Virus record (IMG/VR): IMGVR_UViG_3300049459_000094
Coordinates: 1 to 41,946 of that record
DNA length: 41,946 bases
Direction: 5' to 3' (one strand)
DNA from: a virus
Each line of letters starts with the position of its first letter. The stretch's first letter is position 1. Below, in pieces: positions 1 through 41,946 of the stretch. The position numbers were made by a program, and so were the translations under genes. The notes under the pieces were generated by a model. It had not been told where the DNA came from. It saw only the letters and a list, made by a program, of their open reading frames with translations, and did no database searches.

Positions 1-127
1 GCGACGTTCAGAAGTCCGACACCCCGGAGCCTACTGTTTCATTCCCTTGGCGATACCAACTCGCTGCGGTCGTAACCGGTATTGTCATCACATGCTTTCT
101 CTTCGTTGCTCTGTCTGCTGCGAATGA
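1..127. repeat. contig-end overlap, copy 1 (identical to 41820-41946)
   Basis: The first 127 bases are identical to the last 127. The reading frame of a small membrane protein continues correctly through the join (starts at 41768, ends at 188). An exact overlap of this length is what a de Bruijn assembler leaves on a circular contig, so I read it as assembly redundancy and not a biological terminal repeat. A true short direct terminal repeat, as in T7-like phages, cannot be excluded from sequence alone. Confidence 0.85.
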
Positions 128-188
128 GAGGATTCATATCGAGAATTTGAGAAACCAGGAGGCCTACGCACATGCAGACCGCAATTGA
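1..188 (+). CDS. small single-pass membrane protein, C-terminal part (gene starts at 41768)
   Basis: This is the 3' part of a 79-residue gene whose GTG start is at 41768. The in-frame codons here begin at base 3 and end in TGA at 186-188. The full protein has a Cys-rich N-terminus, one hydrophobic segment at about residues 38-57 (QLAAVVTGIVITCFLFVAL) and a charged C-terminal tail. The last bases overlap the ERF start at 172 by 17 bp, as in a translationally coupled operon. Function is unknown. Its position as the last gene before the recombination genes places it in the repressor-controlled plus-strand operon. Confidence 0.75.
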   Translation, partial: DVQKSDTPEPTVSFPWRYQLAAVVTGIVITCFLFVALSAANERIHIENLRNQEAYAHADRN

Positions 189-1041
189 GACTACCAAGCA
201 GGCGCCGGCCGTTCCTGCGCTTTCCGAAAGTGCAGCGATCATCCAGGTGATAGAGCGCGCCGCGATGAACCCGAGCGTCGACATTGACAAAATGGAACGC
301 CTTTTGCAGATGCAAGAGCGGATCATGGAGCGCAATGCCAAGGCGGCTTATGCGGCTGCGTTTTCCGAGATGCAGCCAGAGTTGCCAGAGATCCCCGAGA
401 ACGGAAAGGGCCATAATAATGCGTCCTATGCCCTTTGGGAAGATATCAACGATCTGATCAAGCCGGTTATCGCCCGTCACGGCTTCGGCATCAGTTTCCA
501 GACCGGCCGCGATGGCCCGAACATCACCGTCACCGCCATCCTGACACACAGGGAAGGTCACGGCGAGCAAACGACGATGATCCTGCCGGTTGACGCCAGC
601 GGCTCAAAGAACGCTGTGCAGGCTGTCGGCTCGTCCACCAGCTACGGCAAGCGCTATACGGCTTCCGCATTGCTGAACCTGACATCTCGCCACGAAGACG
701 ACGACGGCAAAGCATCCGGCCCGGTAGACAGAACACCGCCTCCGTCCAAGTCGAGCATGTCGCTCAAGAAGAAGGACGAGAACGGCAAGGATTCTTGGGA
801 CCGGCTTGTTGATGAGCTGCGCAAGGATTTCCTCGACTGCAAAAGCACGATCGCTCTTGGAAAACTCCGCGGCGATTATCGCGAGAAGGCCCGCGAACAG
901 CGTTGGCCGCGTGCATGGCTTGAAGCACTTGGAAACGAGTTCGACACGCACGAAGAGACCTTGGAGAAGGCAGAGAAGGCCAGCAAGGATAGCTACGGCA
1001 ATCGCACGATCGACCTTAATGCCGACGAGGTGCCTTTCTGA
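172..1041 (+). CDS. erf: ERF-family single-strand annealing recombinase
   Basis: The 289-residue protein resembles the ERF superfamily, as in P22 Erf: phage proteins that bind single-stranded DNA ends and anneal complementary strands. They help circularise or recombine the genome. The ERF core spans about residues 60-180 and includes the stretch SYALWEDINDLIKPVIARHG and the glycine/serine-rich GSSTSYGKRYTASALL block typical of the family. A charged linker and a C-terminal tail, DLNADEVPF, follow; the acidic end is like those of single-strand-binding partners. The start at 172 is preceded by AGGAGG at 157-162. The TGA overlaps the next ATG by one base. Ref-like and RusA-like nucleases elsewhere in the window complete a recombination set. 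Confidence 0.88.
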   Translation: MQTAIETTKQAPAVPALSESAAIIQVIERAAMNPSVDIDKMERLLQMQERIMERNAKAAYAAAFSEMQPELPEIPENGKGHNNASYALWEDINDLIKPVIARHGFGISFQTGRDGPNITVTAILTHREGHGEQTTMILPVDASGSKNAVQAVGSSTSYGKRYTASALLNLTSRHEDDDGKASGPVDRTPPPSKSSMSLKKKDENGKDSWDRLVDELRKDFLDCKSTIALGKLRGDYREKAREQRWPRAWLEALGNEFDTHEETLEKAEKASKDSYGNRTIDLNADEVPF

Positions 1042-1553
1042 TGTCGGCAAAGCCCCTCTATTTTTTCACAAGCCGTACCAACCGGGGTCATAGGATGCCG
1101 ATCCCGGTTGAGGTGCAATTGGAAGAAAAGTCAATGCAGATCCCGTTTTGCGGATGCCACATTTGGACGGGATCGCTGACGCCTAGGGGGTATGGCAAAC
1201 TGTCGTTCGACAACGCCACGCTATTAGCACACCGCGTTTCTTGGGAAGTATCCAACAATACAAGAGTTCCTGACGGCATGTACGTTTGTCATCGATGCGA
1301 TGTTCCGAGCTGCATCAATCCAGATCACCTTTTCGTCGGCACTGCGCGACAAAATAGTGCTGACATGGTGTCAAAAGGCCGGTCTTGCCGGGGCGCCAAA
1401 CAGTCTCGATCAAAACTTTACGATCACAGTGTGAGACACATTCGTCGGACCGACATAGGGACGAAATACCTATCGGAAATGTACGAGGTTTCCATAACAA
1501 CCATTAAACACATCAGGTCTGGAAAGGGGTGGCAGCATGTCAAAGAGGTCTGA
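1041..1553 (+). CDS. HNH endonuclease (HNH_3 / homing type)
   Basis: The protein has 170 residues. A Cys-rich start (CGCHIWTG) is followed by LAHRVSWEV, then VCHRCDVPSCINPDHLFVGT and DMVSKGR. This is the standard HNH_3 arrangement: a first His, zinc-coordinating Cys pairs and the asparagine-histidine of the beta-beta-alpha metal finger. The C-terminus (YLSEMYEVSITTIKHIRSGKGWQHV) looks like a small DNA-binding helix-turn-helix, common in free-standing homing nucleases. It overlaps ERF by one base and the next gene by 17 bp, so it is embedded without breaking the operon. Its role could be selfish homing or DNA processing. Confidence 0.85.
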   Translation: MSAKPLYFFTSRTNRGHRMPIPVEVQLEEKSMQIPFCGCHIWTGSLTPRGYGKLSFDNATLLAHRVSWEVSNNTRVPDGMYVCHRCDVPSCINPDHLFVGTARQNSADMVSKGRSCRGAKQSRSKLYDHSVRHIRRTDIGTKYLSEMYEVSITTIKHIRSGKGWQHVKEV

Positions 1554-1953
1554 CGGCCCTGTATATGCATTTGTTAGGCAAGGAAATATTTTGAGGCCTG
1601 AGATGGAATACGACCTGCAGGCCCTGTTTGGGGTAGCCGAAGGTCAACGAGTTCGGGTCGAAGTCAAACAATGGCGCCGACTTTCCCGTCTCAGAGCCTA
1701 TTGGGCCACGCTCCACGACTGCGTTCAAGCAACCGGCTGTGCACCTCACAAGGAAGCGCTCGACGCCTATCTGCGGCCCGCTGTGGGCCACTGTGACTTC
1801 ATCCGCATGCCGAACGGATCATTCCAGGCTATCCCGCGCGCCATCAATACGAAGGACTGCGACGAGCCGGAAATGATTTCCTACTTCCTCGCGGTTGAGG
1901 AACGGCTTGCGAAGGACTTCGGCTTTGTCAGTGAACGGAGGATTGCAGCATGA
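1537..1953 (+). CDS. phage protein, possibly NinB/DUF1367-like recombination accessory
   Basis: The protein has 138 residues. The N-terminal half ends in RVRVEVKQWRRLSRLRAYWA, which recalls the basic strand and helix of the NinB or DUF1367 families (lambda-type recombination accessory proteins). The likeness is weak and the assignment is mainly by position, between ERF and other recombination genes. The middle part (LRPAVGHCDFIRMPNG) and the acidic CDEPEMISYFLAVEERLAKDFGF segment would fit a small alpha/beta protein. It starts inside the end of the HNH gene and overlaps the next start by 4 bp. Confidence 0.6.
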   Translation: MSKRSDGPVYAFVRQGNILRPEMEYDLQALFGVAEGQRVRVEVKQWRRLSRLRAYWATLHDCVQATGCAPHKEALDAYLRPAVGHCDFIRMPNGSFQAIPRAINTKDCDEPEMISYFLAVEERLAKDFGFVSERRIAA

Positions 1954-2138
1954 ACGAGCGGTCACCCTGCACTTATTGCAAAGGCCATGGCTGGAATTGG
2001 CAACTGCCGATCGGCATGAACGCATTCGCGATGAGGATGGAAGAAATTACGCAACGGTCTCGCAAGATCACCTGCCATTGCTGCCTTGGTGCAGGAACGG
2101 TCCAAGCCCCCGAGCAGTCATTCGGAGAAGACCGATGA
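1950..2138 (+). CDS. small zinc-ribbon protein
   Basis: The 62-residue protein has two Cys motifs, CTYCKGHGW near the N-terminus and CHCCLGAGT near the C-terminus. Their CxxCxGxG-like spacing is that of DnaJ-type zinc ribbons. This predicts one bound zinc ion in a small structural or nucleic-acid-contacting domain. It starts by an ATGA overlap with the upstream gene. Exact function is unknown. The coupled start and the conserved metal ligands support it as a real gene. Confidence 0.7.
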   Translation: MNERSPCTYCKGHGWNWQLPIGMNAFAMRMEEITQRSRKITCHCCLGAGTVQAPEQSFGEDR

Positions 2139-2401
2139 GCACCGTGAAGAAGCTTGAGTGGATTGATTATCAGGACGGTGACTATCTGTCCTGCCGAGCA
2201 CAGTCCGTTGCGGGAAGCTATGAAGTCTGGAGGCTGGACTACAAATCCCCGTTTATCTTGGAGGGGGTCGGCAAGAACGGGCGTGAGTCAACCGCATTCG
2301 AAACGATCGATGAAGCCAAAGCAGCGGCGCAGTCTCATTATGCCAGAATCATATTTTCGGCTCTAGAAATCCATGCCCTAGAAGTGAAGGGAACGTCATG
2401 A
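2135..2401 (+). CDS. hypothetical protein
   Basis: The 88-residue protein starts at the ATG at 2135, which overlaps the upstream stop by 4 bp. It is rich in aromatic and charged residues (LEWIDYQDGDYLSCRAQSV) and ends in a helix (TIDEAKAAAQSHYARIIFSALE). That layout, a beta-rich half followed by a helix, is common among small lambda-Ea-type accessory proteins in prophages. A longer reading frame extends upstream, but the overlapping ATG fits the operon pattern better. I do not recognise the family. Confidence 0.65.
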   Translation: MSTVKKLEWIDYQDGDYLSCRAQSVAGSYEVWRLDYKSPFILEGVGKNGRESTAFETIDEAKAAAQSHYARIIFSALEIHALEVKGTS

Positions 2402-2604
2402 ACACCGTTCAAACCTACCTCGCACGCAAGCCCAACGCCCGAGGCTCCAAGATAGCCGAACTACACCGGAGAGACGCGACAACGGCGCAGCTCATTTCCG
2501 AAGTTAACGACATGATCCGCCAGCAGCGCCAGAAGGCGGCAGCAAGCAAGCCTAGCCTTTTCCGTAGGCTGGTTATGGTGGTGAGGAGCCGATACAATGG
2601 CTGA
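2398..2604 (+). CDS. small basic hypothetical protein
   Basis: The 68-residue, strongly basic protein is mostly predicted helix and has repeated Arg/Lys clusters (ARKPNARGSK, RQQRQKAAASK). It is coupled to its neighbours by an ATGA overlap upstream and an 8-bp overlap downstream. The charge could suit nucleic-acid binding. No known family is recognised. Confidence 0.6.
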   Translation: MNTVQTYLARKPNARGSKIAELHRRDATTAQLISEVNDMIRQQRQKAAASKPSLFRRLVMVVRSRYNG

Positions 2605-3238
2605 TCGTCCTATCTTATTCAGCGGCGCCATGGTGCGCGCCCTGCTCGCAGGCACGAAGACGCAGACGCGGCGCCAGATCAAGCCGCGCGGAAATCGGCC
2701 CAGCCTCTTCAATGGAGATTGGTCTGATTCCTATGTTCTCGATCCTGGTAACGAAATCTGGCGCAAGCAGGATATCCGAATCGAGATCGGAGATCGACTT
2801 TTGGTTCGGGAGACATGGCAGGGATTGTCATTCGGCGACTATACGCCCACCAAGAGCAGACAATGCGAAGTGCGGTACGCTGCCACGGACCCTTGTGCTG
2901 ACCTTGATGCTGAAGCACGCGGCTATCCATGGCGCCCTTCAATCTTCATGCCGCGCTGGGCGTCTCGCCTCACGTTGGCGGTGACAGAAGTCCGCGTCGA
3001 GAGGCTTCAGGATATCAAGGAAGATGATGCGATCGCTGAAGGCGCGCGCCAATATTCCAGTTCGACAAGGCTTTCTAGGGCATTCAACGCAGACTGGAAA
3101 GGCATCTATCGCGAGGGCTACGCAGAGCTTTGGAACTCCATCAATGGCGATGGATCGTGGGAATCAAACCCTTGGGTGGTTGTTTACACCTTCCAAGTTC
3201 AGCACGGCAACATCGATCAGATTGAGAGGGCAGCATGA
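2597..3238 (+). CDS. ASCH-like phage protein
   Basis: The protein has 213 residues. The N-terminus, RPILFSGAMVRALLAGTKTQTRR, is the hallmark of a group of phage proteins with an ASCH (PUA-like beta-barrel) fold: substrate-gripping strands followed by a TKTQTRR turn. Later blocks IGDRLLVRETW, MPRWASRLTLAVTEVRVERLQDI and EGYAELWNSING are also typical. ASCH domains bind RNA or modified nucleosides, and the phage members are uncharacterised. It sits in the accessory operon upstream of the Ref-like nuclease, overlapping it by 4 bp. Confidence 0.75.
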   Translation: MADRPILFSGAMVRALLAGTKTQTRRQIKPRGNRPSLFNGDWSDSYVLDPGNEIWRKQDIRIEIGDRLLVRETWQGLSFGDYTPTKSRQCEVRYAATDPCADLDAEARGYPWRPSIFMPRWASRLTLAVTEVRVERLQDIKEDDAIAEGARQYSSSTRLSRAFNADWKGIYREGYAELWNSINGDGSWESNPWVVVYTFQVQHGNIDQIERAA

Positions 3239-3633
3239 GCGGATTCCGCATAGCCCACGCCTCCCCAGATCCGACGCCGAAGAAGCGGCCAGCAAAACGT
3301 GCCAGTTACCTTAAATTCCTGCACGAATTGCCATGCTGCATTACCGGCAGGACCGGCGTCCAGGCTGCTCACGTCTCGTTCTCCGCCCCCTGGTATGGAT
3401 CGTATGGACGAGGCAGAGGAACGAAGGTTCCCGACCGGTTCGCACTTCCTCTCTGTGCCGAGGAACATGACCTGCAGCATTCCTGCAAGCTTGGCTCTGA
3501 GAGCGATTATTGGGACGCCAAGGGTATCAATCCCCATGAGTTGGCAAATACGCTCTGGGGTCTGTTCTGCGACTATGACGAGTACGAGGCAATCGAGCGC
3601 TGCACCGCGCGGATTAGGCAGGGGATTAAGTGA
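3235..3633 (+). CDS. Ref/DUF968-type HNH nuclease
   Basis: The protein has 132 residues. CCITGRTGVQAAHVSF, then GRGTKVPDRFALPLCAEEHDLQHS, is the conserved pattern of the Ref / DUF968 group. P1 Ref is a RecA-dependent HNH nuclease that cuts within displacement loops. The His of AAH and the His residues of EEHDLQH are the likely metal ligands. The C-terminus is helical. The neighbourhood contains ERF and the integrase, which fits a recombination-enhancing role. Cleavage specificity cannot be read from sequence. Confidence 0.75.
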   Translation: MSGFRIAHASPDPTPKKRPAKRASYLKFLHELPCCITGRTGVQAAHVSFSAPWYGSYGRGRGTKVPDRFALPLCAEEHDLQHSCKLGSESDYWDAKGINPHELANTLWGLFCDYDEYEAIERCTARIRQGIK

Positions 3634-4130
3634 TGCAGGTCACCAAGGAAATGATCGACAAGGCCACCGCCGCAATCGATGTGTTCCCGTACAACACATT
3701 GCCGGATGGCTGGATACACCGGAGCATTGCCGAGGTTGCCCTCTCCGCCGCCCTCTCAAGCCGAGAGGTGACGGAAGAGCCGGTAGCGTGGCTACCGAAG
3801 CGGAGATGGGAGCGGATGACGGCTGCCGAACCATGGCTGACGAATATCATCTATTCCGAGGATCAGAGTAAATTCTTCGAATGCGTCCCGCTCTACGCCA
3901 GCCCCTTACCTCTCCCAAGCGAGGAGAAGATGAGAGAGGCGCTGGAACGGTCGATGGTCGCGATTGACGACTGGCTTCACGTCTATGCCGAGGATGAATG
4001 CAGGCCGGAAGATGTGGCGGCGTCCAGGGCTCGCCTGAATGAACATGGCACGCTCGCCTATATCGCTGAGGTTCAAGCCGCGAACCGTGCCGCCCTCTCC
4101 GAAATGGAACATGGGAAGGTGACGGAATAA
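3633..4130 (+). CDS. accessory phage protein with PVAW/PLYASP signature
   Basis: The protein has about 165 residues. I place the start at the ATG at 3633, sharing its first base with the upstream stop. The segment EEPVAWLPK, followed some 40 residues later by PLYASPLP, is a signature found in many small accessory genes of prophages, often near DUF551 proteins; their function is unknown. A helical C-terminal half follows (EKMREALERSMVAIDDWL). The gene overlaps the next start by one base. Confidence 0.65.
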   Translation: MQVTKEMIDKATAAIDVFPYNTLPDGWIHRSIAEVALSAALSSREVTEEPVAWLPKRRWERMTAAEPWLTNIIYSEDQSKFFECVPLYASPLPLPSEEKMREALERSMVAIDDWLHVYAEDECRPEDVAASRARLNEHGTLAYIAEVQAANRAALSEMEHGKVTE

Positions 4131-4312
4131 TGCCAAAGCCTCTCGACATAACGCAAAGGCAGGTTACGGCGCTGATGAAGGCTGCCAAGGCAACCGGCTG
4201 TGCTGTCGAGTACGAATTGTCAACCGGCGTTATCAGAATTCTCCCTGATATACCCGTTTCGCGCCCGCAGAAAAATAAACCGCTGGACATCAAGTTCGAA
4301 GGGCACTTTTGA
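4130..4312 (+). CDS. small protein beside integrase
   Basis: The 60-residue protein begins with a helix (DITQRQVTALMKAAKATGC) and continues with a strand (AVEYELSTGVIRILPD). It lies directly upstream of the integrase, with 6 bp between its stop and the integrase ATG. Such short genes sometimes encode the recombination directionality factor. This one is less basic than a typical excisionase, so that role is only a possibility. Confidence 0.6.
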   Translation: MPKPLDITQRQVTALMKAAKATGCAVEYELSTGVIRILPDIPVSRPQKNKPLDIKFEGHF

Positions 4313-4318
4313 TGCGGA

Positions 4319-5365
4319 ATGCCGAAGCACACAAAATACCCGTTTCTTCACCATGAGAAGACGCGCCATGGTAAATTCGTCTGGTATTTTAGGAAGCCAG
4401 GCGAGCCACGGATTCGACTTCCGAATGACTATGGAAGCGATGGTTTCTGGGAAGCCTACCATGCGGCCTATTCGGGCCACCATACCCCGGACAGGAATGA
4501 CCTGAAGGAATACACCTTTGCGTGGCTCGTTCAGGAGTACATGCAAAGCTCACGCTGGAAATCCTTGGCGAAAAGCACGCAGGAAATGCGCAGAAGGATT
4601 CTTGAGGGTATGCTCGCCACGGCGAAGGGCGATATTCGGGCCGTGACAAAATCGCATATTCAGAAGGGTTTGGATGCCCGCGCCAAAACGCCGCACGCCG
4701 CGAACAACTACCTGAAGACGATGAGACAGATGTTTGCATGGGCAGTCGAGCGCGATTTCCTTGAAGAGAATGTCGTCGCCAAGGTCAAGAAACTCCCTGA
4801 CGAAACGGACGGGCATCACGTCTGGACCGTCGAAGAGGTGAAGAGATTTCAGAAAAAGTGGGGGCTTGGGACCAGAGAGCGCGTTGCAATGGACTTGCTG
4901 CTCTATACCGGTCTACGGCGCGCCGACGCTGTTCTTGTCGGGCCTAAAGACATTGAGGACGAATTGCTCGTGCTCAAGACGAAGAAGACGGGAACGCCTG
5001 TCTATATCCCGATTCTACCGGTTCTGCGCACCACGCTTGATGCAGGGCCGATCGGGGAAACATTCATTACGGGGGAACGTGGCAGGGCTCGCGTCTCCGA
5101 AGGATTCGGGACTTGGTTTGCGATTGCCTGCAAAGCAGCGAAAGTTCCAGGCAGAGCGCATGGGCTGCGAAAAGCCGGAGCTACTTTGGCCGCAGAAAAT
5201 GGCGCGACCCCTCACGAATTGTCAGCTTTGTTCGGCTGGACGAATACGAGAATGGCCGAAATCTACACTCGCGAGGCCGATAGAAAGAAGCTTGCGAGGA
5301 GTGCAATGGATAAAATGGGCGCTCGCACCGGGGTAAAAAGTGCGGATAACGACATTGAAAAATAA
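4319..5365 (+). CDS. int: tyrosine-recombinase integrase
   Basis: The protein has 348 residues. It catalyses site-specific insertion and excision of the phage genome. The N-terminal part (about 1-60) resembles an arm-binding region and about 65-160 a SAM-like core-binding domain. The catalytic domain carries Arg200 (YTGLRRAD), a Lys at about 222-223, His281 and Arg284 (HGLR), Trp307 in the H/W box (LFGWT) and Tyr316 (EIYTRE). All catalytic positions are present, so it should be active. It is the last gene of the plus-strand operon and lies next to the putative attP. Because its transcription could come from the repressor-controlled PL, it may be expressed mainly on induction or infection. Confidence 0.93.
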   Translation: MPKHTKYPFLHHEKTRHGKFVWYFRKPGEPRIRLPNDYGSDGFWEAYHAAYSGHHTPDRNDLKEYTFAWLVQEYMQSSRWKSLAKSTQEMRRRILEGMLATAKGDIRAVTKSHIQKGLDARAKTPHAANNYLKTMRQMFAWAVERDFLEENVVAKVKKLPDETDGHHVWTVEEVKRFQKKWGLGTRERVAMDLLLYTGLRRADAVLVGPKDIEDELLVLKTKKTGTPVYIPILPVLRTTLDAGPIGETFITGERGRARVSEGFGTWFAIACKAAKVPGRAHGLRKAGATLAAENGATPHELSALFGWTNTRMAEIYTREADRKKLARSAMDKMGARTGVKSADNDIEK

Positions 5366-5382
5366 GCGTTTTTTAGTGTGAG

Positions 5383-5400
5383 TGGTGACCCCTGCAGGAT
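5383..5400 (-). other. attP: putative attP core (matches the 3' end of a tRNA-Arg-like gene)
   Basis: On the minus strand this reads ATCCTGCAGGGGTCACCA. That is the 3' half of a T-stem, the 3' acceptor strand, a discriminator A and CCA. The match to a tRNA stops inside the T-loop, so no whole tRNA is present. It begins 18 bp after the integrase stop. Tyrosine integrases often use tRNA 3' ends, and bacterial tRNA-Arg genes share CCTGCAGGG here, so a tRNA-Arg gene (perhaps CCT anticodon) is the likely target. The isoacceptor is an inference. Confidence 0.72.
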
Positions 5401-5462
5401 AGCCAAAAGCGACAGAAAGTGTATAATAATCAATGGCTGATACCCGCACCTTCTATGTTGAG

Positions 5463-5489
5463 AACCCCATTGTACGGGTTAGGTTTTTT
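5463..5489 (+). terminator. possible intrinsic terminator after int
   Basis: A 5-bp stem (AACCC / GGGTT) with a short loop is followed closely by six T residues at 5484-5489. It lies between the convergent integrase and the 5517-6023 gene. The stem is short, so the call is tentative. CCCGCACCT occurs twice nearby (5443-5451 and 5497-5505) and could be integrase arm sites. Confidence 0.4.
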
Positions 5490-5516
5490 GGGGTCGCCCG
5501 CACCTAATCTCGGAGC

Positions 5517-6023
5517 CTAAGGCCTAACGATCGGCATCCGATACGCTGATTTATTGGCCCTACCCTGCGAGTCATCGAACTTACTGGAAAGAACCTGGAC
5601 CTGAGTTGCGACCTTTCCTACATTGTCAATTACCTGGTCTAGCTTGCCGCCGAACGATTCCACGACGCGATCGATACGCTTTCCGACTTCTGCGACACTG
5701 GTCTTGTTCTCTGTGATCTGCTCCAGCATGCGGGACTGCTGAAATTGAAGGGGCTGGATCTGCCCTATCTGGGTATTCATGCCGTCCATTGCCGTCTGAT
5801 AGGATTTCTGCCGGTCCTTCCTATCGTCTGCCTCGACATCGAAGCGCTTGGACATCTCGATTTGCTTGTCGCGAAGATCGCCAACATCTCGATTTAGGCT
5901 GATCCAGACACCCCCGAGGATGAAGGCATTCACCAGCGCCCCGGCTATGATGGCGCTGAAGTGAACCGGGTTGATCTTTGGCTTCTCGATCTCGATCTGC
6001 ATAACGTTGTCCTCTGCCGCCAT
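5517..6023 (-). CDS. membrane-anchored coiled-coil protein
   Basis: The protein has 168 residues. One membrane segment at about 23-42 (FSAIIAGALVNAFILGGVWISL) is followed by a long, charged, probably coiled-coil region with heptad-like spacing (LRDKQIEMSKRFDVEADD and later VGKRIDRVVESFGGKLDQVI). Orientation is likely N-in with the helical region outside the cytoplasm. It is the last gene of the late minus-strand operon, beyond the tail spike, and is separated from it by 186 bp. The layout resembles phage proteins of lysis or superinfection modules, but no specific function can be assigned. Confidence 0.65.
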   Translation of the reverse strand: MAAEDNVMQIEIEKPKINPVHFSAIIAGALVNAFILGGVWISLNRDVGDLRDKQIEMSKRFDVEADDRKDRQKSYQTAMDGMNTQIGQIQPLQFQQSRMLEQITENKTSVAEVGKRIDRVVESFGGKLDQVIDNVGKVATQVQVLSSKFDDSQGRANKSAYRMPIVRP

Positions 6024-6209
6024 TCTATAGAGCCTTGCTGTCCGTCATTAACCGAGAGGAAACCGATAGACCGCCATACTATCGGCAGGCCTTTCGCGAT
6101 CCAGTGAATTGCGATTTGGCTAGGTCCGGCATCCCGCTCGTAACGGGGTGTCGGGCCGCTTGCTTTTGGTGGGGTGGGTCAGCCACATAAGTGATTGGGG
6201 CGGGTGGTA

Positions 6210-7805
6210 CTAGGTCACGGTCCAAGTGCCATTGACCGCCGTGGCTACCCACTCGGTTGAATTGATAGCAAGGATTGTCACGGTATTGCCGATTGTCGTT
6301 GATTCGATGAAGCCAGCGGCGGCAGAGACAGACGCGGCAATCCTGATTGTACAACCTGTCGCAGCCGTCACGCGCAAGCCGTCAACGTCCTGCACGATGT
6401 ATGTGTACTCGCAACCGAGATACGGCGTCGGAAGCGTAAATACGGGCTTTGAGGTTGCCCCCTCGTTCGTGAAGACCTCCCCTGCTTGTTCCGGCTTAAC
6501 TGTCAGGTTCGCAGTCTGATGATTGACTATTGCCGACGCAAGCAACGGAGCGTTACGCACATTTGCTCTTGCCGCCTGAAGAAGCGCGATATTGATGACC
6601 CCCGCCGCCTTCACAAGCGTGTTGCCTACCTTCGTTTCGTGCGTGCCGTCTCCGGTCGCGTAGAAGGCTGTGCCATCGACAATCCACCCTTTGCCGCCAG
6701 TAATGGCAGTTTCCAGAACGCCAGCAACGTCAAAGCATCCGGCAAATCCCGTAGGGACAGCCCGTCGTGCCGCGTTCTCTGTCTCGCGGACGGTTTCCTT
6801 TCCGGCTGACGGAATTGCTTGATTTGCAGTCGTTGCCCAACTATCCGTCGATGTCGTCAGGGGCGTGATTGTCTGCAGATATACCGGCTTTCCGGGAGGG
6901 ACAAGTTTAAGGATGGCGTTTCTGTCATTCGCGACAAGCGTGCTCGATTTTCCAGCGCTTACGTCATTGATACCATACTCATAGATCACGGACGTTACGT
7001 GCTTTAGGAGTTCAAGGCGCCACTTGTTTGTAGCCCTGAACGACGCGGCGGTATCGCCACGAACGCCAATATTGATATACGGGAGATCATCACCAATAGC
7101 CCGCTCCGCCGTTCCTGTGAGGCCATTTGTTGCCATGTCTGGCGTATCGTTCGGAGCGATATTGCCGCCAACTATGCGGCTGTCACCAACCAGCCCAACG
7201 GATGGCTTGGTCGTATACGCGATGATGGCAGACGGCAGGACGATTGAAGTTGTGCTGGTAGAAACAAAAGCTACCCCTGCCGAGCTATCTGTGACAGTCG
7301 TGCCGGAGGCGTAGAATTCCCCCAAGCCATCGCCAGTATCGGCGCATTGCTTGTTGAACAGGAAGCACCCACCGATTGAGTTGTTCAACCATGGCCAAAG
7401 CCTGAACACAGCGCCATCGGGGATGGGAACCTCTATGAAGTCCGAGTAGAGATGCCCCTTGTCTGGGATAAGACCGTACTCATTTCCGTTCCATTTGACC
7501 CTTGTAAAAACTCCAGCCGGGTATTCCACCGACAGATGAATGGTCGTGTCGGCTTGAGGCCCGCGCTCGTAGTAGTTATCCGTGCTGGGGACGTGTCCTG
7601 CAGAATAAACAACCTTGAACGCAGCCGCGTCGTCGCGCATCACGTGACGGCTGACCGACATAATTTGCTTTGCGGCGCTTGAAAACGATATAGGCACTTG
7701 GCAGCGTGTCGCTACCTGCCCGAGAAAGGCAGTGTCCACGTAGCGCTTCAAAGCGGCTGTTGCATCGGCGCGAACGCCGTCAGGATTGGCAACGTTGTAT
7801 GACAT
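6210..7805 (-). CDS. tail spike / fibre protein with SGNH (GDSL) esterase domain
   Basis: The protein has 531 residues. About 1-190 is a beta-rich structural region. An SGNH-hydrolase domain follows at about 200-405: block I GDSR with nucleophile Ser209, a block II Gly in INIGVRGD, block III GIND with Asn280, and block V DGTH with Asp386 and His389. All catalytic blocks are present and in order. Such domains in tail spikes commonly remove acetyl groups from capsular or lipopolysaccharide sugars. The C-terminal 120 residues look like a beta-strand trimerisation region. It is encoded at the 3' end of the late operon after the lysis genes. Confidence 0.82.
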   Translation of the reverse strand: MSYNVANPDGVRADATAALKRYVDTAFLGQVATRCQVPISFSSAAKQIMSVSRHVMRDDAAAFKVVYSAGHVPSTDNYYERGPQADTTIHLSVEYPAGVFTRVKWNGNEYGLIPDKGHLYSDFIEVPIPDGAVFRLWPWLNNSIGGCFLFNKQCADTGDGLGEFYASGTTVTDSSAGVAFVSTSTTSIVLPSAIIAYTTKPSVGLVGDSRIVGGNIAPNDTPDMATNGLTGTAERAIGDDLPYINIGVRGDTAASFRATNKWRLELLKHVTSVIYEYGINDVSAGKSSTLVANDRNAILKLVPPGKPVYLQTITPLTTSTDSWATTANQAIPSAGKETVRETENAARRAVPTGFAGCFDVAGVLETAITGGKGWIVDGTAFYATGDGTHETKVGNTLVKAAGVINIALLQAARANVRNAPLLASAIVNHQTANLTVKPEQAGEVFTNEGATSKPVFTLPTPYLGCEYTYIVQDVDGLRVTAATGCTIRIAASVSAAAGFIESTTIGNTVTILAINSTEWVATAVNGTWTVT

Positions 7806-7937
7806 TTAGTTGTTCCCCTTGAAGATGAAGGAAGAATTACTGAATTGGAACGTCTGCCCCTTGAAGGTGAAGGAAAACTGCTGCACCCCCCCTCCCGCAC
7901 CTAGGGTGAGGCTTAAACCTATGCCAATGCCGATCAT
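7806..7937 (-). CDS. 43-residue glycine-rich small protein with internal repeat
   Basis: The minus-strand ATG at 7937-7935 opens a 43-codon frame ending in TAA at 7808-7806. It overlaps the stop of the o-spanin gene (ATGA). A good ribosome site, AGGAG, lies about 9 bases upstream. The N-terminus is hydrophobic and Gly-rich (MIGIGIGLSLTLGAGGG). The C-terminal half contains FTFKG and FIFKG, 14 residues apart and encoded by a 19-bp direct repeat with one mismatch (7815-7833 and 7857-7875). It sits between lysis and tail-spike genes. Function is unknown; a small virion or membrane-active peptide is possible. Confidence 0.65.
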   Translation of the reverse strand: MIGIGIGLSLTLGAGGGVQQFSFTFKGQTFQFSNSSFIFKGNN

Positions 7938-8218
7938 GTGCGGTCTCCTATTGACTTACGAAACTTCAAATATCCCGCGACCGATCGCTGACATGTGCCG
8001 TATCCGGCCCATAGAGCGAGGAGGTATGCGGCCTGTTGCTTGTCCTGCACGGTGTCAGGGTTTGGAGCTGGCGGGCGCGGAGGGCACACCAGTTGATGCT
8101 CCGGATCGTCTTGACTCCGGTACTCGATCGATGGCTTTGGCGCCGGAATGGTTTTCACTGTTCCACACGCCCCTAAGAACGCGCTGCATAGGATCGCTAT
8201 CGCGGCACTTCGTACCAT
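7934..8218 (-). CDS. Rz1: o-spanin lipoprotein (Rz1-like)
   Basis: The 94-residue protein starts at the ATG at 8218. It has a signal peptide ending in the lipobox FLGAC, followed by a Pro-rich mature region (IPAPKPS, CPPRPPAPNPD), the standard features of a Rz1-type outer-membrane subunit. Its first half is nested in another frame inside the C-terminal part of the i-spanin gene, while its 3' half extends beyond it. With the i-spanin it fuses inner and outer membranes in the last lysis step. An alternative ATG at 8227 adds only three residues. Confidence 0.87.
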   Translation of the reverse strand: MVRSAAIAILCSAFLGACGTVKTIPAPKPSIEYRSQDDPEHQLVCPPRPPAPNPDTVQDKQQAAYLLALWAGYGTCQRSVAGYLKFRKSIGDRT

Positions 8219-8510
8219 CGGCGGCATATTCGATATCCTTTTGGATCTGGGCGCTTTCGACGGCGGCTGACTGCTCGACTTCGGCCTGTTCACGCTGGGC
8301 AACGATGAGCCGGTTCTTTTCGGACATCATGCGTTCATGGTTCGTGACGGAGGTTTTGAGATCGGCTTGGGTCAGGGATAGCTCTTGCGCGATCGCGGCT
8401 TTCTCTGCCTTCAGCTGGCCGTTGTTTGCCGAGAGGATTTTGACGGTGACGCCAAGGCCGATGATGATGATGCCGAGGGCGATCAGGGCGTAGTTGGTGA
8501 GGGTGTTCAT
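8055..8510 (-). CDS. Rz: i-spanin (Rz-like)
   Basis: The 151-residue protein has one N-terminal transmembrane segment (LTNYALIALGIIIIGLGVTVKIL). A charged, coiled-coil periplasmic domain follows (AEKAAIAQELSLTQADLK onward). This is the architecture of Rz-type inner-membrane spanins. I use the ATG at 8510; a TTG immediately upstream is less likely. The start overlaps the endolysin stop (TGATG), so translation is coupled. The overlapping o-spanin in another frame confirms the assignment. Confidence 0.85.
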   Translation of the reverse strand: MNTLTNYALIALGIIIIGLGVTVKILSANNGQLKAEKAAIAQELSLTQADLKTSVTNHERMMSEKNRLIVAQREQAEVEQSAAVESAQIQKDIEYAADGTKCRDSDPMQRVLRGVWNSENHSGAKAIDRVPESRRSGASTGVPSAPASSKP

Positions 8511-8974
8511 CAAATGCCCTCAAGGCAGAATTGGCGCTCTTTCTGCCGGCGGCGTGTCAGACCGGGGAAGACAACCCCAGCAGCCCGGTTCCATTTAAGA
8601 AGCGCCTCGCAGCCTTCCGCCGTCTTGCCCTGGTTGATCAGCTTGACCGCGCTGGAACCGCAGGCAGCCTTGATGCCGACGTTATAACTAAAGGAAACCA
8701 GCGCGACGAAGCGAGAATCGGGAAGCGGAACCGTCACGCATTGTTCGATACCGGCCGCATAGCTCTGGAGCTCCAATGCGAGCATGGCCTTGCACTGCTC
8801 GACCGTCTTGCGGTCTCCGGGCTTCACCCCGTTGGTACTGCCGTAGCAGATCGTCCACGGCTGGCCCTGCGTTGCCGGGTCTGGATAGGCATTCTGGCGC
8901 AGCCCCTCGAACGTACTGACGAGAGCGATTGCAGCAGCAGCGACGGCGCTACCCTTCTTGAGGCGGCTTGCCAT
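8510..8974 (-). CDS. GH24 endolysin with SAR anchor
   Basis: The 154-residue protein is a T4/P21-type lysozyme that cuts peptidoglycan. Catalytic residues fit Glu23 (TFEGLR), Asp32 (AYPDP) and Thr41 (PWTICYGST). The N-terminus, with basic residues followed by the weakly hydrophobic GSAVAAAAIALVSTF, is a signal-arrest-release anchor, as in P21 Lyz. The enzyme is probably exported inactive, then released from the membrane. Downstream blocks VALVSFSYNVG and LLKWNRAAGVVFPGLTRRRQKER are standard for the family. It is preceded by the holin gene and followed by spanins. Confidence 0.9.
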   Translation of the reverse strand: MASRLKKGSAVAAAAIALVSTFEGLRQNAYPDPATQGQPWTICYGSTNGVKPGDRKTVEQCKAMLALELQSYAAGIEQCVTVPLPDSRFVALVSFSYNVGIKAACGSSAVKLINQGKTAEGCEALLKWNRAAGVVFPGLTRRRQKERQFCLEGI

Positions 8975-9203
8975 TCAAATCTCCTGAGACTTTGGTTTGA
9001 ACGAAGATGCGGGCGATGATCGCCGCGACGGTCAGGAGGCCGGTGACTGCCGACATTCCGAGCTGGATATAGATGTTTCGGGATACCCACGTGGCGGCGA
9101 CGAAGGTGTAAATCGGCTCTGCGAGAATGAAGAGAAGCGCGAGGGCCATCAGTCGCACACTCCATGCGCGCTGCAGCACCGCGCGCCAGTTGGCGACGAT
9201 CAT
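8949..9203 (-). CDS. holin-like membrane protein
   Basis: The 84-residue protein has two hydrophobic segments, at about 17-37 (VRLMALALLFILAEPIYTFVA) and 46-70 (YIQLGMSAVTGLLTVAAIIARIF). It starts at the ATG at 9203, with GGAG upstream. A longer upstream reading frame is serine-rich and lies opposite a plus-strand gene, so it is not coding. It directly precedes the SAR endolysin and overlaps it by 26 bp. Position, size and topology make it the likely (pin)holin that times lysis. Confidence 0.75.
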   Translation of the reverse strand: MIVANWRAVLQRAWSVRLMALALLFILAEPIYTFVAATWVSRNIYIQLGMSAVTGLLTVAAIIARIFVQTKVSGDLNGKPPQEG

Positions 9204-9258
9204 GTGTTTCTCCGAGCGGTTATTTTGGATTTGCGTTTGAGAGGAAGGCGAATTATCA

Positions 9259-9438
9259 ATGCCGTCCATGGAAACAGAACAGAGCCAACCCCAAGAGAAG
9301 TCGGTCGAGCAAGTATTCAACGAGTTGGGCGAATTGCTCGATAAGTCGAAAGAAGCAGAGACGGTCGAAGAACTTCGCGTGATCCTCGCGGGCGCCATAA
9401 CCGCGCAGATGGATCGTCTTCGGTATCTGCTCGACTAG
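9259..9438 (+). CDS. small acidic protein encoded against the late operon
   Basis: The plus-strand ATG at 9259 opens a 59-codon frame ending in TAG at 9436-9438. The product is acidic and helical (KSVEQVFNELGELLDKSKEAE, then VEELRVILAGAITAQMDRLR). The opposite strand here gives a Ser-rich, implausible translation, which supports this strand as coding. AGGAAG precedes the start at about 10 bases. It overlaps the convergent tail gene by 4 bp. It lies between minus-strand holin and tail-fibre genes, which is typical of a moron, a gene that can be expressed independently. Function is unknown. Confidence 0.65.
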   Translation: MPSMETEQSQPQEKSVEQVFNELGELLDKSKEAETVEELRVILAGAITAQMDRLRYLLD

Positions 9439-9914
9439 AGAGTGGCTGCCGCTGCCCACATGGCATCAATTTGCGCGTCTGAGAGCTTGAGAGCAGCACC
9501 GACAGAAGCAATCAACGGATGCAGGCGCCGGAAGTTGCTGGCATAGTCCCATTCGACAAGCGCCATTTCCTTGGCTGCCCCAGCAGGCATGGCGTTGAGC
9601 GCCGCATCAACCTGAGACGGCATGATGCCGTTTCCTATGAGGCCAAGGCGAAGCTGCCGCGCCGTCAGGTTTGGCATCGAGACGCGCAACTCTTCGGTTG
9701 TCGGCGGAACATAGGGCTGCCGTGGGAAGCCGGGATTGTCTTCAAGCCACTGTTGAAGCTCTGGATTCAGCCCGAACGGATCACCGGGGCGCGTGCAATA
9801 ATCGATGACATCACGCAAGCCATATATATCGGTGCGATCGATCCGCATAATCAGGCAATCGGCCTCTTGGGTCAGTGTGATTGAAATAACCTCGTGCAGC
9901 ACTGGTTCAGCCAT
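9435..9914 (-). CDS. tail-fibre-associated protein
   Basis: The 159-residue protein directly follows the tail-fibre gene, sharing one base with it. Its C-terminal part (TARQLRLGLIGNGIMPSQVD ... EWDYASNFRRLHPLIASVG ... DAQIDAMWAAAATL) is a pattern often found in genes downstream of proteobacterial phage tail fibres. Some of those are fibre assembly factors and others C-terminal parts of fibre proteins. The N-terminal part contains many charged residues. A role in fibre assembly is an inference from position. Confidence 0.65.
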   Translation of the reverse strand: MAEPVLHEVISITLTQEADCLIMRIDRTDIYGLRDVIDYCTRPGDPFGLNPELQQWLEDNPGFPRQPYVPPTTEELRVSMPNLTARQLRLGLIGNGIMPSQVDAALNAMPAGAAKEMALVEWDYASNFRRLHPLIASVGAALKLSDAQIDAMWAAAATL

Positions 9915-10912
9915 TATGAAGTCCTTTCCATCGAAACTGCGGATGCGTTGTCGTATCCCCTTGACCGATAATTGCCGGTCAACTGTGCTCCCGATACCGA
10001 CCCCGTATATTGCGTAGAATTGCCGGCGTTCAGATATACGGCGGCGCTGGCGTTTCTGTTGGGGATGATGTTGTTGACCATGATTGTATGGCCGATCGGG
10101 AAAATGGTGTCGTTGGCTCCGGTCCCGGTATAGACGGTCGCTTTCGTAGCGTTAAGGGAGTTCAGGGCAACGTCGAGAGTGGCGCCGTAGGCCGACAGCA
10201 TGCCGGCGGTAAAATTGATATTACCGTCACTCTGGTAGAGCGAACCCGATGCCGTGCCGCCGATATATAGGCCATCGCCATTGACAACGACGCGGATGGC
10301 GCCACCGAACTGGTAATATGTATTGTCCCATTGGACGTACCGGGTCGTTCCCCCGCCGAAGAAATATGCTCCGCTTCCGTCGCCTCGATCGGCATTGAAG
10401 TCTTGTCCGTAGATTGCCCCGAGTGAATCCCTGGCGACGAGAGTATTGGCTGTTTTCGCCGTGGAGGGCTTCGTTGTCGTGAAGAACGCCGTACCGGTGC
10501 AAACTATAACAACCGACGTTCCATTCGGAACTACAAACGTTGCCGCACCGTTGATGGTTTCCGCGCCATTTGGGTCAATCGTGACAACGCCACCAGATGC
10601 AAAGACTTCAGCATGCCAGCTCAAACCAAGCGTTGCGGCTGCGGTCAGGGAAAGCGTTGCAGCGGCAGAAAAGCGGATGATCCCATTGGCGTCGGCGGCT
10701 ACAGCCGTATAAGCGCCGGCCTTCGTGGCATAGACGGCAGCGGCCTCTTTGCCGCCGATCGCAGACGTGTAGAACGTCTTAATCTGCGCCATCATTTCGC
10801 GCATGCCGTTATTGACGTTCGCCGTTGGGCAATTTTCCGCGATATTCACACCGCCAACATCCGTGTTGTTGTTGGCGGTCGTATCCCAATCGGAAACAGA
10901 ATTTTTCGTCAT
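9914..10912 (-). CDS. tail fibre protein
   Basis: The 332-residue protein begins with SDWDTTANNNTDVGGVNIAENCPTANVNNGMREMMAQ (written here across two motifs, SDWDTTANNNTDV and NVNNGMREMMAQIK), which is the common N-terminal attachment motif of podovirus and siphovirus fibres. The rest is low in charge and rich in Ala, Thr, Gly and Asn, with short repeated beta motifs (GAYTAVAADANGIIRF and NGDGLYIGGTASGSLYQ), as in trimeric beta-fibres. It should bind host surface structures. It lies between the muralytic protein and the fibre-associated gene. Confidence 0.8.
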   Translation of the reverse strand: MTKNSVSDWDTTANNNTDVGGVNIAENCPTANVNNGMREMMAQIKTFYTSAIGGKEAAAVYATKAGAYTAVAADANGIIRFSAAATLSLTAAATLGLSWHAEVFASGGVVTIDPNGAETINGAATFVVPNGTSVVIVCTGTAFFTTTKPSTAKTANTLVARDSLGAIYGQDFNADRGDGSGAYFFGGGTTRYVQWDNTYYQFGGAIRVVVNGDGLYIGGTASGSLYQSDGNINFTAGMLSAYGATLDVALNSLNATKATVYTGTGANDTIFPIGHTIMVNNIIPNRNASAAVYLNAGNSTQYTGSVSGAQLTGNYRSRGYDNASAVSMERTS

Positions 10913-10921
10913 TTTCGTTCC

Positions 10922-12190
10922 TTAATAGAGGCCTTTGCCACCACTCGCCATCGCTCTCGAAAACTGCCCGGAGCTATTCGAGACGCTGCGCCCGTAATCC
11001 GTCAGCGAACCGTCGCCCTTCGATTGGCTCTTCGGCGCTTCCGGGAACTTGCCGCCCAAGATGCCGCCGGTTTTGGTGATCTGCGGAGCGATGAGACCGC
11101 CAAGAATACCGCCGACAGGGCCGAGAACCGCGCCGCCGAGCAGAGCCCCGAGAATGCCGGAGCCGAGCGCCTTTGCCTTCTGGCCTGCCATCGAGGCTTT
11201 CGGATTGAACGGCTGCTGATCGAGGTAGGCTTTCTGTGCCTGGACAGCCGCATATTCCGGGTCAGATAGAAGCCCGCTTGGCGAGGCCGGATAGCCGGTT
11301 GCCGCTGCGATGGCCTGAGGCGCATGCACGGCTGGCGCTGTTGCTGCCGTTACCTGCGGATCAACATATGCGGTTGCTGCGCTCGGAGGGGCTGCCATGG
11401 CCGCGTAGGCCGGATTGTCGAGGGATGGCAGGATGCCTGCGTTCAACTGCTGATCGAGAAGCCCGCGACGAAGACTGTTCATGTTCTGCGCCGTCTGCTG
11501 CGCCGGGGCGAAACGGGTCTGGTCGAACGGGGTTGCGAACCTGTCGTATTTCAGTTCTGGGACTGTCTGCATGTTGGGTTGAGGGCCAAATCGCCCAGCA
11601 TCGAAAGGCATTGAGGCATCCTTTAATGGAGCGCGCTGGACAGATTGAACAGGAGCCGTCTGGGTTTTCGGCGTGGAATAGTTGCCGCTGAGAATGCCCT
11701 GAATATCGGGGGCGGAGGTTGGCGTCGGCACGTTCGGGATGTCAGCTTGGGGCGTGTAGCTGTTGAATTTCCGGTCGATCGATCGCAGCTTCTTGCCATA
11801 GCCGCTGTCCGACGCATATCCGCCCGGTTTGCCGTACCCAAGGCCCTCTACGGCAGAGTTGAAATCATCGGCCGCATATGCCTGAGGCCAATTGCGATTG
11901 ATGCTAGACGCCCAATCCTGCAGAGACGCGGAGGGATCTGAATAGGAGCGGAAACGAGCCTTTTGGTTGACGCGCTGGCCGTTCTCTTCTTCCCACGTGT
12001 TCGCCGTGACAGATGGGCCGTTCCATTTGCTGCCAGCCTTGATGCCGAAATAGTTGTTGCCGACCGACTTCTTGCCGTAATCCGTCTCAAGAGCAGCTTG
12101 CGATGCAGCCAACCGAGCCTGCGCATCAGACATGCCAATCGATCGAGCCGACTGGTAGACGTTGCCCATGAACTGCTGTTTGGTTTCCAT
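10922..12190 (-). CDS. virion peptidoglycan hydrolase (GH73/FlgJ-like N-terminus)
   Basis: The protein has 422 residues. Residues about 1-145 match the glucosaminidase (GH73 / FlgJ) fold. AARLAASQAALETDYGKK contains the catalytic Glu in ALETDYG, and NNYFGIKAG, ARFRSYSD and SLQDWASSI are the other standard blocks. The long remainder is low-complexity (Pro, Ala, Gln), then Gly-rich and hydrophobic near the end (GSGILGALLGGAVLGPVGG). This suits a virion protein ejected across membranes. It probably opens the cell wall during DNA entry. It is found with ejection proteins immediately upstream in the operon. Confidence 0.82.
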   Translation of the reverse strand: METKQQFMGNVYQSARSIGMSDAQARLAASQAALETDYGKKSVGNNYFGIKAGSKWNGPSVTANTWEEENGQRVNQKARFRSYSDPSASLQDWASSINRNWPQAYAADDFNSAVEGLGYGKPGGYASDSGYGKKLRSIDRKFNSYTPQADIPNVPTPTSAPDIQGILSGNYSTPKTQTAPVQSVQRAPLKDASMPFDAGRFGPQPNMQTVPELKYDRFATPFDQTRFAPAQQTAQNMNSLRRGLLDQQLNAGILPSLDNPAYAAMAAPPSAATAYVDPQVTAATAPAVHAPQAIAAATGYPASPSGLLSDPEYAAVQAQKAYLDQQPFNPKASMAGQKAKALGSGILGALLGGAVLGPVGGILGGLIAPQITKTGGILGGKFPEAPKSQSKGDGSLTDYGRSVSNSSGQFSRAMASGGKGLY

Positions 12191-12250
12191 CGCACGCCTC
12201 TGTTGTAAGTCGGATGTGGCTGGCTTATATTCGGCGGCAATTCCAACAAG

Positions 12251-12403
12251 GTGACCGACCGCGTGAGCGAAAACTCAAAGCCCGATGTACTTTCGATCGT
12301 CAGCTATTTACTGGCGCTCGCCATTCTCCTGCCCTTCGCATGGTGGCTGAAGGCAAATGAGCTTTTCGGGCTTGGGGCTTGGATCGTCAGCCTATTTCAC
12401 TGA
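12251..12403 (+). CDS. small membrane protein encoded against the late operon
   Basis: In the gap between two minus-strand genes, a plus-strand frame runs from GTG at 12251 (or 12263) to TGA at 12401-12403, giving 46-50 residues. It has one clear membrane helix (LSIVSYLLALAILLPFAWWL) and a hydrophobic C-terminal stretch (LFGLGAWIVSLF). AAGG lies suitably placed before the GTG at 12263. It overlaps the convergent gene by 7 bp. No counterpart is recognised. A moron such as an exclusion or holin-like peptide is possible. The lack of an ATG lowers confidence. Confidence 0.45.
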   Translation: MTDRVSENSKPDVLSIVSYLLALAILLPFAWWLKANELFGLGAWIVSLFH

Positions 12404-14553
12404 CCACGCGGGCGTTGGACGGTAATTTCCATCGGAATCCGAGGAACGGCAGGGACGTTGACGGGAACGTTGGTGTTGATCTCGTTCAGCCCCGGCCCGA
12501 CGCTTCTTGAAGGAGCGGCAAGCGTATTGCTGAGATTTTCCAACGCCGTCATATAAGCCGGGTTCTTGCTTGCTGCTTCGACTGCCAGCTTGAGAGATGC
12601 CGGGTTATCGCTGGTCAGCAATTTCGCCATGCTCTGCATAACCTGCGTGTCGGCCTTGGCTCCGGCATATTTCATCGCTTTTGGAACAAGGGCGCCGACT
12701 GCAGCACCTTTCCAATCTCCCGTAAGACCATAACCAGCGCCGCCGCCGACACCCGCGCCAATACCCATTTCAAGGAGCTGGCGGGCTGTCGTGGAATTGC
12801 CCATGGCGCCACGAAGGCGATCGGCAAGATCCTCGACACGAACATATGCCTCGATCTGCTTTGCCTTGAGCGGTCCAAGCGCCATTTCTATGGATTCCCG
12901 CGATGCCTGGTTCTTGAACACGGAATTGATGACGTTCATGCGGTCGCCGGTCGATTTGATCTTATCGACAAGTTCGGAGGCATACCCAACCGCGAAAGCT
13001 TCCTTTTCGGCAGGCTTGAAAGCTGCAATGGCCTTCTTCGCCTCTGGAATGGAGCGAGGCGTGTTCATGAACTTGCGGCCGGCCTCCAGCGCATCTTCAG
13101 CGCCGAAGAAGCCAGCGGCCCCCTGTCGAGCGCTTTTGAAGGCTGGAACGGTCGTATCGAGATCGCCAAGGAGCGTATCGCGCAATGCCTTGATTTCCGA
13201 ACCGGTCTGCTTGTCGCCTGCACGATATGCCTTGTCTGCTTCGGAGCGAAGGTTGCGCTGCACCTGGTCCCAGAATTTCAGGTTCGGAGATACGATCGAT
13301 CCATCTGCGGCCTGCTTCAGGACATAGGCGCCCTGACTGTTGCGGGTGAACGGGTTGCCGATCTCCTTGAAGCCTTCGACTGCCCCACGGTCGGCGCTCC
13401 TGCGTGGAACGAGATCCACGGCACGGCGAAATGTCGGAGACTGCATCAACTGCTGGATACGAGGCGAGAATATCGATTGTGCTTGAGGTGAATTCTCTGC
13501 CGCCAGATATGCCGGCCGGTTCGTTGCCCGCGCAGTATTGAGCAAATTTTCCTGATGTGCCAAGTCATCGACGGCCCCGCGCGTCACTTTGTTGATAAAG
13601 CCAACCGCACGCTGGCTTTGAGCCCCGAAACGGTCGCTAGCGGTCTTCTCGATGATCTGGCGAGCTTCCGGCGACTGATTGGCGACCGAACGGGAAAGTG
13701 CGCGAGTGACTTCGCCGCCCCTGTCTGCATTGACCAGAGGAACGTTGCCAGCGCGTGCCGCTGCCTCGTCCGTCGCATTCATCACGCTTGAGGGGTTTGC
13801 CGATGCATCGCGGCTAACAGCCGTGCCAACGCGGCGCGCGGCTTCCGCATCAGGATTGGTCAGCGCGCGAATGGTCGGATACACCTTGTCACCGATCGCG
13901 CTCAACCCGGCCTTGATGCCAGCGCCAACGATCGGAACCGCGCCGCCAATGCCGCCGCCGATTAGCGTGCTGTTGACCACGTCCTTTGCATCGCCGCCGC
14001 GTGCTGCCGTATCAGCGCCCGAGATAGCCGCGCCAGAGGCAAGAGAAGCCCCGGCCCGCGTCATCAGATTGCGGCCGGTTATGCCGAGAGCCCTTGCTCC
14101 AAGCGACGTGGCGCCGAGCGGGATCATGGAGCCGACATTGCCGGCGATCTGCGCGCCCATATTGATGTTCGGATGCTGGCGTTCGGCCTCGTTGGTCAGA
14201 TTTTGCGCCTGCTGCAGATTGGTGTCGTAGCTCTCACCGTCCATCAGCGAGGACAGCCCGGCAGCGCCTTTCTGCAGTCCGCCGACAATATAGGGACCAG
14301 CAATAGGAATGCCCTGGAGGAGACCAGTCAGACCAGTGCCCACGGCTCCGTTCGCGCCTTCGGCATCAAGGGCAGCTTGGCCTTCCTCGAATGTCAGATG
14401 ACGCCCGGAAACGGCGGGTTTTGCGTCTGGTTCCGTCTGGACAGCCATATGCGAGGCGATCTCATCAACCGTTTTGTTCTGGTCTTCGGGCGAAAGCTGG
14501 AGGAAAGAATCATCCACCTTCACGCGCTTGCCCTGAATGTTGAGTGTCGGCAT
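12397..14553 (-). CDS. large internal virion / DNA ejection protein
   Basis: The protein has 718 residues. Gly/Ala-rich, weakly hydrophobic regions (GLTGLLQGIPIAGPYIVGGL, IGGGIGGAVPIVGAGIKAGL and MGIGAGVGGGAGYGL) alternate with long charged helices (EAARRVGTAVSRDAS). This pattern is typical of ejected inner proteins of podoviruses that form a channel for DNA. It is encoded in a run with two other low-complexity proteins and a muralytic protein, as in P22-like and T7-like ejection modules. No enzymatic domain is recognised. Confidence 0.65.
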   Translation of the reverse strand: MPTLNIQGKRVKVDDSFLQLSPEDQNKTVDEIASHMAVQTEPDAKPAVSGRHLTFEEGQAALDAEGANGAVGTGLTGLLQGIPIAGPYIVGGLQKGAAGLSSLMDGESYDTNLQQAQNLTNEAERQHPNINMGAQIAGNVGSMIPLGATSLGARALGITGRNLMTRAGASLASGAAISGADTAARGGDAKDVVNSTLIGGGIGGAVPIVGAGIKAGLSAIGDKVYPTIRALTNPDAEAARRVGTAVSRDASANPSSVMNATDEAAARAGNVPLVNADRGGEVTRALSRSVANQSPEARQIIEKTASDRFGAQSQRAVGFINKVTRGAVDDLAHQENLLNTARATNRPAYLAAENSPQAQSIFSPRIQQLMQSPTFRRAVDLVPRRSADRGAVEGFKEIGNPFTRNSQGAYVLKQAADGSIVSPNLKFWDQVQRNLRSEADKAYRAGDKQTGSEIKALRDTLLGDLDTTVPAFKSARQGAAGFFGAEDALEAGRKFMNTPRSIPEAKKAIAAFKPAEKEAFAVGYASELVDKIKSTGDRMNVINSVFKNQASRESIEMALGPLKAKQIEAYVRVEDLADRLRGAMGNSTTARQLLEMGIGAGVGGGAGYGLTGDWKGAAVGALVPKAMKYAGAKADTQVMQSMAKLLTSDNPASLKLAVEAASKNPAYMTALENLSNTLAAPSRSVGPGLNEINTNVPVNVPAVPRIPMEITVQRPRGQ

Positions 14554-15617
14554 TATGGTTCAATGCTCCACTGGACGCCGGAAGACGTTGCATTTCCTGC
14601 TGGCGCCGACTGTTGCGCCCCGCCCTGCTGGAGGCGAGATTGAGCGCGAGCCATGCCCTGACGGACGATCTTTTCGTAATCGTCCAAAGCGGCGTTGAAT
14701 TCTTCCTCTGAAGTCGAGGTGTTCATGCGGTTGGTGGCGGCTGTCGCTGCTTCACCTTCAGCGTTGGACAGGGAGCCGAGGCCGCGCATTTGCTGAATTG
14801 CCGTGAGGAATGCGCCAGACTTCGCTTGTGCAACCTTATTCGAGAAGTCGTATCCGCCCGTCCCAGGAATTGAATTGCCGATCGAGGAAAAGCCGGTGCC
14901 TCGTCCCTTGTACGGATCGTTGCGGAGGCTATCGATTGTGGAAATGGCGTTCTGCGCCGCCTGGATATCGCCAGGAGCTGCGACCTGCGCCGCCCCATTT
15001 GCCGCGCCGACCGCCTTTTGCGCTTCTGCACCAGCGATATTCTTCGGAATACGCCCTACCGGCTGGCGGGTAATCGGGTCGAGGATGATCCATTCTGTCC
15101 CAGCATCCAACTTGATAGGCTCTTTCGACAAGGTTAAGCCGGGGGGTAGTGCTGTCTGATGAGAATTTCCGCCTTTGCTCAACTGCACGAGGGCTGGATT
15201 CCCTTGCTCATCGACGGCATATTGCGGAACAAGTCCATATTCCTCATCGGAACCACCAGCGCCAGCCGGCGGCGAAATCCATTGGCCGTTCTGCGTGTCG
15301 TAGATGTTCTTGCCGACAGACATGAAATTATTCTTCGGCTTCGCGGCTTCCAATTTCTGCTGATAATAGAGCTTGTACGCATCGCCACCAGACAGCGCGC
15401 CACTTTCGACAGCCTGCGCCAGCTCCGGGTTGGTACGCCGAAGCAGTTCCAGCGTCTTGTTCTTCTGGCGTGCCGAGACAACGCCCTGCGCAAGCCCTGC
15501 GACCTGTTCCTGCGGCGTGCGGCCACCAAGGAGACCGGCGCCAGCCTGCAACAGCGTATCGGAGTTGTTGCCGAGAAAGCCGCCGACCTGATTTCCGAAT
15601 GTTGGAAAGAGCGCCAT
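14553..15617 (-). CDS. internal virion / ejection protein
   Basis: The 354-residue protein is rich in Gln, Ala and Gly, with predicted helices at both ends. The N-terminus (FGNQVGGFLGNNSDTLLQAGAG) resembles ejection proteins with short hydrophobic Gly stretches. The C-terminal half includes SIDSLRNDPYKGRGTGFSSIGN, then helical segments (NAEGEAATAATNRMNTS) reminiscent of phage proteins seen beside tail and ejection genes. The stop shares one base with the downstream ejection gene's start. Assignment is based mainly on context. Confidence 0.6.
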   Translation of the reverse strand: MALFPTFGNQVGGFLGNNSDTLLQAGAGLLGGRTPQEQVAGLAQGVVSARQKNKTLELLRRTNPELAQAVESGALSGGDAYKLYYQQKLEAAKPKNNFMSVGKNIYDTQNGQWISPPAGAGGSDEEYGLVPQYAVDEQGNPALVQLSKGGNSHQTALPPGLTLSKEPIKLDAGTEWIILDPITRQPVGRIPKNIAGAEAQKAVGAANGAAQVAAPGDIQAAQNAISTIDSLRNDPYKGRGTGFSSIGNSIPGTGGYDFSNKVAQAKSGAFLTAIQQMRGLGSLSNAEGEAATAATNRMNTSTSEEEFNAALDDYEKIVRQGMARAQSRLQQGGAQQSAPAGNATSSGVQWSIEP

Positions 15618-15729
15618 GTTTTACCTCTTGGTTGCTACCAACCTATTAGCGATGTAGAATCGCGAACGCGCCGAAGGCTTGCAGGCCGACGACGCGCTCT
15701 AACCAAACCGATCGTGAAAGGATCGTAGA

Positions 15730-16290
15730 ATGGCTGAACTGACGTTCGCAGAAATTTCCAAGCTACTCAAGTACGAGCCGGAGACCGGAAAACTGTTTTG
15801 GCTTCCGAGGACCGCAGATATGTTTTCGGCGCGTGATCCTAAACGGTCTGCCGAGTATAGCGCGCAACGCTGGAATTCCAGATTAGCCGGGAAGGAAGCC
15901 CTAAATTCTACAAGCACCAAAGGGTATCTATCGGGCAGTATTTTCAATAAGCCTTATAAGGCGCACCGCGTTGCATGGGTTCTGTCAACTGGCCTCTGGC
16001 CGAACGAGCAGATCGACCATATTAATGGTATTAAAACAGACAACAGGATTGGAAACCTCAGGCCCGTTTCAAACGCAGAGAATTGCAAAAACAAACGCAT
16101 TTTCAAATCCAATACAAGCGGCGTTTGTGGCGTGTCGTGGTTTAAGAGGGCACGGAAGTGGCATGCAAGAATTGAGGTAAACGGTAAGACCATAAATCTA
16201 GGCTATTACGATAACCTAGAGGATGCTGCGAGAGTGCGAAAGCAGGCAGAGCTTGAGAACGGATTCCACGAAAACCACGGAACGGCTTAG
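15730..16290 (+). CDS. HNH endonuclease with AP2 DNA-binding domain
   Basis: The protein has 186 residues. The HNH core has His79 (KAHRVAW), Asp96-His97 (EQIDHING), Asn105 and Asn109 (NRIGNLRPVS). The C-terminal AP2-like domain is at about 129-186 (SGVCGVSWFKRARKWHARI, then INLGYYDNLEDAARVRKQAE). This pairing is typical of free-standing homing endonucleases. It lies on the plus strand between two minus-strand structural genes and overlaps the convergent one by 4 bp. This points to independent insertion. A relative sits at 30099-30665. Confidence 0.9.
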   Translation: MAELTFAEISKLLKYEPETGKLFWLPRTADMFSARDPKRSAEYSAQRWNSRLAGKEALNSTSTKGYLSGSIFNKPYKAHRVAWVLSTGLWPNEQIDHINGIKTDNRIGNLRPVSNAENCKNKRIFKSNTSGVCGVSWFKRARKWHARIEVNGKTINLGYYDNLEDAARVRKQAELENGFHENHGTA

Positions 16291-17111
16291 AAGAGCGACC
16301 CGAGCAAGCCCGCTCCGGTTGCACCGTACCCTAATGCACTCAAGAAGGGATTTTGTCCGGGCTGGGATGTCGTTTGCGAACCTCCCAATTGGCCGGCGCC
16401 GGATGCTATGGCATTCAGCCTCGACAAATTCTCCCATGGTTTCTGTTGTTGATCATTGAAGATCCTCAACTTATCATTCATTTGCCGAGTGGCAAGGTCT
16501 TCCTGCATCGCGCCGACCTGCATAAGGCTCTGCGCTGGCGCCTGCAGGCCCTGGTAGGCTGTCCCGAGGTTGCCAACGCCGGTCTGTCCCATATTAAAAA
16601 GATTGGAATTGGCGGCGTCCTTGCGGGTCTGGAAATTCTGGTACTGACGGGCGCCCAGATCGCCAATCGTGTTCGCCAACGTCTGTTCATGGATACCAGA
16701 ACCATAGCGGCCGGCGCCCGAGGCCGAAGCATTGACCGAGTTGCGGGCCTGATCGACAACCTGCTGAAAGCCAGGATCTGAATTGATATTGAATGAGCCG
16801 TTGGCAACGTCCTGCGTATTCTTGAGCGCGTCCTGTTGGGCGCCGTTATAGCCCCCCGAATTGATGATGCCCTGATATTGGCTCGACAGCCCATTGCCGC
16901 CGCTGTTGGCGTTGGCTGCATCGGTGATGATGCCTTGGCCCTGAACCGTCTTCTGATCCCAAGGAACAACGGTCGAGTCCGTAAAGACGCCCGCGCCGGT
17001 CCCGTTCTTGTAGAGCTTCTGGGCATCCGTCAGCGCCGTGTTCAAGGCCGGCTGTGCGGCTGCCCATGGGGCGTTGCTTGCCGTCGTCGTGGTTTTGCTG
17101 CTGCCCGTCAT
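16287..17111 (-). CDS. internal virion / tail-associated protein
   Basis: The 274-residue protein starts at the ATG at 17111; an upstream extension overlaps the next gene and looks non-coding. It is low in Cys and Trp and rich in Gln, Asn, Gly and Ala. Repeated helical stretches (ALNTALTDAQKLYKNG and FNINSDPGFQQVVDQARNSV) end in a hydrophobic Gly-rich tail (ALGYGATGAGLLGSLF). That composition is shared by podovirus ejection proteins, and it is the first of three such genes in the run. Precise role is not determinable. Confidence 0.6.
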   Translation of the reverse strand: MTGSSKTTTTASNAPWAAAQPALNTALTDAQKLYKNGTGAGVFTDSTVVPWDQKTVQGQGIITDAANANSGGNGLSSQYQGIINSGGYNGAQQDALKNTQDVANGSFNINSDPGFQQVVDQARNSVNASASGAGRYGSGIHEQTLANTIGDLGARQYQNFQTRKDAANSNLFNMGQTGVGNLGTAYQGLQAPAQSLMQVGAMQEDLATRQMNDKLRIFNDQQQKPWENLSRLNAIASGAGQLGGSQTTSQPGQNPFLSALGYGATGAGLLGSLF

Positions 17112-17512
17112 AGTTGGACCTCGTAAGTTACCCGGAGCTTTTTCGCTGTTGGGAAGATGCGCGCCCAGCCGTCCCGGCCTTCCGCAATGAAACTCGTTGC
17201 CCCGCCGTCTTTCGCCATCTTGGCGATGAACTCCTTGGCAGCGGGCAACCACTCGTCCATATCGTCGCCGACGATCGCTAGGCAGCGCATAACTTGCCTA
17301 TCCGTCCATTTCTGGAACTGCATGATGAGGATGGCTTTGAATGCCTCGTCATCGAAAGCCACGACCAGAAAGGCATTGCCAGAACGGCACATCTGCCAGA
17401 GATCGCCGGCCGATAGGTCTCCACCAGTGCGCATGCAGGCCGCGTTCAGCCGTTCAGCGAAGACAGGGAAAACCTTGTCAACTTCGACGCTATTCGCCAG
17501 ACCTATCCTCAT
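17108..17512 (-). CDS. hypothetical virion-operon protein, GNAT-like
   Basis: The protein has 134 residues, with ATG at 17512. An upstream extension is Arg-rich and opposes good coding in another frame, so I reject it. The pattern of helix (VDKVFPVFAERLNAACM), strands (NAFLVVAFDD and AILIMQFQ) and a C-terminal GRDGWARIFPTAKKLRV recalls small acyltransferase-like (GNAT) folds found among tail and ejection genes of podoviruses. No acetyl-CoA loop can be shown, so enzymatic function is doubtful. It overlaps its neighbours by 4 bp on both sides. Confidence 0.55.
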   Translation of the reverse strand: MRIGLANSVEVDKVFPVFAERLNAACMRTGGDLSAGDLWQMCRSGNAFLVVAFDDEAFKAILIMQFQKWTDRQVMRCLAIVGDDMDEWLPAAKEFIAKMAKDGGATSFIAEGRDGWARIFPTAKKLRVTYEVQL

Positions 17513-17859
17513 CGCGTGGATGTCTGCTCGGATATGACGGTGACGACGTGAAGCGCGTTTGCCGTGCCTGCCTGCACTGCCAGTGTCCAGCCTGCCGTGA
17601 TCGGAAACGGATGCTCCTTGAATAGCTCCGTAGCGTGGGCCGCGACCGGGTGCACATCGTAGAGCTTCCAAGTGCTCGTTCCATCGGTGATGATGACGGT
17701 GATGTTTGCCGAGGCTGCGCTGTCATTGCAGAACGACATGCTTTCGAATACGCCCCGGACATTGGCTTTTGTCGGCGCATAGACGGTTGTCAGGTTGGCC
17801 GTCGTGAGATCGAGTGGGACTATCTTTACATTGCCCATCTGCGGGATATTGACGCTCAT
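17509..17859 (-). CDS. small beta-rich structural protein
   Basis: The 116-residue protein, low in charge, is beta-strand rich (VKIVPLDLTTANLTTVYAPT, ANITVIITDGTSTWKLYDV and WTLAVQAGTANALHVVTVI). This resembles short tail or head decoration proteins with an immunoglobulin-like or jelly-roll fold. It is encoded between the tail hub and the GNAT-like gene, with 4-bp overlaps. A virion role is inferred from composition and position only. Confidence 0.6.
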   Translation of the reverse strand: MSVNIPQMGNVKIVPLDLTTANLTTVYAPTKANVRGVFESMSFCNDSAASANITVIITDGTSTWKLYDVHPVAAHATELFKEHPFPITAGWTLAVQAGTANALHVVTVISEQTSTR

Positions 17860-19304
17860 ATCTGCCCACTCGCTGCGCCGGAAACGTCGAGGGCGCTAAG
17901 AGTACTCCAAACCGTTTCTGCCGGGATGATGACGCGGAATGAATGCAGCCGTGCGTCAGACCTGAAATTTACAAGACCGGATCGGCTATTCACTGCCTGG
18001 TCAGTCGTCCATGTCGGAGATTGGCTATGGAAGGCAGACGCCCCGCAAGCCACGGTGTAAGTAGGCGCGTCGGTGATAACCCGGCAGGCGTCCACAAACG
18101 ACCGTGTGCCGCTGTTAAACTCGTTCCGGTTCGTCTCGACCGTTACCATCTGATTAAGGCCGGTGAAGAAGCCGAGCCGGAAATTCTCATCAAACCCGGC
18201 GAATGAAGGCAGACCGCCACCAAATGCAGCGGAATCGAGAGAGAACGGAATGCTGTCCAGCCCGGAAGGATAGATGGCGTCGAGATCGTCAAGCGTGAGA
18301 GATGACGTTGCGAACACCCCAAGGCCCGAAACCGGTGTATCGCTCTGGAACCAGCGATCGAGCTGCCAGGAATAGCCGAGCAGATAGCCGGCGCCGCTTG
18401 CGTCCTCGTAGCGCCAGAACACCACCTTGCGGAATGGATCAGCAACGCCCTTGATCTTGCCGCGTGAAATTTCCGTGGAAACGGTGAGTATCCAGCGGTC
18501 AACGCGCTCTGCGCCGATCGGAGTGCCAGAAACGCCACGATAAAAGCCAGTGTCCGAGTAATAAACAAAATCCCCTCGCCCGATGTCAACAAGCGACAGA
18601 GGCGACGAGCAGCCGTTACCCTTCGAAAATGGGGAGAACGTGAAGACATAGCCGGAATCCGGCGCGAATGTCATCGTCCTGAAACCGGTTCTGAAGGCGA
18701 GAATGGCGCCGCTTCCATTGACGGAAACAGCCTGCAGTTCGCCGCCATCCGGGAACGAATTGATGTCTGACATCTCCTCGCCGGGAACCCACTGTTCGCT
18801 ATTGTTGATTCCGCTCCATGTGATCGCGGTCTTGTCCGTGCTCAACTGATAAAGCGCCACGAAGTCGCCAATCACCTTGACAAAACGCGCTTTCGGTGGG
18901 CTGCCGGGAAGATCCGCGAAATCCGTGCTGACACCAACGTCATAATACTGCACTTTATCGGCAAGGTTCGTCGCAATGATGCGAGTGCCGTAGAGGTCGA
19001 ATGACCATTCATCGCCATCTGGCACGGCATAGGGCGCGGAAACGCCGGAAACATCCGTCAATGCGCCGTTCGATTCAACGAGATAAAGGCCGGTTGCCGT
19101 TCCAACAATGGTAGCCTGCGCCCCTGTCGGAGTTCTGGCGGTTATCGAGCCCTTCGGAGCCGTGGCCGTTGCTGCCGCATAGGGAACGAGTGCCGGCATT
19201 GGCGCCCATCCGTCAGCGATCGGGGCAACGTTCAAGGCGACGGCAGTTGCGCCGGTGTTATACGCGGCCTTGTCGGGCTCGAAGGGAGGCAAATTCACGA
19301 TCAT
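17856..19304 (-). CDS. tail hub protein, P22 gp10-like
   Basis: The 482-residue protein consists of many short beta-strands (ATIVGTATGLYLVE, GTRIIATNLADKVQYYDV and AILAFRTGFRTMTFAPD), as in the beta-propeller-like hub of podovirus tails. The segment FSPFSKGNGCSSPLSLVDIG followed by GDFVYYSDTGFYRGVSG is seen in tail-accessory proteins of the P22 gp10 kind. It is encoded immediately downstream of the adaptor gene (4-bp overlap), which is the P22 order gp4, gp10. It should close the head-tail channel after packaging. Confidence 0.68.
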   Translation of the reverse strand: MIVNLPPFEPDKAAYNTGATAVALNVAPIADGWAPMPALVPYAAATATAPKGSITARTPTGAQATIVGTATGLYLVESNGALTDVSGVSAPYAVPDGDEWSFDLYGTRIIATNLADKVQYYDVGVSTDFADLPGSPPKARFVKVIGDFVALYQLSTDKTAITWSGINNSEQWVPGEEMSDINSFPDGGELQAVSVNGSGAILAFRTGFRTMTFAPDSGYVFTFSPFSKGNGCSSPLSLVDIGRGDFVYYSDTGFYRGVSGTPIGAERVDRWILTVSTEISRGKIKGVADPFRKVVFWRYEDASGAGYLLGYSWQLDRWFQSDTPVSGLGVFATSSLTLDDLDAIYPSGLDSIPFSLDSAAFGGGLPSFAGFDENFRLGFFTGLNQMVTVETNRNEFNSGTRSFVDACRVITDAPTYTVACGASAFHSQSPTWTTDQAVNSRSGLVNFRSDARLHSFRVIIPAETVWSTLSALDVSGAASGQI

Positions 19305-19924
19305 GGGGTAAGCATCCGCATGCGCGTGCCGGTTCGGGCATAATTTGACATCAGTTCTTCCGTCATCAGCCCGTCAAGCATTGACGTGACCAGAGCGGCC
19401 GAGCGCTGGAATAGATTGTCGTCCTTCACATACATTGCCAATTGAAGCAGGGCTGCATGCAGGTAGATGTTCGGGAACTTGGCGAGAAGCCAGTTCGAGG
19501 TGTTGGAGCCCGAAAGATCCGGGATCTTCTGGTAATAGGATAGAAGCACGTCCGAACCAGAGATCGGGTAGACGTTCAGGCTGTTGCCGACGATCGTGAA
19601 CGAAGTCGAAAGCCCCGCCGCGCCATCTGCGAACTGCACATTGGCGAAATCAGGCGCGACATATTCGAGATCACGGATAAACGAAGCATTGGAGACGACG
19701 GACCGGAATTGCAGATAATCCGCCGGCAAGGTCACAACGCCATTCGTTGGCGTCAACGTCGCGCTGGTCAGCATCTCGCGGGTGCGAAGCGGGACCATCT
19801 GCTGTTGCCCATGGTTGAACATGGCCGTTGCCATATCGATCAAGGACGGAACCGCCGCAACTGTCGCCGTGTCCGAGCGGGCAGCCCAATCCGAGACAGC
19901 CGTTTGCAGCGTCGCATAATCCAT
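19301..19924 (-). CDS. head-tail adaptor protein
   Basis: The protein has 207 residues. YATLQTAVSDWAARSD at the N-terminus, followed by ATAMFNHGQQQMVPLRTREM, is the usual opening of the podovirus adaptor family (P22 gp4 / T7 gp11-like). The family binds below the portal ring. The beta-strand block TNGVVTLPADYLQFRSV and the C-terminal SNWLLAKFPNIYLHAALLQL are also conserved. Its place between head genes and the tail hub fits. Confidence 0.78.
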   Translation of the reverse strand: MDYATLQTAVSDWAARSDTATVAAVPSLIDMATAMFNHGQQQMVPLRTREMLTSATLTPTNGVVTLPADYLQFRSVVSNASFIRDLEYVAPDFANVQFADGAAGLSTSFTIVGNSLNVYPISGSDVLLSYYQKIPDLSGSNTSNWLLAKFPNIYLHAALLQLAMYVKDDNLFQRSAALVTSMLDGLMTEELMSNYARTGTRMRMLTP

Positions 19925-20274
19925 CAGATTCTACCCTTGAAGGTTCGGTATGGCAGCGCGTGTTCCGAGTTCAGCCACCATTTCAAATGATCGCGGTCGC
20001 CTTCCTTCAGCTTTTCCACGATCTGATGCTGCGAGCTGTAGAGGACGTTCAGAGGGATGCGCCCGACAACCTGGCCGTCGCCCCAGCGTTTCCCGTCGCT
20101 GTCGTTGAATGAGCGCTTGTTTTCCTCGACAAGACGCTCATCCCCCAAATACTCAGTCTTCATGACCGAGCGCCCGTCATCAAGTTGGGCAATCCAGCGG
20201 CGCATGTGATCGGTCACTTCGTAAAGCTTCCAATCGAGATTGTCGGCGCCGCGCAGATCAAGCGATCGGGTCAT
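19924..20274 (-). CDS. hypothetical head-region protein
   Basis: The 116-residue charged protein has several acidic and basic clusters (VTDHMRRWIAQLDDGRSVMK, DSDGKRWGDGQVVGRIP and GDRDHLKWWLNSE). It lies in the head completion region, between the coiled-coil protein and the adaptor, and its stop shares one base with the adaptor start. Related small proteins are known next to SU10- and N4-like capsid operons, but I cannot name a function. Confidence 0.6.
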   Translation of the reverse strand: MTRSLDLRGADNLDWKLYEVTDHMRRWIAQLDDGRSVMKTEYLGDERLVEENKRSFNDSDGKRWGDGQVVGRIPLNVLYSSQHQIVEKLKEGDRDHLKWWLNSEHALPYRTFKGRI

Positions 20275-20743
20275 TGCGGTCTGCGATCTTCTTGGAAACG
20301 ACGGTCTGCGCTTCTGCGACAGGCAGGGCGATGACAGTGCCGGCCAAAACCTTCAGCTCTTCTTCCGCTGTCGGGTCCCGAAATGACTCTTCGGCGTCTG
20401 GGTCAGCCTTGACCTTGAACTTGCCGGCCGGTCGATAATTCTTCGTCAGGGTGACGGGAAACAGCTTCTTGGCTTCCTTCTCTGCCTTGGCGGCAGCGGC
20501 GATTTCTTCGGCCTTCTCCTGGTCAGCCTTGAGCTTTTCAGCGGCGGCGCGTTCAGCATCAAGCCTGTCACGTTCGGCCTTTTCGGCGCGAAGTGCTGCA
20601 AGCTCTGCCTTCGTGTCGTCGGCTTCGTTCTTCGTATCGGGACCGGCAAGAGCCTTGTCGATCTCCTGCTGCAGGCGCTCTTCGGACCAGCGGCCATCGA
20701 CTTTGATGCCGAGTTCTTCGGCCTGCTTTTCTAGGTCTGTCAT
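20258..20743 (-). CDS. coiled-coil head-region protein with SAP-like start
   Basis: The 161-residue protein starts KQAEELGIKVDGRWSEERLQ, which resembles a SAP/LEM-like helix pair. A long Ala/Lys/Glu helix follows (about residues 40-95). The C-terminal third is globular (FPVTLTKNYRPAGKFKVK and EEELKVLAGTVIALPVAEA) and resembles short domains found beside capsid decoration genes. It lies between the capsid/decoration genes and the adaptor region. Structural role is inferred only. Confidence 0.6.
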   Translation of the reverse strand: MTDLEKQAEELGIKVDGRWSEERLQQEIDKALAGPDTKNEADDTKAELAALRAEKAERDRLDAERAAAEKLKADQEKAEEIAAAAKAEKEAKKLFPVTLTKNYRPAGKFKVKADPDAEESFRDPTAEEELKVLAGTVIALPVAEAQTVVSKKIADRNDPIA

Positions 20744-20794
20744 GTTTCACTCCATGATGAGGAAAGGGCGACCCGAAAGCCGCCCTCGTTGAGG

Positions 20795-21226
20795 TTATAC
20801 TGCGGCAGAGAAGGGCGTGACCTCCGTGCCGGTTGCGGAGCCCTTGACCTGGACTGCCCAGATGTTGGCCGATACATCCTTCAGGATGACGATATCGCCC
20901 TTGATGCCGCCCTTGGTGGAGCCGTTCATGGTGATGGTGTCATCAGTCGCTGCCGTTTCGAAGATAACAGCCGTGTCGCCACCATCCGCAGCATTCAGAG
21001 CCGTGCCCGCAATGATGTCTGAGGCATTGGCAACCTGAATGATGAGGTTGTTGGAGGTAACGGTCGTGCCGACGAAGAACTCAAAGACAGAGCCGTAACC
21101 GGCGGCTGCCGGCAGGGTGATGACAGTTCCAGCGGCACGATTGACGGTAAGCGCCGTGCCGCTGTGTGCTTCGGCCGTCAACGTGTAGGTTGCGGCAGTG
21201 AGGTTGATGGGCTGCATACGATCCAT
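20795..21226 (-). CDS. capsid decoration / head fibre protein
   Basis: The 143-residue, low-charge protein is rich in Thr, Ala and Val. Its beta pattern (LTAATYTLTAEAHSGTALTV, TVITLPAAAGYGSVFEFFVG and IIQVANASDIIAGTA) matches head fibre or decoration proteins that coat capsids. It is immediately downstream of the major capsid gene, which is the usual place. Assigned from composition and position. Confidence 0.65.
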   Translation of the reverse strand: MDRMQPINLTAATYTLTAEAHSGTALTVNRAAGTVITLPAAAGYGSVFEFFVGTTVTSNNLIIQVANASDIIAGTALNAADGGDTAVIFETAATDDTITMNGSTKGGIKGDIVILKDVSANIWAVQVKGSATGTEVTPFSAAV

Positions 21227-21238
21227 GGTGCTGACTCC

Positions 21239-22249
21239 TTAGCTGGACGAAGTCATGCCATAGATGTCAGCGACGACACCGTGGGCAGCTTCATTGTTGA
21301 CGATCAGCGAATACTCAACGAGCAGGACTTTCTTTTCCTGGTCGCCGGTCTTTGCTGGATCTTCGCGGTGGATATCGCGGAGAGTACCGAGTTTGGCCAT
21401 CGAAGGATCGATGAGATAGGCATTGCGGGCGATGGTGGCGCCGGCGCGTGCCATCTGACGGTTCGGAACAACCATGAGCGTACCGAAGTCCGACAGATAG
21501 GCGTCGGCTGCAGCTACGATCGTGGTCTGGCTGTTCTTCGGGGTTTCGAAGCGCTGAGGCGCAACGTTGGCATCGCTCATGAATGTGGAGAACACCGTCT
21601 TTGCGTATGGCGACAACATCAGCGTTGTCGGGTTGCCGCCGGAGACGTAGGTTGCCGAGATCGTGGTATCCAACAGAGCCTTGGTGAAGGCGCGCTGAGT
21701 GCCGTTGGTCGCAGCATCGACAATGCCGGTCGTGGTATTGAAGCCACCCGAAGCGCCAGAGCCGCCGAGGCTGTCATTGCTCGAAAGCCAAGCGCGAAGA
21801 GCGCCGAGCTTGCGGTTTGCAGCGGCATTGCCGGCGCCAGCGGACGAAGCCTGATTGGAAATCAGAATGACTTCCATGTCGGTCTTCAGCTCCTGGCCCT
21901 TCTTGGCGATTTCACGCGCCATTTCGGACTTGCGGCCGGCCTTGGATACGACTTCCTGCGTACCAGAGATCGAGATGCGCTTATCCGAGATCTGGCAGTA
22001 ATTGCCAACGCGGGCGGTGGGGACGACGGGCTGGAAGACCCAATCGTTGCCTTCCGGCTGGTTATTGGTGACATCCGGGGTGGCGAGAGCGTCCGTCTGC
22101 CATTCCGGGTGAACACCTTCGACGGGCTTCTTGCCGATCATCGACAGGAAAGGCGTTTCGTCGGGGGTGATGAGGTAGATCTGATCGGCAAGGGTTTCCC
22201 GGTTGCCGACCGCGTCGAAGGTCTCGAACGTGTTTGATGGCTGTGCCAT
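21239..22249 (-). CDS. major capsid protein (SU10 / DUF5309 type)
   Basis: The 336-residue protein matches the DUF5309 capsid family. It opens FETFDAVGNRETLADQIYLI and continues TPDETPFLSMIGKK and EWQTDALATPD, later YCQISDKRISISGTQEVV and GALRAWLSSND. The C-terminal part has the standard KVLLVEYSLIVNNEAAHG. It should adopt the HK97 fold and build the icosahedral head. Scaffold is encoded upstream and the decoration protein downstream, a classic arrangement. Confidence 0.9.
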   Translation of the reverse strand: MAQPSNTFETFDAVGNRETLADQIYLITPDETPFLSMIGKKPVEGVHPEWQTDALATPDVTNNQPEGNDWVFQPVVPTARVGNYCQISDKRISISGTQEVVSKAGRKSEMAREIAKKGQELKTDMEVILISNQASSAGAGNAAANRKLGALRAWLSSNDSLGGSGASGGFNTTTGIVDAATNGTQRAFTKALLDTTISATYVSGGNPTTLMLSPYAKTVFSTFMSDANVAPQRFETPKNSQTTIVAAADAYLSDFGTLMVVPNRQMARAGATIARNAYLIDPSMAKLGTLRDIHREDPAKTGDQEKKVLLVEYSLIVNNEAAHGVVADIYGMTSSS

Positions 22250-22261
22250 AAGATGGCTCCT

Positions 22262-23251
22262 TTAGAGAAATTTTTCGATGGCTTGGGCGGCAGAATCAAT
22301 GCTGCCAGACTTGCGATGCGCCTCGAAACGGCCGATGCGGTCTCTCTCCTGGATGGTCTGCGGAGCCATTCTCTGCTGCTGGACGAGCTTGGGCTTGCTC
22401 ACAACCTGCTTTTGCACGGTCGCAGCTTTCGCCTTGAGCTTCTGATAGGCGATGGCATCATGGAGGATGCGCATATACCGGTGATCGGCAATCGAGTTCA
22501 CTTCGTCCGGTTGGACGCCGTAAAGCTTCATGCCGATTTCAGAAATGTCCGTCTTGAACGCTTCAAGCTTGGCCGAATCCTTGAGATGCGGGAGCTTTTG
22601 GAAGAGAAGCTGCTGTTGTTCCTTCTGGAACTCGGCATAATCATGCTTCTCGCGTTCTGAGAGTTGGGCTTGCTCCTGCTGCTTCTGCTGATGCAGCGCG
22701 GAGACATATTTCATTCGCTCGTTGTAAAGCGCCATGCCTTCGATGTATCCAACAGGGTCGTTGGGATCGTAAACAGGCTCTTTCGGGACGATGAGATTGA
22801 AATTTTCCAGGATGAAATCGCGCTTTTGGCGGATCTCGTTTTCTGCTTCGCTCACCTTCTTCTGATGTTCCTCATGCAGGGCGATGCGCTCTGCCTTCAG
22901 TTCCTCAGTTTTCTTGGTGAAAACACGCTGAAACATGTTGTTGGTCTTCAGATCAGCAACGCTTATCGTCGTGCCGTCTTCCAGTGTCACGAGTGCCGTG
23001 TCTGGAACTGCGGCTGCCGGGGCGTCGGGTGATCCTTCGATCTCGCCAACATCTTCATCGCCAAGTGCCGCCAGGAGGTCGCCGTCTTCGCCAGCAGGCT
23101 CGTCGGTAACGTCTGTCGGTTTCGCCGTTGCACCTTCGACGCTATCCTTTTCAGGGACGTCTCCAAGAAGATTCTCAATGGCAGATACGCCCTCGTCAAA
23201 AGACATAGGCGTTGCGTCTACGGACCCGCTAGGGGCTGTCGTATCGGGCAT
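22262..23251 (-). CDS. capsid scaffold protein
   Basis: The 329-residue acidic protein has an unstructured N-terminal third rich in Asp, Glu, Ala and Pro. Long helices follow (VFTKKTEELKAERIALHEEH, KEQQQLLFQKLPHL) and a basic C-terminal segment (KAATVQKQVVSKPKLVQQQR). This matches podovirus scaffolds, which act as temporary cores for head assembly. It lies between portal and capsid genes, the usual site. Confidence 0.82.
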   Translation of the reverse strand: MPDTTAPSGSVDATPMSFDEGVSAIENLLGDVPEKDSVEGATAKPTDVTDEPAGEDGDLLAALGDEDVGEIEGSPDAPAAAVPDTALVTLEDGTTISVADLKTNNMFQRVFTKKTEELKAERIALHEEHQKKVSEAENEIRQKRDFILENFNLIVPKEPVYDPNDPVGYIEGMALYNERMKYVSALHQQKQQEQAQLSEREKHDYAEFQKEQQQLLFQKLPHLKDSAKLEAFKTDISEIGMKLYGVQPDEVNSIADHRYMRILHDAIAYQKLKAKAATVQKQVVSKPKLVQQQRMAPQTIQERDRIGRFEAHRKSGSIDSAAQAIEKFL

Positions 23252-23272
23252 TTAAATGAACTCCTGAGTGGA

Positions 23273-23509
23273 TTAGACGGCCACTATGGCCTTACGCGGC
23301 TGCGACGATTGAACCATCGCCTGCAGTTCGGCGGGGAAGACATCGCAAACCTTCGCAAAGGCCTGAAGCGTAAGGATCAGCGTCTTGTCGTCCGCATTGA
23401 CCTTGATAAGTTGCTCGATGGCGTTGACACGGATACGGCCAAGCACTTCGAGAAAAACCGGATCTTTGGCGAGGCGTTCAGCCTCCTTGGCGAGGAATTC
23501 TTTGTCCAT
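23273..23509 (-). CDS. small hypothetical protein in head module
   Basis: The 78-residue helical protein (AKEAERLAKDPVFLEVLGRI and LIKVNADDKTLILTLQAFAKV) has its ATG overlapping the upstream stop by one base. It lies between portal and scaffold. Small helical genes at this location occur in SU10-like phages; their role is unknown. Coding is supported by tight spacing and coherent composition. Confidence 0.6.
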   Translation of the reverse strand: MDKEFLAKEAERLAKDPVFLEVLGRIRVNAIEQLIKVNADDKTLILTLQAFAKVCDVFPAELQAMVQSSQPRKAIVAV

Positions 23510-23706
23510 CAGGGGACCACCCTAATGCCCCAGGGCATTTCGATTCCTGGCGAAATGAGAAACTCGTTCACCGCCGCCGCTACGTTTTCATAGTCTTCGC
23601 TCGGGATAAGTGCGGCGGCGACCGCTTCGATGGCGCCGTCTCTGAATTTGTGCCCCTTGTCTTCGCAACTGCGAACGATATAGGAGGCCTTTTCTTTAGC
23701 ATCCAT
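23509..23706 (-). CDS. small hypothetical protein in head module
   Basis: The 65-residue protein (DAKEKASYIVRSCEDKGHKF and AAALIPSEDYENVAAAVNEF) is predicted mostly helical. It shares single-base overlaps with the portal gene upstream and with the next small gene downstream. No known domain is recognised. It is retained because of the coupled start and its fit in the structural run. Confidence 0.6.
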   Translation of the reverse strand: MDAKEKASYIVRSCEDKGHKFRDGAIEAVAAALIPSEDYENVAAAVNEFLISPGIEMPWGIRVVP

Positions 23707-25913
23707 TAGCCTGGCTCCCCGCCTGGACGGACATCAGACGACACTTGCGCATCTCCGGCCGTCTGTCCCATCTTTGCCAATTCCCGCTTCAATTCGAGTT
23801 CGGCAACCAACTGCTCGCGCTTGAGATTGAGTTCGGCGTCGAGCTGCTGGAGCTTCAATTGATAGTCCATCTGCATCTTCTCGCGCTGGATTGCCGCGTC
23901 CTGTGCGTTTTTCTCGCGCTGAAGCTGGAGAGTGGCATCGCTCTGCATCGATGTCATTTGCAAGGTCGCCTGCTGGTCCTGCTGCTTGAGCTGCAAGTCT
24001 GCCTGCGACTTCTGCATATCGGCCTGAATCTTGGCCTGTTGTATCTGAACCTCTGGCGGCGGCTGCTGTGCCGATTTTGCCGCGTTGTCCTTGATCGTCT
24101 GAATATCTTCCGGGGTGATCTCGGGATAGAACGAGTCCGCGTTCTTGATGCCGGCCGCTTCCGCGATCTTGACCAGCGTCTTCCTGATCTTCGGCATCAT
24201 CTCCGTTGCCTTGTCGGAAAGGCCAGCAGCCATGAACCGATCGGTGATCGCAATCTGGCTGGTGAGAATGTTGTTCAGCATCGCCATGTCACGGTCGCGC
24301 GAACCAGTGCCGAGGCCGACATTGATCTGCGCGTCCATGGTGGCGTTCCACTGGCGCGGGTCCATCTCAACCCATTCATCGCGCAAGCGGATCATGCGGG
24401 GCTTGTCCTGATGCTTCACCAGCAAGCGGAGCACCTTGGAAAATACGTTCTTCCAGCCCAATTCGGCCTGATTGCGGGCGATCAGCTCGACCTGCGAATA
24501 AGCGGCGTCATGCTGGTTCTGATTGGCCGTTGCCGTCTGGTTCTGCAACGTCTCGGGATCAAGAGCCATTGTCGAGCGGGAAACACCCGTTCGCATTTCA
24601 ATGACCTGATCCATGGCGCCCAATGCAGCGAGAGCATCGGAGAGAATGGACGGAACATCAACGCTGTTGACCGGCGCCGAGCCTGGCTTTCGGATGATAA
24701 CGCCACCAACCGATGGGTTGATCAGCTCATCCATGTTGATGACAGATCCGGCCTCGATGTCTCGCTGAGGGTTGTTGACCTGATACGAGTTGTTCAGAAG
24801 CTGCCGGAAGATCGTCGTTTTGATCTGCTGGATGTCCATGACATCGCCAGCCAGAGAACGCGGCGTGAAGCGATGCGGGACAGGCTCACATGGGATTTGG
24901 GTGAACGGAGACTCGTCGTCCCATACTTCCCAATCCAGTAGCTCGCCAGCACCCGAAGCGCCTGCGTAATAAGCCAAGACAGTTTCTGCGATCCCGTCGC
25001 CATTCACATCGGCCTTGATATAGCATTCGTAGAGTTCGATACGATCCATCGACGGATCGCCGTTGCTATTGCCATACTGATATGGGTCGCGTGCATTGGC
25101 TTCGGCAGAGAGGCGCGACGAAGAAAAGCTGTAACGCGGCAGAGATTCCACAATCTCCTTGTCAAAGCCCATCTCGATCAGCTTCGAACGGGTCACATGC
25201 GGGTCACGATGAGCGGTAAAGCGCGCTTCCTCGATCGAGATGGATTGACGATCCTTGAGGAAGTTCTCGGGCTCCACGGTCTCCATGCGCAACCGGCCGC
25301 GCGAGGTTATATGCTTGACCTTCACGTCATAGGACTGGCTTTGAATGACCTGTCCCGTCTCCGGGTCGTGGTCCTCGTAGACCTCACCCTCTTTCTGGGA
25401 CACGATTTCAACGTCTGAATCTTCGGTGAGAATGCCGATGGCTTCGGCCGACAAACCGCTATGGACGGAATATTCGCATTCCTCGCTGTCGTCCCAATAA
25501 GTCTTAACGATGCCCTCACCCTGGAGAAGACTGTCGTGCGTGGCGTCCCACATGATGCGGTAGCCTTCGTTGTCCTTCCAAAACACATAATTGGCAGCAT
25601 CAGACGCCATGTCCGTAAAGTCTTCATCGCCGGGGCGTGTCGGCTCATAATCAACGATACGATCGGATGCGGTGAACACGCGAATGATACCAGGCAGAAC
25701 CCAGCCGATCACGTCGGCAACGTCACGGCTCTTGAATGTGGACCAGCCCTCTTGATGAGGAGTATCGGGCATTTCCCCATTGTAGTAATTGATCGCGCGA
25801 ACGCGTTCATTGGCGTCGTCGCTGGTTGCGAATGTCTCTGCATCGCTGATCTCGGATGCGAGAAGGGCTTTAAGTTCGCCCTCATCGATCTTCTTTGCGG
25901 TGGCTTTAGCCAT
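23706..25913 (-). CDS. portal protein
   Basis: The 735-residue protein forms the dodecameric ring through which DNA enters and leaves the head. The N-terminal core is characteristic of large podovirus portals (YNGEMPDTPHQEGWSTFKSR, DVIGWVLPGIIRVFTASDR and YEPTRPGDEDFTDMASDAAN). QIPCEPVPHRFTPRSLAGDV and QQIKTTIFRQLLNNSYQVNN are other typical blocks. About the last 110 residues form an unusually Gln/Lys/Leu-rich coiled coil (KSQADLQLKQQDQQATLQ), like the barrel extension of P22-type portals. The large terminase is directly upstream, one base apart. Confidence 0.88.
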   Translation of the reverse strand: MAKATAKKIDEGELKALLASEISDAETFATSDDANERVRAINYYNGEMPDTPHQEGWSTFKSRDVADVIGWVLPGIIRVFTASDRIVDYEPTRPGDEDFTDMASDAANYVFWKDNEGYRIMWDATHDSLLQGEGIVKTYWDDSEECEYSVHSGLSAEAIGILTEDSDVEIVSQKEGEVYEDHDPETGQVIQSQSYDVKVKHITSRGRLRMETVEPENFLKDRQSISIEEARFTAHRDPHVTRSKLIEMGFDKEIVESLPRYSFSSSRLSAEANARDPYQYGNSNGDPSMDRIELYECYIKADVNGDGIAETVLAYYAGASGAGELLDWEVWDDESPFTQIPCEPVPHRFTPRSLAGDVMDIQQIKTTIFRQLLNNSYQVNNPQRDIEAGSVINMDELINPSVGGVIIRKPGSAPVNSVDVPSILSDALAALGAMDQVIEMRTGVSRSTMALDPETLQNQTATANQNQHDAAYSQVELIARNQAELGWKNVFSKVLRLLVKHQDKPRMIRLRDEWVEMDPRQWNATMDAQINVGLGTGSRDRDMAMLNNILTSQIAITDRFMAAGLSDKATEMMPKIRKTLVKIAEAAGIKNADSFYPEITPEDIQTIKDNAAKSAQQPPPEVQIQQAKIQADMQKSQADLQLKQQDQQATLQMTSMQSDATLQLQREKNAQDAAIQREKMQMDYQLKLQQLDAELNLKREQLVAELELKRELAKMGQTAGDAQVSSDVRPGGEPG

Positions 25914-27200
25914 TCAAACTACCCAATTTCTCTTGGCCGGAACGGCTTTGTATTCAACCGGCTCTTCGTAGACGACGCACATCAGCCCGAAGGAATCCGC
26001 GCCATGCGATGCCCAGTCATGTTCAGGGCCGAGCCCGATACCGCGCTTTTCGTCCAGCTTTTCGTGATACCAGCCGAGAGCAGCGCGGCCCGCGTCTGTC
26101 GTTGCCTCGTTGAACCAGAGGCTTGGGAAGAGCCTGCGCCCTTCTTCGATACGAGCTGCTGCAGCGCCTTTGCCCTGATTGGGTACGACCGTCACCGAAT
26201 AGCCGACCGATCGCAGCGCGCTTTCGTAGGAAACGTCGTAAACCTTGTCGTTGGTCGAGCCGTCATGCGGCAACCAGATCTGCGCCTTGTCTGGCGTATA
26301 GCCTTGGCTTCGAAGCCAATTGATGTGATAGGCGAGCGGCTGGCCTGAAGCCTCATGATAGTTGAGGACGCGAATTTCTTTGCCGATGAACTGCGCTGCC
26401 CAGATCGTGACAGCATCAGCCTTTGCGCCAGTGCCGCCGATATCGAAGAACAGCCGGATGGTCATCAGCGGGTCAGCAGCAACGCGGCCAATGCGGCCTT
26501 CGTTCTTTGCCTCTGCCAGATGCCTTGCGAAGTAGGCGCCGGCCGCTACCGTGAGATATCCACCTTCCCAGATGTGATCGTATTGATCAGGTTGCATGCG
26601 AAGGCAGTCTAGGCGCTCCTGTTCAAGCTCATCGGTGAACCAAGGATTGTCACGCCAGTTGGCCTCGACAACAACCGAGCCCGTTGGCTTCTCCGATCCT
26701 CGGAGCATCATATCAACCGGGTCGTTCTTCAGTCTGGCGTTCCAGCTAAACCAAAGCTCCGAACCTGGGGCGCGGATTGTCGGACGAAGCAGATTGAGAG
26801 ACCGTAGAGAGGCTGTCTGCGCTTCTTCCCACCATGCGCGGCGGAAACCCTCAAGAGACTTGATCGATTCCGCTGTGTGGTCCTGCATACCCTGAAAGAT
26901 GATTGCGCCATCTCCCGGCGTCTCGATCGTGTCGCGAAAGACCTTGAAGCCGTCAGCCTCACCAAGACCGAAGTCTGAAAGCTTTGCCTCAAGCAGGCGC
27001 TTTGACGAATCCGCCAATGTCTTCTGGACTTCACGAATGCAGACCGAGAGCATGCCGCGTTCGGCCAAGTGCTCTTCGATCATCAGCCCGCCGAAGAAGT
27101 GAGACTTGCCAGATCCTCGACCGCCGTGCGCACCTTTGTAACGAGACGGGCTTAGAAGAGGCTCGAAGGCTCTAGCTGTCGGTATTTCCAGTTCCCGCAT
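25914..27200 (-). CDS. terL: terminase large subunit
   Basis: The 428-residue protein is a DNA-packaging motor. The ATPase has Walker A GGRGSGKS at 26-33 and a Walker B-like strand before WWEEAQ at 123-128. The nuclease half carries FFDIGGTGAKADAVTIW, with acidic Asp253 and Asp262. It resembles the PBSX/T4-like Terminase_3 group. It is encoded between the small terminase (29-bp overlap) and the portal. Packaging mode is not settled from sequence; headful packaging would agree with a circular assembly. Confidence 0.92.
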   Translation of the reverse strand: MRELEIPTARAFEPLLSPSRYKGAHGGRGSGKSHFFGGLMIEEHLAERGMLSVCIREVQKTLADSSKRLLEAKLSDFGLGEADGFKVFRDTIETPGDGAIIFQGMQDHTAESIKSLEGFRRAWWEEAQTASLRSLNLLRPTIRAPGSELWFSWNARLKNDPVDMMLRGSEKPTGSVVVEANWRDNPWFTDELEQERLDCLRMQPDQYDHIWEGGYLTVAAGAYFARHLAEAKNEGRIGRVAADPLMTIRLFFDIGGTGAKADAVTIWAAQFIGKEIRVLNYHEASGQPLAYHINWLRSQGYTPDKAQIWLPHDGSTNDKVYDVSYESALRSVGYSVTVVPNQGKGAAAARIEEGRRLFPSLWFNEATTDAGRAALGWYHEKLDEKRGIGLGPEHDWASHGADSFGLMCVVYEEPVEYKAVPAKRNWVV

Positions 27201-27453
27201 TGATGATACGCCTCGTCACCGTGTGGACGAAATTTAGCGGGTTTTCATCATCCCCGATGACAGCCTGAGGAACCTTGCCGTCAATCCTGTCGGCTACTTC
27301 CTTGATCGCAGCAACATCACCTGAAATAGCCTTGGCTATCAGCGCATCCGCAACGTCGCGCAGCTTTGTGCCGCCGCCAGTCTCGGATGCTTCTTTGATG
27401 GCGATATTCAGCATATTCGCGAAGGATTTTTCCTTTGGCGGTCTACCGGCCAT
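27172..27453 (-). CDS. terS: terminase small subunit-like protein
   Basis: The 93-residue protein opens GRPPKEKSFANMLNIAI and continues LRDVADALIAKAISGDVAAI and EVADRIDGKVPQAV. This pattern is common in small packaging proteins of rhizobial and related phages (DUF5681-like). It should recognise the packaging start and load TerL. It overlaps the TerL start by 29 bp. It is shorter than a typical TerS, and its HTH is not obvious, so the name rests on position and the GRPPK/KAISGD motifs. Confidence 0.72.
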   Translation of the reverse strand: MAGRPPKEKSFANMLNIAIKEASETGGGTKLRDVADALIAKAISGDVAAIKEVADRIDGKVPQAVIGDDENPLNFVHTVTRRIINAGTGNTDS

Positions 27454-27536
27454 TTAAATTCACCTAAGCTATTGGAATATTAATTCGCCCGCGTTGGTAT
27501 CTGCCCGGTGGGCATGGGCCATATCCGCTTTCGATA

Positions 27537-27553
27537 TTAGAATATTATTCTAA
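27537..27553. repeat. 17-bp palindrome between terS and spike-base-like gene
   Basis: TTAGAATA-T-TATTCTAA is a perfect 8-bp inverted repeat around a single central base. It overlaps the stop codon of the adjacent small gene. A weaker related sequence, GGAATATTAATTC, lies at about 27474-27486, 35 bp before the terS start. This could be a protein-binding site controlling packaging genes or a recognition site for packaging; both are inference. Confidence 0.5.
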
Positions 27554-27804
27554 CGAATGCCGATCAAACCCGTCGCTGTCGTGCCTGTCAGCCATATACG
27601 CTTCGCCCTGACCGACCATTGACCGGCCGTGAGAGCGTAAACGTCCGTGAGATCATCGGGATCAGTGATCTTGACGTTGCCATCTACGCCGACAATGAGG
27701 GCGCGGGTAACGTATGCAAGGTCTGCGCTGTCATTCGGAGTGAAGTTGAACAGCATGCCGCTGTCAGTTGGTCCGTATTTACCGGAAAGGCGATCTGCTG
27801 GCAT
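27550..27804 (-). CDS. spike-base-like small virion protein
   Basis: The 84-residue protein has an ATG at 27804 with GAGGA upstream. The pattern TPNDSADLAYVTRALIVGVD, then VYALTAGQWSVRAKRIWLTG and TTATGLIGIR, resembles the small spike base protein described in Rhodobacter gene transfer agents (Rcc01079 family): an SDT/L start, RALYVG-like strand and a GTTAT C-terminus. The similarity is short and rests on memory of that family. Its place before the terminase is unusual for a tail component. Confidence 0.55.
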   Translation of the reverse strand: MPADRLSGKYGPTDSGMLFNFTPNDSADLAYVTRALIVGVDGNVKITDPDDLTDVYALTAGQWSVRAKRIWLTGTTATGLIGIR

Positions 27805-27823
27805 GATGGATTCCTCGGAATTT

Positions 27824-27862
27824 GGCAAAGGAACGCCCGCTTACCGGGTTAGGGTAGCGGGC
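27824..27862 (-). terminator. intrinsic terminator upstream of the late operon
   Basis: On the minus strand GCCCGCTACC pairs with GGTAAGCGGGC (10 bp with one bulge), followed by GTTCCTTT. It lies just upstream of the ribosome site of the 27550-27804 gene. Transcription coming from the middle genes would stop here unless antiterminated. Confidence 0.7.
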
Positions 27863-28018
27863 TGCGGAGATGTATCGAGAGAACGTGCCAGCGTTTCAGG
27901 AACCGTCGCCCCTGTGGTTTATGGCTGCATCGCGAGGCCTAGAACCGGTGATGCAGACGGCAGTTCGAACCAGCTTCCCGATTGTTGACCTAGCTTACTG
28001 AGCCAGGATGAGAAACGA

Positions 28019-28201
28019 TTAGGCGATTTGCCCGTTAACCCACTTCAAAAACCGCTCTTGCGTCAACAGCGGGAAGTAATTCCCATCCTGCAATTGCTTG
28101 CAGTCGTATCTTATGTGGCTTTCGTCCATCCAAACGATATGTCTGGAATGCTTGCCTAGATGGTATGTTTTGCCTATCGCAAGGTCAGCTTTTGAAATCA
28201 T
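28019..28201 (-). CDS. small basic protein between two terminators
   Basis: The 60-residue protein has ATG at 28201, preceded by AAGGA. It is rich in His, Lys and aromatic residues (GKTYHLGKHSRHIVWMDES and GNYFPLLTQERFLKWVNGQ). It is bracketed by intrinsic terminators at 28221-28252 and 27824-27862, so it needs readthrough or its own promoter. By analogy with lambdoid Q it might act in late gene control, but sequence gives no direct evidence. No family is recognised. Confidence 0.55.
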   Translation of the reverse strand: MISKADLAIGKTYHLGKHSRHIVWMDESHIRYDCKQLQDGNYFPLLTQERFLKWVNGQIA

Positions 28202-28220
28202 GCTGAATCCAAGGATGGAG

Positions 28221-28252
28221 AAAACCCGCCCCGGTGACAAACCAGTGACGGG
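28221..28252 (-). terminator. intrinsic terminator upstream of the 60-aa gene
   Basis: The minus strand reads CCCGTC, a GC-rich arm and then GGCGGG, followed by TTTTC. The stem has six pairs including one G-T and may extend past a mismatch. It is well placed to end transcripts from the replication genes. Confidence 0.6.
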
Positions 28253-28475
28253 CTTTCGGCGCTACAGACTGGTATTGAAGGGGTATCGAGAAGGAACAAC
28301 CAGGCACGAACCCCGATCTTCACGAACGACCGTCCGCCTTCCCGATCTCGTTGCGGTTTCCCGCGTATTGGCTCCAAGGGCCTGGTACGCACCCAATCCT
28401 TGGCTTGTGGCGCCCCGGTTAAGGGGAAAAGATACACCCGCGTGTAGCAATTCAAACTCGAAAACCAACGCTTGA
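28253..28475. other. gene-poor gap
   Basis: About 220 bp between the 28476-29111 gene and the terminator hold no convincing gene. Open frames on either strand use TTG or GTG starts without ribosome sites and have poor composition. I see no tRNA or strong promoter in it. It may serve as the leader of the 60-residue gene. Confidence 0.5.
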
Positions 28476-29111
28476 TTAAACGAGCGCTGGCATCTCTGAT
28501 GATTGATTAACGGAAGAAATAACTGATTTGCCACGTTCGCGCAAGAGCTTATGATGATGCAAAGCGTTTAACCCCCTCTTTGCCCACAATAATTGCTGCG
28601 GTGCCATAAGTCGAAGGTTTTCGTAATCCATAACGCATAGGTTATAGATCGTCCCCTTGACCTGTGGGCCATCGACAAGCCGCAACAGCATGCCCTCAAT
28701 CTCCATCATGCGATTGCTGGCATCCCTGGCACGCTTGGCTCGTTCTTCCGTCACTTCGCCATCATGGCCCTTGATCGAGAATAGAGACTGCGCACGCGGT
28801 GACGGAAACGGGATACCCACGGCGCCGTAATACCGCATCATGGTTTCGGCATAGGCATCGCCGGCCGCGCGCTGATCCTCGTTGATCTTGCCATCGAGAA
28901 AGATCCGCCCGAGCGTATAGCCGGAATAGCCGTTCTCGTCCGAGACGCCATATACACGTTGCCTTGCTTCCATCACCACGCTCTTGATCTCCGATTCGCT
29001 TTCACGCTGTGCCCATGCCTGATCTATCTTTCCGCAGGGATGGCGCTGTGCATCCTCCTTGCGGGGCCTGCCTCGTCCTTTGCGTCTGATTTTTAACTTC
29101 GCCGCCTTCAT
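28476..29111 (-). CDS. hypothetical protein with AT-hook-like N-terminus
   Basis: The 211-residue protein begins with a strongly basic KLKIRRKGRGRPRKEDAQRH, whose GRGRPRK resembles an AT-hook for minor-groove DNA binding. The rest is helical and charged (YGVSDENGYSGYTLGRIFLD and MMEIEGMLLRLVDGPQVKG). It lies just downstream of the DnaA-like gene in the replication region. A role in replication or late gene regulation is possible from position; nothing more specific is recognised. Confidence 0.65.
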   Translation of the reverse strand: MKAAKLKIRRKGRGRPRKEDAQRHPCGKIDQAWAQRESESEIKSVVMEARQRVYGVSDENGYSGYTLGRIFLDGKINEDQRAAGDAYAETMMRYYGAVGIPFPSPRAQSLFSIKGHDGEVTEERAKRARDASNRMMEIEGMLLRLVDGPQVKGTIYNLCVMDYENLRLMAPQQLLWAKRGLNALHHHKLLRERGKSVISSVNQSSEMPALV

Positions 29112-29131
29112 TGAACTGCCCTCGTTGCCGC

Positions 29132-29692
29132 CTATTTCCGAACTGCGCTTAAAATAGTAGTGTGGTCCCTCGCGAAGAGCCGACCGAGGCGAGGAAGCGA
29201 TAAATCCTTGCGCTCGTCATAGACTGCCTTCATGCATGCGTGCCGTGGCTCGATAAGATCGCGCGTGCGCCGGACACCCTTCACATCGTCCCAAGTCACG
29301 TCTGGGTAGCGCTCCAAGACTTCGGCAACGATGACCTTGACGGGGCGGCGCTGATCGGCCGGCGAATTCTCGTCATCAAGGCTCTTCAGCATCTCAGCCT
29401 GGGTCAGAAGGCGAGCCCGAGCGTCGGCAAGATCCAGTTCAAGTTTGCTGACCTCGTCGTGACGTTCCTGCTTCTCTCGATCGAGTTCGGCCTTTGCCCA
29501 CATGGTGACAAGTTTCAGGCGCTTGTTCAGGGCGTCTATCTCGACATCATACTTGTCGCGAAGGGCAGTGAGCTTTGCATCGCTATCGACCGCGCGCTTT
29601 GCCAGTTCCTGCGATGGCGATCGGAATAGGCGCTGGCGAACTGCAACGGCTGTTTCATGTTGTTTCGATAACTCGGGCTGATACACGTTCAT
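29132..29692 (-). CDS. replication initiator-like protein with DnaA domain IV-type C-terminus
   Basis: The 186-residue protein has an N-terminal coiled coil (LTALRDKYDVEIDALNKRLK, DREKQERHDEVSKLELDLAD). Its C-terminus resembles the DNA-binding end of DnaA (Bac_DnaA_C): RRTRDLIEPRHACMKAVYDE, then SLPRLGRLFARDHTTILSAV. DHTTILSAVRK is the signature that reads the DnaA box. The ATPase domain is missing, so it could recruit host factors to a phage origin or act as a repressor of the host initiator. Confidence 0.8.
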   Translation of the reverse strand: MNVYQPELSKQHETAVAVRQRLFRSPSQELAKRAVDSDAKLTALRDKYDVEIDALNKRLKLVTMWAKAELDREKQERHDEVSKLELDLADARARLLTQAEMLKSLDDENSPADQRRPVKVIVAEVLERYPDVTWDDVKGVRRTRDLIEPRHACMKAVYDERKDLSLPRLGRLFARDHTTILSAVRK

Positions 29693-30117
29693 GGCTGCTG
29701 TTCCTGTTCTGGTGCGACAATATCGAGATGCGGATATATCGCTGCGAGTTGTGCGGCTGCCGATCTGTCGCCCCGTAGCGTCCGCTGGAGCAGTTTCAGC
29801 TTCTCCGGGGATACTGGAGGGCCCCTATCGGGTTCCGGCTGTGCTTCGATGCGTGGGGCCGCTTCTGCTTTGATTGTGGCCTCTTGCGTGCGACATTGCT
29901 CTGCGAAGCTGGCGCATGATGGCGCGAATTCCCGGTTCTGGTCCTTCACCTTGCCTGAGATGAACAAACGAGCTGCGCGCGCAATGGCTTCATGCGCTAT
30001 GCCGTCTATTGCCATGAGATAAGCCCGGATCTGCATATCGGGATCCACCCCAGAAGAAGCAGGGAACCCCGACAGCATGGCGGCGATCACAGGAGCGCTT
30101 AGAGGATCTCGCCCCAT
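29689..30117 (-). CDS. replication-region protein
   Basis: The 142-residue protein, helical with a Pro/Glu-rich linker, contains DMQIRAYLMAIDGIAHEAIA and RAARLFISGKVKDQNREFAPS. This layout is seen in phage proteins neighbouring helicase-loader or primase genes. It overlaps the DnaA-like gene by 4 bp and the end of the upstream HNH gene by 19 bp. The designation is a contextual inference; enzymatic motifs are absent. Confidence 0.55.
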   Translation of the reverse strand: MGRDPLSAPVIAAMLSGFPASSGVDPDMQIRAYLMAIDGIAHEAIARAARLFISGKVKDQNREFAPSCASFAEQCRTQEATIKAEAAPRIEAQPEPDRGPPVSPEKLKLLQRTLRGDRSAAAQLAAIYPHLDIVAPEQEQQP

Positions 30118-30665
30118 TGCTCGCCTCCTCTGCCGTGGTTCGGATGAAAGCCAAGCCTTATCTCTGCTTCTTTTCTCGCCTTTACCGCGTCGTCAAAAAT
30201 GGCGAACGATCCTATATTCGTCCTCTGCCCCGCGTATGAGATATAGGCTTTCCAGACCCTATCTTTCTTGTGCCAATGAACACCCATGCAACCGCTGTGA
30301 TTGTTTCTCTGGATGCTCTTGTTCATGGCATTCTCTTGCCGGCTTACCTCCCGGAGATTGGGAACTGAGTTGTTGGACCTGTCGCCATCTATGTGATCGA
30401 TGAACCCGATAGGCCCCTTTCGATACGTCAGAATCCAAACAACCCTATGAGCCGCGTAAATTCTCCCGAGCACGCGCCCATAAAAGTATCCTTGGTGCAC
30501 ATATTGGAATGCCTCCCTACCGGCGCGTCTCTCAGCCCAATACGTGTATGCGTTCACCCTGCCAAACAGTTCCCTCGGACGAGGGAGCCAGAAAAGTTTT
30601 CCTGTCTCAGGATCGCACTCCACGAGCTTAGACAACTCCTCATATGGGAGGTCTTTTGTTTCCAT
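30099..30665 (-). CDS. HNH endonuclease with AP2-like domain
   Basis: The 188-residue protein has ATG at 30665, with GAGGTAAG upstream. It opens LPYEELSKLVECDPETGKLFW, matching the EISKLLKYEPETGKLFWLPR start of the plus-strand relative at 15730-16290. The HNH core is YAAHRVVWIL, FIDHIDGDRSNN and VPNLREVS. A C-terminal AP2-like domain begins at HSGCMGVHWHKKDRVWKAYI. It lies between two replication genes. It is on the minus strand like its hosts, so the two AP2-HNH genes are related but oppositely placed. Confidence 0.88.
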   Translation of the reverse strand: METKDLPYEELSKLVECDPETGKLFWLPRPRELFGRVNAYTYWAERRAGREAFQYVHQGYFYGRVLGRIYAAHRVVWILTYRKGPIGFIDHIDGDRSNNSVPNLREVSRQENAMNKSIQRNNHSGCMGVHWHKKDRVWKAYISYAGQRTNIGSFAIFDDAVKARKEAEIRLGFHPNHGRGGEQWGEIL

Positions 30666-30675
30666 CGTTCTTACC

Positions 30676-31008
30676 TCAGTGCTTTGCGAACTCGGGAAGC
30701 CCGATAGGAGCATCGAAATGAGCGAAGCGGGAGTTAAAGTCTCGAGCTGCATCAGCGATCGTCCTTCTTCCTGTGTTGCTGCGAATAGGGTCTGGCTCAT
30801 CAAAGAACGATTCAGACCGGAGCCAAGTCGCCGGATATGGAACGAACTGCGGATCACGGCGCTTGAGATCTGCAAGGTTGCGCTCAAGCCCTGCCATGAT
30901 GTCTTCGGCGGTGTGGCCTTTCTTCAAAGCCTGGATCCACGCTTTCTCCGCATCGCCTCTGGCCTTCTTGCGTGGGAACTGTGAATAGAACTCGGCAAAT
31001 GTCGTCAT
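30676..31008 (-). CDS. small replication protein (DnaD/replisome-like motif)
   Basis: The 110-residue protein begins FAEFYSQFPRKKARGDAEKA, then LERNLADLKRRDPQFVPYPA followed by TWLRSESFFDE. This FY..YPRK ... Y.P...WL pattern is common in phage replication proteins that load helicase or bind single-stranded DNA. It is complete, not split by the downstream nuclease. I infer a role with the DnaA-like and DUF-type neighbours. Confidence 0.65.
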   Translation of the reverse strand: MTTFAEFYSQFPRKKARGDAEKAWIQALKKGHTAEDIMAGLERNLADLKRRDPQFVPYPATWLRSESFFDEPDPIRSNTGRRTIADAARDFNSRFAHFDAPIGLPEFAKH

Positions 31009-31022
31009 GTGCTGCGCCCTCT

Positions 31023-31364
31023 CTATGCTGCTATGGAATTTTTGAGCTGTTCAATCTGCCTCGCCGTTCTGTTGTCGCGGCGGATCTTCGCCTGCATTTC
31101 CAGATCGGCCGGGACCATCAGATATTCGGAATCATTCAGGAGAACGTAGACCCCAGACGAGATAACCGCCGCTGTCGCCCGGTTCCGTTCATCTTTGATG
31201 AAATGCCTCACTGCCCACATCCAAAGGCCGACGACGATCAGCCAAATCGCAGTGGTGGTTATGTTCTGACCGGCTGGCGTGAGCGCTGGGCTCCACGTCG
31301 CGGCGCGCGTCAGATCTTCGCAGAAGCATGGGAGGAGCCAAATGGCGAGAACATTTATCTTCAT
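31023..31364 (-). CDS. two-pass membrane protein
   Basis: The 113-residue protein has ATG at 31364, overlapping the RusA stop by 4 bp. It has a short signal-like hydrophobic start (INVLAIWLLPCFCE) and a clear transmembrane helix (ITTTAIWLIVVGLWMWAV), followed by a charged cytoplasmic region (RRDNRTARQIEQLKN). Function is unknown. It is unusual to see such a protein beside replication and RusA genes; a role in exclusion or membrane anchoring is possible. Confidence 0.6.
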   Translation of the reverse strand: MKINVLAIWLLPCFCEDLTRAATWSPALTPAGQNITTTAIWLIVVGLWMWAVRHFIKDERNRATAAVISSGVYVLLNDSEYLMVPADLEMQAKIRRDNRTARQIEQLKNSIAA

Positions 31365-31723
31365 GCTGCCACCGTTTCCTCTGAAACTTGGATGAGAACA
31401 ATGCAGGGAGACGGAAGCCCGACGCCCCATGTCATGGAAAGTCGCTCGCAAAGGCTGTCATCCTTGACAATGCCGTGGGCGACGATGAAATCCGAAAGCA
31501 CCTTCACGTAGTTGTCGATATCGCGGCGGCGCTTGTCTGGCCTTTCAAGGCAAATGGAAATGCTGTAGGGGCCGAGGGCTTGACGGTGGCTGTCCTTAAC
31601 GCCTATTGCCGCAAGCTTCTCCCATGTCTTGTAGACGGCTGTCTTATGCCTGCCACGCTTATTTCCGCCGTTACCGTATGCAGCGTTCACAGATGGCGGG
31701 AATGGGAGCTGCAGCTTGATCAT
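31361..31723 (-). CDS. rusA: RusA-like Holliday junction resolvase
   Basis: The 120-residue protein begins KLQLPFPPSVNAAYGNG, the standard RusA start. DIDNYVKVLSD carries metal-binding Asp68 and Asp70, and IVKDDS the other acidic residues at 88-89. Family members cut four-way junctions after recombination or branching during replication, often before packaging. Host-like length (about 120) and all key residues suggest it is active. It is coupled to neighbours by 4-bp overlaps. Confidence 0.9.
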   Translation of the reverse strand: MIKLQLPFPPSVNAAYGNGGNKRGRHKTAVYKTWEKLAAIGVKDSHRQALGPYSISICLERPDKRRRDIDNYVKVLSDFIVAHGIVKDDSLCERLSMTWGVGLPSPCIVLIQVSEETVAA

Positions 31724-31974
31724 GCGCGTTCCATCCCTGCATATCCGATCAGGAATTTTCGCTCTTTCGGATTGTCTCTCATCTGCTTGCGACGATTGCG
31801 CAGGTATTCGTTTCTGCGATCTAGGCGTCGGCGCCTTGCGGCTATCTCCTCATCTCTCAATTGGTGAATGAGAGATTCGACAACGGCTTCGGATGATTTG
31901 TACAACGTGGCTATCTCTATGTAGTCCATGTTCCCAGCCCGAAAGAGAGTGAGAGCGTTCATGCGTACCTTCAT
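31720..31974 (-). CDS. small HTH-like protein
   Basis: The 84-residue basic protein contains NMDYIEIATLYKSSEAVVES, which could form a helix-turn-helix (A-x-L-Y-x-S-x-A-x-V). A long Arg-rich helix follows (RRRRLDRRNEYLRNRRKQM). It could bind nucleic acid, perhaps as a terminase-like or regulatory HTH. It lies between RusA and a small helical gene with 4-bp overlaps. Start alternatives are residues 1 or 5. Confidence 0.6.
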   Translation of the reverse strand: MKVRMNALTLFRAGNMDYIEIATLYKSSEAVVESLIHQLRDEEIAARRRRLDRRNEYLRNRRKQMRDNPKERKFLIGYAGMERA

Positions 31975-32153
31975 TGTGCTGCCCTCTGCTGGTAGTCTGA
32001 AATGATGCTTTCGAAGGCGATCAGATGCCGTTCGCGCTGCTCGATGTCGAACTCAGGGCGCGGCTTGCGGGATTTCCGGCCGTGCGTCTCTAGCCAGGTC
32101 TGGAGACTCCAGATGCGGGAGGAAATGAAATCTATCTTTTCCTGGTTTGTCAT
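31971..32153 (-). CDS. small helical hypothetical protein
   Basis: The 60-residue, strongly charged protein (QEKIDFISSRIWSLQTWLE and RKSRKPRPEFDIEQRER) is predicted to be two helices. It overlaps the neighbouring genes by 4 bp each, consistent with a co-translated gene. No family is recognised. Confidence 0.6.
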   Translation of the reverse strand: MTNQEKIDFISSRIWSLQTWLETHGRKSRKPRPEFDIEQRERHLIAFESIISDYQQRAAQ

Positions 32154-32623
32154 CCGGCGAACGCCTCCATGATGATAAGCTTGCGGGTCTTTGAAACTCC
32201 ACAGAACCGCCAGCCGGCCTTTTTAAAGCAATAACCCCAAACAGGGTTGCCGCGGATCATCTTGGCCGGGACGGCATAGGTGTCGATGTAGGTATAGAGG
32301 CGCTCACCGGGCCAACGAGCCCACGCCAAAGCCATTGCCGCTTTGAGGATGCTGCTGGCGCGCTCGTCGCTTTCGTTGCGGAAGACCGCGCAGTTGATGC
32401 CTTCTTGTCCGTCTGCAGACCTGAATTTGCGCCAGACGCACAAAGCGCGGGCGTCGGCTGTCAGCAGAACAATCTTTTCACCTGGACCCGCGAACAGTTT
32501 CGGCTTGCGGCCGTCGATATAGACGTAGCGGCTGTAATGGCGATCGAACAGCGAGCGGGCGGTATCGTTACCGTCCTTCACTTCGATCCAGCTTTCTCCG
32601 AAGAGGAAAGGTTGTTCTGTCAT
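32150..32623 (-). CDS. conserved phage protein, possibly Mom/GNAT-like
   Basis: The 157-residue protein has conserved blocks FDRHYSRYVYIDGRKPKLFA, KIVLLTADARALCVWRKFRS and NPVWGYCFKKAGWRFCGVSK. The order of strand, helix and the aromatic Gly-rich C-terminus resembles small GNAT-fold phage proteins, a group that includes the Mu DNA-modifying protein Mom. The similarity is suggestive only; neither acetyl-CoA binding nor a base substrate can be shown. It lies beside the DUF5131 gene. Confidence 0.65.
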   Translation of the reverse strand: MTEQPFLFGESWIEVKDGNDTARSLFDRHYSRYVYIDGRKPKLFAGPGEKIVLLTADARALCVWRKFRSADGQEGINCAVFRNESDERASSILKAAMALAWARWPGERLYTYIDTYAVPAKMIRGNPVWGYCFKKAGWRFCGVSKTRKLIIMEAFAG

Positions 32624-32680
32624 GTCGCCGCCTTATGTGTGTTCCCATCTCCAAGAGTGAGGATGGATTTGTGTATGAAA

Positions 32681-33547
32681 TCAGGCTGTTACGGACGGAA
32701 AGCCGTTCCATGTAACGCCGTCGATCGTCCGCCCTGACCTCTTTTTTCCGACCTTGCTGATAATCTCGTTGCCGAGGTGCTGATACCGATCGGGGTCTTT
32801 TCCGAATGAAATGAAGTTCAATGATCCATCTTCGAGCTTCTGACCCCAAGCCAGCCATTCGCCGTTTTGCTTGTGATGAAACGAGGATCCAGCATCCAAA
32901 GCTTGGTCGCGCAGATCGCGGAACCATTCGGGATGCGACGGACGGGACATATGACCGCCCTGATCGGTCTCGCCGCCGGTAATGATCCAGTCTGGCATGA
33001 ACGCGCGCGGAATGACGATCGGGCCAAGCAACGGCTCGAATGATCCGAAGCTGAACAGCGGCTTCGTCTCTATCTTGGCAACCTCAAGTGCCGGCAGGTT
33101 GATGTCAGTGCGCTTCTGGTCCTCAACTGTGGTGCCGAGAGCGGCGTTACGCGGCAGCCCGCCGGCGGCGTCCGATAGCTTGACGATATTCTGCGGACGC
33201 TTGGTCAGCAGCAGATAGACGAGGTTCGGCGTCTTACGCATGACCTCGAAAGCATCAGCGCGCCATTCGGCCGGAACCTGATTGTCAAAGATGTCGGCAA
33301 GGCTGGCGCAGAATACGAACGGACGATCGCCATCTTTTTCGGCCTGCTTCTGCCAGCGGACAGGATCGTGCCACGTGCTGGCGCCGGTGCGCTTGCGCTC
33401 GCCGTGCGGTCCCCATTGGACCTTTCCATAACGCTTGTCCATCAGTGCCTCAGCATAGCAGCCGTCGCACGCCGGGGAGACCTTCGTGCAGCCCATCCAT
33501 GGATTCCATGTGTGGCGCGTCCAAGATATTGCAGAGTTCTCAGCCAT
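32681..33547 (-). CDS. DUF5131 / phage Gp37-Gp68 family protein
   Basis: The 288-residue protein opens ISWTRHTWNPWMGCTKVSPA, continuing CDGCYAEAL. The three Cys residues C20, C27 and C30 form the invariant metal-binding triad of the Gp37/Gp68 family. VFCASLADIFDNQVP, YLLLTKRPQNI and PDWIITGGETDQGG are further conserved blocks. The fold is radical-SAM-like but with a non-standard Cys spacing. Its substrate is unknown; genes of this family are frequent in phage accessory regions. Confidence 0.88.
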   Translation of the reverse strand: MAENSAISWTRHTWNPWMGCTKVSPACDGCYAEALMDKRYGKVQWGPHGERKRTGASTWHDPVRWQKQAEKDGDRPFVFCASLADIFDNQVPAEWRADAFEVMRKTPNLVYLLLTKRPQNIVKLSDAAGGLPRNAALGTTVEDQKRTDINLPALEVAKIETKPLFSFGSFEPLLGPIVIPRAFMPDWIITGGETDQGGHMSRPSHPEWFRDLRDQALDAGSSFHHKQNGEWLAWGQKLEDGSLNFISFGKDPDRYQHLGNEIISKVGKKRSGRTIDGVTWNGFPSVTA

Positions 33548-33565
33548 GACTATTCCCCTTTGATT

Positions 33566-33937
33566 TCAGGCGCGATGATGTAGGCCAATCGCCGAGAAGA
33601 CCGCAGCAACCATCGTGCGAATGAGATGCGCATCTTCGCCGCCAAGGAGAGCCGTGGCCCGTTCGATTGCTCTGTCATTCTTTCGCAACTCCTCTCGTGC
33701 GTAAGCTAATCCGCTGACCGCCTCGACGCGGAATAGCTCTTCAGGCTTTATGGAAATTCTCGGATCACCATACCAAGTGTCCTTTGTGCGGGTATAAGAC
33801 CACCCGAGATCGCGAGCTGCCTTGCGGATGCGCGTCTGCACATCGCCAATAGATCGCGGCGCTATTTCGTCTCTCAACGCTCTCTGACAAAAATCAACTG
33901 TACTCATTTCTGACTTCTCCGATGGCTTTTCGGACAT
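33566..33937 (-). CDS. hypothetical protein
   Basis: The 123-residue protein may start at the ATG at 33937 or at 33904. Both are preceded by GGAG at the same 9-base spacing, within an imperfectly duplicated sequence. The body (LRDEIAPRSIGDVQTRIRKA, then ARDLGWSYTRTKDTWYGDPR) suggests a small winged-helix or helix-rich DNA-binding protein. It precedes the DUF5131 gene and follows a gene-free structured region. Function is unknown. Confidence 0.6.
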   Translation of the reverse strand: MSEKPSEKSEMSTVDFCQRALRDEIAPRSIGDVQTRIRKAARDLGWSYTRTKDTWYGDPRISIKPEELFRVEAVSGLAYAREELRKNDRAIERATALLGGEDAHLIRTMVAAVFSAIGLHHRA

Positions 33938-34013
33938 TTCCGAAATCTCCTGTGGTTATCTCAGCTCGTTCGAAGGAGCGTTTGAGATGACCAACAGGAC
34001 CACTCATGTAACT

Positions 34014-34057
34014 GGCGACAAGGATTTGATCCTTGCAGGGATTCCGTCCTTGTCGCC
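34014..34057. repeat. 11-bp inverted repeat with competing inner hairpin
   Basis: GGCGACAAGGA (34014-34024) is the exact reverse complement of TCCTTGTCGCC (34047-34057), with a 22-base loop. Inside, CAAGGAT and ATCCTTG form another 7-bp hairpin around TTG that uses the same left arm. The two structures exclude each other, as in attenuators and other switches. Confidence 0.75.
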
Positions 34058-34216
34058 TGCAGCCCGCCGCGCTGGGCAAACAGCAAATTCCTATACCGGG
34101 CCTTCCGCCGCCGCTTTTGGTCCGGTTGATGCGGGCAAGCTTGACGAAGGTGTCTCGTCGTTAGGTTTGCTCGCAGTTCGCATAACGGCACGCTTTAAGC
34201 GGCCATCGATAAAGGT

Positions 34217-34261
34217 GTTTCGCTCGGGAGAGGTTGGGGAGGACTTTCCCCCGAGCGAAAC
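34217..34261. repeat. 12-bp perfect inverted repeat
   Basis: GTTTCGCTCGGG (34217-34228) pairs exactly with CCCGAGCGAAAC (34250-34261) around a 21-base loop. It lies right after the stop of the 34271-34450 gene on the minus strand. There is no T-run, so it is not a classic intrinsic terminator. It may protect a transcript end or mark an origin. Confidence 0.75.
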
Positions 34262-34270
34262 GCTCGACGC

Positions 34271-34450
34271 TCACCGGGAGGGAGAGTGAACGTTGAGATC
34301 TGCAATGTGATTCTGCAGGTCGCTTTCAAGCGCCCCGTAATCGAAGCTGTCGTCTTCTTCTTCCTCGCGGCTGATCTGCGACGAGCGCCTAACGCTGGCG
34401 AGAACGATGCCAACGACGAGAACCAGGAAAATGACTATGGCCGCAATCAT
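34271..34450 (-). CDS. small single-pass membrane protein
   Basis: The 59-residue protein has ATG at 34450 and GGAG 8 bases upstream, ending in TGA at 34273-34271. The N-terminal membrane helix (MIAAIVIFLVLVVGIVLASV) is followed by a basic then strongly acidic tail (RRSSQISREEEEDDSFDYG). This layout puts the acidic tail in the cytoplasm. It is the last of three membrane genes with overlapping stop and start codons. Function is unknown. Confidence 0.7.
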   Translation of the reverse strand: MIAAIVIFLVLVVGIVLASVRRSSQISREEEEDDSFDYGALESDLQNHIADLNVHSPSR

Positions 34451-34590
34451 GCTCTTGGCTCCTTATCGCCTATGCGTGGGGAAGGCTGGACGCTGGAAAC
34501 TGCAATGACGATCAGCAGAAAGAACGCCGCCGTGACGAGCAGAATGCAAATGCTTCCGGCCAGAGGGTGTTCGGCAATGAAGGTGCTCAT
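34447..34590 (-). CDS. small single-pass membrane protein
   Basis: The 47-residue protein has ATG at 34590 and TGA overlapping the next ATG. It contains a central membrane helix (SICILLVTAAFFLLIVIAV) and short polar ends. GGAG lies upstream of the start. It is translationally linked to both neighbours, which supports it as a real gene. Function is unknown. Confidence 0.68.
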   Translation of the reverse strand: MSTFIAEHPLAGSICILLVTAAFFLLIVIAVSSVQPSPRIGDKEPRA

Positions 34591-34754
34591 GAACGTGCTC
34601 CTTCGGTGAGATTGCCGCGCAAAACTGAGGCCGTCGCCATCAAAGTAAGACCCGCGACAAAGCCGAAACCGAAGGCATTCATGATCGAAGGGCTGGAGAC
34701 GAATGCCCAGGTTTCAATCGCCATGATCGCAAATTGGATGAGTAGCGTTCTCAT
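34587..34754 (-). CDS. small membrane protein
   Basis: The 55-residue protein has ATG at 34754; a longer upstream frame overlaps the DUF551 gene and is less likely. It is hydrophobic, with two segments (LLIQFAIMAIETWAFV and AFGFGFVAGLTLMATASVL). Start and stop overlap neighbouring genes. Possible roles include superinfection exclusion; sequence gives no proof. Confidence 0.65.
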   Translation of the reverse strand: MRTLLIQFAIMAIETWAFVSSPSIMNAFGFGFVAGLTLMATASVLRGNLTEGARS

Positions 34755-34755
34755 G

Positions 34756-35124
34756 TCAGTCTCCGGTCTTTGTGGGTTGCGGTGGGGAAGGAAGGGGTTG
34801 CCAGTGGGTGGGTTCGTCAAGCTCAACGGTGTAATCGTCGTCCTCTGGGGAGAAGATCATCCACCAGCCACTGAATTTCGCGTCAGCTACGAAGAAGCCG
34901 TTCTTAGCCTCTCCGCAGATGAGGATGATGCTTCCGTCCTTCGGCGCCGTGTTGATGTCCTGCCACCGATCGCGGTTGCGTTCAGCCAGGATGGCGCGAA
35001 CCATCATCTGCTCCGTGCTGACATCGTCGTTGTTCGCAAGGGCTTCATCGAGCATGCGATCAACGGTCTGTCTCACGTCGTCGGGAATTGCAGGGTGTTC
35101 TTTGTCTGGTGAAATGGGGGTCAT
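34756..35124 (-). CDS. DUF551-like phage protein
   Basis: The protein has 122 residues. The C-terminal half, RWQDINTAPKDGSIILICGE, then ending EPTHWQPLPSPP, is the DUF551 signature (W-x-I-x-x-A-P-K-D-G ... T-H-W-x-P-L-P). This small beta domain is widespread in phage accessory genes; function is unknown. The N-terminal 45 residues are helical. It overlaps upstream by 4 bp. Confidence 0.75.
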   Translation of the reverse strand: MTPISPDKEHPAIPDDVRQTVDRMLDEALANNDDVSTEQMMVRAILAERNRDRWQDINTAPKDGSIILICGEAKNGFFVADAKFSGWWMIFSPEDDDYTVELDEPTHWQPLPSPPQPTKTGD

Positions 35125-35219
35125 GCTGCATCGTCCTTGAAGCGATATATCTTCTCACCAACGGCCCAGGTCAGATCTTCGTCTACGGCCACGTCGATAT
35201 GATCACCGGCCTCGTTCAC
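35121..35219 (-). CDS. very small hypothetical protein
   Basis: A 32-residue frame runs from GTG at 35219 to TGA at 35123-35121, sharing an ATGA overlap with the DUF551 gene. AGGGGG lies upstream of the GTG. The product is acidic (DHIDVAVDEDLTWAVGEKI). It overlaps the end of the upstream gene by 17 bp. Without it, a 78-bp gap would be left in an otherwise gap-free operon. Confidence 0.42.
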   Translation of the reverse strand: MNEAGDHIDVAVDEDLTWAVGEKIYRFKDDAA

Positions 35220-35406
35220 AACCCCCTACCTGCTCAAGAGCGCTCGCAGCGAAGAGAGGATCATTCATGCCGTTGGTCGCGTCGATCAGCCAAACCCACT
35301 GGCCATCAAGGTCTTCGGAGAAGTTTTTCAGCGTCGTGCAGTTGCCAGCCTTGTTGAAGGAAAGCTTGAACCGGTGCGCGCAGAGAGGCTTGACGATCTC
35401 GCTCAT
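35203..35406 (-). CDS. hypothetical protein
   Basis: The 67-residue protein (LCAHRFKLSFNKAGNCTTLK and DLDGQWVWLIDATNGMNDP) is probably a small beta-rich fold. ATG at 35406 overlaps the stop of the preceding gene, with GAGGA just upstream. No family is recognised. It is part of the early minus-strand operon after cro. Confidence 0.6.
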   Translation of the reverse strand: MSEIVKPLCAHRFKLSFNKAGNCTTLKNFSEDLDGQWVWLIDATNGMNDPLFAASALEQVGGCERGR

Positions 35407-35555
35407 TTCCTCACTCCCAAGGCTGCCTTACGTCCGGCGTCGAGGCGTCCGATCAGCCTTCGGTAGATGAATTGGGGTAGTGTGCAGGGGTATGGAGCGG
35501 GAATGGCGATTGCTTCCCAGCGGTAGTTTCGGCCGTTGTATTTGAGATTGGTCAT
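35403..35555 (-). CDS. small basic hypothetical protein
   Basis: The 50-residue basic protein (MTNLKYNGRNYRWEAIAIP and LPQFIYRRLIGRLDAGRKA) runs from ATG at 35555 to TGA at 35405-35403, overlapping neighbours at both ends. Its length is below common gene-calling limits. The linked start codons and good composition support it. Function is unknown. Confidence 0.65.
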   Translation of the reverse strand: MTNLKYNGRNYRWEAIAIPAPYPCTLPQFIYRRLIGRLDAGRKAALGVRK

Positions 35556-36031
35556 GCTGGCCTCGATACGGCGGCGACCAGCTCTGTGAGCTTCACAATC
35601 CCGCCTGTTGCTATTGAAATTGCTTTCAACGAACGAGTGGTCGTGTTGTGACCGCTCATGATCCGATAGAGGTGCGCACGACTAATGCCGATCTTGATGC
35701 AAAAGCCCGAAGCGCTCTCTCCGACATCACTAAGATATCGGCTTACAGGATGATCAACCTTCGGAGTTGCGGGCTCTTTTTTGTCATTGAGAGGAATTGC
35801 GTTCTCTCTCAAGAAGTCGTTGACCTCGACGGCGAATTTGAACCATTCCCCTCTTACGCGGAGGTGGCTGAAGCGAGAATGCAACTCGCCTTCCTCTTCC
35901 TTGCCTCCTTCAGTAACGCCAATGAGCGTGCAAACAGTAGGGCATCCGGTCGTAAGGCTGCTGAAGCGTCGGCGTGGATCGTTAGAATATCCGATCTTAA
36001 CGAGGCCTTGCGTTTCGATGAAATAGATCAC
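35552..36031 (-). CDS. T5orf172 (MUG113)-type nuclease domain fused to Cro/YdaS-like HTH
   Basis: The 159-residue protein has an N-terminal T5orf172 domain of the GIY-YIG superfamily: YFIETQGLVKIGYSNDPRRR, SLTTGCPTVCTLIGV and EGELHSRFSHLRVRGEWF. The C-terminal part (SGFCIKIGISRAHLYRIMSG, then NTTTRSLKAISIATGGIV) is an HTH like that of Cro/YdaS repressors. It begins with a 4-bp overlap to the Cro-like gene and thus comes from the same promoter. The fusion suggests a nuclease targeted by, or regulated through, operator-like DNA. Confidence 0.78.
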   Translation of the reverse strand: MIYFIETQGLVKIGYSNDPRRRFSSLTTGCPTVCTLIGVTEGGKEEEGELHSRFSHLRVRGEWFKFAVEVNDFLRENAIPLNDKKEPATPKVDHPVSRYLSDVGESASGFCIKIGISRAHLYRIMSGHNTTTRSLKAISIATGGIVKLTELVAAVSRPA

Positions 36032-36306
36032 GCCGCCACCTCTTTGGCTTTGGCCTTTGCTTTGTCGCGCGGAGCGTTGGCGCTGACCACAACAAGCTTC
36101 TCAAGCGTCAAATCCTTCGGATCGACTTCCTTGCCGTCTGCCTTCTGTGCTGCCTTTAAAAGGGGCTGCCAGTACTCGACTGGTATGCTCCAGCGGCGCT
36201 TCATTTCGGAGACGCCAGACGGGCTTACGCCAAGGATTTTAGCGAGCTGCACGTTCGATCCGAACAGCTTGAAAACATCGAGAATGGTGTTGATCTTTTT
36301 TGCCAT
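36028..36306 (-). CDS. cro: Cro-like HTH regulator
   Basis: The 92-residue protein has an HTH (FGSNVQLAKILGVSPSGVSE, followed by MKRRWSIPVEYW) in the YdaS/Cro style. A basic Ala/Lys tail (DKAKAKAKEVAA) follows. It is divergent from the cI-like gene and shares operator sites at 36316-36355. The ATG lies 6 bases after the -10 hexamer with no ribosome site, so the mRNA is probably leaderless. It should compete with the repressor for the lytic decision. Confidence 0.82.
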   Translation of the reverse strand: MAKKINTILDVFKLFGSNVQLAKILGVSPSGVSEMKRRWSIPVEYWQPLLKAAQKADGKEVDPKDLTLEKLVVVSANAPRDKAKAKAKEVAA

Positions 36307-36312
36307 AACATT

Positions 36313-36341
36313 GTTCTACACGCATCGTGTTGCGTTGTCAA
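36313..36341 (-). promoter_or_regulatory. promoter for cro and the minus-strand operon (PR-like)
   Basis: The minus strand has TTGACA (36341-36336), a 17-base spacer and TAGAAC (36318-36313). One operator lies in the spacer and another over the -35. Transcription would start at or next to the cro ATG. Confidence 0.75.
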
Positions 36342-36355
36342 CATGCATCGTGTTG
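36316..36355. promoter_or_regulatory. two repressor operators between cI and cro
   Basis: Site A is CTACACGCATCGTGTTG (36316-36332). Site B is CAACATGCATCGTGTTG (36339-36355). Both fit CAACACG-N3-CGTGTTG. The two centres are 23 bp apart, about two helix turns. They cover the PR-like promoter; site B ends 10 bp before the cI -10. Confidence 0.8.
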
Positions 36356-36365
36356 CGGAAAACGG

Positions 36366-36371
36366 TATAAT
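36366..36371 (+). promoter_or_regulatory. -10 element for cI (PRM-like)
   Basis: A perfect TATAAT lies 6 bases before the cI ATG. No good -35 is seen at 16-18 bp, which fits a promoter activated by repressor bound at site B, as in lambda PRM. The predicted transcript starts at the ATG. Confidence 0.6.
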
Positions 36372-36377
36372 TTTTAC

Positions 36378-37079
36378 ATGAGCGACAAGGGCAAAAGATT
36401 GAGAGACGCGCGTTTCGACGCTGGATTCAACACGGCCAAGGCTGCCGCCGAAGCGTTGGGGATTCGCCCCTCGACCTACAGCGCCCACGAAAACGGCCAA
36501 AATGACTACGGTATTGAAGAGGCCCAGGTCTATGCGCGCCGCTTTGGCACAGATCCAATCTGGTTGTTAACAGGTGTCACAAATACCCAAAATCTAGCCC
36601 TTGCAGATGGATCATCTCCCTCTAATGTAGTACTTCTGCGCGAGACACCGAATGCCACTATTGGTGATGATATCTCGTCAGACGGGAAAAAAATCCCGGT
36701 CTACGGACAGGCCGTTGGCGGGGTGGATGGAGAATTCATAATGAATGGGAGTGTCCTCTACGAGGTTATGGCACCCCCTAATCTATCGCAGATATCTGGG
36801 GCATACGCTGTCAGCATAGCCGGCGATTCCATGTATCCAAGATACGAAGACGGGGAAGTAGCTTTTGTAGATCCAAGCAGGCGGGTGAGAAAAGGTGACT
36901 ATGTCGTCGCCCAGATTCGCTACGAGGAAGAAGGGCCGATCCTGGCCTTCGTCAAAAAATTCGTCCGGCACAATGCGGATGAACTCGTAGTCGAGCAGTT
37001 CAACCCACCGAAGGAAATGAAGTTTCCTCATCACAATGTCGTGTCTGTGCATTACATCGCAATGGCAGGCAACGCTTGA
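36378..37079 (+). CDS. cI: cI-like repressor (HTH plus S24 LexA-type peptidase)
   Basis: The 233-residue protein has an N-terminal HTH at about 5-60 (RLRDARFDAGFNTAKAAAEA, then LGIRPSTYSAHENGQNDYG). The C-terminal LexA/S24 domain has Ser151 (IAGDSMYPRYEDGE) and a catalytic Lys at 193-194 (AFVKKF). YGQAVGG, about residues 109-115, is the probable self-cleavage region, although the typical Ala-Gly bond is not evident. It should hold lysogeny and be inactivated by RecA after DNA damage. The start at 36378 lacks a ribosome site and appears leaderless. Confidence 0.9.
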   Translation: MSDKGKRLRDARFDAGFNTAKAAAEALGIRPSTYSAHENGQNDYGIEEAQVYARRFGTDPIWLLTGVTNTQNLALADGSSPSNVVLLRETPNATIGDDISSDGKKIPVYGQAVGGVDGEFIMNGSVLYEVMAPPNLSQISGAYAVSIAGDSMYPRYEDGEVAFVDPSRRVRKGDYVVAQIRYEEEGPILAFVKKFVRHNADELVVEQFNPPKEMKFPHHNVVSVHYIAMAGNA

Positions 37080-37098
37080 AGAGCCTGGTGCTCATTAC

Positions 37099-37132
37099 AG
37101 CCTGACGACATTTCTTTTGCGCTCGTCAGGCT
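37099..37132 (+). terminator. intrinsic terminator after cI
   Basis: AGCCTGACGA (37099-37108) and TCGTCAGGCT (37123-37132) form a perfect 10-bp stem, followed by GATTTCTC. It lies 20 bp after the cI stop. The T-run is interrupted, so efficiency may be moderate. Confidence 0.7.
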
Positions 37133-37627
37133 GATTTCTCTGTACCCTATATCTCTATCTCAGTATGAATCTCTCTTTGAGATCATCCCTGCTTTTTGGT
37201 GAGATTGTTGTGATGTTCGCAAACCAAGAACCACGCCGGCAAACAGCGCGTTCCTGGCTCGGAAGGGATATCCTGCTCATTGGAGCCGATCGTCGCTTAT
37301 TCCGCTACGTGCCAACCATCAACAGCCGGTTGCACATCTTGAGGTCTTTTTCAGGGGCTTCCCTGACGATCTGGGCACCTCACCGGCTTTCGCCGCCAGA
37401 GACCCATTAGGCCTGATCGCATCCCGTTCCTTGCCCAACATCAACGCACAGTCCGAACCGGTCCGCGTCATACTATGCGCTCTGGTTTGAAACTGGTTGC
37501 ATTTCGATAACAGTTTGGTAAATTAACCATACTGGTTCGGTCCGCAAACCATTCTCGCCAGTCTCGCCCCGGCTCCTTCGAAGAGTGCGGGGCGTTCCTT
37601 TTATATCCTCCCTGATTCGCAACATGT
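37133..37627. other. gap between repressor and early operon
   Basis: About 495 bp have no convincing gene. A frame of up to 81 residues at 37165-37410 (or 65 residues from 37213) lacks a ribosome site, so I leave it uncalled. A terminator-like hairpin ends the region at about 37.6 kb. Before it lie a weak TTGCAT-N16-TAAATT promoter (37497-37524) and three copies of the motif ACTGGTT or its near match. A short RNA is possible here. Confidence 0.45.
37565..37602 (+). terminator. intrinsic terminator upstream of PL
   Basis: CGCCCCG (37565-37571) pairs with CGGGGCG (37588-37594), with additional CTC/GAG pairing inside. TTCCTTTTATAT follows. Its tail resembles that of the terminator at 27824-27862. 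It insulates PL from transcription coming from cI. Confidence 0.72.
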
Positions 37628-37688
37628 CAACACGCTGGATGTAATTCAACATTCGTCAACACGATTGATGTTGACACGCTCCGTGTTG
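37628..37688. promoter_or_regulatory. three repressor operators at the early promoter
   Basis: The sites are CAACACGCTGGATGTAA (37628-37644), CAACACGATTGATGTTG (37657-37673) and TGACACGCTCCGTGTTG (37672-37688). All fit the consensus found at cI/cro. The last two overlap by 2 bp. The second covers the -35 edge and the third the spacer of PL, so repressor binding should block polymerase. Confidence 0.78.
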
Positions 37689-37699
37689 GGTGACATACT
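37671..37699 (+). promoter_or_regulatory. early plus-strand promoter (PL-like)
   Basis: A perfect TTGACA (37671-37676) is 17 bases from CATACT (37694-37699). The expected start lies near 37706, about 50 bases before the first gene. The arrangement of operators is the same as at the cro promoter. Confidence 0.75.
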
Positions 37700-37756
37700 C
37701 CCCTACATCACCAAACGAAACCGAACGGCTCCGGCCAATCAAAGGGGGAATGTGAA

Positions 37757-37960
37757 ATGAGCAAGACATTCGCAGAAACGTACACGATGCGCAGCCGCCA
37801 CTATCAGCTTCTGGGCGAGGCCGGGAAGATGCTGGCCCAAGCATACCTTGAGGCTGATCATGAAAATCAGGAAGCCATCAAGGCCCACGTATTAGAGGCC
37901 ATGGTTCATTCGCTGGTCGAACATCACCGGCTTACTCGGGAAGACATTCACGGTGCCTGA
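37757..37960 (+). CDS. hypothetical protein, first gene of early operon
   Basis: The 67-residue helical protein (MRSRHYQLLGEAGKMLAQAY and NQEAIKAHVLEAMVHSLVEH) starts at an ATG with AGGGGG upstream. As the first gene after the early promoter it may act immediately after infection, for example as a host takeover or anti-repressor peptide, but it has no recognisable domain. Confidence 0.68.
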   Translation: MSKTFAETYTMRSRHYQLLGEAGKMLAQAYLEADHENQEAIKAHVLEAMVHSLVEHHRLTREDIHGA

Positions 37961-38035
37961 TCCCCTTCGGCATCCGCCCTTCACCGGCCGGATATCGAAA
38001 TGGAACACCTAACTGCAAACCCGGAGGGAATGACG

Positions 38036-38284
38036 ATGGCAAAATTCATGGTTCAGTACAGCGTGAGCGGATCTTTCTCAGAGGTGATCGAGGCTGAAGA
38101 CGAAGATGCGGCCAAGGCTCTGGTTGAGGCCAAGGCTTACGATGATGAATTCACCGCAGACCTTGATGAGGTCGATGACGTGAACTTCACGATTCAGCTT
38201 CTCCACCCTGTCATTCGGGAAGGCCAACGACTTCTGACGACACACGTCAGGGCAACCGATGGCATTCCGAAGTCTCACGCCTGA
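38036..38284 (+). CDS. small acidic hypothetical protein
   Basis: The 82-residue protein has ATG at 38036, spaced 7 bases after GGAGGG; the ATG at 38030 is too close and the 38000 start lacks a site. The sequence VQYSVSGSFSEVIEAEDEDA, followed by AKALVEAKAY, looks like a strand-helix repeat. Similar short proteins (xYxVxG...V.AxDEexAxxlx) occur in many phages without known function. The C-terminus is more basic. Confidence 0.65.
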   Translation: MAKFMVQYSVSGSFSEVIEAEDEDAAKALVEAKAYDDEFTADLDEVDDVNFTIQLLHPVIREGQRLLTTHVRATDGIPKSHA

Positions 38285-38340
38285 CCACATCAACACCCCC
38301 ACCGCATATCGGTATCGGGACACTAGGAAGGAATACGGGG

Positions 38341-38649
38341 ATGGCAGACAGCAAGCACACACCGGGACCGTGGTCCGCTTCATGGTCGAATTACCGCGAG
38401 CGCGTATTCATCGTTAAGGCGGGAATGCCTAGCAACCGTGTTCTTGCCGAGTTCGATGGCGATGGAGACGGCCCCGACGATCAGAGCATAGCAGATGCTC
38501 ACCTGATCGCCGCCGCCCCTGATCTGTTGTCAGCGCTCAAGGCCGTCCTTCCGATCCTCTCCGCCGCCCGCCTTCAGGTTGGTTTCGGCAAAACCCAGAT
38601 GGATCGCATCGCTAAGGCGGAAGCCGCAATCACCAAGGCAGGAGGCTGA
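38341..38649 (+). CDS. HTPGPW-type accessory protein
   Basis: The 102-residue protein begins with SKHTPGPWSASW and contains SIADAHLIAAAPDLLSALKA and a C-terminal AEAAITKAGG. This HTPGPW...ADAxLIAAAPdLL pattern is very common in phage and prophage accessory genes and has no assigned function. AGGAAGG precedes the start. It lies in the PL operon. Confidence 0.75.
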   Translation: MADSKHTPGPWSASWSNYRERVFIVKAGMPSNRVLAEFDGDGDGPDDQSIADAHLIAAAPDLLSALKAVLPILSAARLQVGFGKTQMDRIAKAEAAITKAGG

Positions 38650-38650
38650 C

Positions 38651-38950
38651 ATGCACCCCTCCAACCTCATCACACGCTGGAACGTCCAAGTAATATTCGG
38701 CAGCGCCCCTCTGTATCTCGAACACATCGCCGGTATCGGAATGCGTTGGTCAACTGACCCGGAAGCCGCTTTTGAATACGAGGACCGCGAGGAAGCCGAG
38801 GCTGATGCAACGGCCAACGGTGGCGAGGTGTTCAAGTTTGAGCGCGTAGAGCGCCGCACTGACGGGTTCCGCCGCTTCCATGGACATAACCACACAGCAC
38901 GGCTTGAGCGTCGTTTCGGGTTCGCCCCTTCCGCTGTCGCAGCCGAATAG
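38651..38950 (+). CDS. hypothetical protein
   Basis: The 99-residue protein has ATG at 38651, two bases after the previous stop. It carries alternating aromatic and acidic stretches (WNVQVIFGSAPLYLEHIAGI, then GMRWSTDPEAAFEYEDREEA). A basic C-terminal portion (RRTDGFRRFHGHNHTARLER) follows. It has no recognised family. Its upstream extension overlaps the HTPGPW gene and is not favoured. Confidence 0.6.
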   Translation: MHPSNLITRWNVQVIFGSAPLYLEHIAGIGMRWSTDPEAAFEYEDREEAEADATANGGEVFKFERVERRTDGFRRFHGHNHTARLERRFGFAPSAVAAE

Positions 38951-38958
38951 GATCAGCC

Positions 38959-39189
38959 ATGACCGACCTCAAACGCAAAGTATCATTCATCAACGGCAGT
39001 AGCCAGTACGGTCTCAACGAAGCCGTCTTGGAAATGATCCGCCGTAAAGGCCCATCGTGGCTGACAGAAGAGCAGATGGCAGAACTGATCGCGCAGAAGA
39101 TTGCCGACGAACGTTTATCGCAGCGCATGCAGCGCCGTAGCCGAGAGATTTCCGCGAAGGTTTCTGAGGTGGGGAGCGCTGGACGATGA
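38959..39189 (+). CDS. small hypothetical protein with helical DNA-binding look
   Basis: The 76-residue protein (LNEAVLEMIRRKGPSWLTEE, then QMAELIAQKIADERLSQRMQ) may be a small HTH-like or helix-rich protein; basic residues cluster at the C-terminus. Its stop overlaps the next gene by 4 bp. Function is unknown. Confidence 0.6.
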   Translation: MTDLKRKVSFINGSSQYGLNEAVLEMIRRKGPSWLTEEQMAELIAQKIADERLSQRMQRRSREISAKVSEVGSAGR

Positions 39190-39488
39190 GCGATTTTTCA
39201 ACCCTTTCGGATTTCGATCTTGCCTCGCTGCTCCACGAAACCATGGAACGCCATGACCGGCTTATCGACAGCGCACCCATGGGTGACGAGCGCATCTATT
39301 TCGCAAACAAGAAATGTGATGCCATCGAGGCAGAACAGAAGCTTCGAGGCTACAAGCCATGCCCTGATTGCTACGATTTTGGTGACAGAGACGACGACGC
39401 AAACGGCTACTGCACCTGCGTTATGGGCGAGCGCCTCAAGGAAAAATATGAGAGCCGCCGCTCCGCTCTGAATAAGGGAGGGCAGTGA
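39186..39488 (+). CDS. zinc-finger-like accessory protein
   Basis: The 100-residue protein has a helical N-terminal two thirds (FDLASLLHETMERHDRLIDS). A C-terminal Cys cluster (KPCPDCYDFGDRDDDANGYC, then TC) has CxxC and CxC spacing suitable for binding zinc. It overlaps the previous gene by 4 bp. It may act as a small regulatory or adaptor protein; no close family is recognised. Confidence 0.62.
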   Translation: MSDFSTLSDFDLASLLHETMERHDRLIDSAPMGDERIYFANKKCDAIEAEQKLRGYKPCPDCYDFGDRDDDANGYCTCVMGERLKEKYESRRSALNKGGQ

Positions 39489-39489
39489 G

Positions 39490-39828
39490 ATGGGTGAGCA
39501 CGAACGTATCTGGCTTGAGCCAGCACCCGGCGCCGACGAAGACTATGGGCAGCAGTGGTGCCAAGACAACGTATGGGGCGATGATGCGATTGAATACGTT
39601 CGCGCCGATCTCGTCGCCTCTCTCCCCACCAAAGCAGACTACACCGATACGAGGGGTCAGTGGCGCGTATTCGAAGATATCAACCCCGGATGGCGGGGAA
39701 TTGAGATCGAAGGCGACAACGATGCCGACCCGATCCTGTACCCGCAGAAGATCAGCCGCGAACGCCTAGATAGGATCGTGAGCGCGCACAACGCCGCCCT
39801 CTCTCCCAATACGGAGACAGCGCCATGA
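39490..39828 (+). CDS. chimeric accessory protein carrying an in-frame 42-bp repeat
   Basis: The 112-residue protein has an N-terminal module (RIWLEPAPGADEDYGQQWCQ, then DDAIEYVRADLVA) and then a 13-residue repeat-encoded linker at about 44-56 (SLPTKADYTDTRG). A C-terminal module (ISRERLDRIVSAHNAAL) ends in SPNTETAP, which also occurs at the end of the Lar-like protein. The start has only GTGAG nearby. It overlaps the MazG-like gene by 4 bp. The modules are common in phage accessory proteins. Confidence 0.65.
   Translation: MGEHERIWLEPAPGADEDYGQQWCQDNVWGDDAIEYVRADLVASLPTKADYTDTRGQWRVFEDINPGWRGIEIEGDNDADPILYPQKISRERLDRIVSAHNAALSPNTETAP
39615..39656 (+). repeat. 42-bp coding repeat, copy 1
   Basis: The copy reads SLPTKADYTDTRG in the frame of the 39490-39828 gene. 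It differs at two bases from copies 2 and 3. The flanking proteins are unrelated. Confidence 0.88.
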
Positions 39829-39830
39829 GC
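39792..39830 (+). repeat. 39-bp gene-end cassette, copy 1
   Basis: It encodes the last residues of one gene (AALSPNTETAP) and includes its stop and the start codon of the next gene. A single base separates it from copy 2 at 41412-41450. Confidence 0.85.
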
Positions 39831-40460
39831 ATTACACTTTGGAAGCCAGAGCCTAATCTGATCACCCATCAGGCCCTCGGCAAGCTGTTGGAAGAACTGG
39901 GTGAACTCAGCTCTATCGTGGCACGCTGCCTCATTCAGGGTATCACCGAAAGCGAGCCGGTCACTGGCGCAACCAATTACAGCCAGTTGCAAAAAGAGAT
40001 GAGTGACGTTGCGGCTGCCATCGACTGGCTCAAGGAGGTGTCTGGCGTCTCGATCGACACCGATCGCATGTACTCGAAGCTGGACGGCTATCGGCGCTGG
40101 CAGAAGATGCTGGAAGCCGACATGGCGACCGCATCTCTCCCCACCAAAGCAGACGACACCGATACGAGGGGATCGGCATCGCCTTATCCGCGTTTGGTGG
40201 CGGACGACTGGTTCAGCCAAGTTGTCTCCTTCCTCGTCAAGAATGACATGCTGGATGCTCGCGACGAATACGACATCAGCGACGTTATGGGGGCGCTCGA
40301 AGACAACTATGAGCCCATGCTCGTCAAGGCCGTCCAAGGCATAGCCGACGATTACATGACCAGTGAGAAGCATCACCCTGGCTATGTATTGATACCGACT
40401 TCCAAATTCGAGGCGATCTGCGCCGCTATTGCCGCAACCTCGACGGAGGGACGGGCATGA
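39825..40460 (+). CDS. MazG-like pyrophosphohydrolase fused to an unknown C-terminal domain
   Basis: The 211-residue protein has an N-terminal MazG-like domain (about 1-100) with the metal-binding EELGE at 23-27 and EMSD at 58-61. Such enzymes hydrolyse nucleoside triphosphates and may modulate (p)ppGpp or deoxynucleotide pools. The repeat-encoded linker (104-116) joins it to a separate helical module (VADDWFSQVVSFLVKNDMLD, then EYDISDVMGALEDNYEPML). The gene starts at a cassette shared with the last gene of the operon. Catalysis is inferred, as the domain is compact. Confidence 0.75.
   Translation: MSITLWKPEPNLITHQALGKLLEELGELSSIVARCLIQGITESEPVTGATNYSQLQKEMSDVAAAIDWLKEVSGVSIDTDRMYSKLDGYRRWQKMLEADMATASLPTKADDTDTRGSASPYPRLVADDWFSQVVSFLVKNDMLDARDEYDISDVMGALEDNYEPMLVKAVQGIADDYMTSEKHHPGYVLIPTSKFEAICAAIAATSTEGRA
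40130..40171 (+). repeat. 42-bp coding repeat, copy 2
   Basis: The copy encodes SLPTKADDTDTRG between the MazG-like and C-terminal modules. It is nearly identical to copy 3, with identity reaching a few bases beyond the unit (GGGGATC). Confidence 0.88.
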
Positions 40461-40966
40461 ATTTGTCAGAACTCATCCGCCTCTATGGCGATGACAAAGT
40501 GCAATTCCAGAACTTGGACCAGTGCACCGAAGCCCTGAACATGAACAAGGGCATCACGAAAATCACCTTCGGCACAGAACAGCCTATCGGCCTCGACGGC
40601 ACGGCCAAGCTCGGACTCGTCATGTGGTTCGACCGTGATCAGGTCGCCAAGATCATTGCTGACGAAAAAGCCGGCGTTACCTCTCCAGGCCCGATTGCCG
40701 CAGTGGAGGCTGATCGCGCCGAACAGTGGCGTCAGAGGCGAGATGCCGAAGGAATCAGGGATGCGGCGCGAGCAGCTGCGGATAGCCTTAGACATGAGCG
40801 AGACGCTTTGACTGTCGCTCTCACACAGATTTCCCAGCCGTCCGATTGCGGATGCAAGCCGTGCACCGGTCAGTGCAGGTCTGAGGAATCCCTATCGATA
40901 GAACTTGACGCCATTCGGGATATCGCCCGCGCCGCCCTGCGTGCTGTGAATGGGGGTGAGCTATGA
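40457..40966 (+). CDS. hypothetical accessory protein
   Basis: The 169-residue protein has an N-terminal part (ELIRLYGDDKVQFQNLDQCT and GITKITFGTEQPIGLDG) of a type frequent in phage accessory regions. A helical middle (EGIRDAARAAADSLRHERDA) and Cys-containing stretch (CGCKPCTGQCR) could bind a metal ion. It overlaps both neighbours by 4 bp. Function is unknown. Confidence 0.65.
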   Translation: MNLSELIRLYGDDKVQFQNLDQCTEALNMNKGITKITFGTEQPIGLDGTAKLGLVMWFDRDQVAKIIADEKAGVTSPGPIAAVEADRAEQWRQRRDAEGIRDAARAAADSLRHERDALTVALTQISQPSDCGCKPCTGQCRSEESLSIELDAIRDIARAALRAVNGGEL

Positions 40967-41448
40967 GCGATATCCTGAACTGCCCGTTCTGCGGCGGCGA
41001 ATCCGAGCTGCACCAAACCGGGAAATACGAACTCACGCTGAAGTGCGTAGGCGTCCAGCCTAGCGGATTGCGTGGTTGTGGCCCGAAGCTCGTCCAGAAG
41101 GTGCTGCCAAACCGTCACACGCTTGAATGGCTTGGCGGGAAGATGACCGAGACGTGGAACCGTCGCGCCTCTCTCCCCACCAAAGCAGACGACACCGATA
41201 CGAGGGGATCAGAGCCGACCGTGAAGGCGTGGACGCCGGTGCCATATGACCACGAAATCACGCTTCAATCCGTGAAGGCAGCAGATAGCAACACCGATGG
41301 TGCAGATCCTCGCGCAGTCTTGCTGGCCGTACTTGGTTGCACTGAGACATGGGTGGGTGATGCCAGGATCATCGGCAACGTTCGAGCCGTCGATATCGCT
41401 GTAGCACTCCGCGCCGCCCTCTCTCTCAATACGGAGACAGCGCCATGA
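40963..41448 (+). CDS. Lar-like restriction alleviation protein with extra C-terminal module
   Basis: The 161-residue protein has an N-terminal domain with zinc ligands (NCPFCGGESELHQTGKYEL, C28 region and a further Cys) ending in MTETWNRRA, the typical close of the Lar family. Family members relieve host type I restriction (Lar of Rac prophage). A repeat-encoded linker (70-82) and then a different C-terminal region (AVLLAVLGCTETWVGDARII) follow, ending in AALSLNTETAP. The extra module is unlike standard Lar, which is shorter. Confidence 0.7.
   Translation: MSDILNCPFCGGESELHQTGKYELTLKCVGVQPSGLRGCGPKLVQKVLPNRHTLEWLGGKMTETWNRRASLPTKADDTDTRGSEPTVKAWTPVPYDHEITLQSVKAADSNTDGADPRAVLLAVLGCTETWVGDARIIGNVRAVDIAVALRAALSLNTETAP
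41166..41207 (+). repeat. 42-bp coding repeat, copy 3
   Basis: The copy encodes SLPTKADDTDTRG directly after the conserved Lar-like terminus (ETWNRRA). It therefore marks a junction between domains. Confidence 0.88.
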
Positions 41449-41450
41449 GC
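41412..41450 (+). repeat. 39-bp gene-end cassette, copy 2
   Basis: This encodes AALSLNTETAP and includes the overlapped stop and the start of the next gene. It matches 39792-39830 at all but one base. Confidence 0.85.
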
Positions 41451-41771
41451 GATCCAATGATGAAAACCATTGACGACGCGATAGCCGAAATCTTCCGGCT
41501 CCGTGCCGATCTTGCCAAGGCTGAGGCAGACCGTGATGCCGCGAACGAACGGTGCGCCGCTGCGGTTGATGACTATAACGATGCGCAGGCTATGTCCGCA
41601 GAGATGGCGAAGGCGCTGGAGCCGTTCTCGCAATACGGGAACTGGACAGATGAGATCGGCTGGACGGACGAAGCCCCGCACCGCGACCCTCTGTCCTATT
41701 GGCTTGGCCCGTCCGACTTCCGCAACGCCGCCGCCGCGTTTGCCTCCCATCGCAAGGAGAGCGAACAGTGA
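41445..41771 (+). CDS. hypothetical protein with coiled-coil start
   Basis: The 108-residue protein begins with a helical, coiled-coil-like segment (IAEIFRLRADLAKAEADRDA, then ANERCAAAVDDY). The C-terminal part (WLGPSDFRNAAAAFASHRKE) resembles the accessory module seen in phage genes with SPxDFRxA motifs. The stop overlaps the GTG of the next gene by 4 bp. No function is known. Confidence 0.65.
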   Translation: MSDPMMKTIDDAIAEIFRLRADLAKAEADRDAANERCAAAVDDYNDAQAMSAEMAKALEPFSQYGNWTDEIGWTDEAPHRDPLSYWLGPSDFRNAAAAFASHRKESEQ

Positions 41772-41946
41772 TTTGCCACCTACGCGATCTCCACGAATGC
41801 GGTTGCCCCGCTGACACCTGCGACGTTCAGAAGTCCGACACCCCGGAGCCTACTGTTTCATTCCCTTGGCGATACCAACTCGCTGCGGTCGTAACCGGTA
41901 TTGTCATCACATGCTTTCTCTTCGTTGCTCTGTCTGCTGCGAATGA
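41768..41946 (+). CDS. small membrane protein, N-terminal part (continues at 1-188)
   Basis: The GTG at 41768 shares GTGA with the previous stop. Together with positions 128-188 it makes 79 residues: a Cys-rich start (ICHLRDLHECGCPADTC) followed by a membrane helix. Cysteines in this arrangement suggest metal binding or disulfides. The gene joins the early operon to ERF across the circle. Confidence 0.72.
   Translation, partial: MICHLRDLHECGCPADTCDVQKSDTPEPTVSFPWRYQLAAVVTGIVITCFLFVALSAAN
41820..41946. repeat. contig-end overlap, copy 2 (identical to 1-127)
   Basis: This is the second copy of the terminal overlap described at 1-127. Removing one copy gives a unique circle of 41,819 bases. 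Confidence 0.85.

Follow-up and report, generated by a model that had tools for sequence, protein, structure and literature searches.

An in-frame 42-nucleotide repeat at the domain joints of three neighbouring early genes in a temperate Rhizobium-type phage

The stretch of DNA analysed here (the window; 41,946 nt, IMG/VR record IMGVR_UViG_3300049459_000094) is a complete temperate phage of Rhizobium type, with kinship to the Rhizobium phages RHph_I1_23 and RHph_N3_2. A 127-bp direct terminal repeat (positions 1-127 equal 41820-41946) indicates that the assembly is circularly closed at ~41.8 kb. The phage codes for an integrase, a CI-type repressor, an Erf-type single-strand annealing recombinase (172..1041, + strand; phrog_155, E 5e-47) and a NinB/Orf-type recombination mediator (1537..1953, + strand; phrog_319, E 1.1e-7). 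Its Erf is 81% identical to that of RHph_I1_23. The genes discussed below form a cassette zone in the early region, with erf directly downstream on the circular map. In the relative G002 and in the Rhizobium plasmid pSK06, gene A is directly followed by a gene for a small membrane protein and then by erf, from which it follows that genes B to E were added here or lost there.

Genes A to D are all read from the + strand. Gene A (39490..39828; 112 aa) is composed of an N-terminal module running from GEHERIWLEP to YVRADLVA, the first copy of a 42-nt unit that we call the linker, and a C-terminal module, A_C. Gene B (39825..40460; 211 aa) carries a MazG-like N-module, the second linker copy and a C-module ending in DDYMTSEKHHPGYVLIP..KFEAI. 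Gene C (40457..40966; 169 aa) is without a linker, and its N-terminal half corresponds to phrog_6851. Gene D (40963..41448; 161 aa) begins with a Lar-like zinc-ribbon module that ends in WNRRA, followed by the third linker copy and a C-module, D_C. The three copies share one reading frame and lie within a 1.6-kb stretch of these early genes, all on the + strand: copy 1 (ASLPTKADYTDTRG) at 39616..39657 (residues 43-56 of gene A), copy 2 (ASLPTKADDTDTRG) at 40131..40172 (residues 103-116 of gene B), and copy 3 (again ASLPTKADDTDTRG) at 41167..41208 (residues 69-82 of gene D). Counted with their bordering bases, the copies extend over 39615-39659, 40130-40174 and 41166-41210.

No base differs between copies 2 and 3 over 41 nt; copy 1 departs from them inside the unit at a single base (GAC to TAC) and again at the 3′ edge. 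Identity is 98-100% inside the unit; in the 60-nt flanks it is 23-33%, which is the random level and rules out the remnant of a tandem duplication of whole genes. The original prediction of an in-frame 42-bp repeat in three different genes is therefore confirmed. The repeat cannot be ascribed to chance, because 200 codon-block shuffles of the window gave no exact direct repeat longer than 18 nt. The shared frame is weak evidence by comparison: with every forward frame of the unit open, three copies would agree in frame about once in nine on that basis alone. No synonymous difference separates the copies in the 12 core codons. The unit was also correctly described as non-palindromic, its ends forming only a weak stem of 5-7 bp (-6.6 to -7.8 kcal/mol). 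All three possible products of linker-by-linker exchange keep an open frame as a fused gene.

A second repeat, D4, had escaped the original prediction. It is 39 nt long, and its two copies each cover a 3′ gene end (that of gene A and that of gene D) together with the start of the following gene. Copy 1 (39792..39830, + strand) reads ...AALSPNTETAP, stop, GGAG and the overlapping ATGAGC start of gene B; copy 2 (41412..41450, + strand) reads ...AALSLNTETAP, stop, GGAG and the start of gene E. The two copies bracket the block B-C-D, and genes A and D accordingly have two common islands, the linker and the gene end, around unrelated C-modules of unequal length. The exact D4 core has no match in the viral contigs. 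Gene ends in relatives are similar to D4, not identical, and follow the form CGCCGCCCTCTC....GGAG....GCCATGAC.

The modules on both sides of the linker recur elsewhere. Homologues of the gene A N-module carry other C-termini (L102, 77%; L004, 78%; L132; L141), and in L102, L004 and L141 the YVRADLVA module runs into different, charged tails. A homologue of A_C is present in L140; Sphingomonas phage Birtae has A_C within a small protein.

The MazG-like label of gene B (phrog_4856, E 8.6e-21, residues 2-103) is approximate. The module occurs in seven other loci (L005-L008, L120, L146 and L147), and in every one of these similarity stops near the linker boundary, to be followed by nothing or by an unrelated tail. 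The C-module of gene B (DDYMTSEKHHPGYVLIP) stands after other N-terminal parts in L009, L010, L001, L145 and L139. Compared with the PDB, the predicted gene B structure gave no confident match, those to the MazG-like entries 2oig and 2gta being weak. L010 has a 544-residue open frame (3258-4892) that contains the DDYMTSEK module and further segments, including two GWVLVPAE-type pieces; it is apparently a multi-module early phage protein.

Homologues of gene C with other C-terminal ends are found in I1_23 (L002), L143 and L148. The Lar assignment of gene D is likewise approximate, its match to PF14354 (24.2 bits) falling just under the Pfam cut-off, which the close homologue L144 clears. L144, the clearest case of re-pairing, is 68% identical to the gene D N-module up to WNRRA and then continues as an R67-type dihydrofolate reductase (DHFR; PF06442, E 5e-25). 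This gene (L144:1269-1712, - strand), in a Hyphomicrobiales genome, is thus an in-frame fusion of a Lar-like zinc ribbon to a type II (R67-type) DHFR. In L134 the Lar-like module is followed by another tail, and in Agrobacterium phage Atu_ph07 a homologue of D_C forms the beginning of a gene.

All six modules of genes A, B and D hence occur elsewhere without the linker, alone or beside other neighbours, and the same pairing of N- and C-modules as in any of the three genes was seen in no homologue found. Judged by these comparisons, the modules are truly mosaic and have been shuffled between phages. On the N-terminal side, joint and linker match in position, give or take a few residues, and the MazG-like and Lar homologues often end right at this boundary. 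That the unit follows the end of recognizable modules is borne out by the same break point in other genomes with other neighbours. It had further been proposed that the unit precedes different C-modules. The C-modules do differ. Homology becomes detectable only ~6 (gene A), 27 (gene D) and 46 (gene B) residues past the linker, so that the downstream joint can be placed with less certainty than the N-terminal one. The peptide is not confined to orthologues of fixed domain order, three different module pairs being joined by it here.

Structure prediction points to an unstructured linker. In the models of genes B and D it is a coil, with the final helix of the N-terminal domain immediately before it. 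In gene B (12-row alignment) the coil follows the helix at residues 79-103, and pLDDT is below 50 from residue 111, inside the linker (103-116); in gene D, where the alignment is poor (4 rows), pLDDT is below 50 from residue 72 (linker 69-82). The C-modules of both genes were modelled at low confidence. The linker is predicted to act at present as a flexible spacer between domains.

As support for its view, the original prediction looked to the same linker joining further pairs of domains. This was not found. The peptide pattern, with all codons allowed, is absent from 2.9 million viral contigs, and the exact first half of the linker DNA has no match in them. The shorter pattern TKADxTDTR gave three matches in the contigs, which we read as chance because the flanking sequences are unrelated. 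No linker DNA was detected by blastn in 50,697 phage records, and with up to two mismatches none beyond chance occurs in 397 genomes of the order (Hyphomicrobiales). In 293 genomes of the family (probably Rhizobiaceae, as surmised from likeness to a Sinorhizobium replicon) a search with up to three mismatches returned one linker match, as against eight for a reversed control pattern. The DNA of the region was also compared with 395 genomes, two candidates being scored per genome, a comparison that is weak for the linker alone. Short BLAST matches that seemed to enter the linker (L149-L157) turned out to be unrelated genes. No relative carrying one or two linker copies was found in these sets, from which records very near the window may have been left out, so that sibling phages may exist. 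The linker appears, as far as sequence searches reach, to be private to this genome or at most to one phage lineage.

Nor does the linker behave as a recombination device that shuffles phage domains in general, as had been suggested. In other genomes modules are swapped at these same boundaries although the linker sequence is missing there, and it cannot therefore be a general shuffler of these domains. The observation itself is confirmed, and its interpretation as a recombination linker is partly supported.

The best explanation, and in our judgement the probable one, is that the linker is a short coding patch recently copied at the DNA level among three neighbouring chimeric early genes, as a by-product of recombination and not as a dedicated element. 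Identity limited to 42 nt, the lack of synonymous change, the differing modules and the clustering all point to recent DNA copying rather than to an old conserved peptide or to the divergence of duplicated genes. The patch would have originated a single time, where two modules meet in the hypervariable cassette zone upstream of erf, and would then have spread by annealing or template-switch recombination of the Erf/NinB type, joining new modules on either side. Its persistence may be due to tolerance of such a polar, flexible, in-frame spacer at a domain boundary. Reported pairing segments measure 23-27 bp (Red-beta) and 31-34 bp (RecA), and phage D3 Erf matches Red-beta in efficiency (PMC3945230). 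The linker identity (41 nt between copies 2 and 3) is long enough for phage recombinases, and an annealing recombinase is encoded. Given this recombinase and the short pairing segments, we infer that copying of the patch at joints is the most likely origin. As 41 identical nucleotides also exceed the reported pairing length of phage annealing proteins, further in-frame exchange among genes A, B and D through the linker would be possible. Three copies with differing modules on both sides within 1.6 kb are unusual, however, and count against a mere by-product.

Another origin would make the linker a relic of gene ends. The unit would then combine the C-terminal tail of formerly separate genes with a Shine-Dalgarno region (CTCTCTCCC...GAGGGG), and loss of the stop codon would have fused each gene to the one downstream. 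This agrees with the frequent termination of MazG and Lar homologues at the linker boundary and with gene ends of relatives, which show the pattern CGCCGCCCTCTC..GGAG..GCCATGA. The alignment of the linker to D4 also scores above 99.4% of shuffles, but this weak likeness was singled out in hindsight. In genes A and B the C-modules have no well-placed in-frame start past GAGGGG, and stop loss alone does not account for one and the same tail in three genes. We regard this origin as unlikely.

The linker could instead be an element dedicated to recombination within coding sequence, or a small mobile one, inserting in frame or acting as a domain-swap site, with an effect like that of the palindromic elements of Rickettsia. 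Three in-frame copies at joints where the modules differ on both sides, and the fact that every exchange product remains in frame, are what such an element would offer. Yet it occurs nowhere else in the viral contigs, phage records or order-level genomes, with a family-level match at chance level; no homologue has an uninterrupted version of gene A, B or D, and neither notable terminal inverted repeats nor target duplications were seen. A dedicated element is accordingly improbable. A narrower version is an active swap site specific to this phage, at which Erf annealing would make new in-frame module combinations in the population and for which D4 would be the matching downstream site; we consider this quite doubtful as well. 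The data lend no support to a dedicated mobile shuffling element, though there may be an incipient local one.

Selection on the peptide would provide a different reason for its repetition, namely a binding or localization tag that gives three early proteins one common partner. The frame is kept in all three copies, and the sequence is polar and predicted to be unstructured, as short linear motifs often are. Since all frames of the unit are open, the kept frame is weak evidence, and the peptide is absent from homologues of all modules. The 12 core codons are free of synonymous differences, so that nothing in them favours selection on the peptide over recent copying, and there is little likelihood that a tag is involved.

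Contig ends repeating 127 bp are the usual sign of assembly at a word length of 127. The window is an assembled virus record, and an assembler could in principle have repeated a 42-nt error or chimera; a word length of 127, as the contig-end repeat implies, should not be confused by a 42-nt repeat, and the genes overlap correctly (ATGA) across all joints, so that an artefact is extremely improbable.

Recent copying of a patch can be placed beside several known systems. Boundary sequences that target homologous recombination have been mentioned for temperate phages (PMC3974807), and mosaicism driven by Rad52-like recombinases has been described (PMC3945230). The linker is like such sequences in its short identity at joints, its position in a mosaic early region of a phage with its own Erf, and a length above the minimal pairing segment. 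Unlike them it is intragenic and lies between domains, one genome having three in-frame copies, and other phages, which lack the sequence, exchange modules at the same boundary.

The three genes also resemble the domain mosaicism surveyed by Smug et al. 2023 (PMC10684548), in which unrelated proteins share single modules and shuffling is ongoing; the Lar-like module, joined through the linker to D_C here and to R67 DHFR in L144, is a case of this kind. Whereas that survey dealt with aligned fragments of at least 50 aa, the shared piece here is the 14-aa joint itself, and the word "linker" is absent from the survey's text (PMC10684548).

Like the palindromic elements of Rickettsia (RPE), the linker is a repeated coding unit whose frame is maintained in several genes that are otherwise unrelated. 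An RPE is palindromic and about 150 bp long; these elements are spread genome-wide and inserted into otherwise intact genes (PMC10969869), unlike the linker, which is 42 nt, non-palindromic, clustered in 1.6 kb and located at joints of different modules. Neither a palindromic hairpin, nor continuous homologues across the site, nor recurrence across the genome or related genomes was found for it.

It has long been debated whether phage mosaicism proceeds via short shared joint sequences or whether joining is random and selection acts afterwards. The linker, a recent in-frame patch that is identical at three joints beside erf, offers a compact and directly testable case. Found in one genome only, it stands as an illustration of domain shuffling and reveals no general shuffling device.

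Among the relatives examined for repeats, no intragenic repeat at domain joints was found. Their repeats comprise one of 35 nt in G004 (gene ends), one of 26 nt in G003, one of 21 nt in I1_23 (gene starts), and tandem repeats in G006. D4 may be likened to the start-associated sequences (SAS) of cluster K mycobacteriophages, which are 13 bp long and occur many times per genome just upstream of starts (PMC3203893), in that it is a short repeat just before phage start codons. Unlike SAS it is 39 nt long, present in two copies and partly coding, and the linker itself is not start-associated. The 35-nt repeat of G004 is that genome's own and lies near gene ends (L108, 9014 and 9925); in G006 the tandem repeats have units of 27 nt and 12 nt (L114:19124-19390 and L115:2552-2786).
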